Origin: Anaerovibrio sp. JC8
GTDB taxonomy: Bacteria; Bacillota; Negativicutes; Selenomonadales; Selenomonadaceae
Length of the DNA: 64,000 nucleotides
Direction: 5' to 3'
Assembly: GCF_002100115.1 (NCBI RefSeq)
Contig: NZ_ANBM01000010.1
Coordinates: forward strand, 16,783 to 80,782
Shown one piece after another: positions 1 through 64,000 of this stretch. Made by a program: the position numbers and the translations under genes. The notes beneath the pieces were generated by a model. The model ran no database searches and was not told the DNA's origin. It saw only the letters and a list, made by a program, of their open reading frames with translations. Numbering within the stretch: position 1 is the first letter of the stretch; the number at the start of each line of letters is the position of its first letter.

Positions 1-165
1 CAGTCCCTTGATGGCCCGTGTGCGGTCCGGAATCATGCAATTGTTGTCCACCAGCATCGGTATATGCTCCTGGTCCACCTTGGCCGGTGTCCCCAGAATA
101 ATTTTCTTCATTAAATCCACCGTTGCCATAGGGCCCATGCCCCCCATAATGCCTATTGTCTTCAT
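1..165 (-). CDS. Aspartate/glutamate racemase family protein, N-terminal part (runs off window)
   Basis: The reverse strand reads from an ATG at 165 as MKTIGIMGGMGP followed by ATVDLM, then about 40 further residues to the window edge. The glycine-rich start is the hallmark of the PLP-independent Asp/Glu racemase family, in which two cysteines interconvert L- and D-amino acids. The first catalytic Cys (in a DNNC context) lies near residue 44. A GGGGGA ribosome binding site precedes the ATG. The gene is divergent from the LysR regulator at 326 across about 160 bp of AT-rich DNA, so that regulator probably controls it. The C-terminal half is outside the window, and substrate (Asp or Glu) cannot be decided. 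Confidence 0.85.
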   Translation of the reverse strand, partial: MKTIGIMGGMGPMATVDLMKKIILGTPAKVDQEHIPMLVDNNCMIPDRTRAIKGL

Positions 166-325
166 ATCACTCAATCCCCCTATGCTTGCCACAAATTTTA
201 TACCCTTTTTTATTACCCTTAACTTGCTAAAAGCATATCATTGGCATACAATATAATCAAATACCTATAATTATATAAACATCATAAAATATTTTTATAT
301 TTTATTAATTTTAGGGGGGCATTGT

Positions 326-1264
326 ATGACAGGCATGGAATACGTTTATACCGTATATGAAGAAAAGAGCTTTTCCGCAGCAGCCAAAAAACTCTTTATG
401 ACCCAGCCCGCCCTGTCGGCGGCCGTAAAAAAGGTGGAGCAGGAGCTGGGAATGCCGATTTTCGACCGCTCCCATTCGCCGCTGAGACTTACGGACGCGG
501 GACAGGCCTATATCGAAGCAACGGAAAAAATATTTCAGGTGCAGAAAAATCTGCAGCGCTATGTGGACGATCTGGCCCAGCTGGAAAGTGGCCAGCTGAT
601 TATCGGGGGCACCAATTTCGTAACCGCCTGCTTTCTGCCAAACCTTATCAGAAATTTCAGCGAGAAGCACCCCCGCATCAACATTTCCATCATTGAATCC
701 AGCAGTTCCGAACTCTTTGCGGGGCTGAAGCAGGGAACCATCGACATCGTAATTGACAGTGGCGAATGCGACACCAGGGAATTTGAATCCCTCACCTTTT
801 ATCAGGACCGCATTATGCTGGCCGTTCCAAAGTCCATGACGGAAAATATCCCCGCCCCTGCCTTTTCCCAGACAGAAATCAGCTCCGGCAAGCACCTGCA
901 GAAGAATGCCTCTCCCGCCAATTTAATGGATTTTAAAGACCTGCCATTTCTCCTGCTGGGCAAGGGCAACGATATGTATCGTCGGGCAACGGAAATCTTT
1001 CATGAAACCGGGCTTACTCCCAATGTCCGACTGTATCTCAATCAGCTCATGACCGCCTATCACATGGCAGCCGCCGGTCTGGGAGCCACCTTCCTTACAG
1101 ATACCCTTATCAGCATGGCCGCCCCCAACGACAGGCTGAATTATTACCTTTTAAATCATCCTCTGCTGGAGCGGGAAATCTTTATTGCCACCGCCCGCAG
1201 CAATTATCATCCCCGGGCCATCCGGGCCTTTTGGGACAGCGTGGATATTTTTCAAAAAAATTAG
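326..1264 (+). CDS. LysR family transcriptional regulator
   Basis: This 312-aa protein has an N-terminal winged HTH (about residues 1-60, with SFSAAAKKLFMTQPALSAAVK as the helix-turn-helix) and a C-terminal periplasmic-binding-like effector domain (about 90-305). That is the normal length and layout of LysR proteins, which bind upstream of a divergent target and respond to a small ligand. The start is ATG at 326 behind an AGGGGGG box. The divergent neighbour is an amino-acid racemase, so the ligand may be an amino acid or a derivative; this is inference. The intergenic region is AT-rich with no hairpin terminator. The family call is firm, the ligand unknown. Confidence 0.93.
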   Translation: MTGMEYVYTVYEEKSFSAAAKKLFMTQPALSAAVKKVEQELGMPIFDRSHSPLRLTDAGQAYIEATEKIFQVQKNLQRYVDDLAQLESGQLIIGGTNFVTACFLPNLIRNFSEKHPRINISIIESSSSELFAGLKQGTIDIVIDSGECDTREFESLTFYQDRIMLAVPKSMTENIPAPAFSQTEISSGKHLQKNASPANLMDFKDLPFLLLGKGNDMYRRATEIFHETGLTPNVRLYLNQLMTAYHMAAAGLGATFLTDTLISMAAPNDRLNYYLLNHPLLEREIFIATARSNYHPRAIRAFWDSVDIFQKN

Positions 1265-1317
1265 TTGTAATTTCCGTCATTTTACTATATAATTTGTTTT
1301 GTTGATTTCATGTTAAT

Positions 1318-1393
1318 GGGGGCGTAGCTCAGCTGGGAGAGCACATGCCTGGCAGGCATGGGGTCAGGGGTTCAAGCCCCCTCGTCTCCACCA
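1318..1393 (+). tRNA. tRNA-Ala (anticodon GGC)
   Basis: The 76-nt sequence folds into a full cloverleaf: 7-bp acceptor stem (GGGGGCG with CGTCTCC, two G-T pairs), D arm GCTC/GAGC, anticodon arm CATGC/GCATG with loop CTGGCAG giving anticodon GGC, T arm AGGGG/CCCCT with loop TTCAAGC, and encoded CCA. It decodes GCC/GCU alanine codons. A strong intrinsic terminator follows directly. It is not the target of the integrases in this window; those use tRNA-Leu. Confidence 0.97.
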
Positions 1394-1404
1394 TTACGAA
1401 GAAT

Positions 1405-1445
1405 AACCTCGGAACCTTTAGAAATAAAGGCTCCGAGGTTTTTTA
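1405..1445 (+). terminator. Rho-independent terminator of tRNA-Ala
   Basis: The long hairpin pairs AACCTCGGA with TCCGAGGTT, extended by CCTTTA/TAAAGG around a small loop, and is followed by a T run. It ends the tRNA transcript. Confidence 0.9.
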
Positions 1446-1486
1446 GTATTTTGATGCATGAATATTGTTAATATGATATATTGTGA

Positions 1487-1632
1487 TTATAACGCCATTG
1501 TTCAAATTTTTCTTCTTTAGAAGAAAAATCATCCAATTAGCGTTTCAACGAGCAGGGAGATATGCTCACCAGCTGTTGTAGTTTGTTTTCCCCCACCTAA
1601 AGAGGAAGGGGACATCTTAAAGCTCGTTATAA
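1487..1632. repeat. 146-bp dispersed repeat, copy 1, with terminal inverted repeats
   Basis: The element begins TTATAACG and ends CGTTATAA, a perfect 8-bp inverted terminal repeat. A near-identical copy lies at 6524-6670. Inside are an AACGAGC/GCTCGTT pairing and a CCCCCACCT/AGG-type hairpin that is imperfect in this copy. No ORF fits. The size, ends and hairpins resemble a small non-autonomous mobile element (MITE-like or IS200/IS605-derived), though a structured RNA cannot be excluded. It sits between the tRNA terminator and the exported protein at 1652, and its right end is 20 bp from that gene's start. Confidence 0.7.
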
Positions 1633-1651
1633 ACTACCTGAGGAGGCTGTG

Positions 1652-2038
1652 ATGATGAAAAAGTTACTACTATGCTTTACTATGATGGCCGCTATTACCT
1701 TATTTTATCCCCAAACCTTCTGCCATGCCGAAGATATTTGGGTGGAGCACTGGAACGAAGAAGGATGCGATATTTACGTTATGGATGACACCATTATTCA
1801 GGGTCCCAATGACGAAAATATCAGCTTCAAGGTAGCCGTAAAACAGATCAAGGACGGCAAGCTTGCCAATGTAGTGATATGCAATTTTGTCAGATGGCCG
1901 GACGAGCCTTGGCGTTTCAGGACCAGTGAAAGCGAGGACATTGATTTCCCTCCGGTAGTGGCAAATGACCCGGTATTCGGATATTGCATGCAGCAGCTTG
2001 GCTGGGAATATTATCTGGAGAATGGTTTGTCTTTTTAG
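1652..2038 (+). CDS. Exported hypothetical protein
   Basis: The protein is about 128 aa with an N-terminal signal peptide: basic MMKK, then a hydrophobic stretch ending in a FCHA-like cleavage context near residue 26. The mature part is acidic with several Trp and two late Cys (in the motifs VICNF and GYCMQQ) but matches no family I recognise. AGGAGG at 1641-1646 supports ATG 1652 or 1655; the frame is also open from a GTG at 1649. It ends 12 bp before the PreA-like gene, so the two may be co-transcribed. Function unknown. Confidence 0.7.
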   Translation: MMKKLLLCFTMMAAITLFYPQTFCHAEDIWVEHWNEEGCDIYVMDDTIIQGPNDENISFKVAVKQIKDGKLANVVICNFVRWPDEPWRFRTSESEDIDFPPVVANDPVFGYCMQQLGWEYYLENGLSF

Positions 2039-2050
2039 AGGTGGTGCCAA

Positions 2051-3559
2051 ATGTATCTGGAAAGAAAGCACAAATGCGAGGATATGCTGCGCTGCACCCT
2101 TTGTGCCGATGCCCCCTGCGACCAGGCCTGCCCCAAAAAGCTGGAGCCTGCAAAGCAGCTGCGGAGTATCTGGTTTGACAACGAAATTGCGGCAGCCTCC
2201 GGTCTGCCCGAAACAAATCCTTGCTCCGATTGCACTGCCCCTTGCGAAGCAGCCTGCATCAGGTCTGGAGAAGTACCGATAAAACAGCTGCTGTCCTTTC
2301 TGACAGAGAACGTACGGCCTGCCCTTGATGTGCCATCCCCACAGGATGAAGCCGCCCTGCAGGCAGATATTTGTGGTGTTCCACTGGAAAATCCTTTCCT
2401 GCTGTCCTCCTCGGTGGTGGGCAGCAATTACGATATGTGTGCCCGAGCCTTCGAGGCCGGATGGGCCGGTGTGGCCTTCAAAACAATATGCAGCTTTGAA
2501 ATTCACGAAGCCTCTCCCCGATACTCGGCCATTCATGGGGCCAACGGCGGCTTAGTTGGCTTTAAAAATATCGAGCAGCTTTCCGACCACAGTGTTCCGG
2601 AAAACATGGAAATATTCCGCCGGCTGAAAAAAAATTATCCCACCAAGCGCGTTATTGCCTCCATCATGGGACGCAACGAGCAGGAGTGGGAAGATTTGGC
2701 CCGCCAGTGTCAGGAAAACGGCGCCGACGTTATAGAATTAAATTTCTCCTGTCCAAACATGATGGACTGGGGGCTGGGCTCAGACATCGGCCAGGTGCCG
2801 GAGCTGGTGGAACGGTTTACCGCTGCGGCCCGAAGGGGAGCTTCCATCCCCATTCTGGCCAAGCTCACACCCAATGTAGACCACATGAGCCCGGCGGCCG
2901 AGGCCGCCAAACGTGGTGGTGCCGACGGTCTTGCCGCCATTAACACCATCAAGAGCATTATGGAGATAAATCCCCATACCTTTGTTTCCAGCCCTGCCAT
3001 CGGACGCCATTCTGCTGTAGGCGGCTACAGCGGATCCGCAGTTAAGCCTATTGCCCTGCATTTTATAGCCGAGCTGGGGCATAACCAAAATCTCAGCGGT
3101 ATGCATATCAGCGGCATGGGTGGTGTGGAAACCTGGAGGGACGCCTTGGAATTCATACTTCTTGGGGCTGGCTCTGTTCAGGTAACAACCGCCATCATGC
3201 AGTACGGCTACCGTATTATTGATGATTTAAAGGCCGGACTCAATTATTATCTGCATGAAAAAGGGTATCATTCCGTCAAGGAGCTTATTGGCGAGGGGCT
3301 GGAATTTGTCAGCGACACCACTGAGATTCTGGAACGGGACAGCATAGTATATCCTAAATTCAAGCGAAAGACCTGCATAGGCTGTGGAAGGTGCCAGATT
3401 TCCTGCGCCGATGGTGGCCATCAGGCTATTCACTTGGATAAAAGCCGTCGCCCGGTACTTGACCCGAAACGGTGCGTTGGCTGCCATCTATGTGTGCTTA
3501 TTTGTCCTACTCACTCCATAGTGTCATCAGGGAAGCGCATCTACAAAAAGAAGATATAA
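2051..3559 (+). CDS. preA: PreA-like dihydropyrimidine dehydrogenase (dihydroorotate dehydrogenase-fold, Fe-S)
   Basis: The 502-aa protein has three parts. Residues 1-75 are a Cys-rich module (CTLCADAPC, CPKK, CSDC, CEAAC) resembling the N-terminal iron-sulfur domain of PreT/GltD-type partners. Residues 105-420 form an FMN-binding TIM barrel of the dihydroorotate dehydrogenase fold (ELNFSCPN, LAKLTPN, SGMGGVETW). Residues 435-495 form a two-cluster ferredoxin domain (CIGCGRC and CVGCHLC). PreA with PreT reduces uracil and thymine with NAD(P)H in the cytoplasm. Here the N-terminal cluster domain normally found on the partner is fused to PreA and no PreT is adjacent, so the true substrate and electron donor are open. 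A GAGGTGG box precedes the ATG. Confidence 0.82.
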   Translation: MYLERKHKCEDMLRCTLCADAPCDQACPKKLEPAKQLRSIWFDNEIAAASGLPETNPCSDCTAPCEAACIRSGEVPIKQLLSFLTENVRPALDVPSPQDEAALQADICGVPLENPFLLSSSVVGSNYDMCARAFEAGWAGVAFKTICSFEIHEASPRYSAIHGANGGLVGFKNIEQLSDHSVPENMEIFRRLKKNYPTKRVIASIMGRNEQEWEDLARQCQENGADVIELNFSCPNMMDWGLGSDIGQVPELVERFTAAARRGASIPILAKLTPNVDHMSPAAEAAKRGGADGLAAINTIKSIMEINPHTFVSSPAIGRHSAVGGYSGSAVKPIALHFIAELGHNQNLSGMHISGMGGVETWRDALEFILLGAGSVQVTTAIMQYGYRIIDDLKAGLNYYLHEKGYHSVKELIGEGLEFVSDTTEILERDSIVYPKFKRKTCIGCGRCQISCADGGHQAIHLDKSRRPVLDPKRCVGCHLCVLICPTHSIVSSGKRIYKKKI

Positions 3560-3591
3560 TACTGTATTATTGATTATTATTTCTTTAGGTT

Positions 3592-3612
3592 TTATCCACA
3601 TTTTTATCCACA
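3592..3612 (-). promoter_or_regulatory. Pair of consensus DnaA boxes
   Basis: Two perfect TTATCCACA boxes occur 12 bp apart in the same orientation (3592-3600 and 3604-3612), in an AT-rich spacer just past the preA stop. This could be a DnaA-titration or regulatory site. It is too small for a full origin, and no replication genes are adjacent. Confidence 0.6.
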
Positions 3613-3653
3613 AATAACTTTTTCTGTTAATAACTATTATTTATTAACAGTAG

Positions 3654-3681
3654 GGGAGCCGCATTATGCGGCTCCCTTTTT
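3654..3681 (+). terminator. Rho-independent terminator after preA-like gene
   Basis: GGGAGCCGCA pairs with TGCGGCTCCC across a short loop and is followed by TTTTT. Confidence 0.9.
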
Positions 3682-3720
3682 ACATTTTCGGGGAAAAATT
3701 CCAGATGCAGGCTTCTTGAA

Positions 3721-3769
3721 ACCGAACAGTAATTCTGTTATCATATATGTGAAACGTATATTCTATAAT
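3721..3769 (+). promoter_or_regulatory. Putative SOS-type operator and promoter of the Y-family polymerase
   Basis: ACCGAACAGTAATTCTGTTA contains the inverted repeat AACAG-N5-CTGTT and lies over the -35 region, with a TATAAT -10 at 3764-3769. A near-identical motif recurs at 36617-36640 upstream of an unknown gene. Translesion polymerases of this type are usually LexA-controlled, so the motif is a candidate LexA box. It is not the classic Bacillus CGAAC-N4-GTTCG box. Confidence 0.55.
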
Positions 3770-3799
3770 TAATACTCAATCCCATTGGAGGCCGGAAAC

Positions 3800-5314
3800 A
3801 TGGAGGAAAAGACTTATATTGCCATAGATTTAAAATCCTTCTATGCCTCGGTGGAATGTATTAAGGATGACCTTGACCCCCTCACCACCAACCTGGTGGT
3901 GGCAGACAAAAGCCGTAGCGGGAAAACTATCTGCCTGGCAGTTACTCCGGCCCTGAAATCTCTGGGGATAAAAGGCCGCCCCCGCCTTTTTGAAGTAGAG
4001 CAGAAGGTGAAGGAAATAAACCACCGCCGCCGTGCCATGGCTCCCCGGCACAAATTTACGGGAACTGCCACCAACATCGTGCAGCTTGAGAACGACCCGT
4101 CCCTGGCCCTTGATTTCATCATTGCCAGGCCCCGCATGGCCCTCTATGTGGAATTCAGTGCCCAAATTTATGGTATATATTTGAAATACTTTTCTCCCCA
4201 GGACATCCACAGCTACAGCGTGGACGAGGTATTCATTGATGCCACCCCATATCTGAGCACCTACCATGTCACCGGCCGTGAGCTGGCCCTAAAAATAATC
4301 CATGATGTCCTGAAAAACACCGGCATTACCGCCACCGCCGGTATCGGCACCAATTTGTATCTGGCCAAGGTGGCCATGGATATTATGGCCAAGAAAATCC
4401 CCTATGACCAGGACGGATTCCGTATTGCGGAGCTGGACGAAATGAGCTACCGCAGGGCCCTGTGGACCCACACCCCAATTACAGATTATTGGCGGGTGGG
4501 CAAGGGCTACGAAAGGCGGCTGCGGGAAATCGGGCTATATACCATGGGGGATATTGCCCGCTGTTCCATTGGCAAGGACTACGAATACCACAACGAGAAT
4601 TTACTCTATAAGAAATTCGGCATCAATGCCCAGCTTCTCATTGACCACGCATGGGGATATGAACCATGCACCATGAAGGCCATCAAGAAATACAGGCCCG
4701 CATCCAACAGCCTCAGCAGCGGCCAGGTGCTTATGAGCGGCTACACCCATGAAAAGGGGCGGCTCATTGTCTGGGAAATGGCCGATGTCCTTGTGCTGGA
4801 TATGGTGGATAAAGGGCTGGTTACTGACCAGATAGTTTTGTATATCGGCTATGACATCGACAATGTGAAGAATGGCCAGTACACCGGAGATACCCATACA
4901 GACCATTATGGGCGGAAGGTGCCAAAGCCCGCCAACGGTTCCATCAACCTGGGGCGGCATACTTCTTCCACTGCCCTAATAACCAAGGCCGTGCTGGAGC
5001 TTTTTGATAAAATCACTGACCCCCGGCTCCTGATCCGGAGAGTCAATATCACGGCCAACCATGTAATCAGTGAAGAAGCCATGAAAGAAGAAGCCAACAG
5101 ACCGGAGCAGCTGGACCTTTTTACAGATTATGAGCAACTGGACAGAGAACGAGCCAAGGCCGAAAAGCAGGAGGCCAAGGAAAAATCCCTGCAGCACGCC
5201 CTTCTGGACATAAAGCACAAATATGGCAAAAATGCCATACTGAAAGGTGCCAACCTTCAGGAAGGAGCCATGACCATTGAAAGAAATCAACAGATAGGAG
5301 GCCATAAGGCATGA
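3800..5314 (+). CDS. Y-family DNA polymerase (UvrX/UmuC-like translesion polymerase)
   Basis: The 504-aa protein begins at ATG 3800 with GGAGG 9 bp upstream; an earlier in-frame TTG is less likely. Motif I is AIDLKSFYASVEC (catalytic Asp10) and motif III is SYSVDEVFID (Asp142, Glu143), the metal ligands of Y-family polymerases; thumb and little-finger regions follow. Such enzymes replicate across damaged bases during the SOS response. The stop overlaps the start of the YolD-like gene (ATGA), the arrangement seen for UvrX-YolD pairs in Firmicutes. A putative SOS operator precedes it. The last 60 residues are charged and Ala/Lys/Glu-rich (coiled coil). Confidence 0.9.
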   Translation: MEEKTYIAIDLKSFYASVECIKDDLDPLTTNLVVADKSRSGKTICLAVTPALKSLGIKGRPRLFEVEQKVKEINHRRRAMAPRHKFTGTATNIVQLENDPSLALDFIIARPRMALYVEFSAQIYGIYLKYFSPQDIHSYSVDEVFIDATPYLSTYHVTGRELALKIIHDVLKNTGITATAGIGTNLYLAKVAMDIMAKKIPYDQDGFRIAELDEMSYRRALWTHTPITDYWRVGKGYERRLREIGLYTMGDIARCSIGKDYEYHNENLLYKKFGINAQLLIDHAWGYEPCTMKAIKKYRPASNSLSSGQVLMSGYTHEKGRLIVWEMADVLVLDMVDKGLVTDQIVLYIGYDIDNVKNGQYTGDTHTDHYGRKVPKPANGSINLGRHTSSTALITKAVLELFDKITDPRLLIRRVNITANHVISEEAMKEEANRPEQLDLFTDYEQLDRERAKAEKQEAKEKSLQHALLDIKHKYGKNAILKGANLQEGAMTIERNQQIGGHKA

Positions 5315-5496
5315 CCGACAAAGATAATCCTTATGCTGACATCATCGACTTACCCCGCCCAGTGTCCAAGAAACACCCGCCTCTGACAATGGAACAGCGG
5401 GCCGCCCAGTTTGCCCCCTTTGCTGCAGTAAACGGCCACAATGAAGCCATAACCAAAACTGCCATGGCGCATGAAAAGGGTATGAAGCATCAATAA
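5311..5496 (+). CDS. YolD-like small protein, partner of the Y-family polymerase
   Basis: This 61-aa protein carries the DIIDLP, HPPLTMEQRAAQFAPFAAV and NGHNEAI segments typical of the short YolD-like proteins that follow UvrX-type polymerases in Firmicutes. The start overlaps the polymerase stop by 4 bp, so the two are translationally coupled. The role of the family is not well defined; it is presumed to act with the polymerase in SOS repair. Confidence 0.8.
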   Translation: MTDKDNPYADIIDLPRPVSKKHPPLTMEQRAAQFAPFAAVNGHNEAITKTAMAHEKGMKHQ

Positions 5497-5525
5497 AAAT
5501 TCAAAACCTGCCAGAGAACCAAAAA

Positions 5526-5555
5526 AATGCAGCCCGAGGGCTGCATAATTTTTTT
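5526..5555. terminator. Bidirectional terminator between convergent genes
   Basis: ATGCAGCCC pairs with GGGCTGCAT over a 2-nt loop, with a T run on the right and an A run on the left. It serves the polymerase operon and the convergent SYLF gene. Confidence 0.85.
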
Positions 5556-5562
5556 AAAACTA

Positions 5563-6207
5563 TTACTTTATTTTCTTGCCAGTATCATCGTATTTGTTCA
5601 GTTCCTTGTCCGGGTAAATCTTCGTCCCGTTAATGGAGGCCTCCAGTGTCAGGCCTTTTGTTGTCATCTGATATACCCAAATGCCATTTGCCGCGATAGA
5701 GGCGCCATCAATGGAATCTCCTGTCATTCCATCTGTAGCTGACGCATCCGCCGAAGCAGCAAATTTTACATCACCGGAAATAAAGGAGTGCCACGCCGTC
5801 TCCGTTCCTATGACAAAAATCAGGTCATATTCTTTCACGCCAAGCCCCAGGCCGACACCCATTTCCTGCATGCGCATATAGACCTTTTCGCCTGTCTCAT
5901 TGTTTACGGCCACCCCTCTGCCGTGGGAGCTGCCGAAAATACCCAGCTTCATCCCCGTATTGCTCAAGGTTGCGTAGGCGTAACAGTTCTGAATTACCCG
6001 CTGTGCCGACGGAACCTCCTCATATAGATTGGTCAGTGCCTTGGTGGACAGATCGTTAATTTCCCCACGTTCCTTCATAACCTTGTTCACGTCAGCTGCC
6101 AGGACAGTGGACGTCATCAGGCATAACATAAGCACCGATAACATACACATCAAAGCTTTTTGTATTACACCATTAAAAGATAAATCCGGATTAATCCCTC
6201 TGTTCAT
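5563..6207 (-). CDS. Exported SYLF/YSC84-type lipid-binding domain protein
   Basis: The 214-aa protein has a signal peptide or N-terminal membrane segment (about residues 15-37, ending in VLAAD). The rest matches the SYLF/YSC84 fold: the YATLSNTGMKLGIFG region, the GRGVAVNNETGEKVYM segment, then GVGLGLGVKEYDLIFVIG and GDVKFAASADAS. SYLF domains bind phosphoinositides or other lipids in eukaryotes; the bacterial exported versions are probably envelope proteins. AGAGGAGG precedes the ATG. It is a lone gene with its own terminator. Confidence 0.8.
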   Translation of the reverse strand: MNRGINPDLSFNGVIQKALMCMLSVLMLCLMTSTVLAADVNKVMKERGEINDLSTKALTNLYEEVPSAQRVIQNCYAYATLSNTGMKLGIFGSSHGRGVAVNNETGEKVYMRMQEMGVGLGLGVKEYDLIFVIGTETAWHSFISGDVKFAASADASATDGMTGDSIDGASIAANGIWVYQMTTKGLTLEASINGTKIYPDKELNKYDDTGKKIK

Positions 6208-6331
6208 TATTGACCTCCTCTTGCACAGAAATATAAAACCACTTATTCCTATTCATATATTATACTCTCTAAAATTAAAAAATTCCTAAAAAAAATTTGT
6301 ATTATGAATTTATTTGTTATATACTATGTCT

Positions 6332-6489
6332 AACCCGTTTATTTCCTATTCGGGTGCTTGTTTTCGTTACCCTTTTTGTTATCCCACTTCTTTACCAGCT
6401 GGCAAAAGCCAGCACCAGCTATATGTTTGCCCCTTCCAACTTACATATAGCCACTCCCTTAAAAAAGCTGCCATGGTGCAGCTTTTTTT
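6332..6489 (+). ncRNA. Putative structured sRNA with C-rich hairpin loop
   Basis: A promoter-like TTGTAT / 17 bp / TATACT ends at 6325. The predicted transcript of about 158 nt has four hairpins: ACCCG/CGGGT; GCTGG/CCAGC; a 9-bp perfect stem GCTATATGT/ACATATAGC with a C-rich loop (TTGCCCCTTCCAACTT); and a terminator AGCTGC/GCAGCT followed by seven T. No plausible ORF is inside. C-rich loops in Firmicute sRNAs often pair with Shine-Dalgarno sequences. Seen in sequence; transcription is inferred. Confidence 0.5.
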
Positions 6490-6523
6490 ATTTTTCTCGC
6501 ATAATTCATCATACAATATTTCC

Positions 6524-6670
6524 TTATAACGCCATTGTTCAAATTTTTCTTCTTTCAGAAAAAAAATCTTCCAATTAGCGTTTCAACGAGCTGGGAGATA
6601 TGCTCGCCAGCTGTTGCAGTTTGTTTTCCCCCACCTAAAGAGGTGGGGGGCATCTTAAAGCTCGTTATAT
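6524..6670. repeat. 146-bp dispersed repeat, copy 2
   Basis: This is the second copy of the element at 1487-1632, starting TTATAACG and ending CGTTATA. The internal hairpin CCCCCACCT-AAAG-AGGTGGGGG is perfect in this copy, and AACGAGC pairs with GCTCGTT. Two copies about 5 kb apart in the same orientation support a mobile origin. Confidence 0.7.
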
Positions 6671-6759
6671 TTTTTGTAATAGATTGGATTTTAAATCGTA
6701 TGTATAGACAGGAAACAACAAAAAACCACTTTTTATCATAAATGATAAAAAATGGCTCT

Positions 6760-6836
6760 CCTTACATACTCTCTCATGAGCGGGTTCCCCGACCCGTCCC
6801 CTCCAAAGAAGCCGACTGCACACCCGGCTTCTTTTA
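6760..6836 (+). ncRNA. Putative small structured RNA with terminator
   Basis: A CGGGT/ACCCG hairpin with the C-rich loop TCCCCG, a CCCCTCC single strand, then a terminator stem AAGAAGCCG/CGGCTTCTT with a short T run. It fits the hairpin, C-rich loop, terminator plan of the array at 19.5-21.5 kb. Upstream, 6695-6715 carries a CGTATGTATAGACA block also seen before the double-glycine peptide gene at 48910, so it may instead be the remnant of such a gene's leader. Confidence 0.35.
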
Positions 6837-6927
6837 GTTTCTAAAAAAATTTTGGTAATAAAATATTTTTAGAAAGTTTCATATGTAAACTATTGTTCTT
6901 AAATTATTAGTGAGTTATAATTAATTA

Positions 6928-7077
6928 ACAACAGAATTTTTCTTTGTCGTAGAATCCTTTCCAATTGGTGTATTGCTTGTGTACACCAAGCTCCTTTCTT
7001 TATCGGGCTATTGTTTCCCATTTTTTCAATAGCCCGTACACATCTCACCGGGCTGCATTTTGCAGCCCGCTTTTTTG
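6928..7077 (+). ncRNA. Putative structured RNA, homologous to 63251-63402
   Basis: The promoter-like TTGTTC / 17 bp / TATAAT (6916-6921) is followed by three hairpins: TTGGTGTA/TACACCAA, GGGCTATTG/CAATAGCCC, and a terminator CGGGCTGC/GCAGCCCG with six T. A CTCCTTTC single-stranded stretch separates the first two. The homologue right of element B keeps all three stems with changed bases in the first (TGGTG.GG with CCGCACCA), consistent with a conserved fold. In element B it directly follows the GIY-YIG gene, so this copy probably marks a decayed element left of A. Confidence 0.6.
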
Positions 7078-7130
7078 TCCGGACGTAAGCTGAATTTCAT
7101 CAAACTCCAACCATAGATCTGAAACAAAAG

Positions 7131-7285
7131 AAGAGGCTATTGCAGGCAAGTGATACGCTCACTTATGCAACAGCCTCTTTAATTATGTCTGATTTACCGG
7201 AGCTTAGCATGGATTTGACCTCTATGTTTTCTTCTTTCTGTCCTTTATATCCCCGAATTATGAAATATGTTATATTTTTTGAAAT
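7131..7285 (-). promoter_or_regulatory. Leader/promoter copy of a lost Nif11-type peptide gene, with terminator
   Basis: Block 7235-7277 matches 9951-9993, which lies upstream of the Nif11-like genes: both read TTCGGGGATATAAAGGACA on the minus strand. Here the leader opens onto a 15-codon frame (7163-7210) that runs into a terminator hairpin (AGAGGCT/AGCCTCT, 7131-7183). I read it as an orphan promoter left after loss of the peptide gene. Confidence 0.4.
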
Positions 7286-7465
7286 TTTTTCGTAGTGCGA
7301 AAGGTGTGGTCCATTTTGTATTATATTAGTGCCCATGTTCATATGTATGAGTTTTTTGGTGGTGTTTCAAAAATCCTAATACCGGACAACTGCAAAACCG
7401 CAGTGTTGCATGCAGCAGTAAGTGGCTTGGTTTGTGGCGGCCTCCTTCGTCCCCCTTTTTACAAT

Positions 7466-7508
7466 TAAATAACCCCTGTCTGTTACTTGAAGCAACAAAC
7501 AGGGGCTA
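7466..7508 (-). terminator. Hairpin downstream of the 7521 gene
   Basis: AGCCCCTGT pairs with ACAGGGG, extended by TGTT/AACA, just past the stop codon of the minus-strand gene. The T run is weak. Confidence 0.6.
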
Positions 7509-7520
7509 GAGAAATCTACT

Positions 7521-8006
7521 TTAGTGATGAAATCTAAAAACAGATATTTTTCTTACAACATTATCTTTAATATAAAATTCCAAAGCTAAATATGGTGGTT
7601 TATCTGTGTTCTCATAGGCATAATAGGTTAATATATGGTCGTAAAAAAGATTATCTCCATATATAGTATCATCGGGATTACCATAAGTCAGAAGAACATT
7701 ATTGGCCGGACTTCCGACTGTAATGCCATCAGCTGTTTTAACGCCATTTTGAGCATCTATATATATTTCTTCAAAGGTTGGTGAGCAATAAAAAGACTCT
7801 CCAAAAACATAGTAGAATTCAGGCTGTGCTTTTGACACACGCTTTATATATACTTTCTTTGCTGGTCCATAAACGCTCTCTGCATATTGTAGCGAACACC
7901 CAGGAGCAAGACCACCTAAAACAATTCTTGATGCTGATATTTTAGCAAAACATGTAGCAGCAAACAGCGAAACAACAACCAATACAAAAAGTATTTTATT
8001 TATCAT
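7521..8006 (-). CDS. Exported hypothetical protein
   Basis: The 161-aa protein has a clear signal peptide (MINKILFVLVVVSLFAATCFA). The mature part has two repeats of the theme of a Gly-rich hydrophobic turn followed by YG.P (GGLAPGC...VYGPAKK at about 31-50 and ITVGSPANNVLLTYGNPDD at about 95-113), followed by Tyr-rich beta strands. This pattern is common in small secreted proteins of Negativicutes but I cannot name a family. AGGAGG lies 8 bp upstream of the ATG. Role unknown. Confidence 0.7.
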   Translation of the reverse strand: MINKILFVLVVVSLFAATCFAKISASRIVLGGLAPGCSLQYAESVYGPAKKVYIKRVSKAQPEFYYVFGESFYCSPTFEEIYIDAQNGVKTADGITVGSPANNVLLTYGNPDDTIYGDNLFYDHILTYYAYENTDKPPYLALEFYIKDNVVRKISVFRFHH

Positions 8007-8137
8007 ATTCCAGACCTCCTATTCCCCTATCTTCAAAAGCAATTCATCAATACCGTTTCCGCTGAAAAATACAACTTTCTTTTTCAGCCTGCAGGCCCGC
8101 TCAACTCCTTGTACCACTGGGCATGTGCCATATAATA

Positions 8138-8345
8138 AATTTCGAACGATTTTCGCACGCATTTTAAACTGTCAAAACCGCTTGTTTACTGGCTTGGTGT
8201 TCATAAGTACAGCCATTTCAAACGTATTTCGCACGCATTTCAAACGCATTTTGAACTCTTAAAACCGCTTATTTACTGGCTTGGCGTCCATAAGCACAGC
8301 CATTTCAAACGTATTTCGCACGCATTTCAAACGCATTTAGAACGA
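8138..8345. repeat. 87-bp tandem duplication plus a partial third unit
   Basis: Two adjacent units (about 8174-8260 and 8261-8345) each contain an ACCGCTT...TTTACTGGCTTGG block followed by TTTCAAACG, ATTTCGCACGC and ATTTCAAACGC sub-repeats; a partial unit lies at 8138-8172. The units differ at a few bases, so the duplication is not recent. No reading frame spans it. It directly precedes the truncated cellulase, so it may have served recombination. Confidence 0.75.
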
Positions 8346-8388
8346 AGAATGAAAAACGCACATCAAATATGACGTTTTAAAGGATCTA

Positions 8389-8964
8389 ATGCAATTTGTA
8401 AAGTGGGCGGATTATTATTGGGGAACAGCTGCTAAATACAGCAATGTTGCAATGGTTCTCTGGGATAATAATATCTATGATAACAACTCAGCAGGCTCGG
8501 ATGGGGAGTGCCACAGATACATTGATAGAATTACATTGCAGTGGACAGTTCCGGAAATCATCAGTGCAATCATGAAGCACGTTGATGGAACGCCATCCAC
8601 GATTAATGGCAAGGTGATTCCAACACCAACTCCAAAACCACAGCCTACTCCTGCTCCAACACAGAAGCCTGTAGGTGCCGGTTTAAAGGCTGAGTACACA
8701 ATCAATAATTGGGGATCAGGTTATCAGGTATTGATCAAAGTAAAGAATGATTCATCCTCGAAGGTTAATACATGGACCGTTAAGGTAAATAAGAAGGATG
8801 TAAAGATTGATTCAAGCTGGTGTGTAAATATTGCCGAAGCTGGTAATTATTATGTAATCACACCAATGTCGTGGAATTCTTCCATTGAACCAGGAGCGTC
8901 TGTAGATTTTGGAATTCAGGGCAATGGTTCCATTGGTTCAACCGTTGATATAACAGTTGAGTAA
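8389..8964 (+). pseudogene. 3' fragment of a GH5-type endoglucanase with linker and carbohydrate-binding domain
   Basis: The open frame encodes 191 aa: the last part of a GH5 cellulase catalytic domain (about residues 1-65, [24 protein letters not shown]), a Pro/Thr linker (78-92), and a CBM2-like beta domain with conserved Trp (about 95-190, [26 protein letters not shown]). A whole enzyme would have about 300 more residues and a signal peptide, and no Shine-Dalgarno sequence precedes the first ATG, so this is a truncated gene. A 165-bp piece of the same gene recurs at 11626-11794. The sequence type is close to Butyrivibrio/Clostridia enzymes, suggesting transfer. Confidence 0.8.
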
Positions 8965-8976
8965 GAAAAATCCTTA

Positions 8977-9069
8977 TTTGACGACCCGGACTATGAGCGG
9001 ACCATTGCCCTTAAATCAAAAAAGGATATGCTATCCTATACCCACAGCTCAAGTGCCTCTGATGTTTGA
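8977..9069 (+). pseudogene. Short 3' fragment of an unidentified gene
   Basis: A 30-codon open stretch (FDDPDYERTIALKSKKDML...) ends in a stop at 9069 and lacks a start. Codon usage looks coding, but the parent gene is not recognised. It abuts the cellulase fragment, in keeping with a patchwork of debris. Confidence 0.35.
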
Positions 9070-9121
9070 CGTCTTTATAATGATTTTGTAGCGACTTTAC
9101 ATAATAGAAATTTGTGCAAAA

Positions 9122-9166
9122 ACAGGGAGCATATGATGAAAAATCATCTAATATGCCCCCTGTTTA
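9122..9166 (-). terminator. Terminator of the Nif11-type gene
   Basis: AGGGGGCATATTAGATGAT pairs with ATCATCATATGCTCCCT around a TTTT loop, followed by T-rich sequence on the minus strand. Confidence 0.75.
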
Positions 9167-9203
9167 GGGTGATTTAATTCAATGCTTTAGTTTAAGTTTT
9201 CGC

Positions 9204-9764
9204 TTAAGACCTATAGCTTAGCTTCTTAAAATCTCTCAATAAGCTCTCAGCCTGTTCATGTCTTCCAGCCTTTCTGAGCATGCCTACTGCAACATCAACG
9301 GTTGCTTTTGCCAAATCATCACCTAGTGGCATTACATTTTTGTACACGAAATAAGCGATTTGAGCGGAATTACAGCCTTTTTTAACCATTTCACCAACCT
9401 CAGTGGCGGCCGATATTACCTTCACTGGTATAGCAATTGGTTTAAAAATAGTTAGTCCTATTCCTTTTATGAACCCCCCAACAGACCATCCACCAGCAAC
9501 TTTATCCAGTTCATCATCAGTAAGTGTTTGTCCTAAAAGGTGATATTCTTCTAAAGTGAAGGGTAAATTCTCCGCTTCAGCCAATGGCTGAAGTACCTCT
9601 GCAAAATATTTGTCATCATAGTCCTTTCTGTCAATTTCTGTGGCAGATTCCGGTGGCATGGGATGTTTTTCGCAATAAATGTTGTCTGCTTCTTTTAGTT
9701 TTATTGCAAGCTCCTCGTTCTCTAATGCCTTGTTAAAAAACGCTTTTACATTTTCAGTAGACAT
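9204..9764 (-). CDS. Nif11-type leader protein with double-glycine motif and long C-terminal region
   Basis: The 186-aa protein opens with a Nif11-like leader (residues 1-93: NVKAFFNKALENEELAIKLKEA... with an acidic helix and LTDDELDKVAGG). Leaders of this kind guide modification and are cut after GG by peptidase-containing ABC exporters in RiPP pathways. What follows is unusually long (about 93 aa), Gly/Ile-rich at first (GGFIKGIGLTIFKPIAIPVKVI), then helical with a single Cys. No modification enzyme or transporter is nearby, so it would need enzymes elsewhere, or the domain is used for another role. AGGGAGG precedes the ATG. Confidence 0.75.
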   Translation of the reverse strand: MSTENVKAFFNKALENEELAIKLKEADNIYCEKHPMPPESATEIDRKDYDDKYFAEVLQPLAEAENLPFTLEEYHLLGQTLTDDELDKVAGGWSVGGFIKGIGLTIFKPIAIPVKVISAATEVGEMVKKGCNSAQIAYFVYKNVMPLGDDLAKATVDVAVGMLRKAGRHEQAESLLRDFKKLSYRS

Positions 9765-9817
9765 ATTTTTTTCCTCCCTTTAGTTGTATTTTTTTATTTT
9801 TGCTTTAAAGTCCCATT

Positions 9818-9916
9818 TTACTCTGCAAAATCCTTATCCAGTGTATTGAGCTTCTCAGCCAAAGCCGCATCCTGTGCCAGCTTCTCATAAAACTTTCCTA
9901 CGTTTGCCTTTGCCAT
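9818..9916 (-). pseudogene. Truncated Nif11 leader peptide gene
   Basis: A 32-codon frame reads MAKANVGKFYEKLAQD and then ALAEKLNTLDKDFAE before a stop. This is the first third of a Nif11 leader with no GG site or core. It lies between the conserved promoter block at 9951-9993 and the full Nif11 gene, so it is either a decayed copy or a short leader ORF. Confidence 0.6.
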
Positions 9917-9950
9917 AATATTTTACTTAAAATCTTTGAGTGTTGTTTTT

Positions 9951-9993
9951 CTTTGTCCTTTATATCCCCGAAGTTTGAAAAGTGTTATAAATT
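9951..9993 (-). promoter_or_regulatory. Conserved promoter/leader block of Nif11-type genes
   Basis: About 40 bp shared with 7235-7277, including TTCGGGGATATAAAGGACA on the minus strand, just upstream of the peptide genes. It probably contains the promoter; the similarity between two loci suggests common control. Confidence 0.45.
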
Positions 9994-10080
9994 TTTTTGG
10001 CAATAATTATCCACACTGATTAAAAATATTGCAGTAATGCCCCCACTGTTTCAATGAGCCACTGTTTAGATCTTAGCTGG

Positions 10081-11412
10081 TTATTTACCCAAAAATCTCC
10101 CATATTCTTCCCTACAGAGTACATGACGATAACCTGCAGAATAACCGCCTTTTTCACCTTTACCTACAGACAGTTTAAAACCGGATTTACCTTCAAACAG
10201 CATTACACAGTCGGAACCACCGAATAAGAAATAGCCCAGTTCATCCCCTTTTTTCACTTTTGTCCCCGGCTTTATGGTTTCAATAAAATTAACACTGGAA
10301 ACCTGCCCCATCCCCACTGGAATAACGGCCACCATTCCATAGTCTGTCTTTATAAGAACACAGCCTCTTGTTTCCACACTTTGCCATGAAAGTGAATTTG
10401 ATTCCAAAACATACAACTCTTTGTTCTTGTCCCAATAAACAACTCCTCCAACCGCATTGGCATAAGGAATTTTATATACTGCTTCAACGACTCCGGACAC
10501 AGGGAAATGATATCTGTGATAATCATCATAATTTAGATATGTATGTGTCAATATTCCGTTGTGAAATAATTTCGCGTACTCAGCTCCCGGCTCCCCCAGC
10601 AGCTGCTCAACAGACACAAAATTGGAATCCTTAATTATTACACCGTCTTCCCGTTTAATAGAATCGGCATAGAACCTTCCGGATTCATCGATATTCCACA
10701 CGCCCTGGGGAAGGGAATCCGCAGGTGAAACAACAACCCTATCATCGTTAGGTTCGGCAATCGGACGGGCATTTCCATTTGACAGCTTTCTGGAGAAAAA
10801 TTCGTTGAATGAATGCCAGTTATCCGGTGATTCATACCACCCCTTATCAAGATTCCAGGATGGATCACGAAGAAGCATATCCAAGTACTCCTGTTTCCAC
10901 GATGCTTCTGAATCCAGGAAATCCCGCCATGTATTGTTGTACTCTGTCAACCACGTATATATTGGTTCAAGGTACTCTACAGACGGATAGAACAGCGCTT
11001 TGTCCTTAAGCTCCTCCAGTGGTTGATCCAAAAGCCAGTACACATAGAGGATGCTTTGATCACATTTTGTGGAAAAGTTTCCGTATCGTTCCTCCGGCAT
11101 GATATTCCAAGGCATACAGGTTACTGTATAATCCAGGAAACCATAGAGCTCATCCAAAGATTGCACTGGATTGGTTTTCCTGTCCGGATTGATAATTGAT
11201 GCCTGCTTAATAGACTTTTCCACCAATATTCGTATATCTGGATTGTTAATCATTAACTCCCTGAAGCTTGTGGAGGCTTTTGGCCGCCCTACAGACGTTG
11301 AAATACCTGATGGCTGTTCAGCTTGCGCAGCTATAGCCTGGCTTATCCACAGCGTACTCATTGCCAGCAATAAGGCACAAAGCCATATTGCCACAAAGCT
11401 TTTTCTTTTCAT
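10081..11412 (-). CDS. Exported phosphatidylserine decarboxylase-family protein
   Basis: The 443-aa protein carries an N-terminal signal peptide (about residues 1-29) and a C-terminal PSD domain (about 190-440): FNEFFSRKL, SPADS, YHRYHFPVSG and, near the end, FGGSDCVMLFE. PSD enzymes self-cleave at a Gly-Ser bond in an LGST-type motif to form a pyruvoyl group; here the motif is FGGSD, so cleavage before Ser is possible but the Thr is replaced. Secretion is unusual, since housekeeping PSD acts on the inner face of the membrane. It is a lone gene with GAGGAGG upstream of ATG 11412. It may decarboxylate another amino compound outside the cell; the function is inference. Confidence 0.8.
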   Translation of the reverse strand: MKRKSFVAIWLCALLLAMSTLWISQAIAAQAEQPSGISTSVGRPKASTSFRELMINNPDIRILVEKSIKQASIINPDRKTNPVQSLDELYGFLDYTVTCMPWNIMPEERYGNFSTKCDQSILYVYWLLDQPLEELKDKALFYPSVEYLEPIYTWLTEYNNTWRDFLDSEASWKQEYLDMLLRDPSWNLDKGWYESPDNWHSFNEFFSRKLSNGNARPIAEPNDDRVVVSPADSLPQGVWNIDESGRFYADSIKREDGVIIKDSNFVSVEQLLGEPGAEYAKLFHNGILTHTYLNYDDYHRYHFPVSGVVEAVYKIPYANAVGGVVYWDKNKELYVLESNSLSWQSVETRGCVLIKTDYGMVAVIPVGMGQVSSVNFIETIKPGTKVKKGDELGYFLFGGSDCVMLFEGKSGFKLSVGKGEKGGYSAGYRHVLCREEYGRFLGK

Positions 11413-11625
11413 AATAAAATCCTCCTCATCTAATCTTGCAATATCTCTTTAACACTCCGGTTTTCTCAGTTTTTCATAATTATATAATTATCTAATGTCT
11501 GCTCAATAATGCCTTGTCTTACACAATTCTATCAACCCACAGCGTAATCCTGCAAAAACAGGATATTTCTTTCCAGCTGCACCAAATTTCGGGCACTACC
11601 TCCCTGGCCAAAAGAGTAATAGAAC

Positions 11626-11794
11626 GGTTCTCTGGGATAATAATATCTATGATAACAACTCAGCAGGTTCAGATGGGGAGTGCCACAGATACATTGATAG
11701 AACTACATTGCAATGGGTGGTTCCAGAAATCATCAGTGCAATCATGAAGCACGTTGACGGAACGCCAGCTACCATTAATGGCAATGGTTCCATT
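11626..11794 (+). pseudogene. Second fragment of the GH5 cellulase gene, fused to foreign DNA
   Basis: Nearly identical to 8451-8620 (frame reads [17 protein letters not shown]..., then IMKHVDGTP). It jumps at GGCAATGGTTCCATT, a sequence also found near the 3' end of the CBM in the first fragment (around 8924), which points to an internal deletion through a short homology. The right edge joins the acetyltransferase fragment on the other strand. Confidence 0.8.
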
Positions 11795-11957
11795 CGTAAT
11801 GATGGGTTACATGACTCTCAAAGTCATTATCCGCAATATAGGTAAACTCCCCAACGATTATATTAGGATTTTTTATTATTGGTTTCACATATATTTCTTT
11901 ATCATATCCCGCTATGGGATGAATAACATTGGGATCAGGATATTTTTTGCTTCCCAT
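11775..11957 (-). pseudogene. N-terminal fragment of a Vat-type (streptogramin A) O-acetyltransferase
   Basis: From ATG 11957 (GGGGG box upstream) the frame gives about 55 residues with the marks of xenobiotic acetyltransferases: [29 protein letters not shown] and [11 protein letters not shown]. In a full-length enzyme the left-handed beta-helix with the catalytic His follows. Here the frame enters the cellulase fragment and ends. It is therefore a dead remnant of a drug-resistance-type gene. Confidence 0.7.
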
Positions 11958-12021
11958 GGATATTTCCCCCTAAATAGTGTCATGCAAGGTAATTCGACAC
12001 CTAGATTTATTTTCCCTTTAC

Positions 12022-12235
12022 TGGATGCCCTGATACTGGAAATCCGCAAGGAACACTCATAAAGCAATTCGAAAATCTGCCGTATCGCAAATTACAAAGC
12101 CAGTAGTTATGCAGTATGGCAGGTTTCTTTTGCGCCTGGTACAGCCAAAGTACAGCCACAAATAATGTCATGAAAATCTGCGCCCCAGTGATGACGAAGC
12201 AGGCTCTGCTAAAGGCTCCCGCCCTACAAAAAATA
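12022..12235 (+). pseudogene. Decayed 3' end of a yvrJ-like gene with its terminator region
   Basis: The frame LDALILEIRKEHS and a stop (12022-12061) match the last 13 codons of the yvrJ gene at 58446, followed by the same hairpin region (ATCTGCC...GGCAG) and TACAGCC repeats as at 58606-58710. It is a partial copy of the element's right-end module. The rest, to 12235, shows nothing else. Confidence 0.7.
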
Positions 12236-12249
12236 TTTTTTAAATCTTT

Positions 12250-12314
12250 GTTGTAACTGTTGACATTACAACTAAATAATGTTATTATCTCATTGTAATC
12301 AAGTTAGTTACAAC
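12250..12314 (+). promoter_or_regulatory. Promoter and Rrf2-type operators of the cupin gene
   Basis: TTGACA (12260-12265), a 17-bp spacer and TATTAT (12283-12288) form the promoter. GTTGTAA...TTACAAC flanks the -35, and a second TTGTAA...TTACAA pair (12292-12313) covers the start region. The same TTGTAA/TTACAA half sites occur before the Rrf2 gene, so the regulator at 12772 probably represses both. Confidence 0.65.
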
Positions 12315-12342
12315 ATTAATTCAACTTTAGGAGGAAAACAAA

Positions 12343-12699
12343 ATGAAAAATTACAACAAAATTAGTGTAGCAAATGATGCAAGAACCGAATTACATGACA
12401 ACTTACAGCTTACCGGGGCTGAAATCAGCGTCAACAACCTTCCAGCCGGAGCCAGTGTTCCTTTCGTTCACTATCACAAAAAGAATGAAGAAATCTACTT
12501 CATAGTCAGCGGCAAGGGCAAAGCTGTAATCGATGGTGAAGCTGTTGAGTTGGCAGCCGGTGATTGGCTCCGTATCTCCCCTGCTGCCCGCCGTCAGTTC
12601 TTTGCCAGCCCAAATGAAGCAATCAGTTTTATTTGTATTCAGGTTCGGGAAAATTCTTTGGAAGAATATACTGCAGAAGACGCACTCATTGAAAAATAA
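12343..12699 (+). CDS. Small cupin-domain protein
   Basis: A single-domain cupin of 118 aa. Motif 1 is VHYHKKNEEIYFIVSGKG (residues 46-64, with metal ligands H, H, E), and motif 2 is the GDWLRISPAARRQF region, in which the usual His is less clear. Cupins bind a metal and act as isomerases, oxygenases or sensors; the substrate is unknown. AGGAGG lies 8 bp from the ATG. The operator-laden promoter and the following Rrf2 gene point to a stress-induced unit. Confidence 0.85.
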   Translation: MKNYNKISVANDARTELHDNLQLTGAEISVNNLPAGASVPFVHYHKKNEEIYFIVSGKGKAVIDGEAVELAAGDWLRISPAARRQFFASPNEAISFICIQVRENSLEEYTAEDALIEK

Positions 12700-12718
12700 G
12701 TATAATTGACAATATAGA

Positions 12719-12747
12719 CTCATTGTAATACCATAACTTACAATGAG
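12719..12747. promoter_or_regulatory. Perfect inverted repeat upstream of the Rrf2 gene
   Basis: CTCATTGTAA and TTACAATGAG flank a 9-bp spacer. It sits in the spacer of a TTGACA (12706) to TACCAT promoter for the Rrf2 gene and is followed by TCTTTTAG, so it may be both an autorepression operator and a weak terminator of the cupin transcript. Confidence 0.65.
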
Positions 12748-12771
12748 TCTTTTAGTTTAAGGGGAATTGAT

Positions 12772-13203
12772 ATGCAGTTTTCATTTCGTATGCCGGTTGC
12801 AGTACAAATATTGTTGTGCGTCGCCAAATTTGACGGTGTCTTTAAAACCACCTCTACCTTTCTGGCCTCCAGTGTAAATATCAATCCTGTTATTATCCGC
12901 AAAACTCTGGGCCAGCTAAAATCTGCCGGTTTAGTTGAAGTAGCCGCAGGAGTAGGCGGGGCCAAGCTTACAAAACAACCTTGTGAAATTACATTACAGG
13001 AAATATTTAATGCTGTTGAAGATGATGAAGACTTGTTTCATATTCAGGATAATCCTAATCCCAACTGTCCTGTAGGGCGAAATATACAACAGGTACTTGG
13101 CAATAAATTATCCGTAATAAAAAATAACATGCTGGATGATTTTGCCAAAATAACACTGGAAGATTTACTTGATGACATTAATAAAGCTGAACAAAGCAGA
13201 TAG
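12772..13203 (+). CDS. Rrf2 family transcriptional regulator
   Basis: The 143-aa protein has the Rrf2 winged HTH (residues 8-60, FLASSVNINPVIIRKTLGQLKSAGLV) and the GGAKLTK wing followed by an effector region. The three-cysteine cluster of IscR/NsrR is absent; single Cys occur at NPNCPVG and KQPCEI, as in YwnA/thiol-type members, so redox sensing through a Cys is possible. AAGGGG precedes the ATG. It is preceded by its own operator and probably controls the cupin. Confidence 0.88.
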   Translation: MQFSFRMPVAVQILLCVAKFDGVFKTTSTFLASSVNINPVIIRKTLGQLKSAGLVEVAAGVGGAKLTKQPCEITLQEIFNAVEDDEDLFHIQDNPNPNCPVGRNIQQVLGNKLSVIKNNMLDDFAKITLEDLLDDINKAEQSR

Positions 13204-13213
13204 TATAATTTTC

Positions 13214-13305
13214 ATTATGCCCTGATACTGGAAATCCGCAAGGAACACTCGTAAAAAATAATCCGCGGGCCGTGCCTAAATTGGTGTGGCTCCGCGGATT
13301 TTTTA
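13214..13305 (+). pseudogene. yvrJ 3' fragment and a rho-independent terminator
   Basis: ALILEIRKEHS plus a stop is again recognisable at 13218-13254, directly behind the Rrf2 stop. It is followed by a terminator (AATCCGCGG/CCGCGGATT, 13260-13301, then T run) that ends the cupin-Rrf2 transcript. Confidence 0.7.
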
Positions 13306-13397
13306 ACTCCATTGACACATAATTATAATATGCTATACTTTCAGACAAAGTTATATAATCGTTGCCGTATGAAAACATTAGGTTTGGAGTGATTATT

Positions 13398-13898
13398 ATG
13401 TTCAGGGAAATGAGAAGAAAAAACCAGCAGTTATCTGCTGACGAATGTATATCCATATTGGAAAAATCCACCTCAGGGGTGCTGGCCGTATCTGGTGATG
13501 ATGATTATCCTTATGCAGTGCCTCTTTCCTTTGCTTATGTTGATAATAAATTGTATTTTCATGTTGCAAAAAGCGGTCATAAGTTGGACGCCCTGCGTAA
13601 AAACCCAAAGGCTTCATTTTGCGTAATAAATCAGGATAACATCGTACCAGCGGAATATACTACATATTTTCGCAGTGTAATTGCTTTTGGCACTGTTCGG
13701 ATAGTGGAGGACAATACCGCTCCGGAAAAACGCCTGGCATTGGACATACTTGCAGATAAATACTGTCCACAGGAAACTATTGAAAGCAGAGAAAAAGAAA
13801 TCGGAAAACTAATGTCAGCTCTGTATGTGCTGGTAATGGATATTGAACATTTAACAGGCAAAGAGGCTAAAGAACTGGCAGCTACGCGCCCCCATTAA
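13398..13898 (+). CDS. Pyridoxamine 5'-phosphate oxidase-family (NimA-like) flavin protein
   Basis: The 166-aa split-barrel FMN-binding protein: MFREMRRKNQQLS start, GVLAVSGDDDYPYAVPLSFAYV and FHVAKSGHKLDALRKNPKASFCV are the typical NimA/PNPOx-like motifs. Members bind FMN or F420 and reduce nitro compounds or act as heme/flavin oxidoreductases. The ATG at 13398 follows GGAGTG; an upstream in-frame TTG is unlikely. The promoter is TTGACA (13313) with TATACT (13335). A paralogue lies at 20925. Confidence 0.87.
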   Translation: MFREMRRKNQQLSADECISILEKSTSGVLAVSGDDDYPYAVPLSFAYVDNKLYFHVAKSGHKLDALRKNPKASFCVINQDNIVPAEYTTYFRSVIAFGTVRIVEDNTAPEKRLALDILADKYCPQETIESREKEIGKLMSALYVLVMDIEHLTGKEAKELAATRPH

Positions 13899-13899
13899 A

Positions 13900-14225
13900 G
13901 CAAAGGGAACACTCTTAAAGCAGTCAGTTAAACTGCCGCCCCGCAAAGTACAAACCCAGTAGTTGCGCGGTGTGGCAGTTTTCTTTTGCGCCTGGTACAG
14001 CCCTAAATATAACCGAAAGTACAGCCAAGTAATGCCAGTTTTTTTATGTTTATACACCAAAATTGCATTATCCCCCATTCCCCACTTTTGCCTTTTTTTC
14101 CCCATAAAATTGGGACGGGCTCATTAATTTTGTAACAAAAAATCTTTGTGGGTGTACAGCGGGTGTACAGCCACAATTTTGGGGCAAAAAGAAAAGGCTT
14201 CCGAATGCTCGGAAGCCTTGATATT
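13900..14225 (+). other. Remnant of an element right end: yvrJ tail, terminators and TACAGCC repeats
   Basis: The GGAACACTC...AAACTGCC...GGCAGTTT block matches the region behind the intact yvrJ at 58585-58660. TACAGC(C) repeats occur at 13996, 14020, 14155 and 14165, and the terminator AAGGCTTCC/GGAAGCCTT (14193-14219) is the same as at 58864-58889. The segment is the right boundary of a third, mostly lost element of the same family to the left of element A. No gene seen. Confidence 0.65.
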
Positions 14226-14229
14226 ACTG

Positions 14230-14288
14230 TGGTGCCGAAGGCCGGACTCGAACCGGCACGTAATTGCTTACGGCAGATTTTGAGTCAA
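14230..14288 (-). other. Attachment site: 3' part of tRNA-Leu, left end of element A
   Basis: On the minus strand the 59 nt start TTGACTCAAAATCTGCCG (anticodon loop CTCAAAA, anticodon CAA), run through a variable arm and a T arm CCGGTTCGAGTCCGG and end GGCACCA. The 5' half of the tRNA is missing. The same 59 nt, differing at two positions in the variable arm, occurs at 58900-58958. Tyrosine integrases commonly target tRNA 3' ends, and the integrase gene starts its reading 160 bp to the right. The core is probably the shared segment from anticodon to CCA. Confidence 0.85.
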
Positions 14289-14415
14289 TGTCGACCATGT
14301 GTTCTCCTATGTTGTTTCGTGTCGAATGGTGTCGAAACCCAGTAATTTCATGGGTTTATCACCTATATGAAATGTTGTCCCATGTTGTTTGGTTGTGTTC
14401 GCTTTTGAGCCCACT

Positions 14416-14452
14416 GCTGTCTTTTCGCTGTCAGGTGCTGTCAGCTGCTGTC
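14416..14452 (+). repeat. Integrase arm-site-like GCTGTC repeats
   Basis: GCTGTC occurs at 14416, 14427, 14437 and 14447, that is every 10-11 bp. At element B the same word occurs at 59079, 59090 and 59100. One-turn phasing beside the attachment core fits arm-type binding sites for the integrase N-terminal domain. Confidence 0.55.
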
Positions 14453-15653
14453 ACTTAATCAGCTTCTTGAAGCGCTCGTCTACCCAGTCCCCAACCCTTG
14501 AAGCATCTTCATCCTCAATGTGGGTGTAAGTATCAAGAGTAATCTGAACATTGCTGTGACCAAGCTGGCCCTGAATATCCTTTACATCGAAGATATGGGA
14601 CAGCTTCATGCTGGTGGCCATGTCATGGCGCAGATCGTGGAATCTGAATTTCAAATCTTTCTCCCGGCATATCCTAGAATAAAGGCTGGAGAACACATCC
14701 GGGTTATAATACCGCCCGTCATTGGTGGTAAATACCATTTCCGGATGCTCCCAAGTTTTGGAAGCAAGCCGTATTGCGGCCTGCTTCTTTTTATATTCCA
14801 TCAGTTTCACACAATAATCAGCAGAGAGTTTCAGCTTTCTCACGCTCTTTTCTGATTTGGTCTTGTCAATGTAAATCCTGCGTTTCTTGGTTTCAGGATC
14901 CTTGTCACCGATGCCCATGGCCTTGTCAATAATAACTGAACCGCCAGTAATCTTGCCATTATCGTCCCGCTTGATGTCGAAGCTGTCCCAGGTCAGGGCC
15001 AGCAGTTCGCTCCTTCTGAGGCCTGTTATATATTCGGTGTATATGGCCATCTGCCAACCATAAAATCCGGCAGGATATTCAAGCAGCGTTTTCCAATCCT
15101 CTATAGTAGGCTTAACAAAAGGCCTCTTGGCTGGCTTCTGGGGAAGCTCCAAAAATTCCGCTGGGTTGTCCACTATAAGATGCTCCTGCCTTGCCCGCTT
15201 GAAGGCCTGTTTTATTACAGTGCGGAAATACTGACAGGTACGATATTTGTCCGTCCCAATTACCTTGTAAATGACATACTGGAGATCAGAGGTCTGCACC
15301 TTGTCCAGCTTCATGTTCCCAATGGCATTGATGCAGATATCCAGTATTCCCCTGTAGGATACCTGGGTGTTCTCCCTTAACTTTGGAACCTTATAAGTAT
15401 CGAACCACTTATTCAGCCAGTCCTTCACGGTCATTTTGTCTGCATCCACATGAAGGTTGTGGGAATATTTTTCCAGCATCTGCTTCACATAGGCCAGGGC
15501 TTCCTTTTGGGTTTTGAAATACTTTAAAGGTCTGCTTATTTTCCCTGTTTTTGGGTCAACCCCTGCTGTAACCTGTGCCACCCATCTTTTTCTGTCCTCA
15601 CGATAGAAAACAGTTCCTTCATTGTGTGCCCGCGCTTTTTTCTGACTTCCCAT
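14451..15653 (-). CDS. int: Tyrosine recombinase/integrase of element A
   Basis: The 400-aa integrase has an N-terminal AP2-like arm-binding domain (residues 10-65, GTVFYREDRKRWVAQVT), a SAM-like core-binding domain (about 72-170) and a catalytic domain (about 180-395). Catalytic residues seen are Arg213 (TGLRRSE), His339-x-x-Arg342 (HDLRH), His366 (GHSN) and Tyr376 (LDTYTH). It would integrate and excise the element at the tRNA-Leu 3' end next door. The start has AGGAGG 11 bp upstream. Its paralogue at 59066 serves element B. Confidence 0.95.
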   Translation of the reverse strand: MGSQKKARAHNEGTVFYREDRKRWVAQVTAGVDPKTGKISRPLKYFKTQKEALAYVKQMLEKYSHNLHVDADKMTVKDWLNKWFDTYKVPKLRENTQVSYRGILDICINAIGNMKLDKVQTSDLQYVIYKVIGTDKYRTCQYFRTVIKQAFKRARQEHLIVDNPAEFLELPQKPAKRPFVKPTIEDWKTLLEYPAGFYGWQMAIYTEYITGLRRSELLALTWDSFDIKRDDNGKITGGSVIIDKAMGIGDKDPETKKRRIYIDKTKSEKSVRKLKLSADYCVKLMEYKKKQAAIRLASKTWEHPEMVFTTNDGRYYNPDVFSSLYSRICREKDLKFRFHDLRHDMATSMKLSHIFDVKDIQGQLGHSNVQITLDTYTHIEDEDASRVGDWVDERFKKLIK

Positions 15654-15753
15654 TCTTTAATGCCTCCTGTCTTGCTTATAAATACTTAATAACCCATATC
15701 GTTTTAAAATCTGCCACATACACGGCTGAAAAATACCACAAGACCAATAACCG

Positions 15754-15963
15754 TGTGGATAATACCAGATTTTCGGTGGATAACCCCAGAATCCATGTGG
15801 ATATTACAAAAAAACATGTGGATAATCCCATTAATCTTGTGGATAATCTGTTAATAAACTGTTGATAACTTCAAAAAGTGGTACATGTAGTGGTTCATGT
15901 AGTAGTACATGTACTGGTCCATGTAGTGGTACATCTAGTGGCTCATTATGAACCTGTGGATAG
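15754..15963 (+). other. Origin-like region: 21-bp phased DnaA boxes and 12-bp iterons (element A)
   Basis: DnaA-box-like cores TGTGGATAA begin at 15754, 15775 (GGTGGATAA), 15796 (TGTGGATAT), 15817, 15838 and 15860 (TGTTGATAA), so the spacing is 21, 21, 21, 21, 22 bp; another lies near 15954. Six 12-bp units of the type GTGGTACATGTA follow at 15878-15949. Tandem iterons beside DnaA boxes are the design of plasmid-type origins. The apparent VDN-repeat reading frames across this stretch are a by-product of the 21-bp period. The remaining DNA from 15654 to 16050 shows only the integrase promoter area. Confidence 0.75.
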
Positions 15964-16050
15964 TCGCTAGGCCTTGCAGGGCAAGGGCTCCAGCAACCCC
16001 TAATATAATATAAGACTATATAAGACAAGACAGTAGTATTAGTAAGCGAG

Positions 16051-16353
16051 TTATTTACCGCCCAGTCCTTCAACAATAGCCATAATATTCTTCTTCTTAT
16101 CAGGGGACAGCTTCTTTATGGCATTGGCTATTTCAGCCACTTCCTTGTCCGGCTTGTAGTCGGCGAGATAATCAAGGGTGGTGCTGTAGTAGTCCGCCAT
16201 CTTGCATATCATTTCCAGCGATGGTCTGGCATAATCCCTTTCGTAATTGTTCAGTGTAGATTTGGGAATACCCAGTTCTTTGGCAGCCTCAGCAATGGAT
16301 AAGCCCTTGCCTTCGACTCTTAAACTCTTAATTCTTTCACCAAAGGTAGTCAT
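16051..16353 (-). CDS. XRE-family repressor-like regulator (element A)
   Basis: The 100-aa protein has a Cro/CI-type HTH (residues 4-60: GERIKSLRVEGKGLSIAEAAKELGIPKS split across helices, then LNNYERDYARPSL) and a short C-terminal helical tail (SPDKKKNIMAIVEGL). Proteins of this size act as repressors of element genes. It is divergent from the AlpA-like gene at 16573, with operator-like repeats in between. AAGGAG precedes the ATG. The element B equivalent is at 60673. Confidence 0.9.
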   Translation of the reverse strand: MTTFGERIKSLRVEGKGLSIAEAAKELGIPKSTLNNYERDYARPSLEMICKMADYYSTTLDYLADYKPDKEVAEIANAIKKLSPDKKKNIMAIVEGLGGK

Positions 16354-16375
16354 CAGCTTGTTCTCCTTAAATTTT

Positions 16376-16433
16376 TTTCATGTTGTTTCGTGTTGTTTCA
16401 TGTTGTCCGATATCAATATACCATAATTTGGTA
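16376..16433. promoter_or_regulatory. Operator region between divergent regulator genes
   Basis: Three 10-bp direct repeats of TTTCATGTTG type (16376-16409) are followed by the inverted repeat TACCA-N5-TGGTA (16419-16433). It is the likely switch between the XRE gene and the AlpA-like operon. The TGTTGTTTCGTG word also recurs near both attachment sites. Confidence 0.55.
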
Positions 16434-16572
16434 CAGTTTGTATAGAGGTGTTTTAAAAAGTGACATAATTTTTGTGGACAGCCCATAGTCCATGTGTTAT
16501 ATTTGTTTCAGAATCAAGAACGGTTTATTTGGTAATGTATTAGAACCAGATAAACCTAAAAGAGAGGTATTA

Positions 16573-16794
16573 ATGATAATGGAACAGAAAAACCCAATGT
16601 TTGTTAGTGTCAAGGACTTCGTTAAGTATTCAGGACTCACGGAATACTGCGTCCGCAGACTTTTGAGAATAGAGGAATTTCCCAAATTCAGATACGGCCA
16701 CACTATACGGATTCCACTGGAAGCCGCCCAGCAGTGGCTTCTGAACAGTCAAGGTACAGATTTGGACACCCTGTACCCCGCTTGCTATAAATAA
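16573..16794 (+). CDS. AlpA/excisionase-like small HTH protein (element A)
   Basis: The 73-aa protein FVSVKDFVKYSGLTEYCVRRL...FRYGHTIRIPLEAAQQWL is a MerR-like winged helix of the excisionase/AlpA type: strand, HTH, short wing and a recognition-aiding C-terminal helix. Such proteins direct excision or switch on integrase. ATG 16573 has AGAGAGG upstream. It heads an operon with the winged-helix gene 3 bp on, the amidase and the GIY-YIG gene. The element B counterpart is at 61181. Confidence 0.8.
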   Translation: MIMEQKNPMFVSVKDFVKYSGLTEYCVRRLLRIEEFPKFRYGHTIRIPLEAAQQWLLNSQGTDLDTLYPACYK

Positions 16795-16796
16795 CC

Positions 16797-17138
16797 ATGG
16801 CAAGGGGAAAAACAAGGGGCTGGATTATGGAGCTGAAAGAGTTTTACATTACCCACAACTCCGACAGGATAAGCCCCAATGCTCAGGCCATGTGGCACTA
16901 TCTCATGTATCGTGCCAATCAGAACTGGTGGCATTATCCCCTTTGTCTTAATGTTCCCGAAATGGCCTTTGCCCTTAAAATGTCCACTGCCAGTGTGAAG
17001 CGGGCCAGGGATGAACTCACCAAAAAGGGGTATATTAGGTGGGAATCCCCCGGTGGTGCCAGAGCTGCCAGATATTATATTATGAGCCGGACCGGTTCAA
17101 AATATGCAGGGCAGGAAGAAAAGGAACAAAAAGAATAA
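16797..17138 (+). CDS. Winged-helix replication-organizer-like protein (element A)
   Basis: The 113-aa protein has a conserved GWIMELKEFYITHN start, AQAMWHYLMYRANQNWW, and an HTH (FALKMSTASVKRARDELTKK) ending in a wing (YIRWES). It resembles the N-terminal DNA-binding domain of phage replisome organisers and DnaD-like proteins, but lacks their C-terminal part. Together with the iteron region upstream it is the best candidate initiator or origin-binding protein. Translation is probably coupled to the previous gene; no strong ribosome binding site is seen at ATG 16797. A downstream ATG at 16827 also has an AAGGGG box. Confidence 0.6.
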   Translation: MARGKTRGWIMELKEFYITHNSDRISPNAQAMWHYLMYRANQNWWHYPLCLNVPEMAFALKMSTASVKRARDELTKKGYIRWESPGGARAARYYIMSRTGSKYAGQEEKEQKE

Positions 17139-17265
17139 TACGCGATATATCACCCCCGGAAACAGCCAAAAACTTTTCCTCACTCCTTATATTATTTTAT
17201 TTAATCGTTTCGTTACGCAGTGGCTACTTCTGGGGGTATATGTTATATGGAAGGAAATGATAAAA

Positions 17266-17835
17266 ATGAAAGTATTTATAAATCCGGGCCATGCCCCAAA
17301 TGGCAATCCCGATCCTGGGGCAATTAACGATTTTTTCAGAATCCGCGAGGCTGATGTGGCCATGGCCATAGGTGAACAAGTGAAGCAATATCTCATAAAA
17401 GCCGGATGTGGTGTTAAACTTCTGCAGAGCAATAACCTTTATGGGGAAGCTGCTGGAGAAAATATCATCCAGAGTGCCAACGACTGGGAGGCGGATATTT
17501 TCGTCAGCATCCACTGCAATGCCTTTGATAAAACAGTCCGCGGGGCGGAAACTCTGGTGTATGATTTGACCAGTGACGGCCATGAACTTGGAAAGTGCAT
17601 CCATGCCCAACTAATTGAGGAAATGCAGGATATTGACTGCACCTTTCCCGACAGGGGAATTAAAACCCGTCCCCTTCTGGCGGTGCTTCGCTCCACCATT
17701 ATGCCAGCGGTACTGGTGGAAACTGCCTTTATAGATAACGACTACGATGCCCTGCTTCTTATGAACCACCAGCAGGAAATAGCCGCCGCCATTGCCCGCG
17801 GCATTACTGACTACTGGGTACAAAAACAAGGATAA
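17266..17835 (+). CDS. N-acetylmuramoyl-L-alanine amidase (Amidase_3) (element A)
   Basis: The 190-aa protein is a single zinc amidase domain without signal peptide. Zinc and catalytic residues appear in NPGHAPNGNPDPGA (His), SIHCNAF (His) and ETAFIDND (catalytic Glu). It cuts the bond between MurNAc and the stem peptide. Without an export signal it would need lysis or a holin, as phage endolysins do; none is adjacent. ATG 17266 is set by comparison with the element B copy, which is the same length; AAGGAA lies upstream. Its presence in an element without capsid genes is odd. Confidence 0.88.
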   Translation: MKVFINPGHAPNGNPDPGAINDFFRIREADVAMAIGEQVKQYLIKAGCGVKLLQSNNLYGEAAGENIIQSANDWEADIFVSIHCNAFDKTVRGAETLVYDLTSDGHELGKCIHAQLIEEMQDIDCTFPDRGIKTRPLLAVLRSTIMPAVLVETAFIDNDYDALLLMNHQQEIAAAIARGITDYWVQKQG

Positions 17836-17840
17836 AGCCT

Positions 17841-18689
17841 ATGATCACCACAGCAAAAACCATTCAAATGCTTTTATATGACGGGGATTTAAGCGGGGTT
17901 ATGTATATTGAGGATACTTCGTGGCAAATTGGGGCCATGTTTTCATCCCCCAGAGAATCCATTGATGACCTTATCGAAAAGGCGGACTGCAAGCGATACG
18001 GGGTCTATCTCCTTTTATCCGAGGAACAGGTCTATGTGGGACAGGCCCGGGATTTGGAGAGAAGGACCCGCCAGCACCTTACGGACAAAAGCTGGTGGGA
18101 CCACATAATCCTTATGACCACCAAGGACGACAGCTTCAATGCCTCAGATATTGATTATCTTGAATCCAAGCTGATTGAAAAGGCCAAAGATGTGGGTACC
18201 GCCTATGTTGACAACCTTAAAAACGGCAATCCCCAGAAGGTTACGGCCTTTCGTGAGGTGGTGCTGGGGCGGTATTTGGAAGAAGCCCTGTTTCTGCTGA
18301 AACTTATTGGGGTAAATGTCTTTGAACCCATAAGGAGAAAGCGCACTACTCCGCCCCTTCCCGAAGGAAACCTCTCCGTCAGTGACTTTGTAAAGACCGC
18401 CATTATTAACCTTTTGGCTGCAGGGTATGTGTTCAGTGATGAACAGCTAAAATTATATGGCTCCGTGGAAGGAAGCAAGGAATATACCCACCGGGCCCTG
18501 CCTATTCTTTGGCTACTAAAAGACGGGGAATCCCGGGAAGATGTGAAAAAGAAAATCCGCCAGCGGTACTGGAAGGATGTATTTTCCAGCGGCACCCAGC
18601 GGTTTCTGATGTTCTCCCAATGGTTCAGGGACGGCACCAATTACGGTGCCCATAAGGATGATTTTATTCGCTGGTATGGGAATCTTTGA
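17841..18689 (+). CDS. GIY-YIG nuclease-domain protein (element A)
   Basis: The 282-aa protein has a GIY-YIG core at residues 53-112: GVY 54-56, YVG 65-67, catalytic-type Arg70, QHL, and Glu108 in DYLESKLIEKA. A C-terminal domain (about 170-280) has VSDFVKTAIINLL and YGSVEGSKEYTHRALPILWLL motifs that I do not recognise. GIY-YIG enzymes nick or cut DNA; in mobile DNA they serve homing, restriction or element maintenance. It follows the amidase by 5 bp with AAGGA ahead of the ATG. The element B homologue is at 62353. Confidence 0.85.
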   Translation: MITTAKTIQMLLYDGDLSGVMYIEDTSWQIGAMFSSPRESIDDLIEKADCKRYGVYLLLSEEQVYVGQARDLERRTRQHLTDKSWWDHIILMTTKDDSFNASDIDYLESKLIEKAKDVGTAYVDNLKNGNPQKVTAFREVVLGRYLEEALFLLKLIGVNVFEPIRRKRTTPPLPEGNLSVSDFVKTAIINLLAAGYVFSDEQLKLYGSVEGSKEYTHRALPILWLLKDGESREDVKKKIRQRYWKDVFSSGTQRFLMFSQWFRDGTNYGAHKDDFIRWYGNL

Positions 18690-18729
18690 AAAAAGAAGGA
18701 TATTTTTAACCAATGTTGAATATATACCA

Positions 18730-18833
18730 TGCTGGGCGGATAGCCCAGATTGCAGATTTTTCATAACATTTCCTGCATTTTCCATTATCGCAGGAGCTTT
18801 TGCCGGTAGTATTTGCCGGCCCTTTTTTTCCGG
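18730..18833 (+). ncRNA. Putative structured RNA behind the GIY-YIG gene
   Basis: Hairpins GCTGGGC/GCCCAG and CCTGC/GCAGG (loop ATTTTCCATTATC) precede a terminator GCCGG/CCGGC with seven T. A TATACC -10-like box lies at about 18722. It takes the position that the 63251 RNA has in element B. It may also be just the 3' UTR and terminator of the GIY-YIG operon. Confidence 0.35.
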
Positions 18834-18876
18834 TAACAAAATGGCTTACATTTTTTTTGACACAGGGGGTACAATT

Positions 18877-19236
18877 ATGTTTGATAATTTTAAGAAAAAT
18901 GTAACCAAAAACGACATCAATACGATTATAGATAAGGGAACAACTATAAAAGGCGACATCAACGGCGAGGAAAATATGCGGGTTGACGGCACCATTGAGG
19001 GAAATATCAATCTGGGCGGCAGTGTGTATATTGGTGAATCAGGCTGTGTAATTGGAAATATTACGGCAAAAGACCTTACTATATTTGGTGTGGTGCGAGG
19101 TAATGTGAATATCAGCAACCGCCTGTCTATCTGTGCCCGTGGCCAGCTTGAAGGAGATATGATTACCAGCAGCCTCAATGTGGAGACCGGGGGCCAGTTC
19201 AATGGCTACAGCAAAATGACCGTTTCCCTGGCTTAA
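18877..19236 (+). CDS. Bactofilin family protein
   Basis: The 119-aa protein is a bactofilin (DUF583): a short N-terminal tail, then hydrophobic repeats typical of the right-handed beta-helix (STIKGDINGEENMRVDG-like, GTIEGNINLGGSVYIGE, GNITAKDLTIFGVVRGNV). Bactofilins polymerise into filaments that scaffold cell-wall enzymes at the membrane. GGGGGT precedes ATG 18877. It may work with the amidase encoded upstream; that is inference from order only. A terminator follows at 19324. Confidence 0.85.
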   Translation: MFDNFKKNVTKNDINTIIDKGTTIKGDINGEENMRVDGTIEGNINLGGSVYIGESGCVIGNITAKDLTIFGVVRGNVNISNRLSICARGQLEGDMITSSLNVETGGQFNGYSKMTVSLA

Positions 19237-19323
19237 AATTGATGAACTAGATCTGTTAAACCCGCTCCCAGCAGAATAATCTACATAAAAACTCACTTAA
19301 TATGGGTTTGACAGGTCTTTCAT

Positions 19324-19353
19324 GGGCACTTTGTTCTTGCGGCAAGGTGCCTT
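19324..19353 (+). terminator. Terminator downstream of the bactofilin gene
   Basis: GGCACTTTG pairs with CAAGGTGCC across a 9-nt loop and is followed by seven T. The DNA from here to 19500 has a consensus DnaA box (TTATCCACA, 19376-19384) and nothing else recognised. Confidence 0.8.
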
Positions 19354-19529
19354 TTTTTCCCCCCGAGCCCACAGCTTATCCACAAAGCTATTCACAGCTG
19401 TGTATTGTTTTACATCATTTTAACCAAAGGCTCTGTCTTTTAAGGCGGAATTGTGTATTGTTTTGTTACATTTGCTCTTGTAAGGATAGAGGCATCTATG
19501 GTAAAATTATTTTATGCTATAATTTCACT

Positions 19530-19596
19530 CTATTTTGCTGACTCCCACGCCAGCAAAAAGGGGAGCTGCATTCTGTCGCAGCTCCCCGTTTTTTTA
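19530..19596 (+). ncRNA. Putative sRNA unit R1 (C-rich loop)
   Basis: An extended -10 TATGCTATAAT (ends 19523) is followed by hairpin TTTTGCTG/CAGCAAAA with loop ACTCCCACGC, then the terminator GGGGAGCTGC/GCAGCTCCCC with seven T. The terminator also works for the convergent lipoprotein gene. About 67 nt, no ORF. Confidence 0.55.
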
Positions 19597-19601
19597 TAAA
19601 T

Positions 19602-20105
19602 TTATTTTACGCTGAAATCATGCTGGCAATAGTATTCGTCGTGATACCCATCAGGGGTTCCCTTCTTACGATACCATTTATTGGACAGCCCTGCCAAAGT
19701 ACTGTTATCCATTTTCTCCATATCCAGATTCCTGGCGGCATCCCGATACAGCCTGTATTTGGCAACCCTTTCAAAATACTTTGTACCATAAAGAGGATTT
19801 GTGTGTTCCACGCCAATCACGACCTCGATATACTCAAATTTCATATTACGATATTCTCTGGAATAGGCCTTCTTAAACATCTTGGCCGCCAGATCGTCGC
19901 AATAATCCTCCGTAGGATAATCAACGGACTCCAAAATCACCTCATAAAATGGCTGACGAAAATTTATGTTAATATGGTAGAATTTGCCATTATCCAAAGC
20001 CACCTTGTCAAGGGCATCCTCCAAAGGTACTGAACCGCATCCGGCAATAAGAAGCGCAAGGACACAGCATAATATTAAAGTAATTTTCCTAAATAATTTA
20101 TGCAT
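19602..20105 (-). CDS. Putative lipoprotein
   Basis: The 167-aa protein has a lipobox LLIAGC at residues 18-23, so it should be lipidated on Cys23 and anchored in the envelope. The mature part has paired Tyr/Cys (TEDYCDDLAAKMFKKAYSREYRN) and ends with DEYYCQHDF; no family recognised. GGAGG places the start at ATG 20105 rather than the GTG at 20114. It stands alone, convergent to R1. Confidence 0.75.
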   Translation of the reverse strand: MHKLFRKITLILCCVLALLIAGCGSVPLEDALDKVALDNGKFYHININFRQPFYEVILESVDYPTEDYCDDLAAKMFKKAYSREYRNMKFEYIEVVIGVEHTNPLYGTKYFERVAKYRLYRDAARNLDMEKMDNSTLAGLSNKWYRKKGTPDGYHDEYYCQHDFSVK

Positions 20106-20250
20106 CCCTGTCACCTCCTATAAATTCCTCTGCCACATATTTATTTTTTTATATATGTTCTATATAGTATGTTAAAAATCCTTTATTCTTTGTTTGATGA
20201 AATAGTTGCACCATGTAACCGCATGTGTTAAAATTCATTATAGTAAAATT

Positions 20251-20315
20251 TTATTCCAATTCTGCTGGGGCTCCACTCCAGCAGTCCCTAAAGCCAGTCC
20301 TCCAACTGGCTTTTT
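20251..20315 (+). ncRNA. Putative sRNA unit R2 (C-rich loop)
   Basis: The -10 TATAGT (20239-20244) precedes hairpin CTGCTGG/CCAGCAG with loop GGCTCCACT and terminator AGCCAG/CTGGCT with T run. Same plan as R1, R3, R5 and R6. Confidence 0.55.
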
Positions 20316-20351
20316 GAAACCTTCCTAATTTATGTAAACACAATATAGGCA

Positions 20352-20407
20352 CTCCTGCTGGTCCCCACACCAGCAGGGAAAGAGGCTGGTCTTTGACCAG
20401 TCTTTTT
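20352..20407 (+). ncRNA. Putative sRNA unit R3 (C-rich loop)
   Basis: The -10 TATAGG (20344) precedes hairpin CCTGCTGGT/ACCAGCAGG with loop CCCCAC and terminator CTGGTC/GACCAG with five T. Hairpin 1 is perfectly paired over 9 bp. Confidence 0.55.
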
Positions 20408-20454
20408 CATTTTTGTTAGAATAATACTGTTCTGATAATACATTATAGTTATAG

Positions 20455-20500
20455 TAGTGACATATCACTCCTTTCGCCGGCCTTATGGCCGGCACTTCTT
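20455..20500 (+). ncRNA. Putative sRNA unit R4 (divergent member)
   Basis: TATAGT boxes at 20444 and 20450 precede GTGA/TCAC, a CTCCTTT stretch and the strong stem GCCGGCC/GGCCGGC. The T run is poor, so termination is less certain than for the other units. Confidence 0.35.
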
Positions 20501-20554
20501 TGCTTATTGTAAATACAGTTGTAAGACATAACCTTATATGATAAAATTCATTTA

Positions 20555-20616
20555 TACCATTCCATTTGCTGGTCCACTCCAGCAAATACTAAGCCGGTAC
20601 TCCATGCCGGCTTTTC
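20555..20616 (+). ncRNA. Putative sRNA unit R5 (C-rich loop)
   Basis: TATATGATAAAAT (from 20535) precedes hairpin ATTTGCTGG/CCAGCAAAT with loop TCCACT and terminator AGCCGG/CCGGCT with four T. Confidence 0.55.
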
Positions 20617-20650
20617 CCAGAATATAAAATTTTCTACATATACTCTCAAC

Positions 20651-20710
20651 ACTCCTGCTGGTTCCCTCCAGCGGAGAAAAAGCTGGTCCTACGCTCAGGC
20701 CAGCTTTTTT
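20651..20710 (+). ncRNA. Putative sRNA unit R6 (C-rich loop)
   Basis: TATACT (20639-20644) precedes a hairpin of CTCC/GGAG and GCTGG/CCAGC with loop TTCCCT, then terminator AAGCTGG/CCAGCTT with six T. Confidence 0.55.
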
Positions 20711-20774
20711 CTTGCCTGAAATTTGCGCCAGGCAACTTTCTTATGGTAGAATATCCGCATATTAGAATACTTAC

Positions 20775-20843
20775 TTACACAGATTCCCCGTGGGGTACCA
20801 GAGCCCTACGGGGGAAAGGGCCGGTCTTAGGACTGGCTTTTTT
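20775..20843 (+). ncRNA. Putative sRNA unit R7
   Basis: TAGAAT (20763-20768) precedes a long hairpin TTCCCCGT/ACGGGGGAA with inner GGGG/CCC pairing around loop TACCAGAG, then terminator GCCGGTC/GACTGGC with six T. Its hairpin is almost the same as that of R8 at 21401, but is unlike R1-R6. Confidence 0.5.
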
Positions 20844-20924
20844 CAATGTCCATATATGGTATAATGTCGCTACATATAATAATCAATATCCCACTTGTTG
20901 ATGAATATATTGGAGGTATGAACT

Positions 20925-21392
20925 ATGCGCCGTAAAGACCGCGAAGTAACTGATTTAACAAAGATTACAGATATTCTTAACCGCTGCAACACCATACGAC
21001 TCGGTATTCATGGCACAGACTATCCCTATGTTGTTCCACTATCTTTCGGACTGGAAATTATCGACAATACACCTATTGTCTATTTCCACTGTGCCCAAGA
21101 GGGACTAAAAATCGAACTACTGGAAAAATCCCCAAATATTTGTGTGGAAGGGGATATTTTTCACAAAGTAGAAAAAACAGAAAATGGGATCACTACCCGT
21201 TATGAAAGCATTATTGCTCAGGGTAAATGCGAATTTGTAACAGCCCCTGATGAAATAAAGCATGGACTCCGCCTTATCAACCAACATTACGGTTACGATG
21301 ATTACCCATTGGAGCGGTGTAAGGGGCTTGCTCATTTAAAGATTGGAAAAATAATACTCCATAAAATCACTGGAAAACGAAATCTTGCTTAG
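20925..21392 (+). CDS. Pyridoxamine 5'-phosphate oxidase-family (NimA-like) protein
   Basis: The 155-aa split-barrel flavin protein has DREVTDLTKITDILNRCNTI, the DYPYVVPLSFGLE core and YFHCAQEGLKIELLEKSPNICV. It belongs to the same broad family as 13398 but is closer to classical NimA-type proteins, some of which confer 5-nitroimidazole resistance. TGGAGG lies upstream of the ATG. It is followed at once by hairpin unit R8, which probably terminates it. Substrate unknown. Confidence 0.88.
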   Translation: MRRKDREVTDLTKITDILNRCNTIRLGIHGTDYPYVVPLSFGLEIIDNTPIVYFHCAQEGLKIELLEKSPNICVEGDIFHKVEKTENGITTRYESIIAQGKCEFVTAPDEIKHGLRLINQHYGYDDYPLERCKGLAHLKIGKIILHKITGKRNLA

Positions 21393-21397
21393 TTTAT

Positions 21398-21458
21398 ATT
21401 TTCCCGTGGGGTACCAGAGCCTTACGGGGGAAAGGCCAGTCTATGGACTGGCCTTTTT
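21398..21458 (+). ncRNA. Unit R8: hairpin plus terminator behind the NimA-like gene
   Basis: TTTCCCGT pairs with ACGGGGGAAA around a GGGTACCAGAGCC core that matches R7, followed by terminator GGCCAGTC/GGACTGGCC with five T. It starts only 6 bp after the stop codon, so it may be a 3'-UTR-derived RNA rather than an independent transcript. Confidence 0.5.
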
Positions 21459-21561
21459 GCATTGGCAAAATTAAAGGAGCCGCCCATGGGCAGCTCCGTG
21501 TGTGTATTTGAGAACATTCGTTAGAATTGCATTTCAAATTCTACTTAGAAGGGTGTATTGT

Positions 21562-21966
21562 CTAATACTTCGATTCCTTAACCATAGCACGATTATTCAA
21601 AACTTTATATCCGAATTTATCATATAGTCCGTGTGCATCCCTTGTAATTAAAACACCTCTCAGCCCTTTATATTCTGGCAATGCCTCGATATGTGATACC
21701 AAAGCCGTACCAAGTCCCATGTGCTGATATGCCGTATCAACAATTACATCGCATAAGTAATAAGTTGTAGCATAATCACTGATAACCCTTGCAAAACCCA
21801 CCAGCTTTTCCTCGACATCAAGATAAATCCCATAGCAAGCAGAATTACGCATAGATTTTTCAATGTTTTCAAGCGGACGATTCTCCGCCCAGTAAGTCAT
21901 CTTTAGAAGCCTAACGACATCATTAATTTTCAAATTCTCTGCACCGTCGATAATTCTGTATTGCAT
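21562..21966 (-). CDS. GNAT family N-acetyltransferase
   Basis: The 134-aa protein has the GNAT fold: the LVGFARVISDYATTYYLCDVIVD strands, the acetyl-CoA loop in AYQHMGLGTALVSH (Q-x-x-G-x-G/A pattern), and FGYKVLNNRAMVK at the end. It transfers acetyl from acetyl-CoA to an amine; substrate unknown. No strong partner gene. The start ATG at 21966 has a GAGGTCAT context upstream. Confidence 0.9.
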   Translation of the reverse strand: MQYRIIDGAENLKINDVVRLLKMTYWAENRPLENIEKSMRNSACYGIYLDVEEKLVGFARVISDYATTYYLCDVIVDTAYQHMGLGTALVSHIEALPEYKGLRGVLITRDAHGLYDKFGYKVLNNRAMVKESKY

Positions 21967-22019
21967 AATATGACCTCGTTTAATAGCTATTTATTGGGGG
22001 CTGTATTGTTGGAAAAATT

Positions 22020-23450
22020 ATAGCATGATGTGGCAGTTCTTGCTATCAATTTATGGGTGGGATGTATGCCGGGTGGTGGGGCGGCGCTCTCTTTCCGGGT
22101 CTGTGTGCTGCCCCGTCGTCCGGCTGCGACGGGAGTGAAACGACATAGTCCCTTCAGGGAGTGGGGGCGACGCGAGCAAAGCGAGCTAGTACCCGAAGGG
22201 TAGGTCCCGAAGGGTAGGTCCCGAAGGGTATTCTGGGCGGAGGGCGGGGTAGACCCGTGAGGGATAGCTGGCACGAGTGGACATCTTACTTTCGATAAAT
22301 GTGGTTATCGGAACCATTGGCCCCCGGAGCATAGCCAGGCGTTCCGATAACCTCTCCGGCGTTTATCGGAAGTAAAATGGCCTGCCTTATGAGGTTGGAG
22401 GCTCCTTCCCAGATGCCAAAAACGGATGCCAAGAAGGTGGCTCCGGCCCATACTCATAGGCCCACACTTGGAGCTGGCACCAAGAAACATGACTACAATG
22501 TATCAAAAAAATGTGCTGAAAATTGGCTTAATTTTACTGTACAATTAGGTCATGTATAGCAAATTAAAAACTGTACAAAATGGTATTATGTGCAAAAATG
22601 TACAGCAGAAAACCCTATGTATTGTGGCATCAAATACTGGAATGTACAGAAGAATATAGGCTAACAGCAGGAAGTAAAAACCTTATACTATAAAGTCATG
22701 TATTGGAAGGCCTTGGTTCGTTCCCGGCTTCGGGGCCTCGTGGGGGCCCAGGGAAGCCGTACTTTATTGCGTGGCCATGCTCTGGGGATTTCCGCTTTAA
22801 ATGGCTTCTGCTGTGGCAGAAGCCGTCCTTCCGCGGAGGGTGAGGCTATGGCTTGCCATGGCCTCATCTTTCGCTACTCTCTGAGATATGGCTGGAACTT
22901 TTTTCCGGGGGGAGGATATAGCCCAGCTTTGATGGGATATATGCTACCCTCCGGGGCCGACACTTGGAGAAGTGGTTTTGGCAGTGCTGCCGCCCCAGAT
23001 AAAAAAGTGGTAGCTCTGCCTCTACTGGCCCTATAGTAGGCACTGGCCAAAATACCGACTGCTGTGTATGGGTTCTGCTTGCAGGTTCCATGCTCTGCTG
23101 TTCGGGTCATCACTTAGAGTCGGGGTAAGCGGTGACTGCTTGCAGTGACCGCAATACTAGCCCAGTAGTTGGCACTGGACCACCTTCCGGCGGCTGGGTA
23201 TGCTCCCAGCTTTCTTCAGATACTGTCAGGGCTTTTCATGGCATAGCCGGAATCCGTGATGTAGGCATGACAGGGAAAGACCTGGGGCCAATGCTGCTGG
23301 GGGTATACTCTGCCGTCCGGGGCACCTTCTCGAGTCGGTGTTTCAGACGCTGGAGGTGGCTGACCGCACGTATGGGAGGTCTGACACCGCAAGCGGCTCA
23401 CTTCAATCAAGGCACCCTAGTTTTTAAGAGTGTGGGTGGTCTCCTTTTAT
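22020..23450 (+). ncRNA. Large GC-rich structured non-coding RNA, copy 1 (GOLLD/ROOL-like in scale)
   Basis: About 1.4 kb has no credible gene on either strand but matches 50105-49205 on the other strand in scattered blocks: an AATTTATGGG start block followed by GCGCTCTCTTT; TTTCGATAA and CTTATGAG around paired CGATAA/TTATCG stems; CGCTTTAAATGGCTT with a stem whose two sides change together between copies (GGCTTCTGC/GCAGAAGCC here, GGCTTTTG/CAAAAGCC there); TACCCTCCGGGGCC; TGGGTTCTGCTTGCAGGTTCCAT; and CGGCTCACTTC near the end. Pattern and size are those of ornate RNAs of mobile elements. A 22488-22700 AT-rich segment, bounded by CATGACT/AGTCATG, looks inserted. Confidence 0.65.
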
Positions 23451-23472
23451 TATATAGGGCACACAATATTAC

Positions 23473-23525
23473 TCATTGCTGTTCCCACACCAGCAAAAAA
23501 AAGGCTGGTCACTGGTCTTTTTTTT
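23473..23525 (+). ncRNA. Putative sRNA unit R9 (degenerate)
   Basis: Hairpin TTGCTG/CAGCAA with loop TTCCCACAC, then GGCTGGTC-ACT-GGTC and ten T. The terminator stem is damaged relative to R3, but the upstream ACACAATAT and loop match that unit. It lies just past the large RNA. Confidence 0.4.
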
Positions 23526-23605
23526 TGCCCAAAACTAAAGGGCTATTCTCTGAGTTGAGAATAGCCCCGTGATTTTTATTTAGTTGAATGGCCCACCAAT
23601 TCAAT

Positions 23606-23890
23606 TCAGCAGGTCGTATTGGTTAATAACTGAGACTTACATGAATGGGTGCCTTCATCAGAATCAGTCCAAATAACATCAATAATTTGCTTTTTAATAA
23701 CCTCATCAAAACTTAATAACATAAAAGCTGGCCCAAATTGTTCATATCCCTCGGCTCCATAAATAATAGTGTTATCCTTTACTTCCAAAATAACACTACC
23801 AGACCGCTGGCAAATGTCTTTAATTCTTTCCTCCATTACAGCCATATCAGCCTTCTTTGAAAAAATCAATTTCATGGTATATTCCATCAT
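23606..23890 (-). CDS. Small protein of an unnamed ~90-aa family (copy 1 of 3)
   Basis: A 94-aa protein: MEYTMKLIFSKKADMAVMEE..., ICQRSG, NTIIYGAEGYEQFGPAF, then WTDSDEGTHSC. The same pattern (YT-hydrophobic-L-F-S-x-x-A-x-M, IC-x-x-x-G, N-S/T-I-x-x-GA, F-x-P/A-A, D-x-x-x-G-x-x-x-C) occurs in the next gene and in the C-terminal half of 27280. Length and alternating strands suggest a small alpha/beta domain. No family known to me. AGAGGA sits upstream; the ATG at 23890 is chosen for spacing. It ends the long minus-strand operon. Confidence 0.65.
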   Translation of the reverse strand: MMEYTMKLIFSKKADMAVMEERIKDICQRSGSVILEVKDNTIIYGAEGYEQFGPAFMLLSFDEVIKKQIIDVIWTDSDEGTHSCKSQLLTNTTC

Positions 23891-23923
23891 AACCATCCTC
23901 TAAAAATAGGGTTATATTGCTCA

Positions 23924-24226
23924 TTAAGTATAATTTTTCAAAATATCATCCAGACAAGGATAAGTCCCATCAAATGGATCAGTACAATAAGCGCCTATAA
24001 GATTCTCCTTGAAGTAGTCGTCATACCGTATATCAAGTAAAGCAGGGCTAAATGTTTCAAAAGAATCCGCCCCCAAAGTAATCGAGTTTTCTGTGTGTTT
24101 TAAGAGAACAGTTCCATTTTCATTGCATATACCCTCAGCTTTTTGCAATATCGTTTCCATCTTGGCTTTTGGGGAAAAAATCAGTTTTAATGTATATTCC
24201 ATTTCCTTAGCAAAAATCATTTTCAT
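23924..24226 (-). CDS. Small protein of the same unnamed ~90-aa family (copy 2 of 3)
   Basis: A 100-aa protein: MEYTLKLIFSPKAKMETILQ, ICNENGTVLLKHTENSITLGA, FETFSPALLDI, and DPFDGTYPC near the C terminus. It is a tandem paralogue of 23606. The start could be the first Met (24226) or the internal Met that aligns with the paralogue's start (24202). It lies 4 bp after the next upstream gene, so all are co-transcribed. Confidence 0.65.
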   Translation of the reverse strand: MKMIFAKEMEYTLKLIFSPKAKMETILQKAEGICNENGTVLLKHTENSITLGADSFETFSPALLDIRYDDYFKENLIGAYCTDPFDGTYPCLDDILKNYT

Positions 24227-24230
24227 GGTA

Positions 24231-24473
24231 TTAGCTACTCTTTAAAACGAACTGAAACACATACCATATACCTTGCTGAGTGTATGGTTTTGGAATTGAT
24301 ACTTTAACCTTCTTTATGTCATATTTATCTTCTAAAGAGTGTTCTGTAAGAAACTTATTCATTGAATCATACAAGCCGTCTTCATTACAACTACAAATAC
24401 CACCGAGATCTGCACCGTTTGCTTCTGCGTTTACTATTATACGATTGATAAGCTCAATAGTTTTAAGATTCAT
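24231..24473 (-). CDS. Hypothetical protein
   Basis: An 80-aa protein with an N-terminal helix (NLKTIELINRIIVNAEANGADLGG), a CSCNEDGL turn with two Cys, and a C-terminal beta strand (GIWYVFQFVL). No family recognised. Its ATG overlaps the stop of the phosphoesterase gene (ATGA), so it is translated with it. Confidence 0.6.
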   Translation of the reverse strand: MNLKTIELINRIIVNAEANGADLGGICSCNEDGLYDSMNKFLTEHSLEDKYDIKKVKVSIPKPYTQQGIWYVFQFVLKSS

Positions 24474-25261
24474 AATCTCAAATCCTCCATAACATCCTCA
24501 ACAGTATCAAACGGCCCAACTACATTTCGCTTGTTATTTACATCATTCATAGCCCTCACAGTTTCGGGATTTGGAATATACTCATCCAGTCGTATTACCC
24601 TGTTATAAAGACAGGTGAATTTGCCGAAATCCCTGCTCTGGTGCCAGTGGCCGAAGAACCACCGCTTAAATTCTGGCTTGTGGTTGTATATTAGCTGAAG
24701 GGCCCTTTCCACAGTGCTGTAGCCTATTGGTTTTAGGTGAAACATGGGATTTATAAGGTCAATGGGGCATGTATGGGTAAGGATATAGTCCACCTTGTTG
24801 CCAGCATTTTCAAGATTATCCACGGCCTCGTTGAACTCCGCCCAGGAAGGCACCTCCTGGGGCCACCAGCTCAAGCCCTCTCTGCGGTGCTCCTTGTCGG
24901 TGGAATCCGCTCCCCCCAGCACGAAAAAGGTCTGGCCCTCTATTTCATAAACCTGTCCCCGCATAAGGTGGATAATGCTACCATCTTTATGAACCTTGCC
25001 CCCATGCCATTCGCTGACTTCCATACTGTTTATCCAGTCATGGTTTTCGTGATTTCCGTCCAGCCAAAGGGTAGTCCATGGCTTTTCCTGCAGCCACTTG
25101 TGCCAGTGCCTAAAGGTCTTGTCCTCATGCCAGTAAAGGCCAAAATCCCCCAGAATAATGACGAAATCATCCTTGGTCATTTCCGCCTGCTGGGGAAACA
25201 AAGTAGTATTCAGTTTAGATATATCAAGGGGAATATGTGTATCCCCGGTTATGTAGATCAT
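24470..25261 (-). CDS. Calcineurin-like metallophosphoesterase
   Basis: The 263-aa protein has all five metal motifs: ITGDTH (1-8), LGDFG (about 38), DGNHENHD (about 69-76), LTHTCP (about 160) and FGHWH (about 203). These bind two metal ions for phosphoester hydrolysis. Members in accessory operons act on nucleic acid ends or nucleotides. It overlaps both neighbours by 4 bp within an operon holding HAD, DHH and ATP-grasp proteins, consistent with nucleic-acid end repair. A second, shorter one is at 43449. Confidence 0.9.
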   Translation of the reverse strand: MIYITGDTHIPLDISKLNTTLFPQQAEMTKDDFVIILGDFGLYWHEDKTFRHWHKWLQEKPWTTLWLDGNHENHDWINSMEVSEWHGGKVHKDGSIIHLMRGQVYEIEGQTFFVLGGADSTDKEHRREGLSWWPQEVPSWAEFNEAVDNLENAGNKVDYILTHTCPIDLINPMFHLKPIGYSTVERALQLIYNHKPEFKRWFFGHWHQSRDFGKFTCLYNRVIRLDEYIPNPETVRAMNDVNNKRNVVGPFDTVEDVMEDLRL

Positions 25262-25506
25262 GGTTTCTCACCCGCTAAAAATGCTCTCAGTTGTTTATCG
25301 GGAATATCGCAGTTCCTGACAGCCACATCAAGAGCCCCGCCATTTTCCAGCTTAATATCATCACTTTCACACATCTCTCCACTGCAATAAGGGCAATAGA
25401 AGCAATAGTCCTCCATTAAATGCTGTAAAGGCTTATCCAAATGGGATTTATATTTGGGAGATAGAAGGTATTTTTTGAATATCTCCTTGGTAATTGTGAT
25501 AAGCAT
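25258..25506 (-). CDS. Hypothetical protein with CPYC motif
   Basis: An 82-aa protein with CFYCPYCSGEMC (four Cys in a zinc-ribbon-like half) and a later DVAVRNCDIP. The ATG at 25506 sits directly after the stop of the preceding gene; a GTG at 25518 is an alternative. Overlaps the phosphoesterase start. Possibly a small zinc protein; role unknown. Confidence 0.55.
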   Translation of the reverse strand: MLITITKEIFKKYLLSPKYKSHLDKPLQHLMEDYCFYCPYCSGEMCESDDIKLENGGALDVAVRNCDIPDKQLRAFLAGEKP

Positions 25507-25507
25507 G

Positions 25508-25681
25508 CTACAATTCACCCTTTTCTCTGAGTTCTTTTCTTATATCATCAACGAATTTTATGGCTTCTTCCTCTGTTAGCAGTCTTCCATTTGCTTTGAT
25601 GAAAGATTGTCGACAAGACTCAATGACCTCAGATATTGGGCGATTACTGCGTTTAAATTTCTTCTGTTCTTTTTGGTCCAT
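25508..25681 (-). CDS. Hypothetical small protein
   Basis: A 57-aa, highly charged helical protein (MDQKEQKKFKRSNRPISEVIE..., LTEEEAIKFVDDIRKELREKGEL). GAGGAGG 9 bp upstream of ATG 25681 supports translation. No family recognised; the position in the operon suggests an accessory role. Confidence 0.55.
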   Translation of the reverse strand: MDQKEQKKFKRSNRPISEVIESCRQSFIKANGRLLTEEEAIKFVDDIRKELREKGEL

Positions 25682-25739
25682 GTTGACGCACCTCCTCAAC
25701 CTTTCCTGTAAACAGTCAGCCCAGTGCGGAATATCTCTA

Positions 25740-26708
25740 TTACAAATTTTCCTTTGTTTTCCCTATTTCAATTACCTTGCCCATTTTGCCAAGTATGGCT
25801 TTGGCGGTTTCTTCGGCAATGCCCGATATATCCCCGCCACTGGCCTTGGGATGACCACCGCCACCATAAAACTGCTTCATTATTTCGCCAAGATTCAGGT
25901 CGTTTCGTATGGTGCGAACTTCTATTTTGTCGTGATTAAAATTCACCATGAAGGCAATATCCACGCCGTATTCCTCACATATTTTATTGCCCAGGGAAGA
26001 GGTGTATCTACTGTTATTGTAAGTAAGACAGAAGGTGTATTCCTTACCCTCACTTTCTAGCTTCCCTTTAAATGCAGTTTGCATAAAGCCGCTTACATCC
26101 TTGGCTTCCCTTTCAGCCTCATAGGCAAGGATAGTCCGCTCATACTCATTAAATAGGGTAAGCTCGTTTAAATCCTTTTTGGCCAGGCGCTCCGTGAAGG
26201 CTTTCACAGTGTACTGCAAGCCCAGCTTAAATACCATTGTTGCCAAATATTTTGGCATCTGGCTGGGATACTTGGCATATTCCCATGTATCAAAAAGGCG
26301 CACCTGCTCAATGAAAAAATCTCTTTTAGTAATAAGCCCCTTGTTCTGCAGATATCTGTAAAACAGCTCCGCCCCGCAGGTAGGTCTGCCATCCAGCATT
26401 TCAGTCACAGTGGCCCACTTATAATCCTTGAAGGATTCCACTGCTGTTATATGGTGATCAAAGAGCTTTATATGATTGAGAATTTTGGGGTTCTGCAGCC
26501 TTACTTCCTCAATATCAAAGCTGCAGTCCGTAACAAAAATCCCCTCATAATCCTTGTATTCCGTTCCCATGGCTATCAGCTTTTTGGTGCAGTCATTGGG
26601 ATTATTTAGATATGTAATATCTGTATTGCCCTTGTAGGCAATATTGGCCAGTACGGCACAGGCCGCCCCGTCCATATCAGTATGGGTCAGTAATTTATAT
26701 GGTTTCAT
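25740..26708 (-). CDS. DHH-family phosphoesterase (NrnB-like)
   Basis: The 322-aa protein has the DHH domain (residues 7-110: LTHTDMDGAACA, FVTDCSFD, LFDHH) and a C-terminal DHHA1 domain with GGGGHPKASGG near 285-295. DHH enzymes use Mn ions to hydrolyse short RNA (nanoRNA), pAp or cyclic dinucleotide products. The Asp-rich motifs are complete. GGGAGG lies upstream of the ATG. It is one of several phosphoesterases in this operon. Confidence 0.88.
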   Translation of the reverse strand: MKPYKLLTHTDMDGAACAVLANIAYKGNTDITYLNNPNDCTKKLIAMGTEYKDYEGIFVTDCSFDIEEVRLQNPKILNHIKLFDHHITAVESFKDYKWATVTEMLDGRPTCGAELFYRYLQNKGLITKRDFFIEQVRLFDTWEYAKYPSQMPKYLATMVFKLGLQYTVKAFTERLAKKDLNELTLFNEYERTILAYEAEREAKDVSGFMQTAFKGKLESEGKEYTFCLTYNNSRYTSSLGNKICEEYGVDIAFMVNFNHDKIEVRTIRNDLNLGEIMKQFYGGGGHPKASGGDISGIAEETAKAILGKMGKVIEIGKTKENL

Positions 26709-26740
26709 TATTAATTATTCCTCCCGCTAAGTGGACAAAT

Positions 26741-27235
26741 TCACTTTCCCCAAAAGAAGCTCATTATCCTCTGCCAGCCTGATTTATCACTGTTTATCAG
26801 CTTTTTGACATCTTCCTTGGTAAAGCCTCTGGCAGCATTGGTGTAGTAGATATTCAGCTCCGGGGCGGTTTTAAACAGGGATTTGTCATCATCAAAAACG
26901 ATATAATCCCTGATATTATGCGCCTTGCAGTAATTCAGTACGCTCCGCCCCCTGTCCAGCTGGTCAAGCTCCTCAGTCTTATCCAATATGCGGATTTTCT
27001 CAGGGGCCATGGCGTGAATTAACTCCTTTATATACACTGCATGGTTCCCGTCACTATTAAAGCCCGTTTTCCAAGAAGAAGTAAGGACAATGCCCACCTC
27101 ATGGTTATACTTCCCGTTAAGATAGGTCATATATTCAAGAAAACAGCTGATACATTTGCTATTTAAGGTGAAAGGGCGCTTCCAGTCCATTTCAGTGTTC
27201 AGCACCCCATCCACATCCAGAAATATGTAAAACAT
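26741..27235 (-). CDS. HAD-type phosphatase of the RNA-repair (Swiss-Army-knife) class
   Basis: A 164-aa minimal HAD domain: FLDVDGVLNT (nucleophile Asp7, general acid Asp9), VLTSSWK (motif II Ser/Thr), and VFDDDKS (motif IV acidic). Cap-less HADs with VLTSSW are typical of the HAD domain found in multi-domain or operonic RNA repair proteins, where they remove terminal phosphates. This fits the R2K ATP-grasp protein encoded two genes upstream. AAGGATC precedes the ATG. Confidence 0.8.
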   Translation of the reverse strand: MFYIFLDVDGVLNTEMDWKRPFTLNSKCISCFLEYMTYLNGKYNHEVGIVLTSSWKTGFNSDGNHAVYIKELIHAMAPEKIRILDKTEELDQLDRGRSVLNYCKAHNIRDYIVFDDDKSLFKTAPELNIYYTNAARGFTKEDVKKLINSDKSGWQRIMSFFWGK

Positions 27236-27279
27236 AAAATCACGATCCTTATATGATAGTTTTTAATTGATAGCTGCCA

Positions 27280-27975
27280 TCAGACCTCTTTTAATATATT
27301 TTCCAAACAAGATTCAGCGCCTTCTTTCTTGTCAAACCAAATAGCTTCTACAAGATATGGCTTTATTTCTTCAACATAACCTAAACGAACATACGCGACG
27401 GCATACTTTTCAAACTCCGTAGCCCCATAAATGATGGTGTTATCTTCATACTTGATAATTCCGCATCCGCTTTTAAGACATACTTCCCGTATACAGCCTA
27501 GCATTTCTTCCATATTAGCATCCGGGGAGAAAGTCAACTCCATAGTATAATCCATCGCTTTTCTTGCTGGCGGTGCCAATAATTCAGGTTCTTCATTCAA
27601 GTCAAAGCAGTCGCTACGGCGAAGATACTCTATCAGGGCATCTGGATTAGCGCATAGCTTTCTGATTTCATCCTCTCTTGGCAACAGCACCACATGTTCA
27701 AGGCCGTCGTATTCCTCAATGCGGTAGTTGTACCCATCTGGAACCTCCGCGATTTTTAATTTACAATCTGGGGCTGCAGCCTTTTCCTTTAAATCAGTTA
27801 TGGTTTTTATGAGATTAGGATCGTCCCTGCCCAAATAATAAATAACGCCATTAACGCCCCATGCCCGTGGATTATCAATAGACAATTTAATGGGACTAAA
27901 ACTGTTATAGTATTTTGCCCCTTCCTCCGACAAGGTAAAAGCACCATAACTTTCATTAATTACGATTTGCTTCAT
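27280..27975 (-). CDS. Two-part protein; C-terminal half belongs to the unnamed ~90-aa family (copy 3)
   Basis: Residues 1-130 form an unknown domain (IVINESYGAFTLSEEGAKYY, a YLGRDDPNLIKTI strand-turn, RIEEYDG) found with HAD and ATP-grasp genes. Residues 140-231 match the small proteins at 23606 and 23924 (MDYTMELTFSPDANMEEM, NTIIYGATEFEKYA, KKEGAESCLENIL). The fusion suggests the two parts work together. AAGGTG precedes the ATG. Function unknown. Confidence 0.65.
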   Translation of the reverse strand: MKQIVINESYGAFTLSEEGAKYYNSFSPIKLSIDNPRAWGVNGVIYYLGRDDPNLIKTITDLKEKAAAPDCKLKIAEVPDGYNYRIEEYDGLEHVVLLPREDEIRKLCANPDALIEYLRRSDCFDLNEEPELLAPPARKAMDYTMELTFSPDANMEEMLGCIREVCLKSGCGIIKYEDNTIIYGATEFEKYAVAYVRLGYVEEIKPYLVEAIWFDKKEGAESCLENILKEV

Positions 27976-27990
27976 AAAATATCACCTTTT

Positions 27991-28254
27991 CTATTCTGAA
28001 GTACTTGCTTGGTTCAGGCGTTCTTTTATTTCATCCTTCAGCTCTTTTAGTATTTCCTTGTTATCAATAATAAATACAGAATTATCATCCATATTTACAC
28101 ATTCATTTCCTTCTAACATTGCCAAACATTCAAAAACATCGACCAACAAAAAGGAATCCAGCTGCTTTATTTTTTCTGTTCTTTCCTGCTGACTCATAGC
28201 TAGAATCATCTGATATGTTCTGACGGTATTTACTATTGTGTGTTTTTCTTTCAT
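27991..28254 (-). CDS. Hypothetical helical protein
   Basis: An 87-aa protein (MKEKHTIVNTVRTYQMILAMS..., then acidic coil, ending in KELKDEIKERLNQ). GGAAGGGG lies 9 bp upstream of ATG 28254; the longer open frame overlaps the ATP-grasp gene and is unlikely. No family recognised. Confidence 0.55.
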   Translation of the reverse strand: MKEKHTIVNTVRTYQMILAMSQQERTEKIKQLDSFLLVDVFECLAMLEGNECVNMDDNSVFIIDNKEILKELKDEIKERLNQASTSE

Positions 28255-28279
28255 AGTAACAGCCCCTTCCAAATATTCA

Positions 28280-29167
28280 TCAGCTAAAGGCCAGATACAG
28301 TGACCTATAGAAAGCCCTGACATCTTGGCGGTCGGATAAGCCCGATACACTGCCATCACCTGTTTCAATTACCTTCCACGAGCCGTCAGCCAATTCCGCA
28401 TAATCCACGGTATAAAAAGGACTTTCCACTGACTGGTATTTTTTCAGCATTTGCGCTGGCGGTGCGGGAGTGAAGGTCCCCTGACCGGAATTTGGTTCAA
28501 AGGAAATCATTTCATTATTGGCATAAAATGCCCTGTATTCATTGGTCTTCCCATCATATTTCTTCAGATTGAGATATTCCTTGATACATATTCCCCCAGT
28601 CAGAAGATCACCGCGGTATTTGTAAAATACCTCCATCCAGTGATCAAAATCCTCCTGGCTAAAGGAGCTATCAAAGAATTTCGGGAAATCCGACCCTTTA
28701 ACCGATTTGACAAAATCCTTCACCATAAACCACGGAAACTCCTTTAAAACAGAGGATATCTGAATTGGCTCATGTAGCTTGAAGCAGAGAATACGGGCAC
28801 TGTCCTCCTTTACGTAGGGATAGGCATTTGGGAAAACGTGAAGCCGCCCATATTCCTCTGGGCTAGTGGTAAGGAGAATATTCCTCTCCTTCAGTGCTTC
28901 ATAAAACTGGGCATATTTCTCCGGCTGCATCATCCAGCCACGATAAACAGCCTTGGAGGCAGTCTTTGGCAAATCACCGGAAAGAATCATTTTTCCCTGC
29001 TGAAACCACCCTTCATAGCTAAAGATGAGAGGCATAAGGTTTGGCTGCTCCAGCACTGCCCTATATTCATTTTCAAAGTCCCCATCCACAACTGAAGGAT
29101 TAAAATAATCCGAAGGGAACAATACTATACTTAAACGTTGCTTTTTCTTATCATATATGGATTCCAT
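28280..29167 (-). CDS. ATP-grasp protein, R2K-clade type
   Basis: The 295-aa protein shows an ATP-grasp C-terminal region: GGICIKEYLNLKKY (about 190), EYRAFYANNEM (about 210), VDYAELADGSWKVIETGDGSVSGL (about 253-276, with the metal-binding Glu). The R2K ATP-grasp clade is predicted to act as ligase in RNA repair or modification. The gene overlaps the upstream Zn-ribbon gene by 37 bp. With HAD, DHH and calcineurin enzymes it suggests an RNA end-repair pathway; the substrate is unknown. Confidence 0.75.
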   Translation of the reverse strand: MESIYDKKKQRLSIVLFPSDYFNPSVVDGDFENEYRAVLEQPNLMPLIFSYEGWFQQGKMILSGDLPKTASKAVYRGWMMQPEKYAQFYEALKERNILLTTSPEEYGRLHVFPNAYPYVKEDSARILCFKLHEPIQISSVLKEFPWFMVKDFVKSVKGSDFPKFFDSSFSQEDFDHWMEVFYKYRGDLLTGGICIKEYLNLKKYDGKTNEYRAFYANNEMISFEPNSGQGTFTPAPPAQMLKKYQSVESPFYTVDYAELADGSWKVIETGDGSVSGLSDRQDVRAFYRSLYLAFS

Positions 29168-29874
29168 TCTATAAGCTCCTCATAACACTCATCACAAAAT
29201 GGTGATATCCAGCGTAGGTTACCCCGCATGGTTCCTTCAGCCCCGCACATGACACAGGTATGTTCACTCAGTTCAACATATTTACTTTTAATCTGCTTCA
29301 ATTTGGCATGGCGGCTGCAGTCATTATCATACCAACGGAGAGAACCAAACTTTTCCTTGATCTGCTTAACCCAATAGCCCTCCAGCATATTTTCTTCAAA
29401 GAGAAACGCCTTAATTTCCCTGCATATATCCTCACCAAATGCTTTCTTCCAGCCCTTTGGCATAGGGTCCAGCATGGTACAGCTGTAATCCTCCCCGTCC
29501 AATATCTCCCCGTTTTCACGTTTTCTTGGTATAAGGAAAGGATATTCCTTCATTAATCTTTTATTTTCCTTAATACTCTCCTCTGTCTTATCCTCGGCGC
29601 ATTCCCAGATAACATTCTTAAGGTTGCAGATATGACGGATATGGTCATCTGCCACATCCTCGGAAAAGCCAACCTTGTATATAACTCTTCCGCTGGGCAG
29701 ATTCATATTTATAGTGTTAAACCTGTCTTTTTCCACATCCCACTGCCTGACAAAGACACGGACATACTTCTCTCCACTATCTGATGTCAGTATATTTGAG
29801 AAAGTTATTTTAGTACCGTCAGGGAAAGCTATATATTCATGTCCTTCTTTAAACGTTGAAATTCTATCCACCAT
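29131..29874 (-). CDS. Hypothetical protein with C-terminal zinc ribbon
   Basis: The 247-aa protein has a beta-rich N-terminal part (1-75), a middle helical part (WKKAFGEDICREIKAFLFEENMLEGYWVKQIKEKFG split in several conserved blocks), the KFGSLRWYDND motif, and a C-terminal ribbon CVMCGAEG...CDECYEELI. Similar proteins occur in phages and accessory islands. Probably nucleic-acid binding. GGGGGGAGC precedes the ATG, and it starts the RNA-repair-like operon. Confidence 0.6.
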   Translation of the reverse strand: MVDRISTFKEGHEYIAFPDGTKITFSNILTSDSGEKYVRVFVRQWDVEKDRFNTINMNLPSGRVIYKVGFSEDVADDHIRHICNLKNVIWECAEDKTEESIKENKRLMKEYPFLIPRKRENGEILDGEDYSCTMLDPMPKGWKKAFGEDICREIKAFLFEENMLEGYWVKQIKEKFGSLRWYDNDCSRHAKLKQIKSKYVELSEHTCVMCGAEGTMRGNLRWISPFCDECYEELIEWNPYMIRKSNV

Positions 29875-29996
29875 GCTCCCCCCTGAAAACCTTTATTTAC
29901 CTAATATTATCAAAGCCGCAAAGCCTTATCAATCAACGTTTTGACTGTGTTTATACAGTCAATTTGAATATATCATCATGCTAATAATCTCTTGAA

Positions 29997-30977
29997 TCAT
30001 ATTATTGGTGGATTGTTTTCCATACCAATAATAAAATCCTCCATTGTTTCTGCTGCACTATATTCATATCGGAGATTTTTCAAGCCATACGTATAAAACA
30101 AACTTCGCATAGTTTCAAACGGATTCCTCATAATATCCATCTCCTCATCAAACAGATTCCAATGCTGTTTCAAATACAGTTCCGCCACATAATTTCTTTT
30201 TCCCTTATAATTTCGTACCTTAGTCAAAATCTCTTGTGTCAATTCTTCGCTAAAATCATATTCTTCATATTCTCCAACCAAACCATTTGCCATGGAGCAA
30301 ATTGCCTGAAATATGCGAACCAGTTTATCATTGATTTCTTTGATATCCCCCTTGCAAGAAATTCCCGAAAAATATAGTTCAAATATAATATGTACGATTT
30401 TTTCCTCCTTAGGCATTTCTGATAATTTTCTACATTCAGCGATTTTGTTTATCACTGAATAATCATATTTCAGGCTATCGCACAAAATCCTTGATTCCAT
30501 AGTATATTGTGCCTTCTGGGCTATATTAAACATTGTTTCACGCTGCTTGGTGATTTCTTTCCTCACTTCTTCATTAACATATTCATATATTTTGTCTTCC
30601 AAATTTTGTTTTAGTTGATTGTACCATTCACGTGATATCTCAATTATTCCATTGCGAGTTATCATTTTACACAGATTTTTTTCATCACTATCAAAATCTA
30701 TTTTTTCACCAACCCATACATATCCCTGCATTGCGTCACGAACAAGGCTTAAATAATCATCACTTTTTGAATTAGTAAGCAGACTATCCACTGTAATCTC
30801 CAAGAAATCTGCCATCTTTACAAGCAGTTCAAGATCAGGCTGTCTCTTATTGTTTTCATATTGACTATATGTGGTATAGGGAATTCCCAATGCGTCTGCA
30901 AAAGCCTTTTGAGTATGGTATTTCTTGCTCCGCGCTGACTTAAGGTTATCTCCGAAATTATTTCTATTATTTTTCAT
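29997..30977 (-). CDS. Large XRE-family regulator with unknown C-terminal domain
   Basis: The 326-aa protein begins with a Cro/CI HTH (residues 8-65: FADALGIPYTTYSQYENNKRQPDLELL). A domain of about 250 aa follows that begins with DDYLSLVRDAMQGY and is rich in helices. The protein at 45952 has the same plan (DDYLGYVRDYIKD) with low identity. The C-terminal part may sense a ligand or protein. GGAGG precedes the ATG. A TTGAGTGxTTxAT-like word recurs in the spacers around here (29940, 32030, 33360), a possible operator. Confidence 0.75.
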   Translation of the reverse strand: MKNNRNNFGDNLKSARSKKYHTQKAFADALGIPYTTYSQYENNKRQPDLELLVKMADFLEITVDSLLTNSKSDDYLSLVRDAMQGYVWVGEKIDFDSDEKNLCKMITRNGIIEISREWYNQLKQNLEDKIYEYVNEEVRKEITKQRETMFNIAQKAQYTMESRILCDSLKYDYSVINKIAECRKLSEMPKEEKIVHIIFELYFSGISCKGDIKEINDKLVRIFQAICSMANGLVGEYEEYDFSEELTQEILTKVRNYKGKRNYVAELYLKQHWNLFDEEMDIMRNPFETMRSLFYTYGLKNLRYEYSAAETMEDFIIGMENNPPII

Positions 30978-31167
30978 TTATTTCGCCTCCAAATCTTTTT
31001 TATATCTTATATCCGCAATACGAGAAAATCAATAAGCATTTTGCACATTTTATTCTCAATATGAGTATATTTGAGTCAATACATACAAAAACCCCAGCAT
31101 CATCACTGGGGTAACGAATCACATATTGGCTTTATCACTAATATATTACAATTTCATTCAACTATTC

Positions 31168-31344
31168 TCATATTCTGCTATTTTTAAGATTCTTATAGGC
31201 ATTATCCCAAATATCATCATCAAAACTTTCATCTTGCCGGGAAATAGTCGTCTCACCCAATTCGTTCTTTACAGTATTCCTTTCGGCGATTTTATAGAAA
31301 TAATCCCTATGTTCTTCAAATACTGATTTTTGTAATCTTTTCAT
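31168..31344 (-). CDS. Hypothetical small protein
   Basis: A 58-aa charged protein (MKRLQKSVFEEHRDYFYKIAERN..., ISRQDESFDDDIWDNAYK). No strong ribosome binding site and no known family; coding is supported only by its codon pattern and DDxWD-type acidic end. Confidence 0.4.
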   Translation of the reverse strand: MKRLQKSVFEEHRDYFYKIAERNTVKNELGETTISRQDESFDDDIWDNAYKNLKNSRI

Positions 31345-31381
31345 GTCATTCACCACTACGCCTATACAATCATTTTTTTAC

Positions 31382-31948
31382 TTAATCATCCAACTCCATT
31401 AACGCCGGCAAACAATCCTCAACCTCATCATCTATGGTACTTATTATTGACTTGAAATAATGTGGAAACTCTTTATTATTATGCGAATACTCTATAACCC
31501 AGTCTATAATTATACAATATGAGTTTCTGTCAGTAGGCAAAGTAAAAAAACCATATTCTGGTTCAGAGATACCTTTTTCTCTGGCATATTCCCTCATTGG
31601 AGCCAGCAAAGCCTCTGTCGTAGTCCCAGCTGCTTCCACCGCTTCCATATTAAAATTAAATCTAAGGGTGGTAAGATTGTCATAATATCGTGTCCCTGCC
31701 TTTTCCAAGGCTTTTATATAATCTCGGGCAAATTCATATACTCCACGCACCCGAAGCATATCGTCCATAGTAGAATATTTCGGTGATAATAAGTCGTGAC
31801 ATATCTCAGCCAATTTATTTTGAAATATAGATAAAGGGCTTGATGATAAAAATACCTTATTATCCGTTGCTCTGTGAAAATCTGCAAGTAACCCCCAATA
31901 TAACTCATGGAATATTTCTATTTGTTCAATAACTTCATAATCTTTCAT
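31382..31948 (-). CDS. Hypothetical protein
   Basis: The 188-aa, mainly helical protein begins MKDYEVIEQIEIFHELYWGLLADFHRATDN; later KALEKAGTRYYDNLTTL and SYCIIIDWVIEYSHNNKEFPHYF. AGAGAGGA precedes ATG 31948; the longer frame lacks a ribosome binding site. No family recognised. It lies among other single hypothetical genes between the XRE gene and the HNH pair. Confidence 0.6.
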   Translation of the reverse strand: MKDYEVIEQIEIFHELYWGLLADFHRATDNKVFLSSSPLSIFQNKLAEICHDLLSPKYSTMDDMLRVRGVYEFARDYIKALEKAGTRYYDNLTTLRFNFNMEAVEAAGTTTEALLAPMREYAREKGISEPEYGFFTLPTDRNSYCIIIDWVIEYSHNNKEFPHYFKSIISTIDDEVEDCLPALMELDD

Positions 31949-32160
31949 AGTTGTTCCTCTCTGGGCAAAATCCCCCATTCTTGTTAGGTTACTTATCATA
32001 ATATCAATCCTGCAAAGCCCTATCAATCAACGATTTGAGTGATTAATAAGGCAAAATGAGTATCAAACTTTTCTATACAAAAAGCCCCAGCTTTGCCAGG
32101 GCCATGTAGTTATAATAATTCAAAAATCTATACAAAAAGAGGATTCCCAAGACATTACGC

Positions 32161-32320
32161 CTATATCACCTGTTTTCCCAATGCGGACAATTCATATACT
32201 CTGCGTTCTGTCCATTCACGTACGAGAAAATTTCTGGCTGCCGCGTCCAACAAACATCTTCGCTTCTTAGATCTGCCAATAATAACAGGAGCAATACTCA
32301 GAAAATCCTCTTCTTGCCAA
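32161..32320 (-). CDS. Candidate small ORF without a clear start
   Basis: About 53 codons are open on the minus strand (FWQEEDFLSIAPVIIG..., AARNFLVREWTERRVYELSAL) between the DIP1984-like gene's stop and a TAG at 32161. The composition looks coding, and AGAAGAGGA lies near the start, but there is no ATG/GTG/TTG in frame at a good distance. It may be the tail of a broken gene. Confidence 0.3.
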
Positions 32321-32326
32321 AATTAA

Positions 32327-32827
32327 TCAAACCTCTACGGTTGTTTCCAAGTCCAGACGGTCTATCTCTGAAGACAGCTTTTCAGCTTCATCAGACAATT
32401 GCCGGGCCCTATCTGCATATTTTGCAATATCATAGGTGGTTACATTCACCAACTGCGTGCAATCCGATCCGAAACCACCACGGTCGCGCATTCTTGGATT
32501 TTTGGAACCCAAAGCACTACAATACTTGGCTTCCTTCCGTAACATAATGGTCTTTTCAACCATTGTGGCAATGTCGTTTTTGTTTGCGCTCGGTGCCGCC
32601 CCCACATTGGCCAGTCGTATAACCCGTCCAACTTCAATAAGGCGGTCAATGCAGTCATCAATCTTCTTTGTAACCTCATCTACTGATACATCAATAAAGT
32701 CCATTGGATTTTCCTCTGGCATTATTGTCACAATAGCTACTCCATCCCGCTTTTCTACAAGTCTATCCAATTCCTTACCCAAGCGGGCCTTCAATACTCT
32801 GGCTTCCTTTAAGGTCATCTTTTCCAT
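32327..32827 (-). CDS. DIP1984-like coiled-coil protein
   Basis: The 166-aa protein is a helical hairpin: KEARVLKARLGKELDRLVEK, a long central helix DEVTKKIDDCIDRLIEVGRVIRL, and DIATMVEKTIMLRKEAKYCSAL. This order resembles the DIP1984 family of uncharacterised bacterial proteins. GGAGG lies 8 bp before ATG 32827. Function unknown. Confidence 0.55.
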   Translation of the reverse strand: MEKMTLKEARVLKARLGKELDRLVEKRDGVAIVTIMPEENPMDFIDVSVDEVTKKIDDCIDRLIEVGRVIRLANVGAAPSANKNDIATMVEKTIMLRKEAKYCSALGSKNPRMRDRGGFGSDCTQLVNVTTYDIAKYADRARQLSDEAEKLSSEIDRLDLETTVEV

Positions 32828-32862
32828 ATTATCAGCCTCCAATCGTTAAGCCATACGGTGAT

Positions 32863-33240
32863 TTATTTTTTCCCGTCAATTCTGTCCATATCATCCAATA
32901 ATGCTTTCAAATCGTGGGTTTCCAGTCTTCGACTATTAAATATTTCGAGACATGAAGCAATCCAAAGGTTATCAGTAATCAGACCCTCAATGACCTTTTT
33001 CAATTCTCCATCAGTTGTAATTTTTTCTGACACATAACTGCCAAAATCCTTGCTGTAGTAAAAACCATAATCCTTCATATAGTCAGCAATTATCTTGTCT
33101 GCTTCCTCTACTGAAGTACCAGGATTGGCATCTTTCAGCTTTTCAGCATCAAATTTCCACTCAATGCTCATCCGAGCGACAAAGTTTTTTTCATATCTTT
33201 CATAGGCTTCAGCATATTTCTCATCATTAATATCACGCAT
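32863..33240 (-). CDS. Hypothetical protein (intact paralogue of 42954 pseudogene)
   Basis: The 125-aa acidic helical protein: MRDINDEKYAEAYERYEKNFVARM..., then DYGFYYSKDFGSYVSEKI and CLEIFNSRRLETHDLKALLDDMDRIDGKK. GGAGG precedes ATG 33240. A copy more than 90 percent similar at 42954-43332 is broken by a one-base insertion. No family recognised; duplicated in the island. Confidence 0.65.
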   Translation of the reverse strand: MRDINDEKYAEAYERYEKNFVARMSIEWKFDAEKLKDANPGTSVEEADKIIADYMKDYGFYYSKDFGSYVSEKITTDGELKKVIEGLITDNLWIASCLEIFNSRRLETHDLKALLDDMDRIDGKK

Positions 33241-33495
33241 TTTTTGACCTCCGCACTTCATTTTTGGCTATTAGCAACAACATTTATCACTTCGATAAAT
33301 ATGATGTTTTCCTACATTTGCCTAATATATTATCACTTAAATTTTCTACATTCAATCAACGATTTGAGTGGATTTATCCAGTCAATTTGAATATAAAATA
33401 CGGCAATAAACCGAGATACTATTCATTCCAATAAAATAGGCCCCAGCTTTCGCCAGGGCCGTAAATTCATAGATATACTATTTTTATAATATGTA

Positions 33496-34155
33496 TCAAT
33501 AATGATAAATATATCCACCCATAGGGTATTCGGTGCAAGGACGAATCCATTGAATATCCATTCCTTCCTGCTGGCGTGTAAGCCTGAGAGCTCTTTCCCA
33601 GTCTCTCACATTCGCAATGACAGAAAGTTTTATAGGTTCGATGACTTTATTAGGATAAAGCTCAAAATAGGCCTTGAGTCGTTTTGAGGCACTACTAAGT
33701 TGCATTATTTCCTTGATTTCGTCTGTTTTATCATCTTTAAAAAATGCCTTCTTCCCTCCGTTACAGTCTGAACACAGGGTCCATAGGTTATCGATGGTAG
33801 TATCTCCTCCCATATCTACCGGAAGTTTATGGTCCACCGCCAAGCTGACATTTGGTTTATTGTGTATGTTTGCCCCACACCGTTGACATGTGCTGTTATC
33901 TCTTTGCAAAACAGCATATCTAAGCTTATCATCGATTGGTTTTCTAATTTGTGGGGTATTTACGGGGGTGGCAGAAGTTAGAATATATCCTTCTTTTTGG
34001 GAAACAATATCTAACCCAGTTTCCTGACGAAGCTGGCGTAATGAGCGCTGCCAATCCTGAATATTCCCGGCAACATTGCGCAGGGTTTCTCGATCAATTA
34101 TTTCACCTACATGTTGTAAAAAATAGTCGTGAAGCTTGTCTTTTGCACTTGCCAT
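33496..34155 (-). CDS. HNH endonuclease, likely subunit of a type II restriction system
   Basis: The 219-aa protein has an HNH core in the middle: CQRCGANI, VDHKLPVDMGGDTTIDNLWTLC, CSDCNGGK (residues about 88-140; zinc Cys pairs and catalytic His in VDH). Both flanks are similar winged-helix-like repeats (DWQRSLRQLRQETGLDI and DWERALRLTRQQEGMDI), so the domain order is wing-HNH-wing. The neighbour at 34158 has the same plan. With the cytosine methyltransferase and Vsr gene upstream it probably cuts unmethylated DNA. AAGGAGG precedes the ATG. Confidence 0.85.
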   Translation of the reverse strand: MASAKDKLHDYFLQHVGEIIDRETLRNVAGNIQDWQRSLRQLRQETGLDIVSQKEGYILTSATPVNTPQIRKPIDDKLRYAVLQRDNSTCQRCGANIHNKPNVSLAVDHKLPVDMGGDTTIDNLWTLCSDCNGGKKAFFKDDKTDEIKEIMQLSSASKRLKAYFELYPNKVIEPIKLSVIANVRDWERALRLTRQQEGMDIQWIRPCTEYPMGGYIYHY

Positions 34156-34157
34156 AA

Positions 34158-34829
34158 TTAATCCTCCTTGATAAAAATATATGAATCCCTCAATATCTTC
34201 CTGCTTTTGTTTTTGGGTATGTATTTAATTTTCATTCCCGTATGAGCACGAAGATATCGAATTTGTCTTGTCCATTCCCTTGTTTTTGCTATAACAGACA
34301 GGCGATCTGCTGCTATAGGTTCATTTGGATGATGTAAAAAATAAACCTTGAGCCGGTCTTCGGTGTTCGTTTGGTTGCTTACTTCTTTCATAACAGCCGT
34401 ATCCTCACCTTTAACCCATGCCTGTTTTCCTTCGTTGCATTCACGACAGAGGGCCTGAAGATTATCTAACTCTGTTTTTCCGCCCCATTCAACTGGTACT
34501 ATGTGGTCAGGACTTAATTTGATGGCATCATCTGAAACAGTACGCCCACATCCCTGACAAGTGAAGTTATCACGATTAAATACCAAAAATCTTAATTTTT
34601 TACTTATTGCTTTCCGTTTATTAGGGTTTGGTTTTATCTCTAAAGAACATAATTTGTACCATTTACCCCGCTTATTTTCTATATTGTATCCTTCCTGAAT
34701 CCAATTCCGTATCACCCGATCCCAGTGATGCAGGCCGTTGGATGCACATAGTGAATTAAGTTCCTCTAGGGGAATTTCTCTGCCAACATTATCTATCAAG
34801 TATTGCTTTAAAACTTTTGATCCACTCAT
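34158..34829 (-). CDS. HNH endonuclease paralogue, likely second restriction subunit
   Basis: The 223-aa protein has the same layout as 33496: a winged N-terminal part (LHHWDRVIRNWIQEGYNI), HNH core CQGCGRTVSDDAIKLSPDHIVPVEWGG broken by spacers, CRECNEGKQAW, and a C-terminal wing (TREWTRQIRYLRAHTGMKI). The two genes are 2 bp apart and diverged, so the enzyme may be a heterodimer in which each subunit nicks one strand of an asymmetric or split site. AAGGAGG precedes the ATG. Confidence 0.82.
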   Translation of the reverse strand: MSGSKVLKQYLIDNVGREIPLEELNSLCASNGLHHWDRVIRNWIQEGYNIENKRGKWYKLCSLEIKPNPNKRKAISKKLRFLVFNRDNFTCQGCGRTVSDDAIKLSPDHIVPVEWGGKTELDNLQALCRECNEGKQAWVKGEDTAVMKEVSNQTNTEDRLKVYFLHHPNEPIAADRLSVIAKTREWTRQIRYLRAHTGMKIKYIPKNKSRKILRDSYIFIKED

Positions 34830-34992
34830 GATAATGTATCCTCCTTCTCACAACTTTTTATTATATCAGAAGAAAGTGTCTCTTTATAGAGATTTCACTA
34901 TATGCCTCATAATATAGAGCAGTGTAGTTTATGTTCTGAGGTTCTTTTATCATCAAAATATAAAAGCCCTGGGCATTATATATGGCCAAGGC

Positions 34993-35403
34993 TTACGGTA
35001 AATATTTCATTATTTCAGCAATTACACCATTTATGTCTTTCTTTATGTCCGACTCCCAGAACCGAAGCACCAGCCACCCTGCCTGGGTTAGCTGGTCGTT
35101 TACCTCTTTGTCCCGCTCCACATTGCGGGACAGCTTCTTCTTCCAGAAGTCTTTATTTGTGCCCACTTGCTCCCCAGGTGCCTGTTCATGGCCACGGGCA
35201 TGCCAAAAATCGCCATCCACAAAGACAGCTATTTTATATTTTGTAATGGCAATATCCGGGGAGCCAGGGAGCTTTCGCCAATTTTTCCGGTATCTGATAC
35301 CCCGATGCCATAAAGCAAGGCGAAGCACCCGCTCCGCCTTAGTGTTTTTTGATTTTATATTGGCCATATTATGGCTACGCTGTTGTTTGGTATGAGTATC
35401 CAT
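34993..35403 (-). CDS. vsr: Very short patch repair (Vsr) endonuclease
   Basis: The 136-aa protein has the Vsr signature: MANIKSKNTKAERVLRLALWHRGIRYRKN, the catalytic PGSPDIAI (Asp), VFVDGDFWHARGH and the C-terminal VLRFWE. Vsr nicks 5' of the T in TG mismatches that come from deamination of 5-methylcytosine. It is next to a C5 methyltransferase, the usual linkage. Good family length. The ribosome binding site is weak. Confidence 0.95.
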   Translation of the reverse strand: MDTHTKQQRSHNMANIKSKNTKAERVLRLALWHRGIRYRKNWRKLPGSPDIAITKYKIAVFVDGDFWHARGHEQAPGEQVGTNKDFWKKKLSRNVERDKEVNDQLTQAGWLVLRFWESDIKKDINGVIAEIMKYLP

Positions 35404-35446
35404 AGCATTAATTCAATATATCATTTTGGAACTATATATAAGTCCA

Positions 35447-36511
35447 TTAACCTGCTTTTTGTTCCTTTTTATCATCGAGTAAAACATTAACAGCATCATT
35501 TCCTGTTACATTCTCTCGTGCCAAAACTTTAAGTATCTCCTTGGCTATGGCTTCAATAACATTCACTGTAACGCTGTTGCCAAACTGCTTATATAAGTGG
35601 GTATCGGCAATTCCGTCTAGATTATAACTGTCTGGGAACCCTTGCAGTCTTGCCCATTCTCTTGGGGTCATTTTTCTTATATCTTCTTTATTTATTTCAC
35701 CCTTAATATGAGTGACTGGCTTCATGGAATGGGGTCTGGCATCTATAAGCAGATTTCTTTCCCGACCCATGCCGCCACAAACAATAGCCCCAGCGATATC
35801 GTCCAAATCCCTTATCTCATAACCAAAGCCATGTCCCTTTGCTGCATGGCGTTCCTTATGTCTGCGAAGAGTGTCTACATAGACATCACTAAGATAATAT
35901 TTAGGGGATATAGGTGCATCTTCCATTATATCCCTGATGCATACTTTTTCCTTTGACCCCTGCGGAAACCGGAATGAAGAAGCATCAATATCATTTCTGA
36001 AACATACAATGTAAATTCGTTCCCGGTTCTGTGGAACACCAAAATCTTTACTGTTAAGTACCTTATCATATACAGTGTAACCAATCTGCTCAAAGGCTCT
36101 TTTGATAACCTTAAAGGTTCTGCCCCTGTCATGGATAGTTAATCCTTTTACATTCTCACAGAAAATAACTTTTGGCTTGTGATGATCGCAAATTCTGACT
36201 ACCTCTTGGAACAAAGTGCCTCGGCACATTCCTTTGTAGTCATCATCAAAGCCCATGTGTTTACCGGCAAGCGAAAATGCCTGACAAGGAAATCCGGCCA
36301 GGCAGATATCAAATTCTGGTATGTCGTTTTCATCAATTTTAGTAATATCTCCAGCTATATCAAAATTATCAGCGAAATTCTGTCTGTAAGTTTTCTGTGC
36401 GAAATCATCCCATTCGCTGACAAAAACCGTTTCTATATTCTTTTTAAAAGCATTATCAAAACCAGTTCTGATACCACCAATACCAGCAAACAGATCAATA
36501 GACTTATACAT
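35447..36511 (-). CDS. C5-cytosine DNA methyltransferase
   Basis: The 354-aa protein has the ordered m5C motifs: I SIDLFAGIGGIRTGF (residues 4-18), IV GFPCQAFSLAG (catalytic Cys about 73), VI ENVKGL, VIII QNRERIYIV, IX/X RLQGFPDSY and QFGNSVTVNV. It methylates cytosine in a short target to protect it from the HNH pair. The target cannot be read from sequence. The ATG at 36511 has GGTGATT upstream; earlier Met codons are less likely. First gene of the R-M operon. Confidence 0.95.
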   Translation of the reverse strand: MYKSIDLFAGIGGIRTGFDNAFKKNIETVFVSEWDDFAQKTYRQNFADNFDIAGDITKIDENDIPEFDICLAGFPCQAFSLAGKHMGFDDDYKGMCRGTLFQEVVRICDHHKPKVIFCENVKGLTIHDRGRTFKVIKRAFEQIGYTVYDKVLNSKDFGVPQNRERIYIVCFRNDIDASSFRFPQGSKEKVCIRDIMEDAPISPKYYLSDVYVDTLRRHKERHAAKGHGFGYEIRDLDDIAGAIVCGGMGRERNLLIDARPHSMKPVTHIKGEINKEDIRKMTPREWARLQGFPDSYNLDGIADTHLYKQFGNSVTVNVIEAIAKEILKVLARENVTGNDAVNVLLDDKKEQKAG

Positions 36512-36616
36512 TACAATCACCATAAACCTTTCATCAGATAACACACATATTATACCCTATTATGGAAAATAAAATAACAATTATTTTCCCAAAAATGTGC
36601 TTTTCCCCCCCTTGTA

Positions 36617-36646
36617 ACCGAACATTATTTCTGTTATCATTATACA
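36617..36646 (+). promoter_or_regulatory. Putative SOS-type operator and promoter of the 36700 gene
   Basis: ACCGAACATTATTTCTGTTA, followed by TCAT and TATACA, matches the motif at 3721-3740 upstream of the Y-family polymerase at 17 of 20 positions. It overlaps the -35 of a promoter with TATACA at 36641-36646. Confidence 0.5.
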
Positions 36647-36699
36647 AAACACACATTCTAAATTCAAGCAATATTTTCAAAAAGAAAGGAGTTTTTTAT

Positions 36700-37260
36700 A
36701 TGGTTCTCTACCGCCCACGCGCCAAAGACTATGCCATGGCCATGCGCAATTTAAAGATTTTCGATTCCCCAACGGAAATGGACAATTATCTGATACACTT
36801 CCACAACCTCTATAATTTAATAGATGATGATTACTTCCCAAAAATCATTGTCCCAAGCAAGGAAGAAAAGGCCGACCACCGGAACGGCTGGCTTCACTCC
36901 CGCTATGTGCTGCTGGGTAATGTGCCCCTTGGCATATTTGACTCGGATACTTTGGAGCGGATAAAAAAGCCCCTGCTGGAAATCGAGGACGATGGAAACG
37001 GTGGCCTTAAATGCCAGTTTGAAATACTGAACGAAGGATATATTTTCTTCCTTGGCTCTGACCAGTGGTATGGCCATACCACCATGCTGGGATATAAGCG
37101 CTCAAACATGACCGCCCCATGTGCCCGTGTGGATGATATTGCCGTAAATTCCGATGCCTTCACCCAGGCACTGGAGCATTTTATAGCAGAACGGGCCATT
37201 AAAATCGTGGAAACCCAACGGAAAATAAAAGAGAAATACAATGAGAAGAAAAGAGCATAG
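36700..37260 (+). CDS. Hypothetical protein, possibly SOS-controlled
   Basis: The 186-aa protein has YRPRAKDYAMAMRNLKIFDSP, a NGWLHSRYVLLGNVPLG segment, ILNEGYIFFLGSDQWYGH and a C-terminal basic helix (KIVETQRKIKEKYNEKKRA). No family recognised. AAAGGAG is 7 bp before the ATG. It shares an upstream operator-like motif with the Y-family polymerase, so it may respond to DNA damage. It is divergent from the R-M operon and ends in its own terminator. Confidence 0.65.
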   Translation: MVLYRPRAKDYAMAMRNLKIFDSPTEMDNYLIHFHNLYNLIDDDYFPKIIVPSKEEKADHRNGWLHSRYVLLGNVPLGIFDSDTLERIKKPLLEIEDDGNGGLKCQFEILNEGYIFFLGSDQWYGHTTMLGYKRSNMTAPCARVDDIAVNSDAFTQALEHFIAERAIKIVETQRKIKEKYNEKKRA

Positions 37261-37276
37261 GCCTATCAAAAAATAA

Positions 37277-37312
37277 ATGACGCACTCAATGTTGATGAGT
37301 GCGTCATTTTAT
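37277..37312. terminator. Terminator between convergent genes
   Basis: ATGACGCACTCA pairs with TGAGTGCGTCAT around a 7-nt loop, with T-rich flank. Confidence 0.85.
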
Positions 37313-37337
37313 TAGCCATCGTTATCACTATCACGGA

Positions 37338-38522
37338 TTATTTTTGTTTTTTCAGTCCAGTCGGATAGGCTGATAAAACAAGTTGAATATCTCGTGAATC
37401 TATGTCTCTTTTTCGCTTTGTTTGCGGATTGTTGTCATACTGGGCAACCGCCCCCCTCTTTAGAACATAATCCCTGTCTACTGATATAAGTCTGAAAGCA
37501 ACTTTGTCGTCCACATCAGCATTGACAATTTTATGTACAGCTTCATCAAGAATTTTCCCATCAAATTCACTAAGAATTAAATTTTTAATAATAACCTTTA
37601 GTTTCTTTTCTCGGTCATCCGACTTAAAATTACCTTCCAGTTTGTTGTATGGCAAATATATGTCTGCATGGAATATAAATGCTTCTTCTGGCATTCCATC
37701 AATATAAAAATCAATAGTACCAGTTTGATCACCACCAGCAAAGGTTGTACCAAACAGATTCTTGTGATTACCTACATTTAACCCCTCTTGGACCAACCCA
37801 GGAATAATAATATCCTTTAATGATTCATCATCGGTTACTTTGGATTCCTCAATGACATTATTATTATAAATCTCTAAAATACTATAAACATTACGAATTG
37901 TATTCAGAGAAGCTGGTCGATAGCGTGTATCATGAACATCACTGTATTCCATCATTCCATCATGATCTTTAGGCTCAGGAATTCCGCCTGCACCCCAGAA
38001 GAAATAATAGACAACGCCCACCAATATGCCTATTTTTAATATTTTCTTACGATGATTTTTTATATGAGAAAATAACTTCTTTATTGGCGCCGGAATAAAT
38101 GATTTTTTTCCCCCGCCCGATCTGGCAAGTTTTTCTTGTTTTTCAACAATCGCACATCTTCTGTCAACCGCATCAATATTAGGTATATTGAATTCAGCCG
38201 CAAGGTCCTTTCGCAGTTCTGTGCTAACAGAACCAAATCTCTGAATTATATCCCTTATTTTTGCATCCAAACTACTTGGAGACATATATACCTTTATCAT
38301 GGCCTCTCTGACATATCGTTCCCTGATAGTGTCATCCATTAGTTCATCAATTATAGTCTCTTTTTTCAGCTTGATAAACTCAAGCTCTTTTATACTTACA
38401 GTATCACGACGACCATCTAAAGTTTTTAATACATTATTTAATTGTATTTCAATTTCTTCCCGCGTTGTCGCAGGCGGGTCAAAAGGAAGCCCAAATCTCA
38501 AATACCAATTATTATTGTTCAT
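37338..38522 (-). CDS. Membrane protein with J-like N-terminal region, Hsp70 operon
   Basis: The 394-aa protein starts with a J-domain-like stretch (YLRFGLPFDPPATTREEIEIQLNNVL, about 5-60; no clear HPD), has one membrane segment (about 164-181, IGILVGVVYYFFWG), and a C-terminal extracytoplasmic alpha/beta domain (about 195-390) with VHDTRYRPASLNTIR and FRLISVDRDYVLKRG. It shares this plan with the next gene, which it overlaps by 4 bp. Probably a membrane partner of the Hsp70 at 39744. The family is not named to my knowledge. Confidence 0.6.
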   Translation of the reverse strand: MNNNNWYLRFGLPFDPPATTREEIEIQLNNVLKTLDGRRDTVSIKELEFIKLKKETIIDELMDDTIRERYVREAMIKVYMSPSSLDAKIRDIIQRFGSVSTELRKDLAAEFNIPNIDAVDRRCAIVEKQEKLARSGGGKKSFIPAPIKKLFSHIKNHRKKILKIGILVGVVYYFFWGAGGIPEPKDHDGMMEYSDVHDTRYRPASLNTIRNVYSILEIYNNNVIEESKVTDDESLKDIIIPGLVQEGLNVGNHKNLFGTTFAGGDQTGTIDFYIDGMPEEAFIFHADIYLPYNKLEGNFKSDDREKKLKVIIKNLILSEFDGKILDEAVHKIVNADVDDKVAFRLISVDRDYVLKRGAVAQYDNNPQTKRKRDIDSRDIQLVLSAYPTGLKKQK

Positions 38523-39676
38523 TTTTTCATTCCTCGAGCTGATATTTCAATTTTTACACCATTCTGTTTTCTAATAAACTGATCTGTATTTTTAATAACA
38601 TAATCCCTGTTATTCCCCATACTTCTTAGGCAAACAGTATAATCTCTCTCACGCATCATGAGATAATATGCTCTCAAATATGAAGCGAAATTTGTTGGTG
38701 ACATATCCACCCGTGAAAATCTGGCTGCATTTGATACCGCTAAAATCAAACCGTTTTCCACTTTATTATTTGAAATAACGTTTAAAATGTTCGAAAAAAT
38801 CATAGATGCATCACTCTGATTATATCCTGGTGGAAGATATACAACGAGCTTAGTGAGCAGACCATTTTTATTTGTATAGATACCTACACCGGAATCCTTA
38901 TCACTAAAGCCTGCCTTGTACCAATATGTATCATGTTCGTTGCTTATGCCCGCTTCTGGTGCAGAAAGTTGAAACTTTGAATTAGCTCCTATAGAAGAAT
39001 TATATTTTTCTATGAACTCCGTTGCTGACAGTTCATCGTTTATTTGGACCTCATCCTTACTTATTTGACTGTATTTAATAATTGAATCCTTGGTCTCATT
39101 AGTATTTAAAACGAAGAAATAGGTAAATGCCAAAATACCAGCTATTGCAACATATGATGCTAAGGTGGCTTTTTTCTTTATCCTCTCCCATTTGCTGACA
39201 TAAATTACCCGCTTTTTGTCAACTTTGTAATTTTTTTCGTTACAATAATCATGGATTATGGATAAGCATTCTTCGGGGGTCTTATCTACTAAATTTGACA
39301 ATGTCTTTGAATATTGTTCTGATGAATCAAAGGTTATAACCCCTATACGCTCATGATCCTTATCTATTTCCCCAAACAATCTTAACCGGAATTTTTTATT
39401 CAGATACGAATCATAAGCCGCCTTGCTGGCATCATCATTGAATATAATACGTATTTTATTTACAGCTTTGTTGATGTCATTTCTGGCGCCTTTATATTTG
39501 TTCTTCAAATCCGTTGCCTTTTGTTTTAATACTTCAGGACTATCACTTGGATTACCGCCAATTACATCGTAAGCATTTTTCTTCCCCAGAACTTGTAATA
39601 TATCCACAAAGGTATCAACTTCATAATTATTGCGCTCATCAATAGTGAGAGGTTGCCAGTATTTATCATTATCCAT
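38519..39676 (-). CDS. Membrane protein with J-like N-terminal region, Hsp70 operon
   Basis: The 385-aa protein: an N-terminal helical J-like region (FVDILQVLGKKNAYDVIGGNPSDSPEVLKQKATDLKNKYK split by turns, then AAYDSYLNKKF), a membrane segment near 168-188 (LASYVAIAGILAFTYFFV), and an outer domain (SATEFIEKYNSSIG, WYKAGFSDKDSGVGIY, RDYVIKN). It ends with the same RDYVLK/RDYVIK theme as 37338, so the two are distant paralogues. GGAG precedes ATG 39676. Likely partners in one membrane-bound chaperone system. Confidence 0.6.
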   Translation of the reverse strand: MDNDKYWQPLTIDERNNYEVDTFVDILQVLGKKNAYDVIGGNPSDSPEVLKQKATDLKNKYKGARNDINKAVNKIRIIFNDDASKAAYDSYLNKKFRLRLFGEIDKDHERIGVITFDSSEQYSKTLSNLVDKTPEECLSIIHDYCNEKNYKVDKKRVIYVSKWERIKKKATLASYVAIAGILAFTYFFVLNTNETKDSIIKYSQISKDEVQINDELSATEFIEKYNSSIGANSKFQLSAPEAGISNEHDTYWYKAGFSDKDSGVGIYTNKNGLLTKLVVYLPPGYNQSDASMIFSNILNVISNNKVENGLILAVSNAARFSRVDMSPTNFASYLRAYYLMMRERDYTVCLRSMGNNRDYVIKNTDQFIRKQNGVKIEISARGMKK

Positions 39677-39743
39677 AATCTCAAATCTCCGTAAACATAT
39701 GCGAGCAGAGAGCAAAATACCCTCCGCCCGCACCAATATTATT

Positions 39744-41399
39744 TTACCTTACAGCAATGGCAGTTGTTTTTTCTTTTAGTGACATTAACGCTGTACTAGA
39801 CATGCCTGTATTATGTGAAGTCTGCATATCTGCATCAACATAGTTATTAGATGAGATATCCTTTCCGTGAACATGAAGAATTCCTTCTTTGTTCAGTGTA
39901 AAAGTTACATCCAGCTGGGAACCTTTAGGCAGATTTGGTCCCATTTTTAACGAACATTTCCCCAGTACAGGTACTATTCCAAGATCATAAACTTCATCAA
40001 GTATATCACTTTCACAAACCTGTAATTCAACAGTAGTCTGATTATCGTGTCTAGTATAAAACGGCTTGGTAACTGATACGGAGCCATAAGGCATTGATTG
40101 ATTTTTTATGATCAAATTCTCACATTTTTCAACATCGTTAATATATGTAATCAAGGCATAACTCTTAGTTGTCGCCATTGTTATCATTTCAGTTATTTTA
40201 TGTGATGATACACCTGTAATGCTGGAAGAACTTACTGCAGCTTCTTCCTCGTAAAGAACGGCTTCCTGCTGTTCTGCTACAGTAAGAGCCATATTTTTCT
40301 CTTTCCTTTCTTTCCATTCTTCAACCTTATTTTCATATACACTTAAAGCATATATTGCTGCTCCCTTGGCCACAGCCTCATCAGGCTCATTGAATTTAGG
40401 TTCAATATGGAAATTATTAACCAGCATCTCTCTGACCTGTGGCATTCTGGTAGAACCGCCAACCAACAGGATTTCATCAATATCATAACCTTTTTCTTTA
40501 GCCTCGCTGATTATTTGCTTAGTAACATCAAGTGTAGTCTCCAACAAATCAGCTGTCATTTTTTCAAAATCTTCTCTGGTAACAGTAATACGGGCTTTAC
40601 CAGCATCCAGCTTTAAATTAATATCCTTGGACTCACGCTGAGAAAGTGCTTTTTTTACCTCCTCCGCCTTAGCAGCAAAAGCCTGGCAATCATCCTCATT
40701 AAAATCTCCAGTAAAACCAGTTGCAGAGTAAAATTGATTTTTCATGTTGTTGACCAAACATTTATCCCAATCATAACCTCCAAGTAACCGCTCGCCACCA
40801 GAGCATACTACCTTAATATCACCAGCGTCATCTATTCTTAATACAGTAACATCAAATGTACCGCCGCCCAAGTCATAAACCAAAACAGTTTTTCCTTTGG
40901 ATGATTTAGTGATTCCATAATATAAAGCCGCAGCCGTAGGCTCACCTATTAATTCCAATACATTGAGCCCAGCCAGGATACCAGCATTTTTAGTGGCCTC
41001 ACGTTCTTCCGTACCAAAATAAGCCGGACATGTGATAACTACATCCTTAACAGGGGAACCAATAGATTTTTCTGCGTCAGAAGCAATTTTTTTCAAAATA
41101 TACGAAGAAATCTCTTCCGGGCTCTTTTCTTCTCCATGAATTAATTTGTCAATTTTATTACTACTACCAATAAGACGCTTTACGAAGTCCACAGTCTTAT
41201 CAGGGGACAGCTCTATTTCATCTTTCGCAGCCTGTCCAACAATTACCTCATCCTTACTAGGAAAGAATACCACTGATGGTGTAGTATTAGTGCCTTCAAG
41301 ATTCTCAATAACCTGGGCAATGCCATTGTCATCAACATAAGCAATACATGAATATGTTGTACCTAAATCAATTCCATAAATATACTTTTTCTCGCTCAT
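39744..41399 (-). CDS. Accessory Hsp70 (DnaK-like) chaperone
   Basis: The 551-aa Hsp70 has all ATPase signatures: GIDLGTTYSCIAY (residues 9-21), VVITCPAYFG, LIGEPTAAALYYG, VYDLGGGTFDVTVL and ILLVGGSTRMPQVRE. After residue 390 the substrate-binding domain is short and diverged (ending at 551 instead of about 610, no alpha-helical lid or C-terminal EEVD-like tail). It is therefore not the housekeeping DnaK. Its ATG overlaps the GrpE-like gene region closely (stop at 41410). It likely works with the two membrane J-like proteins. Confidence 0.9.
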   Translation of the reverse strand: MSEKKYIYGIDLGTTYSCIAYVDDNGIAQVIENLEGTNTTPSVVFFPSKDEVIVGQAAKDEIELSPDKTVDFVKRLIGSSNKIDKLIHGEEKSPEEISSYILKKIASDAEKSIGSPVKDVVITCPAYFGTEEREATKNAGILAGLNVLELIGEPTAAALYYGITKSSKGKTVLVYDLGGGTFDVTVLRIDDAGDIKVVCSGGERLLGGYDWDKCLVNNMKNQFYSATGFTGDFNEDDCQAFAAKAEEVKKALSQRESKDINLKLDAGKARITVTREDFEKMTADLLETTLDVTKQIISEAKEKGYDIDEILLVGGSTRMPQVREMLVNNFHIEPKFNEPDEAVAKGAAIYALSVYENKVEEWKERKEKNMALTVAEQQEAVLYEEEAAVSSSSITGVSSHKITEMITMATTKSYALITYINDVEKCENLIIKNQSMPYGSVSVTKPFYTRHDNQTTVELQVCESDILDEVYDLGIVPVLGKCSLKMGPNLPKGSQLDVTFTLNKEGILHVHGKDISSNNYVDADMQTSHNTGMSSTALMSLKEKTTAIAVR

Positions 41400-41409
41400 C
41401 GTTTGTCCC

Positions 41410-42048
41410 TCACTCTTCTTCATAAATATAACGTTTAACCCATTCAGGATATACTATCTTACCTTCATAGGAATAACCATACGATAATGATTCAGCCACT
41501 TTGCCATGCAGTTCTTTATCATGGGTTTTTTCCATAATTTTTTTTGCACGCTGACGACCAGAAACAAATTCATCACCTTTATTGCTACGATACATTTCTA
41601 CACCCATCTTATCCAGCATATCAAATATATCTTCCTCGGCATATGCGATAACCTGATTTTGGCTTATAAAGGCCTGGTCATTGCTGTTGGCATCCTGACA
41701 GTCATTTAATATGTCTTCACGAAGCTGAATCATATCAACTATAAACGGTCGTATCATGTTGAATAACAAGCCCTTCTTGTAGGACTGCAACTCATCATTC
41801 ATATTTTTTCTTGAGGTTTCCTCAAACTCTGTATATCTAATCCTTTCATTAAACAACTCCGTCAATTTATTAATCTGCTCATTCATATTTTTCATCTGAG
41901 CAGCCAGTGATGCTACTTCATCCCGTAACAACCGATTTTCAGCTTGTAACTGAGAAACCATATTCAAATCCGGTTTTTCATTATCCTGTTTTAAAATGGT
42001 ATCTTCACTCAACCCGTCATTTCGCTCTTGTTCTTCCTGAACCTCCAT
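41410..42048 (-). CDS. GrpE-like nucleotide exchange factor
   Basis: The 212-aa protein has an acidic N-terminus, a long coiled coil (about 30-80, LQAENRLLRDEVASLAAQMKNM in part) and a GrpE-like head (FNMIRPFIVDMIQLREDI, DMLDKMGVEMYRS, GRQRAKKI). GrpE releases ADP from Hsp70. It is the first gene of the operon and is followed directly by the Hsp70. The head domain is diverged from housekeeping GrpE. Confidence 0.75.
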   Translation of the reverse strand: MEVQEEQERNDGLSEDTILKQDNEKPDLNMVSQLQAENRLLRDEVASLAAQMKNMNEQINKLTELFNERIRYTEFEETSRKNMNDELQSYKKGLLFNMIRPFIVDMIQLREDILNDCQDANSNDQAFISQNQVIAYAEEDIFDMLDKMGVEMYRSNKGDEFVSGRQRAKKIMEKTHDKELHGKVAESLSYGYSYEGKIVYPEWVKRYIYEEE

Positions 42049-42212
42049 ATCCTGCCCCCCTGTTCTTATTATTAAATTAGCAATAACACATCCTCAACAT
42101 ATTGCTATACTTACCAACATTTTATAAAATCATATTACAAAACAATACGCTCGTAAATATATATTCACAACATTTATTGACTATCATTTTTTCATTGAAG
42201 GGATGCGTACTT

Positions 42213-42911
42213 ATGAAACAAAAGTATTTATCTATCGCGCTGTTAGCCACTCTATTGATAACGTTTTTTTCATCGACCTGCGTCGCTGCAAAGAAAGAAA
42301 TTGATCCAGCCACAGATCCGGATTTAATATCCATACGAGAAATAACGCAATACATCGATTCTATTTATACACTTCACTATGGTATGCCTGAAGAAGAATT
42401 TCTGGCAAACTTTACCAATGCTCCAGGATGGTATGATTACAGCACGGGAAAACCAGTTGATAGCTCTATAGCCTCGCGTTTAGTCTTTGATAACATGCCA
42501 TCAGTCAGTTATTTGATTTCCAGAAAAAGAGACCGTGTATATGAAGATTTGAATATAGGATTTAATAACAACATTTTAGAAATACCACAAATCGCCCTGA
42601 CAACAAATGATTCGACAATTTATACAAAATCTCTCAAATATGCCGTTAATTCCTATACTTCACGTCTTGGAAATCCTGAACTAAAGTATTTAAAAACCCG
42701 TGGAGACGATATCCCTGTATATACATATAAATGGTATACTGAGAAGCAATTATTATATATGATTGCAACAAATGCTCCACAAAATATCAGCGGTTCAACT
42801 CACAATTGCCAATATACCATTACCATACAAATTATTGACAGAGAAAACCCAAATTGGGAACTCTATGAAACTCTCGATAAAAACGCAAACTATTATCGAC
42901 ATATACGATAG
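42213..42911 (+). CDS. Exported hypothetical protein
   Basis: The 232-aa protein has a signal peptide (MKQKYLSIALLATLLITFFSSTCVAA). The mature part has IREITQYIDSIYTLHYGMPEEEFLANF and a KYAVNSYTSRLGNPELKYL repeat-like segment, the same hydrophobic-G-x-P theme as 7521, and ends with an IQIID strand. GAAGGG precedes ATG 42213. No family recognised. Confidence 0.65.
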   Translation: MKQKYLSIALLATLLITFFSSTCVAAKKEIDPATDPDLISIREITQYIDSIYTLHYGMPEEEFLANFTNAPGWYDYSTGKPVDSSIASRLVFDNMPSVSYLISRKRDRVYEDLNIGFNNNILEIPQIALTTNDSTIYTKSLKYAVNSYTSRLGNPELKYLKTRGDDIPVYTYKWYTEKQLLYMIATNAPQNISGSTHNCQYTITIQIIDRENPNWELYETLDKNANYYRHIR

Positions 42912-42953
42912 CCAGCTTATCACTGGATACATGATTCGTCATGGTCCAGTGAT

Positions 42954-43332
42954 TTATTTTTTCCCGTCAATTCTGTCCATTTCATCCCATAATGCTTTCA
43001 AATCGTGAGTTTCAAGTCTTCGGCTATTAAATATTTCAAGGCATGAAGCAATCCAAAGGTTATCAGTAATCAGACCATCAATGACCTTTTTCAATTCTCC
43101 ATCAGTTGTAATTTTTTTCTGATACATAACTGCCAAAATCCTTGCTGTAGTAAAAACCATAATCCTTCATATAGTCAGCAATTATATTGTCTGCTTCCTC
43201 TACAGAAGTACCAGAATTGGCATCTTTCAGCTTTTCAGCATCAAATTTCCACTCAATGCTCATCTGAGCAACAAAATTTTTTTGATATCTTTCATATGCC
43301 TCAGCGTATTTCTCATCTGTCACATCACGCAT
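42954..43332 (-). pseudogene. Frameshifted copy of the 32863 protein
   Basis: The copy reads MRDVTDEKYAEAYERYQKNF onward in one frame to VSEK, then continues as KITTDGELKKVI in another frame to GKK. One extra T in a T run (about 43113) breaks the frame compared with 32863. The rest is nearly identical, so the break is recent. Confidence 0.85.
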
Positions 43333-43448
43333 TTTATGCCTCCACAATAATGTAATATAAAATGACTCTATCCTTTTGAAATTCTCCTAACGTGTCCTCA
43401 TTTCCTGCATTTTGCCTCAATATTAAATTTTGAAATTTAATACTCAAT

Positions 43449-43970
43449 TTACTGAGTTTTAAGGCCAAAAAACTCAATTATCTGCTCCACTGACACGGGA
43501 TAAAATCCATTGGCATCCACTCCCACATCATATCTGAGGATGCCTTCCTTGCGATTCTCCAGATTATATGATTCATCATTGTGCATGTGCCCATGGAGCA
43601 TAATGCTGCCATAATGACTCTTGGGCCAGGACAGCATCGGGTAATGCATCAATGAAATGGACTGCCCTTTATATACAATGGTCATGAAATCCCTTATTTC
43701 CTCAAAAAGCGAAGGGTCGTATTTCTTGTCATGGTTTCCCTTTAAAAGGTACTTCTTGCCATTGAGCTTGGATATAAGTTCATTGGTCTCCTCCGCCTTT
43801 ATACGGTGGGCAATGTCTCCCAGAATATAGACTGTATCATTTTTGTGTACCACTGCGTTGTAGTTCGCTATGATGGTACGGTTCATTTCATTTTCATCTG
43901 CAAAGGGCCTGTTCTGCATATATATTACAGCCCTGTGCCCAAGATGCAGGTCACTGGTAAAATATATCAT
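43449..43970 (-). CDS. Calcineurin-like metallophosphoesterase (short form)
   Basis: The 173-aa protein has TSDLHLGH (4-11), LGDIAHR (about 49), KGNHDKKY (about 77), MHYPML and LHGHMHND (about 126-131), a complete single-domain metallophosphoesterase of the YfcE-like type. Substrate unknown. It is 2 bp behind the coupling ATPase gene and shares its operon. GAGGAC precedes the ATG. Confidence 0.9.
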   Translation of the reverse strand: MIYFTSDLHLGHRAVIYMQNRPFADENEMNRTIIANYNAVVHKNDTVYILGDIAHRIKAEETNELISKLNGKKYLLKGNHDKKYDPSLFEEIRDFMTIVYKGQSISLMHYPMLSWPKSHYGSIMLHGHMHNDESYNLENRKEGILRYDVGVDANGFYPVSVEQIIEFFGLKTQ

Positions 43971-43971
43971 T

Positions 43972-45339
43972 CTAACACGTCCTCATTTCCTTCATACTCA
44001 GTTTCTTTTCCTTCAAATCCCTATTAATATCATACCGCTTGGTTACCACTGGCTTCTGGCCACGGCGGAAGAAGTATTCCTGTCCAATAGGCATATTCAG
44101 CACATCATTCATTGGGCAGTTCAGGCGTTTGCTCACATTAGTGGCAGTGTCCACATCCATTCCCCCAAGGTAAATATATGTATCGCAGTTATTGATGATG
44201 GTGGTTGCATTCTCCTTGCCGTACATGGCGGAAAGCTGGGTTTCAGACTGAACAAGCATGGTGGCAGATATGCCCTTTTCTCTGAAGATGGAAATCAGTT
44301 CATGGAAGTCCTGCACCTTACAGCCCGTGGCAAAATCATCACAGAGGACCTGGACTGGGTGTGGTAATACGCCATCTGCTCCCCCCTCCCCCAATTCAAA
44401 AAGGCGCTTGAAAAGCTGCTGGTACAATATGGAACAGAAGCGGTGCTGGGCCGTATTCACTGGTGATATATAAATAAATATCACAGTCTTCGGCTTAAGC
44501 AGTTCTCTGGCATCCACCTGAGGGAGATTCCCCTTAAACAGACATCTGATTTCATCGGTAAACATGGTATTTATTGGTATCATTGTGCTGGTGGCTACAC
44601 TTGCGCCGGTAACTTCTCCCAAGCCCAGAAAACGCTTCCATATTTCGTAGATATCCTTGTCGAATTTATACCATTTGCGCATTTCATAATGAAGAGGGTG
44701 TTCCCTTTTCATATCCCTTTCACGTTCCAATATGCTATTCTTTGTTGTTCCATCTCTACATGTGTATTTCCCTTCTCTGAAGTCCTTCAGTGTAGGAGGG
44801 AGCGTTTCAAAATCACTGTCATCTTTATACATCAAACGGTCCAGCAAATACAATGCCTCTTTCATGGAACGCCCCTTGCTATAATGGCCTTCATAAACGT
44901 AACGCAAAACCAAATAAGTAAGGCTTTCCGCACTCTGCAACCAGAAAGGATCTTTGGGTAAATCATTTTTTGAAATTTCACTATAAGCAATTGTGTGGGC
45001 CAGATTCCGCACATCCGTAAGAGAATTGCACTGGAGCAACGGATCATAGCCGTAAGGGCTTCGGGTTGGGTCATTAAGGTCCACAAAAAGTATATTGTAT
45101 CCCTTTTCCTCCAACAGCTTCTTGGTCTTGTCGTAAATACCACGCTTGGTGTGAACCACCACCGCATTGGAGTTTTCGAGATTGCAAATCATAGGCAGCA
45201 GAACACTGACGGTCTTACCGGAGCCGGAGCCCCCTACCACCATGATGTTATTGTTAAGTCCCGTCTTGGTGCAGTCCGTGGAAATATGGCACCGCTTATC
45301 CTCCCCCAGAGGGAATATTTCATTTATATTCTTATCCAT
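43972..45339 (-). CDS. VirD4/TraG-type coupling ATPase
   Basis: The 455-aa protein has Walker A GGSGSGKT (36-43), Walker B VLCDDFA (about 345), the LVQSETQLSAMYG helical motif and a C-terminal GQEYFFRRGQKP. These mark type IV coupling proteins that bring DNA to a conjugation channel. It lacks the N-terminal membrane helices of classical VirD4. No relaxase or channel genes are in the window, so it is an orphan; it may hitch-hike on another conjugation system. Co-encoded with ClpP-like and phosphoesterase genes. Confidence 0.88.
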   Translation of the reverse strand: MDKNINEIFPLGEDKRCHISTDCTKTGLNNNIMVVGGSGSGKTVSVLLPMICNLENSNAVVVHTKRGIYDKTKKLLEEKGYNILFVDLNDPTRSPYGYDPLLQCNSLTDVRNLAHTIAYSEISKNDLPKDPFWLQSAESLTYLVLRYVYEGHYSKGRSMKEALYLLDRLMYKDDSDFETLPPTLKDFREGKYTCRDGTTKNSILERERDMKREHPLHYEMRKWYKFDKDIYEIWKRFLGLGEVTGASVATSTMIPINTMFTDEIRCLFKGNLPQVDARELLKPKTVIFIYISPVNTAQHRFCSILYQQLFKRLFELGEGGADGVLPHPVQVLCDDFATGCKVQDFHELISIFREKGISATMLVQSETQLSAMYGKENATTIINNCDTYIYLGGMDVDTATNVSKRLNCPMNDVLNMPIGQEYFFRRGQKPVVTKRYDINRDLKEKKLSMKEMRTC

Positions 45340-45342
45340 AAT

Positions 45343-45930
45343 TCACGCCTCCATCATCTCAGCAAATCCCATCACTTTATCTGCAAGGCCAAATTTTACC
45401 GCTTCCTCCCCTTTAAAATAGGCATCATTCAGGGTAATTCTCCGCAGCTTGCGCTTGGTCTGGCCCGTGTGCTTTGAAAGGATATCCACCATTTCTTCCT
45501 TGGTTTTCTTCAAATCCTCCGCAATGGTCTGAACAGAGGAAGTCTTTCCCCCAGCCCCGTAAGGAATCAATGGCTCATGAATCATGACCTTGCTGTGGGG
45601 CAGAAGATAACGGCCATGGCCACCACAGCAGAAAAGCACCGCCGCCATGCTGTAGGCCCTACCCAGACAATAGGTTTTTATGGGCATTGGGGCACTCTGG
45701 ATAATGTCATATATCACCATACCAGCGTCAATACTGCCGCCCCCAGAGTTAATAAAAATCTTCACTGGTTCAGTGGCGTCTTCCTTAGTCAGCTGGCTCA
45801 GCTCCTTGGAAACCTTCACCGCCATTGCATCATTGATTTCGCCCTCTATATAAATCATTCTCTTGCTGCGGAGCATGCCATCAACTGTAAGCTCTTGGTA
45901 GCCGCTGTTGCTATATATTACTGTGTTCAT
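45343..45930 (-). CDS. ClpP-like serine protease
   Basis: The 195-aa protein has the ClpP/crotonase fold with catalytic Ser94 (GRAYSMAAVL), His118 (SKVMIHEP) and a likely Asp further on; INSGGGSIDAGMVIYD is the substrate-cleft motif. Such short ClpP paralogues in mobile DNA are often phage-type prohead or regulatory proteases; here it neighbours a coupling ATPase. GGGGAG lies 9 bp before ATG 45930. Partner unfoldase unknown. Confidence 0.9.
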   Translation of the reverse strand: MNTVIYSNSGYQELTVDGMLRSKRMIYIEGEINDAMAVKVSKELSQLTKEDATEPVKIFINSGGGSIDAGMVIYDIIQSAPMPIKTYCLGRAYSMAAVLFCCGGHGRYLLPHSKVMIHEPLIPYGAGGKTSSVQTIAEDLKKTKEEMVDILSKHTGQTKRKLRRITLNDAYFKGEEAVKFGLADKVMGFAEMMEA

Positions 45931-45951
45931 TGTTGTCATCTCCCCGTTGTA

Positions 45952-47055
45952 TTAATCACGTAACAGATATTTTACTCTTTTATTATCTTTCAACGGCACA
46001 TTCTTAGGCTGTATTTTAGCCAGCCCATTAAAGAAAAATAAAGTGCTAAAATTAACCCTTGGCAGGGAAGTATTCTCCAGCCATTTTTGATTATCTTCTG
46101 AAAGCTCCCAATAAGTGTACAGTCCTATTTTTATGTATTTATCTATTTCCTTGTCCAGGGGTTCTCTACCAAAAATTTTTGAACGACCTTCCCAATCCTC
46201 TGGAGGTAACCCAATTTCGTCAAATGGGTGACTGTAACCGTTATCTTTATTTAACCAATAATTTTCCTCCATATCATATCCAAATATAAATGCATGTGCT
46301 TGTGCCATGTACCAATGTAAATTGCCATATAGGTTGTGCACAAATTCATCTGTATGAAGTCCGAAAAAATATAAATTGTATATTATAAAAGCCAGATCAT
46401 TATTTCTATAGGGCTCGCCCTTGAACTGCCAGAACAGCAAATCTTTAATCACATTAATATCATAGCCAAGATGTTGACACAGTACTTCAATTTCAAAGTT
46501 TGAGGTTTCATTCTCCCCCGCCAGCTCGGCACGTTTACTATCGATTTCTTCGCGTATCTGTTCTTTCAGCGTTTCCCGAAAATTATAGTCAGCCTTCTCT
46601 ATCAGGTGTTCATAATGGCTGTATGGAATTTCTATATCGCCGCGGGGCGTTTTTATAACACAATCTACATCCTTATCAATATTAGTTTCTAATATTTCAT
46701 TTGGATGGATACTGTCTTTTATATAATCCCGTACATATCCCAAATAATCATCTGTTGCAGAATTATGGCCATTTAGCAAATAATCTATACTGGTATCCAA
46801 CAGTGAAGCAATACGCTTTAAAGTTAAAATAGACCGAGGCCACCTTTTCCCCTGCTCATATTGGCTATAGCTAGACAAAGGCATGGGAAGCAACTTGGCA
46901 AATTCCTCCTGAGTTCTAAATTTTTCCTTACGTTTTTTCTGAAGATGTTCACCAAATTTTAACAAAGCACTTTCTTTTCCTTCTATTTCATCTCTTTCGT
47001 CCATTTCGTCCATTTCGTCCATTTCTTCTTCATATCTTTCTTCTTTTTTTGCCAT
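45952..47055 (-). CDS. Large XRE-family regulator with unknown C-terminal domain
   Basis: The 367-aa protein starts with an acidic 9-bp-repeat-encoded stretch (EMDEMDEMDERDE), then a Cro/CI HTH (about 35-90: FAKLLPMPLSSYSQYEQGKRWP) and a long C-terminal domain starting DDYLGYVRDYIKD, sharing its plan with 29997. AAGGAG precedes ATG 47055. It may control the ClpP/coupling ATPase operon that follows. Confidence 0.75.
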   Translation of the reverse strand: MAKKEERYEEEMDEMDEMDERDEIEGKESALLKFGEHLQKKRKEKFRTQEEFAKLLPMPLSSYSQYEQGKRWPRSILTLKRIASLLDTSIDYLLNGHNSATDDYLGYVRDYIKDSIHPNEILETNIDKDVDCVIKTPRGDIEIPYSHYEHLIEKADYNFRETLKEQIREEIDSKRAELAGENETSNFEIEVLCQHLGYDINVIKDLLFWQFKGEPYRNNDLAFIIYNLYFFGLHTDEFVHNLYGNLHWYMAQAHAFIFGYDMEENYWLNKDNGYSHPFDEIGLPPEDWEGRSKIFGREPLDKEIDKYIKIGLYTYWELSEDNQKWLENTSLPRVNFSTLFFFNGLAKIQPKNVPLKDNKRVKYLLRD

Positions 47056-47198
47056 TGCATTCACGCTCCTTTTTCTTGCTTTCAGTTTAACAAATCGTTT
47101 TTGACTGTTCAATAAACAAATTGAGTGTATAAATTACTCAATTTGAATAATGACGGAATATTAAAAAGGCATGCCAGCAACGGCACGCCAAATTCATT

Positions 47199-47444
47199 TT
47201 AAATCATATTCTTTTTTCGCAGAACTTCCACATACATTTCGTAATCAAAGCTGCTGTCCACCAGAACATCAATCGGGCAAGTGAACTGTTCCGCCAAAAG
47301 GCGAAGGTCGTCCAGCCAGGGTTCCCCAACTCCTGACTCCCAGCCTGTATAAACAGCTTCTTCAACCCCTATGCTGCATGAAATTTCTGTAACTGAAAAT
47401 CCTCTTATCAAACGCAGTCTTTTCAGATTACCACCAAATGTCAT
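47199..47444 (-). CDS. Small XRE-family HTH protein
   Basis: The 81-aa protein is almost only a Cro/CI-type HTH (GGNLKRLRLIRGFSVTEISCSIGVEEAV, then TGWESGVGEPWLDDLRLLAEQF). A strong AGGGGGAG precedes the ATG. It is likely a local regulator; target unknown. Confidence 0.8.
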   Translation of the reverse strand: MTFGGNLKRLRLIRGFSVTEISCSIGVEEAVYTGWESGVGEPWLDDLRLLAEQFTCPIDVLVDSSFDYEMYVEVLRKKNMI

Positions 47445-47683
47445 TTAAAAACTCCCCCTAATGATTAATGCGTTATAGTGTCCCAAATTTTCCCCTCCAA
47501 TAATGAGACAATGTGCCTACAACGCTTTTATTATAAGGGATACAGCCCTTTATGACAAATTGCAATTAGCTAATAATTAGCAAGCAAAACCTCTCCTTTT
47601 TGCTTCACTAATAATAGCTTTTCCAAATTGTACTAATATGTTAAGAAAAACAGCCTCTTTTTATGGCGTTTCCCCTTATTTTA

Positions 47684-48145
47684 TTAGCACTTTGCACTAT
47701 TTTTTCTTTTTTGCTCCAAAATCAGGCAGCTTTCCATATTCACCACACCGGGAAATGAATGTATTTGTGCCAATATCTCCGCCATATGGTCTGTATCCCT
47801 GCCCACAGTCTGAATTATAAAATCATATTGCCCTGCAGAACTGCCATACCATATAACATATTTGTTGGAATCAAGGTAAATACGAAAAGCATCCCACTGG
47901 TCACGCTTCTGCATCTTAATCATGGACTGCATGGTCACGGGCAGATCATCGGACAGTTTTCTCCCAGGAACCACGGTATATCCTGCAATATACCCATCCT
48001 TTTCCAGCCGCTTTATCCGCTCACTGACTGCTGGCATTGACCTTGAAACCTTGGTAGATAATTCACTTATGGTAATACGGGCATTATTCGACAGTTCATA
48101 GTAAATAATCTCATCTACCTTATCAAGTGTTGCTTTTTTATCCAT
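47684..48145 (-). CDS. Lrp/AsnC family transcriptional regulator
   Basis: The 153-aa protein has an N-terminal HTH (DEIIYYELSNNARITISELSTKVSRS, about 10-55) and a RAM ligand domain (about 70-140, QYDFIIQTVGRD, SFPGVVNMES). These regulators form octamers and sense amino acids. AGGAGG places the start at ATG 48145. Lone gene; the double-glycine peptide genes lie divergently, so they could be its targets. Confidence 0.9.
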   Translation of the reverse strand: MDKKATLDKVDEIIYYELSNNARITISELSTKVSRSMPAVSERIKRLEKDGYIAGYTVVPGRKLSDDLPVTMQSMIKMQKRDQWDAFRIYLDSNKYVIWYGSSAGQYDFIIQTVGRDTDHMAEILAQIHSFPGVVNMESCLILEQKRKNSAKC

Positions 48146-48249
48146 TTTCATCCTCCTAATTATAAAAATAGACGACTTTACTATTATAACAATTAAATAA
48201 ATTTTGTCTAGGACCTAATACTTATATTTAAAAATAATGTAATACTTTC

Positions 48250-48353
48250 CCATATTGATCGTATGTGTAAATGTAATATAAAATTACACACTTCTACTCA
48301 TTCTCTCCCCTGCCTGTTCCCCTTTCAAAAACAGGCAGGGCCTTTTTTTATTT
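48250..48353 (+). ncRNA. Operator-like palindrome plus hairpin RNA with C-rich loop
   Basis: TGTGTAA and TTACACA flank a TATAAAA -10-like box (about 48270-48296). The transcript would begin near 48290 and hold CCCTGCCTGT/ACAGGCAGGG with loop TCCCCTTTCAAAA and a seven-T tail. It resembles the C-rich-loop sRNAs at 19.5-20.7 kb in principle, though only one hairpin is present. Confidence 0.4.
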
Positions 48354-48442
48354 TTTGTAATACATCATTTCATTATCCGTAAGTATGGACATAAAAGATA
48401 AAACAAAACGGGCACAGCCCATAAAGAAGGGAGATAAATATT

Positions 48443-48637
48443 ATGAACAAGAAATATGAACTCAACGAAATGGAATTAAATCAGGTAGCCGGTGGCCGCC
48501 CACGCATTCGCCTTCATGGCCCACGCCGTAAGCCTTTCCAGATCATCCGTGATATTATTGATTTAGTAAAGGATATCACAAGCCCTAAGAAGGATACTCC
48601 ACAGCAGACTCCACAGGAGCCAAAGAAGGCTGCATAA
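48443..48637 (+). CDS. Double-glycine leader peptide (bacteriocin-like)
   Basis: The 64-aa peptide has a classic leader MNKKYELNEMELNQVAGG (18 aa) and a basic core (RPRIRLHGPRRKPFQII..., then KDITSPKKDTP). GG leaders are cut by C39-peptidase ABC exporters. The Arg/Pro-rich core resembles antimicrobial or signalling peptides. No exporter or immunity gene is nearby. GGGAG lies 10 bp before the ATG. Confidence 0.8.
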   Translation: MNKKYELNEMELNQVAGGRPRIRLHGPRRKPFQIIRDIIDLVKDITSPKKDTPQQTPQEPKKAA

Positions 48638-48739
48638 AAAATAACAGTCCTTTCTTCTAAGTGGATTTAGAGGAATTAATATATCGCCCATCTCCTTCTA
48701 TCTGCTTGTTTCTCCTCTCCAAGAATCAGGCAGAAGATA

Positions 48740-48778
48740 TAAATAGATCCCCTGGCTACAAAGTCAGGGGATTTCTAT
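48740..48778. terminator. Terminator after the first double-glycine peptide gene
   Basis: AATAGATCCCCTG pairs with CAGGGGATTTCTATT around a 10-nt loop. Confidence 0.65.
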
Positions 48779-48909
48779 TGCACTTCTTAAATCCAAAATA
48801 TAATAAATGTGTTATAAAAAATATGTATTATTAGTAATACTCTGAGTATTTAGTCGTATGTATAGGCAAGAAAAGAAAAACATAAACAACAAAGAAAGGG
48901 GTGCTGAAA

Positions 48910-49104
48910 ATGAAAAAGGCAGAGATGATGAACAAGATGGAACTGGACATCATGGCAATGGAGAATGTATCAGGTGGAACTGTTCCTCCTGAGATTCCAC
49001 CTGCTCTTGTTAACGAAACTGGCCCACTGGGCACCTGCGACCCGCCAAAAGGCACTGGCCCTCTCGGCAACGCAGTTGGTCCTGTGAATGATTGGCGCCG
49101 CTAA
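48910..49104 (+). CDS. Second double-glycine leader peptide
   Basis: The 64-aa peptide has a leader ending in MAMENVSGG (about residue 25) and a Pro/Gly-rich acidic core (TVPPEIPPALVNETGPLG, one Cys, TGPLGNAVGPVNDW). It lies beside the 48443 peptide, so a two-peptide system is possible. AAAGGG precedes ATG 48910. Upstream, CGTATGTATAGGCA (48855) resembles 6698-6711. The stop is followed by a worn yvrJ tail (GAAATCCGCAAGGAACAC). Confidence 0.75.
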   Translation: MKKAEMMNKMELDIMAMENVSGGTVPPEIPPALVNETGPLGTCDPPKGTGPLGNAVGPVNDWRR

Positions 49105-49170
49105 TCCTGTTGGCGAGGATGCCAAGGAGTTGGAAATCCGCAAGGAACACACGGAAGCAGACAGAAAATG

Positions 49171-49203
49171 AATACCCTGGCTAAAAAAAGCCAGGGTATT
49201 TCT
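49171..49203. terminator. Bidirectional terminator between peptide gene and large RNA
   Basis: AATACCCTGGCT pairs with AGCCAGGGTATT over a loop of seven A/T; T or A runs flank both sides. Confidence 0.8.
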
Positions 49204-49204
49204 A

Positions 49205-50105
49205 TTGGAAAGGGTATAAAGGAAGCCACCCACAACCGCCCCCTCTTATGGGCTTCCCGCCCCGGCCCCAGACCGTGGCTCCAGCTCCAACGATGGGCCA
49301 AAGCCACTTACTGGGTGCCACCGATGGAAGTGAGCCGTGAAAGCCGGGCGGCTTCCCATTCGTCCAGCCACCCAACTTTCCCGTCTGCCCTACTCGTAGG
49401 CTCTCTCCGAACAGTAGAGTATGGAACCTGCAAGCAGAACCCATACCCTACTGTCGGCATGTGGGCCAGTGCCAACTACCAGGCCAGTATCAGCGGTCAC
49501 TGTCCTGTCGCTCCCTTCCGCTCCGCTTCATCAGCAGCTTATTCTGCTTCTCTCCAGTCCGCGCACTCCAGCCACCGCTAAAACCACGACTATAAGAGAG
49601 GCCCCGGAGGGTATCACTACACCCCAGAGTGGCGTAGTCATACCCCCGTTTTTTATTTCTCATCTTCTCTAAGAGAGTAGCGGGCGCATACTGCCCCCGC
49701 GGTAGGTTGGCTTTTGTTACGGCAAAAGCCATTTTAAGCGGGAGGCGACTCTGGGGCTACTACTATGAGTATGGCAGGGGACCCTGATGGAGCATCCAGC
49801 CGTGTCACGCTCTTAAACCGACACTCCCCCTGTATGCTCTGGGTTTTGTCCCCAGCTCATAAGGCAGTCTGGTGAGCGTCCGATAAGTTCCTTTCGTCTA
49901 TCGGAAGTAAAACCAGACCCGCCAGGACCGCCACCCTCTTTTACTGTCCGATAGACAAACTTATCGAAAGCTGACCAGTCTTTCGTGCCCTCTCTCCCTC
50001 GCGGGACCCCACCCACCAGCCGGGGCCGCAGCTGCACACAGACATAAAAAGAGAGCGCAGCCGCACCCCCGGCATACGCCCCGCCCATAAATTAAATAAT
50101 ATAAT
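49205..50105 (-). ncRNA. Large GC-rich structured non-coding RNA, copy 2
   Basis: Read on the minus strand, about 900 nt match copy 1 (22020-23450) in the same block order: AATTTATGGGCGGGG, GCGCTCTCTTT, TTTCGATAA, CTTATGAG, CGCTTAAAATGGCTT with stem GGCTTTTG/CAAAAGCC, CGCTACTCTCTTAGAGA, TACCCTCCGGGGCC, TTGGCACTGG, GGGTTCTGCTTGCAGGTTCCAT, CGGCTCACTTC and GTGGGTGGCTTCC. Order of two blocks near the 3' half differs (TTGGCACTGG precedes the GGTTCTGC block here), so one copy is rearranged. All ORFs crossing it are on-off shadows without ribosome binding sites. Candidate class: ornate RNA such as GOLLD or ROOL, or a new one. Confidence 0.65.
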
Positions 50106-50115
50106 TTCTCCAAGC

Positions 50116-50229
50116 AAAAAGAGAGCCATTTCTGACTCTCTTACTTTTTTAGTTCCTCATTTATACGGCTGAGGTTCACCGACATTTCTTAAGACTCACT
50201 TAACGGTAGAGATTCACCGACTTTTTCTT
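50116..50229 (-). ncRNA. Putative small RNA with strong promoter, upstream of large RNA copy 2
   Basis: On the minus strand TTGACA (50264-50259), a 17-bp spacer and TATACT (50241-50236) form a near-consensus promoter. The transcript has two similar units (GTCGGTGAATCTCTACCGT and GTCGGTGAACCTCAGCCGT) and ends in AGAGAG/CTCTCT with five T. Either an independent sRNA or a leader with read-through into the large RNA. Confidence 0.6.
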
Positions 50230-50301
50230 GCTTCGAGTATAAACGGTATTTTTGATATTGTCAATTATGACAGCTAAGGACTACCAGAGCACCCCCTATC
50301 T

Positions 50302-51423
50302 CTAACGTTTATCATTATATGAAGTGTTTGAGTACCCCTGTTTATTTAAATTCTCAATAAACTTATCCAATTTCCTTCGTCCTATTTCTTTAAACCATTT
50401 TTTATCACCAACAATTTTCACAATTTGTGGGCTGATAGCATAATAGCACTTAATAAACAGGCGACCATACCATGAGGATCCCAAACAATAATCTCGATAT
50501 CGGCGTAATGTCCAGACTTCTGGGCAATCATATGAACCGTATACACACGTTGCAATATAACAGCCAGCTTTTTGTGCGCCAGTACCACCTTTTGTTGGTG
50601 AAACAAGTCTTGAAGGAAGAATATAATCCGGTTCTATTTTTCTTCTTTCGTTCAAGATAAATTCCGCCACATCATAGCAATACTGTGCCCCTTCATTGGA
50701 AATATAATGCGTGAGTCCCCTATCTATAGAATCATTATATTTTTTAGTGCACGCTAATAATTCAGATATAATATTATCCATTGTCAATAAAATATCATCT
50801 TTCATTTTTTTATAGTTTGCAAAAACAGCTATTTCGTACGATAACAATGATGTCTGTAGTTTTAATATTTCTGAACTAATATCAAGAAATTCTTTATATG
50901 ACGACTCTATAACTTTTTCATTATCGTCTATATACACATCAACAGCAAGATTATGTAAGCTTACGACTCTACTTGTTACCAGGCTACACGCCGACACTAT
51001 TTTTCCTTCTTTGATACTATATGATAAATCGGTATCATTCTCCACTGATTCAATATATTCATCAAGATGATTGATAGGTCCATTAATTGCTGAACGTGTA
51101 TTTATAGTAATAGCTGATGCAGATGCTATCATACGCTTAAATTTACGCTCATAATCAGCTGGATCGTCTTCTACAACTTCAGTGTAATATTTATATGCCT
51201 CCTGCCAATCTCCACGCTCATACGCTTCATCACCAAGTTTCTTTATGTGAGCAAGATTATCTTTCTTTATAGTAATTGTACCTGTAACTTCAATAGGGCC
51301 ATCCGTTATAAGTTTCCTTGCTTCATCTAATGTATATTTGCAACCACAATGCTGACAAACAAATACGCCATCGTGTTTAATAAGGTCATTGCTTCCGCAC
51401 ATTTCACATTTAATAATTTGCAT
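50302..51423 (-). CDS. Zinc-ribbon protein with C-terminal CFI-box-type domain
   Basis: The 373-aa protein begins with a TFIIB-like zinc ribbon (CEMCGSNDLIKHDGVFVCQHC), then a TPR-like region (GDEAYERGDWQEAYKYYTEVVEDDP), a middle helical region, and a C-terminal Cys-rich segment (CYIATCVYGSYDCPEVW, LRRYRDYCL, FIKCYYAISPQIV) typical of the CFI-box-CTERM group. That ending is found on many bacterial proteins of unknown role. GGAGGGG precedes ATG 51423. Function unknown. Confidence 0.75.
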   Translation of the reverse strand: MQIIKCEMCGSNDLIKHDGVFVCQHCGCKYTLDEARKLITDGPIEVTGTITIKKDNLAHIKKLGDEAYERGDWQEAYKYYTEVVEDDPADYERKFKRMIASASAITINTRSAINGPINHLDEYIESVENDTDLSYSIKEGKIVSACSLVTSRVVSLHNLAVDVYIDDNEKVIESSYKEFLDISSEILKLQTSLLSYEIAVFANYKKMKDDILLTMDNIISELLACTKKYNDSIDRGLTHYISNEGAQYCYDVAEFILNERRKIEPDYILPSRLVSPTKGGTGAQKAGCYIATCVYGSYDCPEVWTLRRYRDYCLGSSWYGRLFIKCYYAISPQIVKIVGDKKWFKEIGRRKLDKFIENLNKQGYSNTSYNDKR

Positions 51424-51703
51424 TACTATCCCCTCCATAAAAAAACAAATCGCAGTTATATTTATTCTATTTGAAACAATAAAACCCTTTTCGCTTTTTA
51501 ATGACCGTATTATCCCAGCCCACCAGCCAGGGCCAAAAAAGCAAGCGTTTTCCTTACTTCTAACCTTATCAGAGAATCTATATATTATGAAATAACCTTT
51601 GGTAAGTATTATTACATCATGCTATAATTTCCAAAGACACAGAAAATACCTTTAAAAGTTTTTATTTGGACTCTATAGGCATATTCAAATTGGAGAAATA
51701 GTT

Positions 51704-52348
51704 ATGGTTCCACTAGACAAAACCAAAACATATAACGATCATGAAGAAATAAAAAAAATGGGAGCTATATGGAATGGTAGATTTTGGTACGTTCCACCCA
51801 ACAATGATTATAAAGAATTCACAAGATGGCTACCAAATCACATTTTACAGCCCTTACTAAATCACGAAGAAATCATTTTAGCATCATATTTTAAAAAAAC
51901 ACTTTATTCCATTTTAAAACGCGGTTTTAAGGACGATATAAAACAAGGAAGGGCAAACGAAGATGACTGGACCCTGTATACTTACTGGATAAATAATGCC
52001 GATTGGCTCTCAATGGAATCCTTATTAGAAAAAGCAGATCTTGATGTTTTCCCTATAATCGAATTAAACAACCTCCCCTTCAACAAATGCCCTAGAGGCT
52101 TTGAGGTAAGGGGAATCGGGGATTACTGTTCTTATAACGATGTGTTTGAGCAATATCAAACAACAGGTCTTTTCTTCACAGATGAACTAAAATTTGCCGT
52201 TTATTTTTATAAAAAAATTAACGAAAAATATTATTTCCAAGAAAGGGATATAGATATTTACGAATTTTACGATGATAATGCCGAAGAACAAATTTTTAAT
52301 GATATATTTGAAACACTAAAAACAGGTCCAAGACACAACAAATTTTAG
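51704..52348 (+). CDS. DUF5710-domain protein
   Basis: The 214-aa protein starts with VPLDKTKTYNDHEEIKKMGA and WNGRFWYVPPNNDYKEFTRWLP, the DUF5710 module (residues 1-45) known from mobilisation and replication proteins of mobile elements. The rest is not recognised; it contains RGFEVRGIGDYC and an FFTDELKFAVYFYKKI strand-helix. GGAGAAA lies near the ATG. It is flanked by AT-rich spacers without further genes. Confidence 0.7.
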   Translation: MVPLDKTKTYNDHEEIKKMGAIWNGRFWYVPPNNDYKEFTRWLPNHILQPLLNHEEIILASYFKKTLYSILKRGFKDDIKQGRANEDDWTLYTYWINNADWLSMESLLEKADLDVFPIIELNNLPFNKCPRGFEVRGIGDYCSYNDVFEQYQTTGLFFTDELKFAVYFYKKINEKYYFQERDIDIYEFYDDNAEEQIFNDIFETLKTGPRHNKF

Positions 52349-52387
52349 TCAGTAACCATCCCGATTCGGCCATTATTCAACATGATT

Positions 52388-52490
52388 CAAGGACTCACTC
52401 ATTTTTTATGTATGAGTCCTTTTGGGTGCAATACTCTCATATAAACTCCCAAAATAAAAAAGCAGCCGCTTTCTTTCTGGCTGCCTTTAA
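52388..52490. terminator. Two terminators between the DUF5710 gene and the convergent operon
   Basis: AAGGACTCA...TGAGTCCTT (52388-52425) ends the plus-strand gene. AAAGGCAGCC/GGCTGCTTT (52456-52488, T run on the minus strand) ends the GHKL operon. Confidence 0.75.
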
Positions 52491-52500
52491 TGTAAGAATA

Positions 52501-53283
52501 TCACTTTTTCTGCATTTTTTTATTTAACTTAATGATATATGACTTTGCCATATTATAGATCTTTTCTTCTTCATATAAATCAAGCAAATACGTTCCCGAT
52601 AACAAATTCATATATTTACCAGTTTGCTGGATTATTATTTTCCCTACTTTCACCCCTTTTCTGTCTTTATCCGGAATCCCGCTTTCTTCCTCTGCCATAT
52701 ACGCCTTGTCCAAATCATACAAAGCCTTCAATACACCGTGCATCACATTGTATTGCTGGCATACAGGCTGCTCGCAAATAAACTGGATAACATCTGTATG
52801 AGTACAAACAAATTGTGTAAGTTCATACGGATCACTGTAACTATCATCCTTTGTGACCCTTCCTATCCACCACAACCGTGACATTCCATTTCTGAACAAA
52901 GAACGGTGCGGACCATACCCAAATAAATATTTTGTACAAACAGCCTGCTCATTTGTTGCAGGCCAACGCTTCTTCATATAATCAAGCTGCTCGGACAATG
53001 TATATGCAGCCCACAGTTTTTCCTCTGATGCCTGGGAATCTGTGAGTCCCTGCATGGATTCATAAACCGCCTTAACGTTATATATATCTTCCTGTAATTT
53101 ATTTTCCCCTGAACATTTTAACTTAAATTCTTTGATTTCCAACGACATGCTTTTTATAATGCTCTCATCATCAAAAAGCTCATGCAAGCTCTTTTTGTTT
53201 GAGCAAATCACATCATCATATATTTTTTTGGCATTACGACGGCACATTGCCACAGAATCTGAGTTCATGTATTTAACTTTCAT
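52501..53283 (-). CDS. Unknown protein C of the GHKL/methyltransferase operon
   Basis: The 260-aa, mostly helical protein has a GMSRLWWIGRVTKDDSYSDPYELTQF motif in two blocks near 130-160 and a C-terminal TGKYMNLLSGTYLLDLYEE segment. The LWW-I-G-R...DPYELT pattern recalls a DUF (possibly DUF6339) found in defence-type loci; I am not sure of the number. It overlaps gene 53273 by 11 bp, so it belongs to the operon. Confidence 0.6.
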   Translation of the reverse strand: MKVKYMNSDSVAMCRRNAKKIYDDVICSNKKSLHELFDDESIIKSMSLEIKEFKLKCSGENKLQEDIYNVKAVYESMQGLTDSQASEEKLWAAYTLSEQLDYMKKRWPATNEQAVCTKYLFGYGPHRSLFRNGMSRLWWIGRVTKDDSYSDPYELTQFVCTHTDVIQFICEQPVCQQYNVMHGVLKALYDLDKAYMAEEESGIPDKDRKGVKVGKIIIQQTGKYMNLLSGTYLLDLYEEEKIYNMAKSYIIKLNKKMQKK

Positions 53284-54133
53284 TATTATCGACTCCTATT
53301 TCTGTAAGTTTTATTAATCCGTTAAATACTGGGTCCTGCAGGAGTTTTTGAGTTTCTTCATAGGGTTCAATATTTTTAATTTCAGCCTCCAAATTCCTGC
53401 CATTCTTCAGATAGTAATTTTTCAGACTAAGATACCAGCGGCTGTCCTGAACCGTTTCTATACCGCCTTCCTGTTTTAGCTCGTAAAACGCTTTCATAAA
53501 CGCAGGTACTATCAACATACTGTATAAAACCTCTTTATATCTTGGGTCTTTTGATAAAGAACGGTATGCATTAAATGCTTCCTTGGACAAATAAACTTGT
53601 ATTTTTTGATCGCTGGTGTCAATTCTTGCCTGTTTAGCACTTAAATCCATTAAAACCGAGCAAATACTAGGTTTATCTGAAAATTCATCATAGGTCTTAT
53701 TAATAATGCACTCAACTCTGTGACCTATCCCCAGAATCATTCCCTGCTGAACATTAAATTGCAGCCCTTTATAATCTTCAATAAAATCATCACTGCCAAA
53801 ATTATTGATATCTTCTGCTGCCATCAGAAAGGTTGAGACCTCCGTCTTGCCGTTCAAAAAGGTATCTTTTACTGAAATTACTTCATCCAATGACGATAAT
53901 ATATACATTTTTCTGAAACATGTCTGTTTGCATTCAACATGGCAACCGATTACAACTTTTCCAATTTTGAAAAGATTTTCCAGTTCTTTATTATGCATCT
54001 CGGTCTTAACCCTTATTGCCACATCAGACATATCGTGCTTTATTTCTATATTGGTTTTAAAATAACTGGCATTATAATTATCTGTCGTGCTTCCCAAAAG
54101 CGGGATAGGATAATAATTACTACGCCTTTTCAT
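53273..54133 (-). CDS. Unknown protein B of the GHKL/methyltransferase operon
   Basis: The 286-aa protein has an N-terminal beta domain (YYPIPLLGSTTDNYNASYF, VIGCHVECKQTCFRKMY with three Cys, FNVQQGMILGIG) and a helical C-terminus (YKEVLYSMLIVPAFMKAFYEL). No known catalytic motif. It overlaps the GHKL ATPase by 14 bp and gene 52501 by 11 bp: a tightly coupled three-gene core. Confidence 0.6.
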   Translation of the reverse strand: MKRRSNYYPIPLLGSTTDNYNASYFKTNIEIKHDMSDVAIRVKTEMHNKELENLFKIGKVVIGCHVECKQTCFRKMYILSSLDEVISVKDTFLNGKTEVSTFLMAAEDINNFGSDDFIEDYKGLQFNVQQGMILGIGHRVECIINKTYDEFSDKPSICSVLMDLSAKQARIDTSDQKIQVYLSKEAFNAYRSLSKDPRYKEVLYSMLIVPAFMKAFYELKQEGGIETVQDSRWYLSLKNYYLKNGRNLEAEIKNIEPYEETQKLLQDPVFNGLIKLTEIGVDNNES

Positions 54134-56072
54134 AAGCCTTCACCTCGATTGAGCAATATATATCTGTATCCAATACGGCATCAATTATCTTTTTTTCACC
54201 CTGAACAAATTTCATCTTGCCTATAATATTATTCTTTACAGGCAATATTTCATCGCCAATGGATGCGCTGATAATTTCTACCGGATATATTTCTGTTTCC
54301 GCAGACAAATATATTTCCATTTCACAGTCAGCCGCATCCCTGCTTGGTACAACCAGCAAACGGTATTTGCCATTTTGCGGATCAAGGCAAATCGACCTTA
54401 AACTGCTTAAATTTACCAGTATTTTATGATTAGCGGTATTGTCACCTTTTTCCTCTGTATCAACATCATCAAATAATGGTATCTCTGGTTCAGGGGATGG
54501 CTCGGATTCAGATTCAGGATCAGATTCACTGCTTTCTGACCAGTCCTCTTCATCCTGTTCATTATCGTCGCCAGCATCATCGCCATTATCCGCAGCCGGA
54601 ATATCAGTATTGTCATCATCGAGGCGTGTATCATCATTGCCCAACGGAGCTATATGAGGATCTTCATCTACCATGATATCAATAGTATCCGTTGAATCAG
54701 GTACTTTCTCTTCAGATGATATTTCATCCCCATTATTGATTGTTGTATTTTCATCATCATCTTCATCCGGCAGTATGCTTCCCAGTCCTGCAACATCCAT
54801 TTCAGATACATTTGTAGTGTTAAATATTTCATCAACAAACGCTTTGATTTCTTTGCGCAGAGAATCCAATAATTTTTTTGCTTCCCGTCTGGCTTTATTA
54901 TCCAATAAATTATCAACCATCCAGTCTGTGTGCTCAGGATTTTCAAGTTCCCTTAACCTTTCATTAATTACTTCTCCGCTAATCCAACATATACCGGCAA
55001 ATGGGGCATTTTTAAAACGATCCCATTCCTGAATAGACATTCCGTTCTTTCTTATCATTTTAATTTTGTGATGGCAGTTAGGGTCATTTTCAATAATCCA
55101 TATATCCACATCACCCATACCCTGGAAATTGATTTTCTTATGATGAACATCTGGTTCCTGTTTGGTCAAAATATTATAGTACAAATCCTGGCAATCTAAT
55201 TTGTCCTTATACTTATCAACGAAATCTCCTATCGTAGATTTATTTAAAATATGCCCACCGGCCCTAATCTCAAGTTCTCCTTTGTAAATAGCAAACAAGA
55301 AATTATCAATAACTGATGCCAATAATTTTATTGCCCAGTCTTCATCATCTGACAGTTCAGAAAAGCCAGCAATATAAATATCCGTTCCATAGTCATTTTC
55401 TTCGCGTTTATAATTCTTGTCCAGAACCAATTCGCCATCTACAGGGGCATTTTTCCCCTCACAATAATAACCAACACTTCTGTATTCATTACCTTCTTTA
55501 TCCTCGAAGGTAGCAAAACGGGCTACTCCCTGATGTAAGTGTTCCTCTTCAAGGGTATAGGTGCTATATAATATGGTTCTTAATATAGAACAGGCAAATG
55601 GGGCATTTTTTCCCAGTCCATAGCTTCCACCCGCACCAGCCTCTTTATTTGACGACCCAGTGGAACGGATTAAATTTTCCCATTCACTGTGATTATTTCT
55701 TCTCACACCGGTTGTATTATGGTCACTTATACGAAGAAATGGTATTTTCTTTTTATTAATACAATCAAGTGATTCCTTAAATGCTGCTATTTCATTTGGC
55801 TGGCCTTTTTCAACCCAATATTCATAACATTCAGTTAGGTATTCTTTATATTTTTCGTACTGAGGAATTTCTTTGCTTGATATTGTGAAAGATTCGAACT
55901 CCAACACAACTGGAATCGATGCATCCAATTCCTTATTTTTGGCATCCAAAGAGTTCTGGCATATTTCTCTTGCCAATGATGGAATACGATAACTACGAAA
56001 TTTTGCTGCATAGCTTGAATTAATTCCTTCTCTTTCCCCACCATCATTTTGTGGAAAACGCCAATTACTCAT
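54120..56072 (-). CDS. GHKL ATPase (Hsp90/MutL/MORC-like), defence-type
   Basis: The 650-aa protein has the Bergerat fold: N box REICQNSLDA (Glu36, Asn40), G1 ISDHNTTG (Asp117), and the ATP lid AGAGGSYGLGKNAPF (145-159). A second domain to about 430 follows, then a low-complexity acidic Ser/Asp/Glu/Pro linker (about 440-560) and a small C-terminal beta domain (565-650). GHKL ATPases of this kind occur in restriction-modification-like loci and are related to eukaryotic MORC proteins. A cytosine methyltransferase lies two genes upstream. Likely a DNA-clamping sensor. Confidence 0.85.
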   Translation of the reverse strand: MSNWRFPQNDGGEREGINSSYAAKFRSYRIPSLAREICQNSLDAKNKELDASIPVVLEFESFTISSKEIPQYEKYKEYLTECYEYWVEKGQPNEIAAFKESLDCINKKKIPFLRISDHNTTGVRRNNHSEWENLIRSTGSSNKEAGAGGSYGLGKNAPFACSILRTILYSTYTLEEEHLHQGVARFATFEDKEGNEYRSVGYYCEGKNAPVDGELVLDKNYKREENDYGTDIYIAGFSELSDDEDWAIKLLASVIDNFLFAIYKGELEIRAGGHILNKSTIGDFVDKYKDKLDCQDLYYNILTKQEPDVHHKKINFQGMGDVDIWIIENDPNCHHKIKMIRKNGMSIQEWDRFKNAPFAGICWISGEVINERLRELENPEHTDWMVDNLLDNKARREAKKLLDSLRKEIKAFVDEIFNTTNVSEMDVAGLGSILPDEDDDENTTINNGDEISSEEKVPDSTDTIDIMVDEDPHIAPLGNDDTRLDDDNTDIPAADNGDDAGDDNEQDEEDWSESSESDPESESEPSPEPEIPLFDDVDTEEKGDNTANHKILVNLSSLRSICLDPQNGKYRLLVVPSRDAADCEMEIYLSAETEIYPVEIISASIGDEILPVKNNIIGKMKFVQGEKKIIDAVLDTDIYCSIEVKAYEKA

Positions 56073-56084
56073 ATATAAGCCCCC

Positions 56085-56306
56085 TTATAAAATAAAACGC
56101 TTCCTTTTTTTAGTATTTAATTTAAACAATGCTTCCTGTTCATCCAATTCATTTCTTATACTTGCAAATATCTTCTCTACTTCTTTTGAGGTATACTCAT
56201 AATTTGATGTATTGGCACAATTACCCAACAACCGTATCATATTAAGTATTTTTTCTGTGCGACTGGTTGCCAGTCTAATAAAACGTTCATGCTTGCTTTC
56301 TTCCAT
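56085..56306 (-). CDS. Small helical protein linked to the methyltransferase
   Basis: The 73-aa protein (ESKHERFIRLATSRTEKILNMIRLLGN, YEYTSKEVEKIFASI, ending in a Lys/Arg tail) is all helix. Similar short proteins occur next to cytosine methyltransferases and restriction genes. GAGGAGG is 6 bp before ATG 56306. Perhaps an adaptor for the ATPase; role unknown. Confidence 0.65.
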   Translation of the reverse strand: MEESKHERFIRLATSRTEKILNMIRLLGNCANTSNYEYTSKEVEKIFASIRNELDEQEALFKLNTKKRKRFIL

Positions 56307-56458
56307 AGCGCACCTCCTCAATCACATTATATTATATTCTATAAATTTGCACAATATTTTTCATATATTGTTCTATTCTTACATATATTGCACAATTATT
56401 TACATATTGTAAACAATTATACTCGTTCCGAGTAATCACAGTGAGTAATCCAAGGAAC

Positions 56459-56493
56459 AAAAAAACCACTATCTTAACGACAGTGGTTTTTAT
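56459..56493. terminator. Terminator of the cytosine methyltransferase gene
   Basis: AAAACCACT pairs with AGTGGTTTT around a 10-nt loop, with A/T runs on both sides. Confidence 0.75.
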
Positions 56494-56494
56494 A

Positions 56495-57586
56495 TTAATT
56501 TTTAAAATCGATGTTACAATCTACATGGTCATATTCCACATCCGCCATTGTTTTCAGAACAGCTTCAAATATTGCTTTTGCGCCGGCAACCGGCACAGCC
56601 ATTCCAATCTGACGACGGACTTTTTCCTTATTGCCCATAAACACATAATCATCCGGGAAGGTCTGCAATCTGGCACGTTCCCGGTTAGTTAATGCTCTCG
56701 GTTCTTTCCAGTGATAAATATGAGTACCACCACCGCCAGAACCTGTTACTGTGTATGATGGTGCATCAGGAACCAATCTTCGATAAATCTGACTGATTGT
56801 GGCCCCTTTAACTTTCAGCTGCAACTCAGGATGCTTTTTTAACTCTTCTGCATTAAAAGCATTTTCGCCTGGTTTTATATAGGATAGTCTCTCTCTTACC
56901 CTTTCAGTCATAAATGATGGCTCGTTATTTGGTGCTGTACGCGGAATACCAGACAGAGCTTTTTCCGCTGAAACATCTATATCACTATACATTTTAGGTG
57001 ATGGCGGATAATATACCTTCTTTATGTCATCTTTTATACCAATGATAATAATTCTGTGTCTGGTCTGAGGTACACCATATTCCTCAAATTTATACAGATG
57101 CGGATAAAGATGATAGCCACATTCCCTCATATCATTCATTATTTGAGAAAAGGCCTTGCCATCATTTGCACTGGTCAGACCGCTAACATTCTCAGCCAAA
57201 AACCATTTTGGTTTAAATTTATCTAATACTTTAACCCCATAAGAATACAGTGCCCCATACTCTCCATCTAAACCATTCTTCTCTCCAACATTGGAAAAAT
57301 CATTACACGGAAAGCCAAACGCAAACGCATCAAATGGATGATCCCTAAACAACGGATTATTCTCACTGATGTCAATACTTCTTACATCAGCGCAAATCAC
57401 ACTGTTGGCATTGTCATTTCTGCATATATTGCGCTTATATGTATGACATGTATCTTCATCTCTATCATTTGCCCATGAGTGTTTAATACTCCATTCGCCT
57501 TTTCCAGGAACACGCACTTTAGCCTGCATCGCCCCACAGGCAAGACCTCCTGGGCCCGAAAAGAATTCGCCTAGTTTATACTGCAT
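56495..57586 (-). CDS. C5-cytosine DNA methyltransferase of the GHKL operon
   Basis: The 363-aa protein has motif I EFFSGPGGLACGAM (7-20), IV GFPCNDFSNVG (catalytic Cys about 94), VI LAENVSGL, VIII RHRIIIIG, a TVTGSGGGG-type target region and IX/X RLQTFPDDYVF with GMAVPV. It is distinct from the 35447 enzyme. AAGGTG precedes the ATG. It probably marks self DNA for the GHKL system encoded downstream. Confidence 0.95.
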   Translation of the reverse strand: MQYKLGEFFSGPGGLACGAMQAKVRVPGKGEWSIKHSWANDRDEDTCHTYKRNICRNDNANSVICADVRSIDISENNPLFRDHPFDAFAFGFPCNDFSNVGEKNGLDGEYGALYSYGVKVLDKFKPKWFLAENVSGLTSANDGKAFSQIMNDMRECGYHLYPHLYKFEEYGVPQTRHRIIIIGIKDDIKKVYYPPSPKMYSDIDVSAEKALSGIPRTAPNNEPSFMTERVRERLSYIKPGENAFNAEELKKHPELQLKVKGATISQIYRRLVPDAPSYTVTGSGGGGTHIYHWKEPRALTNRERARLQTFPDDYVFMGNKEKVRRQIGMAVPVAGAKAIFEAVLKTMADVEYDHVDCNIDFKN

Positions 57587-57741
57587 AAAATCACACCTTG
57601 GGTAAATAAATACTATATTTCTTACCCATTATAACACAAATTAAAAGAAAAAAGCAGCCCTGTTCGTATTTATTTTGAATACATTTTTTTATTTTCGTTC
57701 CACTTATTGACACTTTATCCACAACTGTGTATAATTTAATT

Positions 57742-57858
57742 AATCGAATATGATGTCATTGCGGAATGACTATTATACTACCTGATTTCTCTCCTGGCCG
57801 GGATAGGAATATATTGTCATTCCGCGAAAAGTCCGCGGTATGGCTCCGCGGGCTTTTT
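57742..57858 (+). ncRNA. Structured leader/sRNA with alternative pairings and DnaA box in its promoter
   Basis: The promoter is near-consensus: TTGACA (57707-57712), 17-bp spacer holding a perfect DnaA box TTATCCACA, TATAAT (57730-57735). In the RNA, GTCATT-gcgg-AATGAC can form a small hairpin, or its GCGGAATGAC side can pair with GTCATTCCGC further on. A terminator CCGCGG/CCGCGG with five T follows at 57833-57857. It precedes the DUF1659 gene by 65 bp, so it could attenuate that operon. Confidence 0.6.
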
Positions 57859-57923
57859 GCGTTGAGTGAAAGGCCTCCGGAAAATATTTTGTTTTATTTT
57901 ATCTTATGAAGGAGGTCAAGAAT

Positions 57924-58142
57924 ATGATCATCAAATCCAATGACTCCAGCTCCATTAAGCTGAAGGTTGTAACCGATATGGAGAGGGGCAAGGAGACTTA
58001 CTCTGTGGTAACCTTCTCCGGCATCAGTTCCGAAGTATCTGATGACAACTTCATGGCGCTTGCAGATGCTCTGGCTGCAGTCCAGACCTATCCAGTGAAG
58101 TCTGTAACCCGTATCAACACCTACAAACTTGTAACTGAGTAA
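57924..58142 (+). CDS. DUF1659-family small protein
   Basis: The 72-aa protein SSSIKLKVVTDMERGKETYS...VSDDNFMALADALAAVQTYPVKSVTRINTYKLV matches the DUF1659 pattern of Bacillus/Negativicute small proteins that are nearly always found with DUF2922 and YvrJ. Function unknown. GGAGG is 8 bp upstream of ATG 57924. First gene of the element's right-end operon. Confidence 0.8.
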   Translation: MIIKSNDSSSIKLKVVTDMERGKETYSVVTFSGISSEVSDDNFMALADALAAVQTYPVKSVTRINTYKLVTE

Positions 58143-58162
58143 TGGAAGGAGGATGATTTATT

Positions 58163-58369
58163 ATGGCACAGAAACTCTACTGTGAGTATGAACTCAACAA
58201 CGACCCTAAGAAGCTCAAGACCGTGGTAATCGCCAACCCAAAGGCTGGCCTGACCAAGGCTGAGGCTCTTGAGATGATGCAGAAGTTCGTTGACCTTAAG
58301 GCTTATCCTGAGGTTACCGGCGTGCATAACGCATATCTTAAGGAAACCGTTGTCACCAAGCTGGCCTAA
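58163..58369 (+). CDS. DUF2922-family small protein
   Basis: The 68-aa protein has YCEYELNNDPKKLKTVVIANPKAGLT, EALEMMQKFVDLKAYPEVTGVHNAYLKETV, the DUF2922 pattern. It is 20 bp behind the DUF1659 gene with AAGGAGG upstream. Role unknown; always with its neighbours. Confidence 0.8.
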   Translation: MAQKLYCEYELNNDPKKLKTVVIANPKAGLTKAEALEMMQKFVDLKAYPEVTGVHNAYLKETVVTKLA

Positions 58370-58445
58370 GTGGCCGCAATGATTGCCCCTCTGCTCGCCC
58401 AGCGGCCTGCAGGGGGGCTTTCTTATCAAAGAAAGGAGTAAACCT

Positions 58446-58595
58446 ATGGAAGAAAAGATTTTATCGGCTGTCAGCACCGTAGGCTTCCCGATAGTCATAA
58501 CCTTTTATCTTCTGATAAGGTTCCAGACTACCATGGACAAGTTCTGCGACAAGCTGGATGCCCTGATACTGGAAATCCGCAAGGAACACTCGTAA
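58446..58595 (+). CDS. yvrJ: YvrJ-family small membrane protein
   Basis: The 49-aa protein has a single membrane segment (AVSTVGFPIVITFYLLIRF) and the tail KLDALILEIRKEHS, typical of YvrJ. AAAGGAG precedes ATG 58446. Its 3' end and terminator are found broken at 12022, 13218, 13905 and about 49128, so this gene marks the right end of the element family. Confidence 0.8.
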   Translation: MEEKILSAVSTVGFPIVITFYLLIRFQTTMDKFCDKLDALILEIRKEHS

Positions 58596-58605
58596 GCAGT
58601 CACAT

Positions 58606-58710
58606 AAACTGCCGCTCCGCAAGTTACAAACCCAGTAGCTGCGCGGTGTGGCAGTTTTTTATTTTTGCCATACAGCCAAAGTACAGCCAAATTTTCTGCT
58701 TTTACAGCCA
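58606..58710 (+). terminator. Terminator of the yvrJ operon and adjoining TACAGCC repeats
   Basis: AAACTGCC pairs with GGCAGTTT across a long loop (58606-58657), with T run. TACAGCC repeats at 58671, 58682 and 58703 (11 and 21 bp apart) may be integrase arm sites on the right end of element A. A second terminator AAGGCTTCC/GGAAGCC lies at 58864-58889. Confidence 0.65.
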
Positions 58711-58819
58711 CAAAAAAATGGCCCGTTTTGGGCCAAAATCTTCAATTCCCCACTTTGAAATCATATAGGTTTAAAATTTGGGATTATGTTGTTTCGTGGT
58801 GATGCGTATTTTCCTGAAC

Positions 58820-58855
58820 GCTGTCATTTCGCTGTCAAAACGACCTTTCGCTGTC
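58820..58855 (+). repeat. GCTGTC repeats left of the second attachment site
   Basis: GCTGTC occurs at 58820, 58831 and 58850 within TTTCGCTGTCA units. The same word occurs right of the site at 59079, 59090 and 59100. Possible integrase arm sites. Confidence 0.5.
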
Positions 58856-58899
58856 AAAAAGAAAAGGCTTCCGAATGCTCGGAAGCCTTTATTTTCAAG

Positions 58900-58958
58900 T
58901 GGTGCCGAAGGCCGGACTCGAACCGGCACGTATTTGCATACGGCAGATTTTGAGTCAA
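58900..58958 (-). other. Attachment site: 3' part of tRNA-Leu, junction of elements A and B
   Basis: The same 59 nt as at 14230-14288, differing only at two paired positions of the variable arm (TATTTGCATA here, TAATTGCTTA there). The 5' half of the tRNA is again missing, so the intact gene should be further right, beyond element B. Confidence 0.85.
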
Positions 58959-59065
58959 AGAAAATTAGCTATTTTCTTAATATTTTTCTTTTGTATCGGA
59001 AAATATTTTGTGTTTCTTTGAAATTATTATAGCATAACTTTTATATTTTTTGCAAAATTTTTATC

Positions 59066-60304
59066 TTATTTGCCCGTGGCTGTCTTTTGGCTGTCATTGG
59101 CTGTCCCCTTACCAACCAGTTTTTTGAACCGGCCATCAACCCAATTATCCACCTTTTCCATATCCTTTTCTTCAAGATGGGTATAGGTGTCCAGAGTAAT
59201 CTGGATATTGCTGTGGCCCAGCTGGTGCTGGATATCCTTGAAATTAAACTCATGGGACGAGTTCATGCTGCTGGCGAAGTCATGACGCAACATGTGGAAT
59301 GTGGTCTTTATATCGTATCTCTTGCATACGCTGGAATAAAGACTGGAGAACACATCCGGATTATAATACCTTCCATCATAGGTTGTAAATACCATTTCGG
59401 GATGCTCCCAGGTCTTGGCTTTCAGGCGCAGCTTGTTCTGGTGCTTCTTATATGCCAGCAATTCCTGAATGTAATCGGCGGGAATAGGCAGGGTGCGTAC
59501 ACCGCTGCTGCTCTTGGTCTGGTCAATATAAATTCTCCGCCGCCCCGTCTTGGGATCCACATCACCAATGCCTATGGCCTTGTTGATGGTAACAGTTCCG
59601 CCCTTAATAACATTCTTTTCCTTAACAATATTGAAGCTGTCCCAGGTCAGTGCCAATATCTCACTTCTCCGCATCCCGGTAACCATGACCGTGAGAATAA
59701 TCATCTTCCAGCCATAATGTGCCACCTCTGCCTCTATCAAAGTTTTCCAGACTTCCGGGGTAGGCTTGTAAAATGGCTTCTTGTCCGGCTTGGCCGGAAG
59801 CTCCAAATCATCAGCCGGTGAAGTGATAATAAGCCGCTCCTTCACCGCCCGGGCGAAAGCCTGCTTTATTACAGTGCGGAAATACTGACAGCTGCGGTAA
59901 TGCTCCTTGCCTATTACATTATAAATAACATTCTGCAGATCCGATGGCTGAACCTTCTCCAGCTTCATATACCCGATGGCCTCATTGCAGATATCTATAA
60001 TGCGTCTGTAGGACACCTGGGTATTCTCCCGGAGCTTTGGCACCTTGTAGGTTTCAAGCCACTTGTTAAGCCATTCCCTCACTGTTATTTTGTCCGCATC
60101 GAAATGGATTTTATGTGCATATTTTTCCTGAAGCTCCTTTAATTTTTCAAGGGCTTCTTTTTTTGTCTTGGCATATCTGACCGGCCGCTTCCTCTGACCA
60201 GTTTTGGGATCATATCCCAGAGTAATCTGGGCCACCCAGCTTTTGCGGCTCTCCCTATAAAAGACTGTTCCTTCGTAATTTCCCCGTATACTGCTTCTTG
60301 CCAT
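59066..60304 (-). CDS. int: Tyrosine recombinase/integrase of element B
   Basis: The 412-aa integrase is a paralogue of 14451 with the same three domains. Catalytic residues: Arg in VTGMRRSE, His/Arg in HMLRHD, His in GHSNIQ and Tyr in LDTYTH, followed by a short acidic-basic tail. AGGAGG lies 9 bp before the ATG. It should recombine the same tRNA-Leu core, so both integrases can act on the array. Confidence 0.95.
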   Translation of the reverse strand: MARSSIRGNYEGTVFYRESRKSWVAQITLGYDPKTGQRKRPVRYAKTKKEALEKLKELQEKYAHKIHFDADKITVREWLNKWLETYKVPKLRENTQVSYRRIIDICNEAIGYMKLEKVQPSDLQNVIYNVIGKEHYRSCQYFRTVIKQAFARAVKERLIITSPADDLELPAKPDKKPFYKPTPEVWKTLIEAEVAHYGWKMIILTVMVTGMRRSEILALTWDSFNIVKEKNVIKGGTVTINKAIGIGDVDPKTGRRRIYIDQTKSSSGVRTLPIPADYIQELLAYKKHQNKLRLKAKTWEHPEMVFTTYDGRYYNPDVFSSLYSSVCKRYDIKTTFHMLRHDFASSMNSSHEFNFKDIQHQLGHSNIQITLDTYTHLEEKDMEKVDNWVDGRFKKLVGKGTANDSQKTATGK

Positions 60305-60422
60305 TTTGCTTTCCTCCTAACTACATTTTAATCCTTTTCCGGGGTTTTGTCCCAATATCTACGACAAGGAAGTCATTTAAAAACCCATACAGTATGTGCC
60401 TTGTTCTTTAAACTACATTGTA

Positions 60423-60573
60423 TGGGGATAACCTTGAAAAATCTGTGCATAAGTGCAAATTTGCTGTTGATAACCTGTTTATTCGGTGTGGATAAAGGCC
60501 CACTGTGGTATACACTGCGGGTATCTGTGTGGTCTGTACTGTGGTACACAGTGTGGTATCAAGTGCAGACATT
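60423..60573 (+). other. Origin-like region of element B: 21-bp phased DnaA-box-like repeats and 12-bp iterons
   Basis: Box-like cores begin at 60423 (TGGGGATAA), 60444 (TGTGCATAA), 60465 (TGTTGATAA) and 60487 (TGTGGATAA): spacing 21, 21, 22 bp. Six 12-bp units of the type ACTGTGGTATAC follow at 60502-60573. The layout repeats that of element A although the sequences differ, so it is under selection. Nothing else is seen between 60305 and 60672. Confidence 0.7.
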
Positions 60574-60672
60574 ATATAACCGCACTCTGTCCACCGACCC
60601 GCTAAACCGAAGGCCTTGGGCGGCTCTAATATAAGATAAGAGAAGATAAAATAATATATTAGTAATAGAAGG

Positions 60673-60990
60673 TCAGGCCTTGTCATTTACCATATTATTA
60701 TAATCCTCGATAATAGCCGCAATGTGGTCCTGATATTCTTCCGGCAGGTTCTCAAATATGGCCATAGCTTTTGCATGGCTGGATTTTCTTTCATATCCAG
60801 TAAGATAATCTACAGTGCAGTTGTAGAAGCTGGCCAGTTTACACAGCATTTCAAGGGATGGTTTTGCTATCCCCCGCTCCCAGTTGTTGACATTGGATTT
60901 AGAAACGCCTAGTTGTTTGGCAGCTTCAGCCAGAGTCAGCCTCTTGACATCCACTCTTAGACTTTTTAATTTTTCACCAAAACTCTGCAT
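60673..60990 (-). CDS. XRE-family repressor-like regulator (element B)
   Basis: The 105-aa protein is the counterpart of 16051: GEKLKSLRVDVKRLTLAEAAKQLGVS, NVNNWERGIAKPSLEML, then a helical tail. GGAGG fixes the start at ATG 60990; the longer open frame to 61068 has no ribosome binding site. Divergent from the AlpA-like gene, with a TACCATATTTTA operator-like word between. Confidence 0.9.
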   Translation of the reverse strand: MQSFGEKLKSLRVDVKRLTLAEAAKQLGVSKSNVNNWERGIAKPSLEMLCKLASFYNCTVDYLTGYERKSSHAKAMAIFENLPEEYQDHIAAIIEDYNNMVNDKA

Positions 60991-61180
60991 ATCTTTTGTA
61001 AACCTCCATAAGTTTTGTACTAAAAAGAGAATACCATATTTTAACAAAAAAAGCCATAAAAATTTCATTTTATACTACTTTTCTTGTAGACAGTGCGTTT
61101 TTGCTGTGTTATATTTGTAGTAGCTTTTGGAATATTTCAAATCATATTTACTAAAATATACGACAAAGAAGGTATTTTTT

Positions 61181-61396
61181 ATGCAACCAGAAGAAAAAAT
61201 GTTTGTTACTGTAAAAGATTTTGCGGCTCTCACCGGAATTAAGGAGCATAGCATCCGGGTTCTCACACGGATACAGGATTTCCCCGCCCTGCGAATTGGA
61301 GTAAAGACCATGATTTTATTGGACGAGGGGAAAGCCTGGCTGGTGAAAAACGCCAAGGGTTACGGACATTCTGAAATTCATCCCCTCAGTGAATAA
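61181..61396 (+). CDS. AlpA/excisionase-like small HTH protein (element B)
   Basis: The 71-aa counterpart of 16573: MFVTVKDFAALTGIKEHSIRVLTRIQDFP, then RIGVKTMILLDEGKAWLVK. AGAAGG lies upstream of ATG 61181. It is likely the excision or switch factor, first gene of the plus-strand operon. Confidence 0.8.
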   Translation: MQPEEKMFVTVKDFAALTGIKEHSIRVLTRIQDFPALRIGVKTMILLDEGKAWLVKNAKGYGHSEIHPLSE

Positions 61397-61398
61397 TC

Positions 61399-61737
61399 AT
61401 GGGGACCAGAAAAAGCAATTCCGGCTGGATCATGGAAATACTGCATTTCTATATAGCCCATAACTGCAACCGGATATCCCCCAGCGCTCAGGCCATGTGG
61501 CACTATCTTATGTACCGGGCAAATGAAAACTGGTGGAACTATCCGATATGTCTGAACGTACCGGAAATTGCCTATGCCATAAACAGCTCAATTTCTACGG
61601 TAAAAAAAGCCCGTGGAGAGCTGACCCAGAAGGGCTTTATCCGCTGGGTAAGTCAGGGGGCCAACCGCCCGGCCCAGTATTATATACTGAGTCGCACCGG
61701 CAGTCCTTATGCTGGCCAGCGAAAAGAAAAAGAATGA
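61399..61737 (+). CDS. Winged-helix replication-organizer-like protein (element B)
   Basis: The 112-aa counterpart of 16797: GWIMEILHFYIAHN, AQAMWHYLMYRANENWW, and an HTH (NSSISTVKKARGELTQK). The start is coupled to the previous stop. Conservation of this gene next to a conserved iteron layout supports an origin-binding role. Confidence 0.6.
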   Translation: MGTRKSNSGWIMEILHFYIAHNCNRISPSAQAMWHYLMYRANENWWNYPICLNVPEIAYAINSSISTVKKARGELTQKGFIRWVSQGANRPAQYYILSRTGSPYAGQRKEKE

Positions 61738-61777
61738 AAGGAGCCATATATATTATATGGAAGGAACTGATTAAAAA

Positions 61778-62350
61778 ATGAAGGTTTTTATTAATCCAGG
61801 ACACGCCCAAGGTGGTCAGCCAGACCCAGGGGCACTGAATGACTTTTATAATTTGCGTGAGTGCGATATTGCCCTTGCCATCGGCAAGCTGGTTCAGGGC
61901 TTTTTATCCAAGGCAGGCTGTGAAGTGAAGCTGCTGCAGAGCCATAACCTTGCGGGGGAAGCCCCGGAATATGGGGAAAGTGTAATAGATGCTTCCTCCA
62001 GCTGGGGGGCGGATGTCTTTGTCAGCATCCACTGCAACGCCTTTGATACCACCGCCCGGGGGGCGGAAACCTTGGTGTATGACCTTGTGGGTGATGGCCA
62101 TGCCCTTGGCCAGTGTATTCAGAACCAGCTGGTGGATGCCATGCAGAAAATTGACCCCACCTTTCCGGACAGGGGACTAAAGCGCCGCCCCCTGCTCTGC
62201 GTACTGCGGGCCACCCCAATGCCCGCCGCCCTTGTGGAGTGTGCCTTTATTGACAACGATTTGGACGATAAGCTGCTTATGACCCGCCAGACAGAAATAG
62301 CTGCAGCTATCTCCCGTGGGGTAACTGACTACTGGCAGAAACTAGGCTGA
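61778..62350 (+). CDS. N-acetylmuramoyl-L-alanine amidase (Amidase_3) (element B)
   Basis: The 190-aa counterpart of 17266: NPGHAQGGQPDPGA, SIHCNAFD and VECAFIDND carry the zinc ligands and catalytic Glu. No signal peptide. AAGGAAC lies upstream of the ATG. Identical gene order in both elements shows that the amidase is a core gene, not chance cargo. Confidence 0.88.
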   Translation: MKVFINPGHAQGGQPDPGALNDFYNLRECDIALAIGKLVQGFLSKAGCEVKLLQSHNLAGEAPEYGESVIDASSSWGADVFVSIHCNAFDTTARGAETLVYDLVGDGHALGQCIQNQLVDAMQKIDPTFPDRGLKRRPLLCVLRATPMPAALVECAFIDNDLDDKLLMTRQTEIAAAISRGVTDYWQKLG

Positions 62351-62352
62351 TT

Positions 62353-63195
62353 ATGAACACAAAAACCATTAAACTCTTATTTTTCGGCGGGGATTTTGAC
62401 GGAATTATATATATTGAAGATAACTCATGGCAAGCAGGAGAAATGTATTATTCCCCCCGCCAGTATATTGATCACCTGATGGAGCGGGCCAACTGCAGAA
62501 AATACGGCGTATATCTGCTGCTGTCGGATGAACAGGTCTATGTGGGACAGGCCCGGGATTTGGAAAAGCGTACCCGCCAGCACCTTACAGACAAATGCTG
62601 GTGGAACCGCATTATCCTCATAACCACCAAGGATGACGGCTTCACCGCCTCGGATATTGATTATCTTGAATCCAAGCTAATAGACAAGGCCAAGGCCGCC
62701 GGCACCGCCTATGTGGACAATGTAAAAAACGGCAACCCAGAAAAGGTGGGAACCATCCGGGCCGTGGAGCTGGACTGCTTTCTGGAGGAAGCCTTTTTCC
62801 TTTTAAGGATTATTGGTGTAAATGTCTTTGAACCGGTAAAGGGACACCCCAACAAGCCGCCCCTTCCGGAAGGAAACCTCACTGTCAGCGAGTTTGTAAA
62901 AGCTGCCATGAAGAATCTGCTGGATGCGGGATATACCTTCAGCGAAAGACAGCTGAAAATATATGGCTCCGTGGAAGGAAGCAAGGAATACACCCACCGG
63001 AGTCTGCCTATCCTGTGGCTCTTGAATAAGGGCCAGTCCCGGAAAAGCTGTCCCAAGAAAATCCGCAAGCGGTACTGGAAAGAGGTATATTCCGCCGGGG
63101 GGCGGCGGTTCCTCATGTTCTCCCAATGGTTCCAGGACGGGAACAACTACGGGGCACACAAGGACGATTTTATAAAATGGTACAAGACTTTATAA
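62353..63195 (+). CDS. GIY-YIG nuclease-domain protein (element B)
   Basis: The 280-aa counterpart of 17841: GVYLLLSDEQVYVGQARDLEKR with GIY/YIG analogues and Arg, plus DYLESKLIDKA with the metal Glu; the same C-terminal YGSVEGSKEYTHRSLPILWLL region. It starts 2 bp after the amidase stop. Followed by the structured RNA at 63251. Confidence 0.85.
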   Translation: MNTKTIKLLFFGGDFDGIIYIEDNSWQAGEMYYSPRQYIDHLMERANCRKYGVYLLLSDEQVYVGQARDLEKRTRQHLTDKCWWNRIILITTKDDGFTASDIDYLESKLIDKAKAAGTAYVDNVKNGNPEKVGTIRAVELDCFLEEAFFLLRIIGVNVFEPVKGHPNKPPLPEGNLTVSEFVKAAMKNLLDAGYTFSERQLKIYGSVEGSKEYTHRSLPILWLLNKGQSRKSCPKKIRKRYWKEVYSAGGRRFLMFSQWFQDGNNYGAHKDDFIKWYKTL

Positions 63196-63250
63196 AAGTT
63201 TCATGTGTAAACTATTGATTTCTGAATAATATATAAGTTATAATTAATTA

Positions 63251-63402
63251 ACAAAACTATTGCTTTTGTCTTAAAATCCTTTCCATGTGGTGTGGTTTAT
63301 TGTCCGCACCATACTCCTTCCTTGCGTGGGCTATTGTTTCCCATTTATTCAATAGCCTATACACACTTTGGATCAGGGCTGCATCAGCAGCCCGCATTTT
63401 TT
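63251..63402 (+). ncRNA. Putative structured RNA, homologue of 6928-7077
   Basis: TTGATT / 18 bp / TATAAT (63239-63244) precedes three hairpins: TGGTGTGG/CCGCACCA, GGGCTATTG/CAATAGCC and a terminator GGGCTGC/GCAGCCC with six T. A CTCCTTCC stretch separates the first two. Stem one differs from the 6928 copy on both strands in a compensating way. The spacer to 63720 also holds GGGGCTGC/GCGGCCC with T run near 63478-63504 and nothing else. Confidence 0.6.
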
Positions 63403-63720
63403 GTCCAGACGTAAACCGGGATATCTTAAAAACCTAAAAAAAACAAACTCATACGACACTTACACTATATTCCGGTTACTGGGGCTGCTGATGCGGCCCT
63501 TTTTATTTTGGGCGGCGGGCCCCGATTTTTTATTGTAACTTTTTATGGGCATTTTTACCCATAAAACCATTGCAATTACTCACTCTTTTAACTATAATAT
63601 CTCCTTGGGGCTATAATACTTCCTACCACATTTATACTTTATTTTTCAATACTCTTATTCCATTAGGTATAATCCCATAAAATTATAGCCCCATAAATTT
63701 CTTAGGACTGAATTACCGTA

Positions 63721-63900
63721 ATGAACAACATTGATTATGATACATTGACCCATAAAATACATAATAGTTTACTGGAAATTAAAGATTTGCGTTGGTCCCT
63801 AAATCAGATAAGCACCACGCTTGATGATATCAGAGATAAAATAGATCCAATAGAAAAAGGACTCCGGCAGAAGCTGGAGGAAATCGAAGAAGAACGATAA
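63721..63900 (+). CDS. Small coiled-coil protein
   Basis: The 59-aa protein reads MNNIDYDTLTHKIHNSLLEI..., then LNQISTTLDDIRDKIDPIEKGLRQKLEEIEEER: a single amphipathic helix. No family recognised. The ribosome binding site is weak (TTAGGA 12 bp upstream), but heptad spacing and codon use look real. It may be the first gene of element B cargo. Confidence 0.5.
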   Translation: MNNIDYDTLTHKIHNSLLEIKDLRWSLNQISTTLDDIRDKIDPIEKGLRQKLEEIEEER

Positions 63901-64000
63901 GGCTGCAGCTGCAGCTCCTTTTAATTTTGGACATAAAAATAGCCCTGATATATATTGATATCAAGGCTGAAATTGTTGAGTTGAACGCCCCGCCAAATTT

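What the first reader, a model, noticed from the sequence alone, without database searches (positions are those of the whole stretch)
22020..23450. Large ornate non-coding RNA present twice in the island (0.9 and 1.4 kb)
Two GC-rich gene-free regions, 22020-23450 (+) and 49205-50105 (-), share at least nine short conserved blocks in nearly the same order while the sequence between them is diverged. At least one stem (GGCTTCTGC/GCAGAAGCC against GGCTTTTG/CAAAAGCC) changes on both sides together, which shows selection on structure. Size and mobile-element context recall the GOLLD and ROOL classes, but I cannot match either from memory, so this may be a new class.
Basis: partly seen in the sequence, partly recalled or inferred. 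Interest (0 to 1): 0.95.

Follow-up and report, generated by a model that had tools for sequence, protein, structure and literature searches.

The report
Large modular folded RNA of Anaerovibrio
Eight of 16 genomes of one bacterial genus (likely Anaerovibrio, from the rumen) carry scattered copies of a stretch of about 0.9 to 1.4 kb with no conserved protein, whose pairing bases change together, so it is likely read out as a very large folded RNA; it matches no family in the Rfam library, is partly built from repeats of one stem-loop unit, and what it does is untested.

Summary
The regions at about 22050-23446 (+) and 49219-50092 (-) are two copies of one family. A model of its 3' domain finds none in 364 other genomes of the class. 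No Rfam family matches, even at E up to 10, beyond chance-level hits. ORFs inside are not conserved.

New anatomy: a 5' hairpin domain that also occurs alone; a long nested stem; a stem-loop module of about 140 nt, securely present once or twice per RNA (more with weak matches); a 3' domain. Ends are fixed and truncated copies are common.

Best reading: a new family of large structured ncRNA, likely acting as an RNA scaffold or assembly. It resembles GOLLD, ROOL and OLE in kind but is not a member of them by the Rfam test. A selfish mobile RNA element is the main rival. Expression and function are untested.

The parts
22050..23446 (+). Copy A of the element (A-type, about 1.4 kb)
   Evidence: Homology to copies in other genomes, e.g. 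86.8% over 1270 columns to L054; ends judged from aligned copies
49219..50092 (-). Copy B of the element (B-type, about 0.9 kb)
   Evidence: Homology; ends judged from aligned copies
22050..22138 (+). 5' hairpin domain of A
   Evidence: Model R2, 79.5 bits; pair counts
50004..50091 (-). 5' hairpin domain of B
   Evidence: Model R2, 102.4 bits; pair counts
22262..22395 (+). Long nested stem domain of A
   Evidence: Alignment A4, pair counts
49857..49992 (-). Long nested stem domain of B
   Evidence: Alignment A4, pair counts
22799..22829 (+).
   Evidence: Alignment A5, pair counts
49704..49734 (-).
   Evidence: Alignment A5, pair counts
22993..23132 (+). Module of about 140 nt in A (core copy)
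   Evidence: Model R3, 122.7 bits; a row of the model
23141..23347 (+). Second module of A, with a longer inner hairpin
   Evidence: Model R3, 62.8 bits; not a row of the model
22897..22982 (+). Possible further module of A (tentative)
   Evidence: Model R3, 24.6 bits; antisense self-matches reach 18.3 bits in A and 30.1 in B
49380..49520 (-). Module of about 140 nt in B (core copy)
   Evidence: Model R3, 144.2 bits; a row of the model
49577..49711 (-). Possible further module of B (tentative)
   Evidence: Model R3, 17.9 bits
23302..23420 (+). 3' domain of A
   Evidence: Model R1, 135.1 bits; pair counts
49311..49425 (-). 3' domain of B
   Evidence: Model R1, 99.7 bits; pair counts
22018..22030 (+). 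Upstream box TTATAGCATGATG of A
   Evidence: Box TTATANCATRATG at -35 to -41 of 8 of 22 five-prime ends
50236..50264 (-). Promoter-like site upstream of B (TTGACA, 17 nt, TATACT; 11 of 12)
   Evidence: 2 promoter-like sites found in the region, 0.8 expected from shuffles; a terminator-like hairpin at 50142-50119 lies between it and B

Best explanation
A and B are two copies of a multi-copy family of 0.9-1.4-kb elements with conserved base pairing that no Rfam family matches, and each is likely transcribed and likely works as the folded RNA itself. Shown: homology among copies, fixed ends, paired changes in several domains, no conserved reading frame, and a stem-loop module of about 140 nt that some copies carry twice. 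Inferred: short upstream sequences act as promoters of full copies. Inferred: the 5' hairpin and the 3' domain cap the molecule, and the modules offer repeated docking or self-association surfaces, so that the RNA would act as a scaffold or an RNA-only assembly in the manner of GOLLD, ROOL and OLE. Inferred: copies spread and decay with accessory islands, by duplication and recombination with breakpoints at the borders of RNA domains.
For: Homologous copies in 8 of 16 genomes of the genus. Paired changes: standard pairs in 91.7, 95.7, 95.7 and 94.1% of cells in four domains, against 24-52% when slid; 27, 32, 16 and 29 cells changed on both sides, reached by 0 of 500 shuffles each. Stable folds: B sense z -7.69, A 22690-23450 sense z -6.01. 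Frames not conserved, no Pfam match. Module: A 122.7 and 62.8 bits, two modules of more than 40 bits each in two copies of L046 and in L047, L048, L058, L060 and L061 and in L044. Fixed 5' and 3' ends. Conserved upstream box.
Against: No expression data. A sigma-70 scan of 22 upstream regions is mostly no better than shuffles. Two 5' ends have no candidate at all, and several follow directly on what look like terminators, where a promoter has no room. Copies are related, so shuffles overstate; the measure 'pairs changed on both sides' is reached by 82-249 of 500 shuffles and 'further pair types' by 99-500 of 500. B antisense also folds well (z -7.30). Weak module matches are no better than antisense self-matches. 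Half the genus lacks the element, so it is dispensable. The scaffold or assembly step rests on analogy only.
Confidence: 0.55

Rival explanations
1. A selfish mobile RNA element without a protein of its own, in the manner of ORF-less introns: the fold would serve its own insertion, preferably at T-runs behind terminators, and would leave truncated copies.
For: Several copies and as many fragments per genome, patchy in the genus. Of 22 five-prime ends, five (L045, L051, L053 minus, L062, L064) directly follow what I read by eye as a terminator hairpin and T-run. 5'-truncated 3' ends; solo 5' domains with a common break.
Against: No intron family matches. No RVT_1 domain in 4 of 8 carriers, among them the window's own genome. 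No clean empty site found in the two flank comparisons made. Copies with the shared upstream box move with their upstream sequence.
Confidence: 0.27
2. A DNA-level element: the strand folds as single-stranded DNA and serves recombination or transfer of island cassettes, with no functional transcript.
For: Breakpoints fall at domain borders; a lipoprotein-like gene lies between 5' domain and body in L044 and other DNA in L045; copies sit at borders of core and accessory DNA in the loci compared.
Against: G-U cells outnumber A-C cells 75 to 10 on the stated strand (biased since the helices were chosen on that strand); the sense strand folds better than the antisense; known sites of this kind are much shorter (recalled).
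Confidence: 0.08
3. A diverged member of GOLLD, ROOL or OLE that the Rfam models miss.
For: Size, elaborate folding, no protein partner recurring at most copies.
Against: No match up to E 10 with permissive filters; module architecture and multi-copy state not seen in the passages read on those classes; tRNA genes near only one locus type.
Confidence: 0.06
4. A decayed protein-coding gene.
For: ORFs of 91-146 aa exist in the two regions.
Against: Every A-type copy compared has stops inside the frames of A (6 of 6 and 5 of 5), 87 of 111 indels are out of frame, substitutions do not prefer third positions; no Pfam match for five ORFs.
Confidence: 0.02

Closest known systems
ROOL RNA (rumen-originating, ornate, large)
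   Same: Large structured RNA without ORF, found in rumen bacteria by name and origin, no known protein partner (PMC12286853, passages)
   Different: No Rfam match; here multi-copy in chromosomal islands of one genus, with tandem modules and solo ends; not in tRNA islands of phages
GOLLD RNA
   Same: Very large (over 800 nt), complex fold, better conserved 3' part (PMC12286853, passages)
   Different: No Rfam match; no phage, plasmid or viral-contig match in the searches made
OLE RNA
   Same: Large ornate bacterial RNA with covariation
   Different: No Rfam match; no recurring protein neighbour at most copies
Group II introns, ORF-less, group IIC or circularly permuted
   Same: Large folded RNA, several copies per genome, some behind terminators (the group IIC preference is recalled), may lack an ORF (PMC8637638, passages)
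   Different: No intron family match; no RVT_1 domain in the window's own genome

Membership tests
GOLLD / ROOL / OLE | Match to the family's covariance model | tested here: not met
   cmscan against 4227 Rfam families: at gathering thresholds only a tRNA in the window; up to E 10, 6 and 10 chance-level matches for A and B, none of them these families
GOLLD / ROOL | Encoded in phages or prophages, often near tRNA islands | tested here: not met
   One tRNA in the window, more than 20 kb from A; tRNA genes in 3 of 19 copy-bearing loci scanned, each a single tRNA-Leu at what is one orthologous locus; no phage or viral match in the searches made
GOLLD / ROOL / OLE | RNA-only homo-oligomer | not testable with these tools
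   Needs mass photometry or cryo-EM
Group II intron | Conserved intron core recognised by Rfam intron models | tested here: not met
Group II intron | Reverse transcriptase in cis or in trans | tested here: not met
   PF00078 in 7 of 16 genomes; absent from 4 of 8 carriers including the window's genome. G001, G003, G005 and G013 do have one
Group II intron (IIC) | Insertion directly behind terminators | tested here: inconclusive
   5 of 22 five-prime ends, read by eye; the defining preference is recalled
Large structured ncRNA (as a kind) | Covarying base pairs | tested here: met
   with the caveats given
Large structured ncRNA (as a kind) | Transcribed | not testable with these tools
   No expression data on hand; only promoter-like signals

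The most novel reading that the evidence does not exclude
A genus-specific giant RNA that grows by tandem duplication of one structural module, spreads through the genome as an RNA-encoded element without a protein of its own, and assembles into a repeated RNA architecture: a new class beside GOLLD, ROOL and OLE, caught while modules and copies are still being gained and lost.
Probability: 0.3. Interest if true: 0.9.

Novelty: new variant of a known kind. Interest (0 to 1): 0.74.

Why it matters
Few bacterial RNA classes reach this size, and the functions of the best known ones (GOLLD, ROOL, OLE) are open (PMC12286853, section 'Main'). Here one genus holds many young copies with different module numbers, solo end domains and decayed copies, so how a giant RNA is built and spreads can be followed step by step, and genomes with and without it can be compared directly.

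Tried and rejected
Rejected: GOLLD, ROOL, OLE, HEARO, group I and group II introns as Rfam models them (the 6 and 10 matches listed up to E 10 are chance-level, the best being SpF39 with 33.1 bits against a cut-off of 60, over the hairpin upstream of B). Rejected: a coding gene. Rejected as chance: the exact 20-mer in two of seven contigs (L037 betaproteobacterial, L039 clostridial), where models R1 and R2 find nothing. Rejected as chance: eight R3 matches of 19-25 bits outside the genus among 398 genomes of the phylum; five of the eight were re-scored, three alignments were shown, and those three skip the paired core. Rejected: 38 viral stretches brought in by two short patterns: R3 over all 38 gave at best 13.5 bits (E 0.066); R2 over 7 of the 38 gave one match of 19.2 bits (E 0.013, L137), which I did not follow.

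Led nowhere: blastn of B against phage and plasmid records (A was not tried); four viral patterns without a match. The order search covered the same 189 genomes as the family search. A sigma-70 scan of 22 upstream regions found no general promoter. Flank comparisons at L062 and L051 gave no clean empty site, and B's flank turned out to be a repeated gene region. Literature: searches joining Anaerovibrio with noncoding RNA or with repeat and intergenic, and one on rumen and new RNA classes, listed nothing on this element; I saw listings only. No protein homology search of the large database was made.

Full report
Where it is. Its genus is taken as Anaerovibrio by inference: an exact 20-mer of the element lies in five contigs named Anaerovibrio, whose lengths (42302, 22296, 5330, 18905, 15072) equal those of carrier contigs of genomes of the window's genus. 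Around B lie a type IV coupling protein, a Clp protease, an Hsp70 gene and a tyrosine integrase, so 'island' is fair.

The observation. A (about 22050-23446, +) and B (about 49219-50092, -) are homologous: the 21-mer they share has no chance match in 100 shuffles, and further blocks are colinear.

More copies. B as a query gives 11 matching pieces in its own genome, on contigs C6, C10, C12 and C23, and matches in 8 of 16 genomes of the genus. A covariance model of the 3' domain (R1, 17 rows) gives 20 matches, all in those 8 genomes, 4 in the window's genome and 6 in G005. It gives none in the other 173 genomes of the family nor in the other 364 of 380 genomes of the class; searches of this size use stricter filters that lose weak matches. 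The 5' hairpin model R2 matches 6 of 189 family genomes, all in the genus. Copies fall into subtypes that cut across genomes: A is 86.8% identical to L054, in another genome, over 1270 columns, but matches B only in short blocks.

Structure. Pair counts are (module, 12 rows, 14 pairs; long stem, 13 rows, 16 pairs; 5' hairpin, 14 rows, 17 pairs; 3' domain, 17 rows, 17 pairs). Standard pairs fill 91.7, 95.7, 95.7 and 94.1% of cells, against 24-52% in versions slid by one to three columns. Cells changed on both sides number 27, 32, 16 and 29, and 0 of 500 shuffles reach these. Against this: rows are related; the number of pairs with a change on both sides is reached by 89, 91, 249 and 82 of 500 shuffles, and the number of further pair types by 500, 500, 99 and 438; and the structures were derived from these sequences. 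I left the inner helix of the long stem out of the count because the subtypes are out of register there; in the script that showed this, many of its cells were unpaired.

Strand. Over the four structures there are 75 G-U cells and 10 A-C cells; the helices were chosen on this strand, which biases the ratio. B folds to -431.6 kcal/mol in the sense strand (z -7.69, 20 shuffles) and -338.3 in the antisense (z -7.30); A 22690-23450 to -341.3 (z -6.01) and -263.8 (z -3.23).

Modules. Model R3, built from 12 modules, finds in A the core module (122.7 bits, a row of the model), a second at 62.8 bits, and weak matches of 24.6 and 9.2 bits; in B the core module (144.2) and a weak one of 17.9. Antisense matches of the palindromic core reach 18.3 and 30.1 bits in the same calls, so the weak ones are tentative. 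Two modules of more than 40 bits are found in both copies of L046 and in L047, L048, L058, L060 and L061 and in L044, where they lie head to tail 133 nt apart. L054 and L059 show a second one by sequence pattern. L043, L062, L064 and L085 show one above chance level. So copies differ in module number, and the RNA seems to have grown by duplication of a stem-loop unit.

Ends. The 5' end is GGGYGGG behind a T-rich stretch; the 3' end is GGYYTCCTT or near it. In L045, L051, L053 (minus), L062 and L064 the 5' end follows directly on what I read by eye as a terminator hairpin and T-run. Of 22 five-prime domains looked at, eight (L049, L050, L051, L052, L057, L064, L086, L087) are not followed by the RNA body, and six of these stop just after the second G-tract; L049 resumes with the 3' domain, L086 runs off its contig after about 40 nt, L087 is a weak match (33.6 bits). 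L047 lacks the hairpin between the two G-tracts. A 209-aa lipoprotein-like gene in L044 and other DNA in L045 lie between 5' domain and body. Several 3' ends lack the rest (two in L046 and L054, others in L055, L056, L058, L060). This is a birth-and-death pattern with breakpoints at domain borders.

Upstream and flanks. L044, L049, L054 and L059 share the last 40-100 nt upstream; A, L046b and L050 share 419-481 nt, including a divergent GNAT gene, with no downstream similarity among the three reported. Both groups, and L052, have the box TTATANCATRATG at -35 to -41: 8 of 22 five-prime ends, against 11 occurrences in 639,440 bases (both strands of the window and 22 loci). These 8 are not independent. 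A sigma-70 scan gave mostly no more than shuffles; B has a promoter-like site further upstream with a terminator-like hairpin between. In the two flank comparisons made, L062 and L051, relatives match on one side only, so a precise insertion is not shown. The most widespread neighbour family, HTH-like, lies within 6 kb of 11 of 33 copies or fragments, at varied distances.

Not a protein. In six comparisons of A-type copies 87 of 111 indels are not multiples of three; the two ORFs of A meet earlier stops in every copy compared (6 of 6, 5 of 5); substitutions do not prefer third positions. Five ORFs of the two regions have no Pfam match.

Comparison with the known. Neither copy matches any of 4227 Rfam families beyond chance. 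On GOLLD, ROOL and OLE I read the abstract, the sections 'Main' and 'Biological relevance of homo-multimers' and passages of PMC12286853: large, covarying, assembling from RNA alone, GOLLD and ROOL often near tRNA islands of phages and prophages. On circularly permuted group II introns I saw passages of PMC8637638; of PMC2864571 one table passage. The group IIC preference for terminators is recalled; one search was a listing only. If the inference holds, the present family works like the ornate RNAs; by the tests made it is not a member of them.

How it most likely works. Shown: selection on pairing, modular build, fixed ends. Inferred: it is transcribed, its modules offer repeated contacts, and it acts as a scaffold or self-assembly. 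The mobile-element reading explains copy number and solo ends better, but lacks an intron core, a reverse transcriptase in half of the carriers and an empty site. Both readings may be partly true.

Noticed in passing
L044:337-966 (+): A 209-aa ORF with a lipoprotein-like start (by eye) sits between the 5' domain and the body of an RNA copy; Pfam gives no match above a cut-off.
   Followed up: partly
L050, L051, L057, L064, L086, L087: The 5' hairpin domain occurs alone, often between a T-run and an A-rich stretch of a neighbouring terminator-like hairpin (by eye), like a miniature element of its own.
   Followed up: partly
window 50004-50092 (-) and most 5' domains: GGGYGGG tracts on both sides of the 5' hairpin could form a four-stranded G structure with the hairpin in its loop; in L047 the hairpin is missing between the two tracts. 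Not tested.
   Followed up: no
L045:7099-7122, L060:7833-7856; variants in A, L044, L051, L059, L062: A small palindromic repeat (GCGACGCRARNGAAGYGAGCTAGT, then CCCGNAAGGG) is found in loops and ends of several RNA copies.
   Followed up: partly
   Followed up: no
window 48228-49190: Region beside the 3' end of B holds repeated small genes with double-glycine leader-like peptides (by eye) that recur in other genomes and twice in contig C5 of this one.
   Followed up: partly
window 50160-50240 (-): Between the promoter-like site and B are two near-copies of GTCGGTGAAYCTC...CCGT, each a possible hairpin, before a terminator-like hairpin (by eye).
   Followed up: no
L062:6333-6912: A stretch upstream of the L062 copy recurs on many short contigs of G002 and others, often at contig ends: a separate multi-copy repeat.
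   Followed up: no
L043:2707-2793, L061:3333-3419, L060:3569-3655: The locus shared by these three copies lies beside a tRNA-Leu (CAA) gene, possibly an island attachment site.
   Followed up: partly
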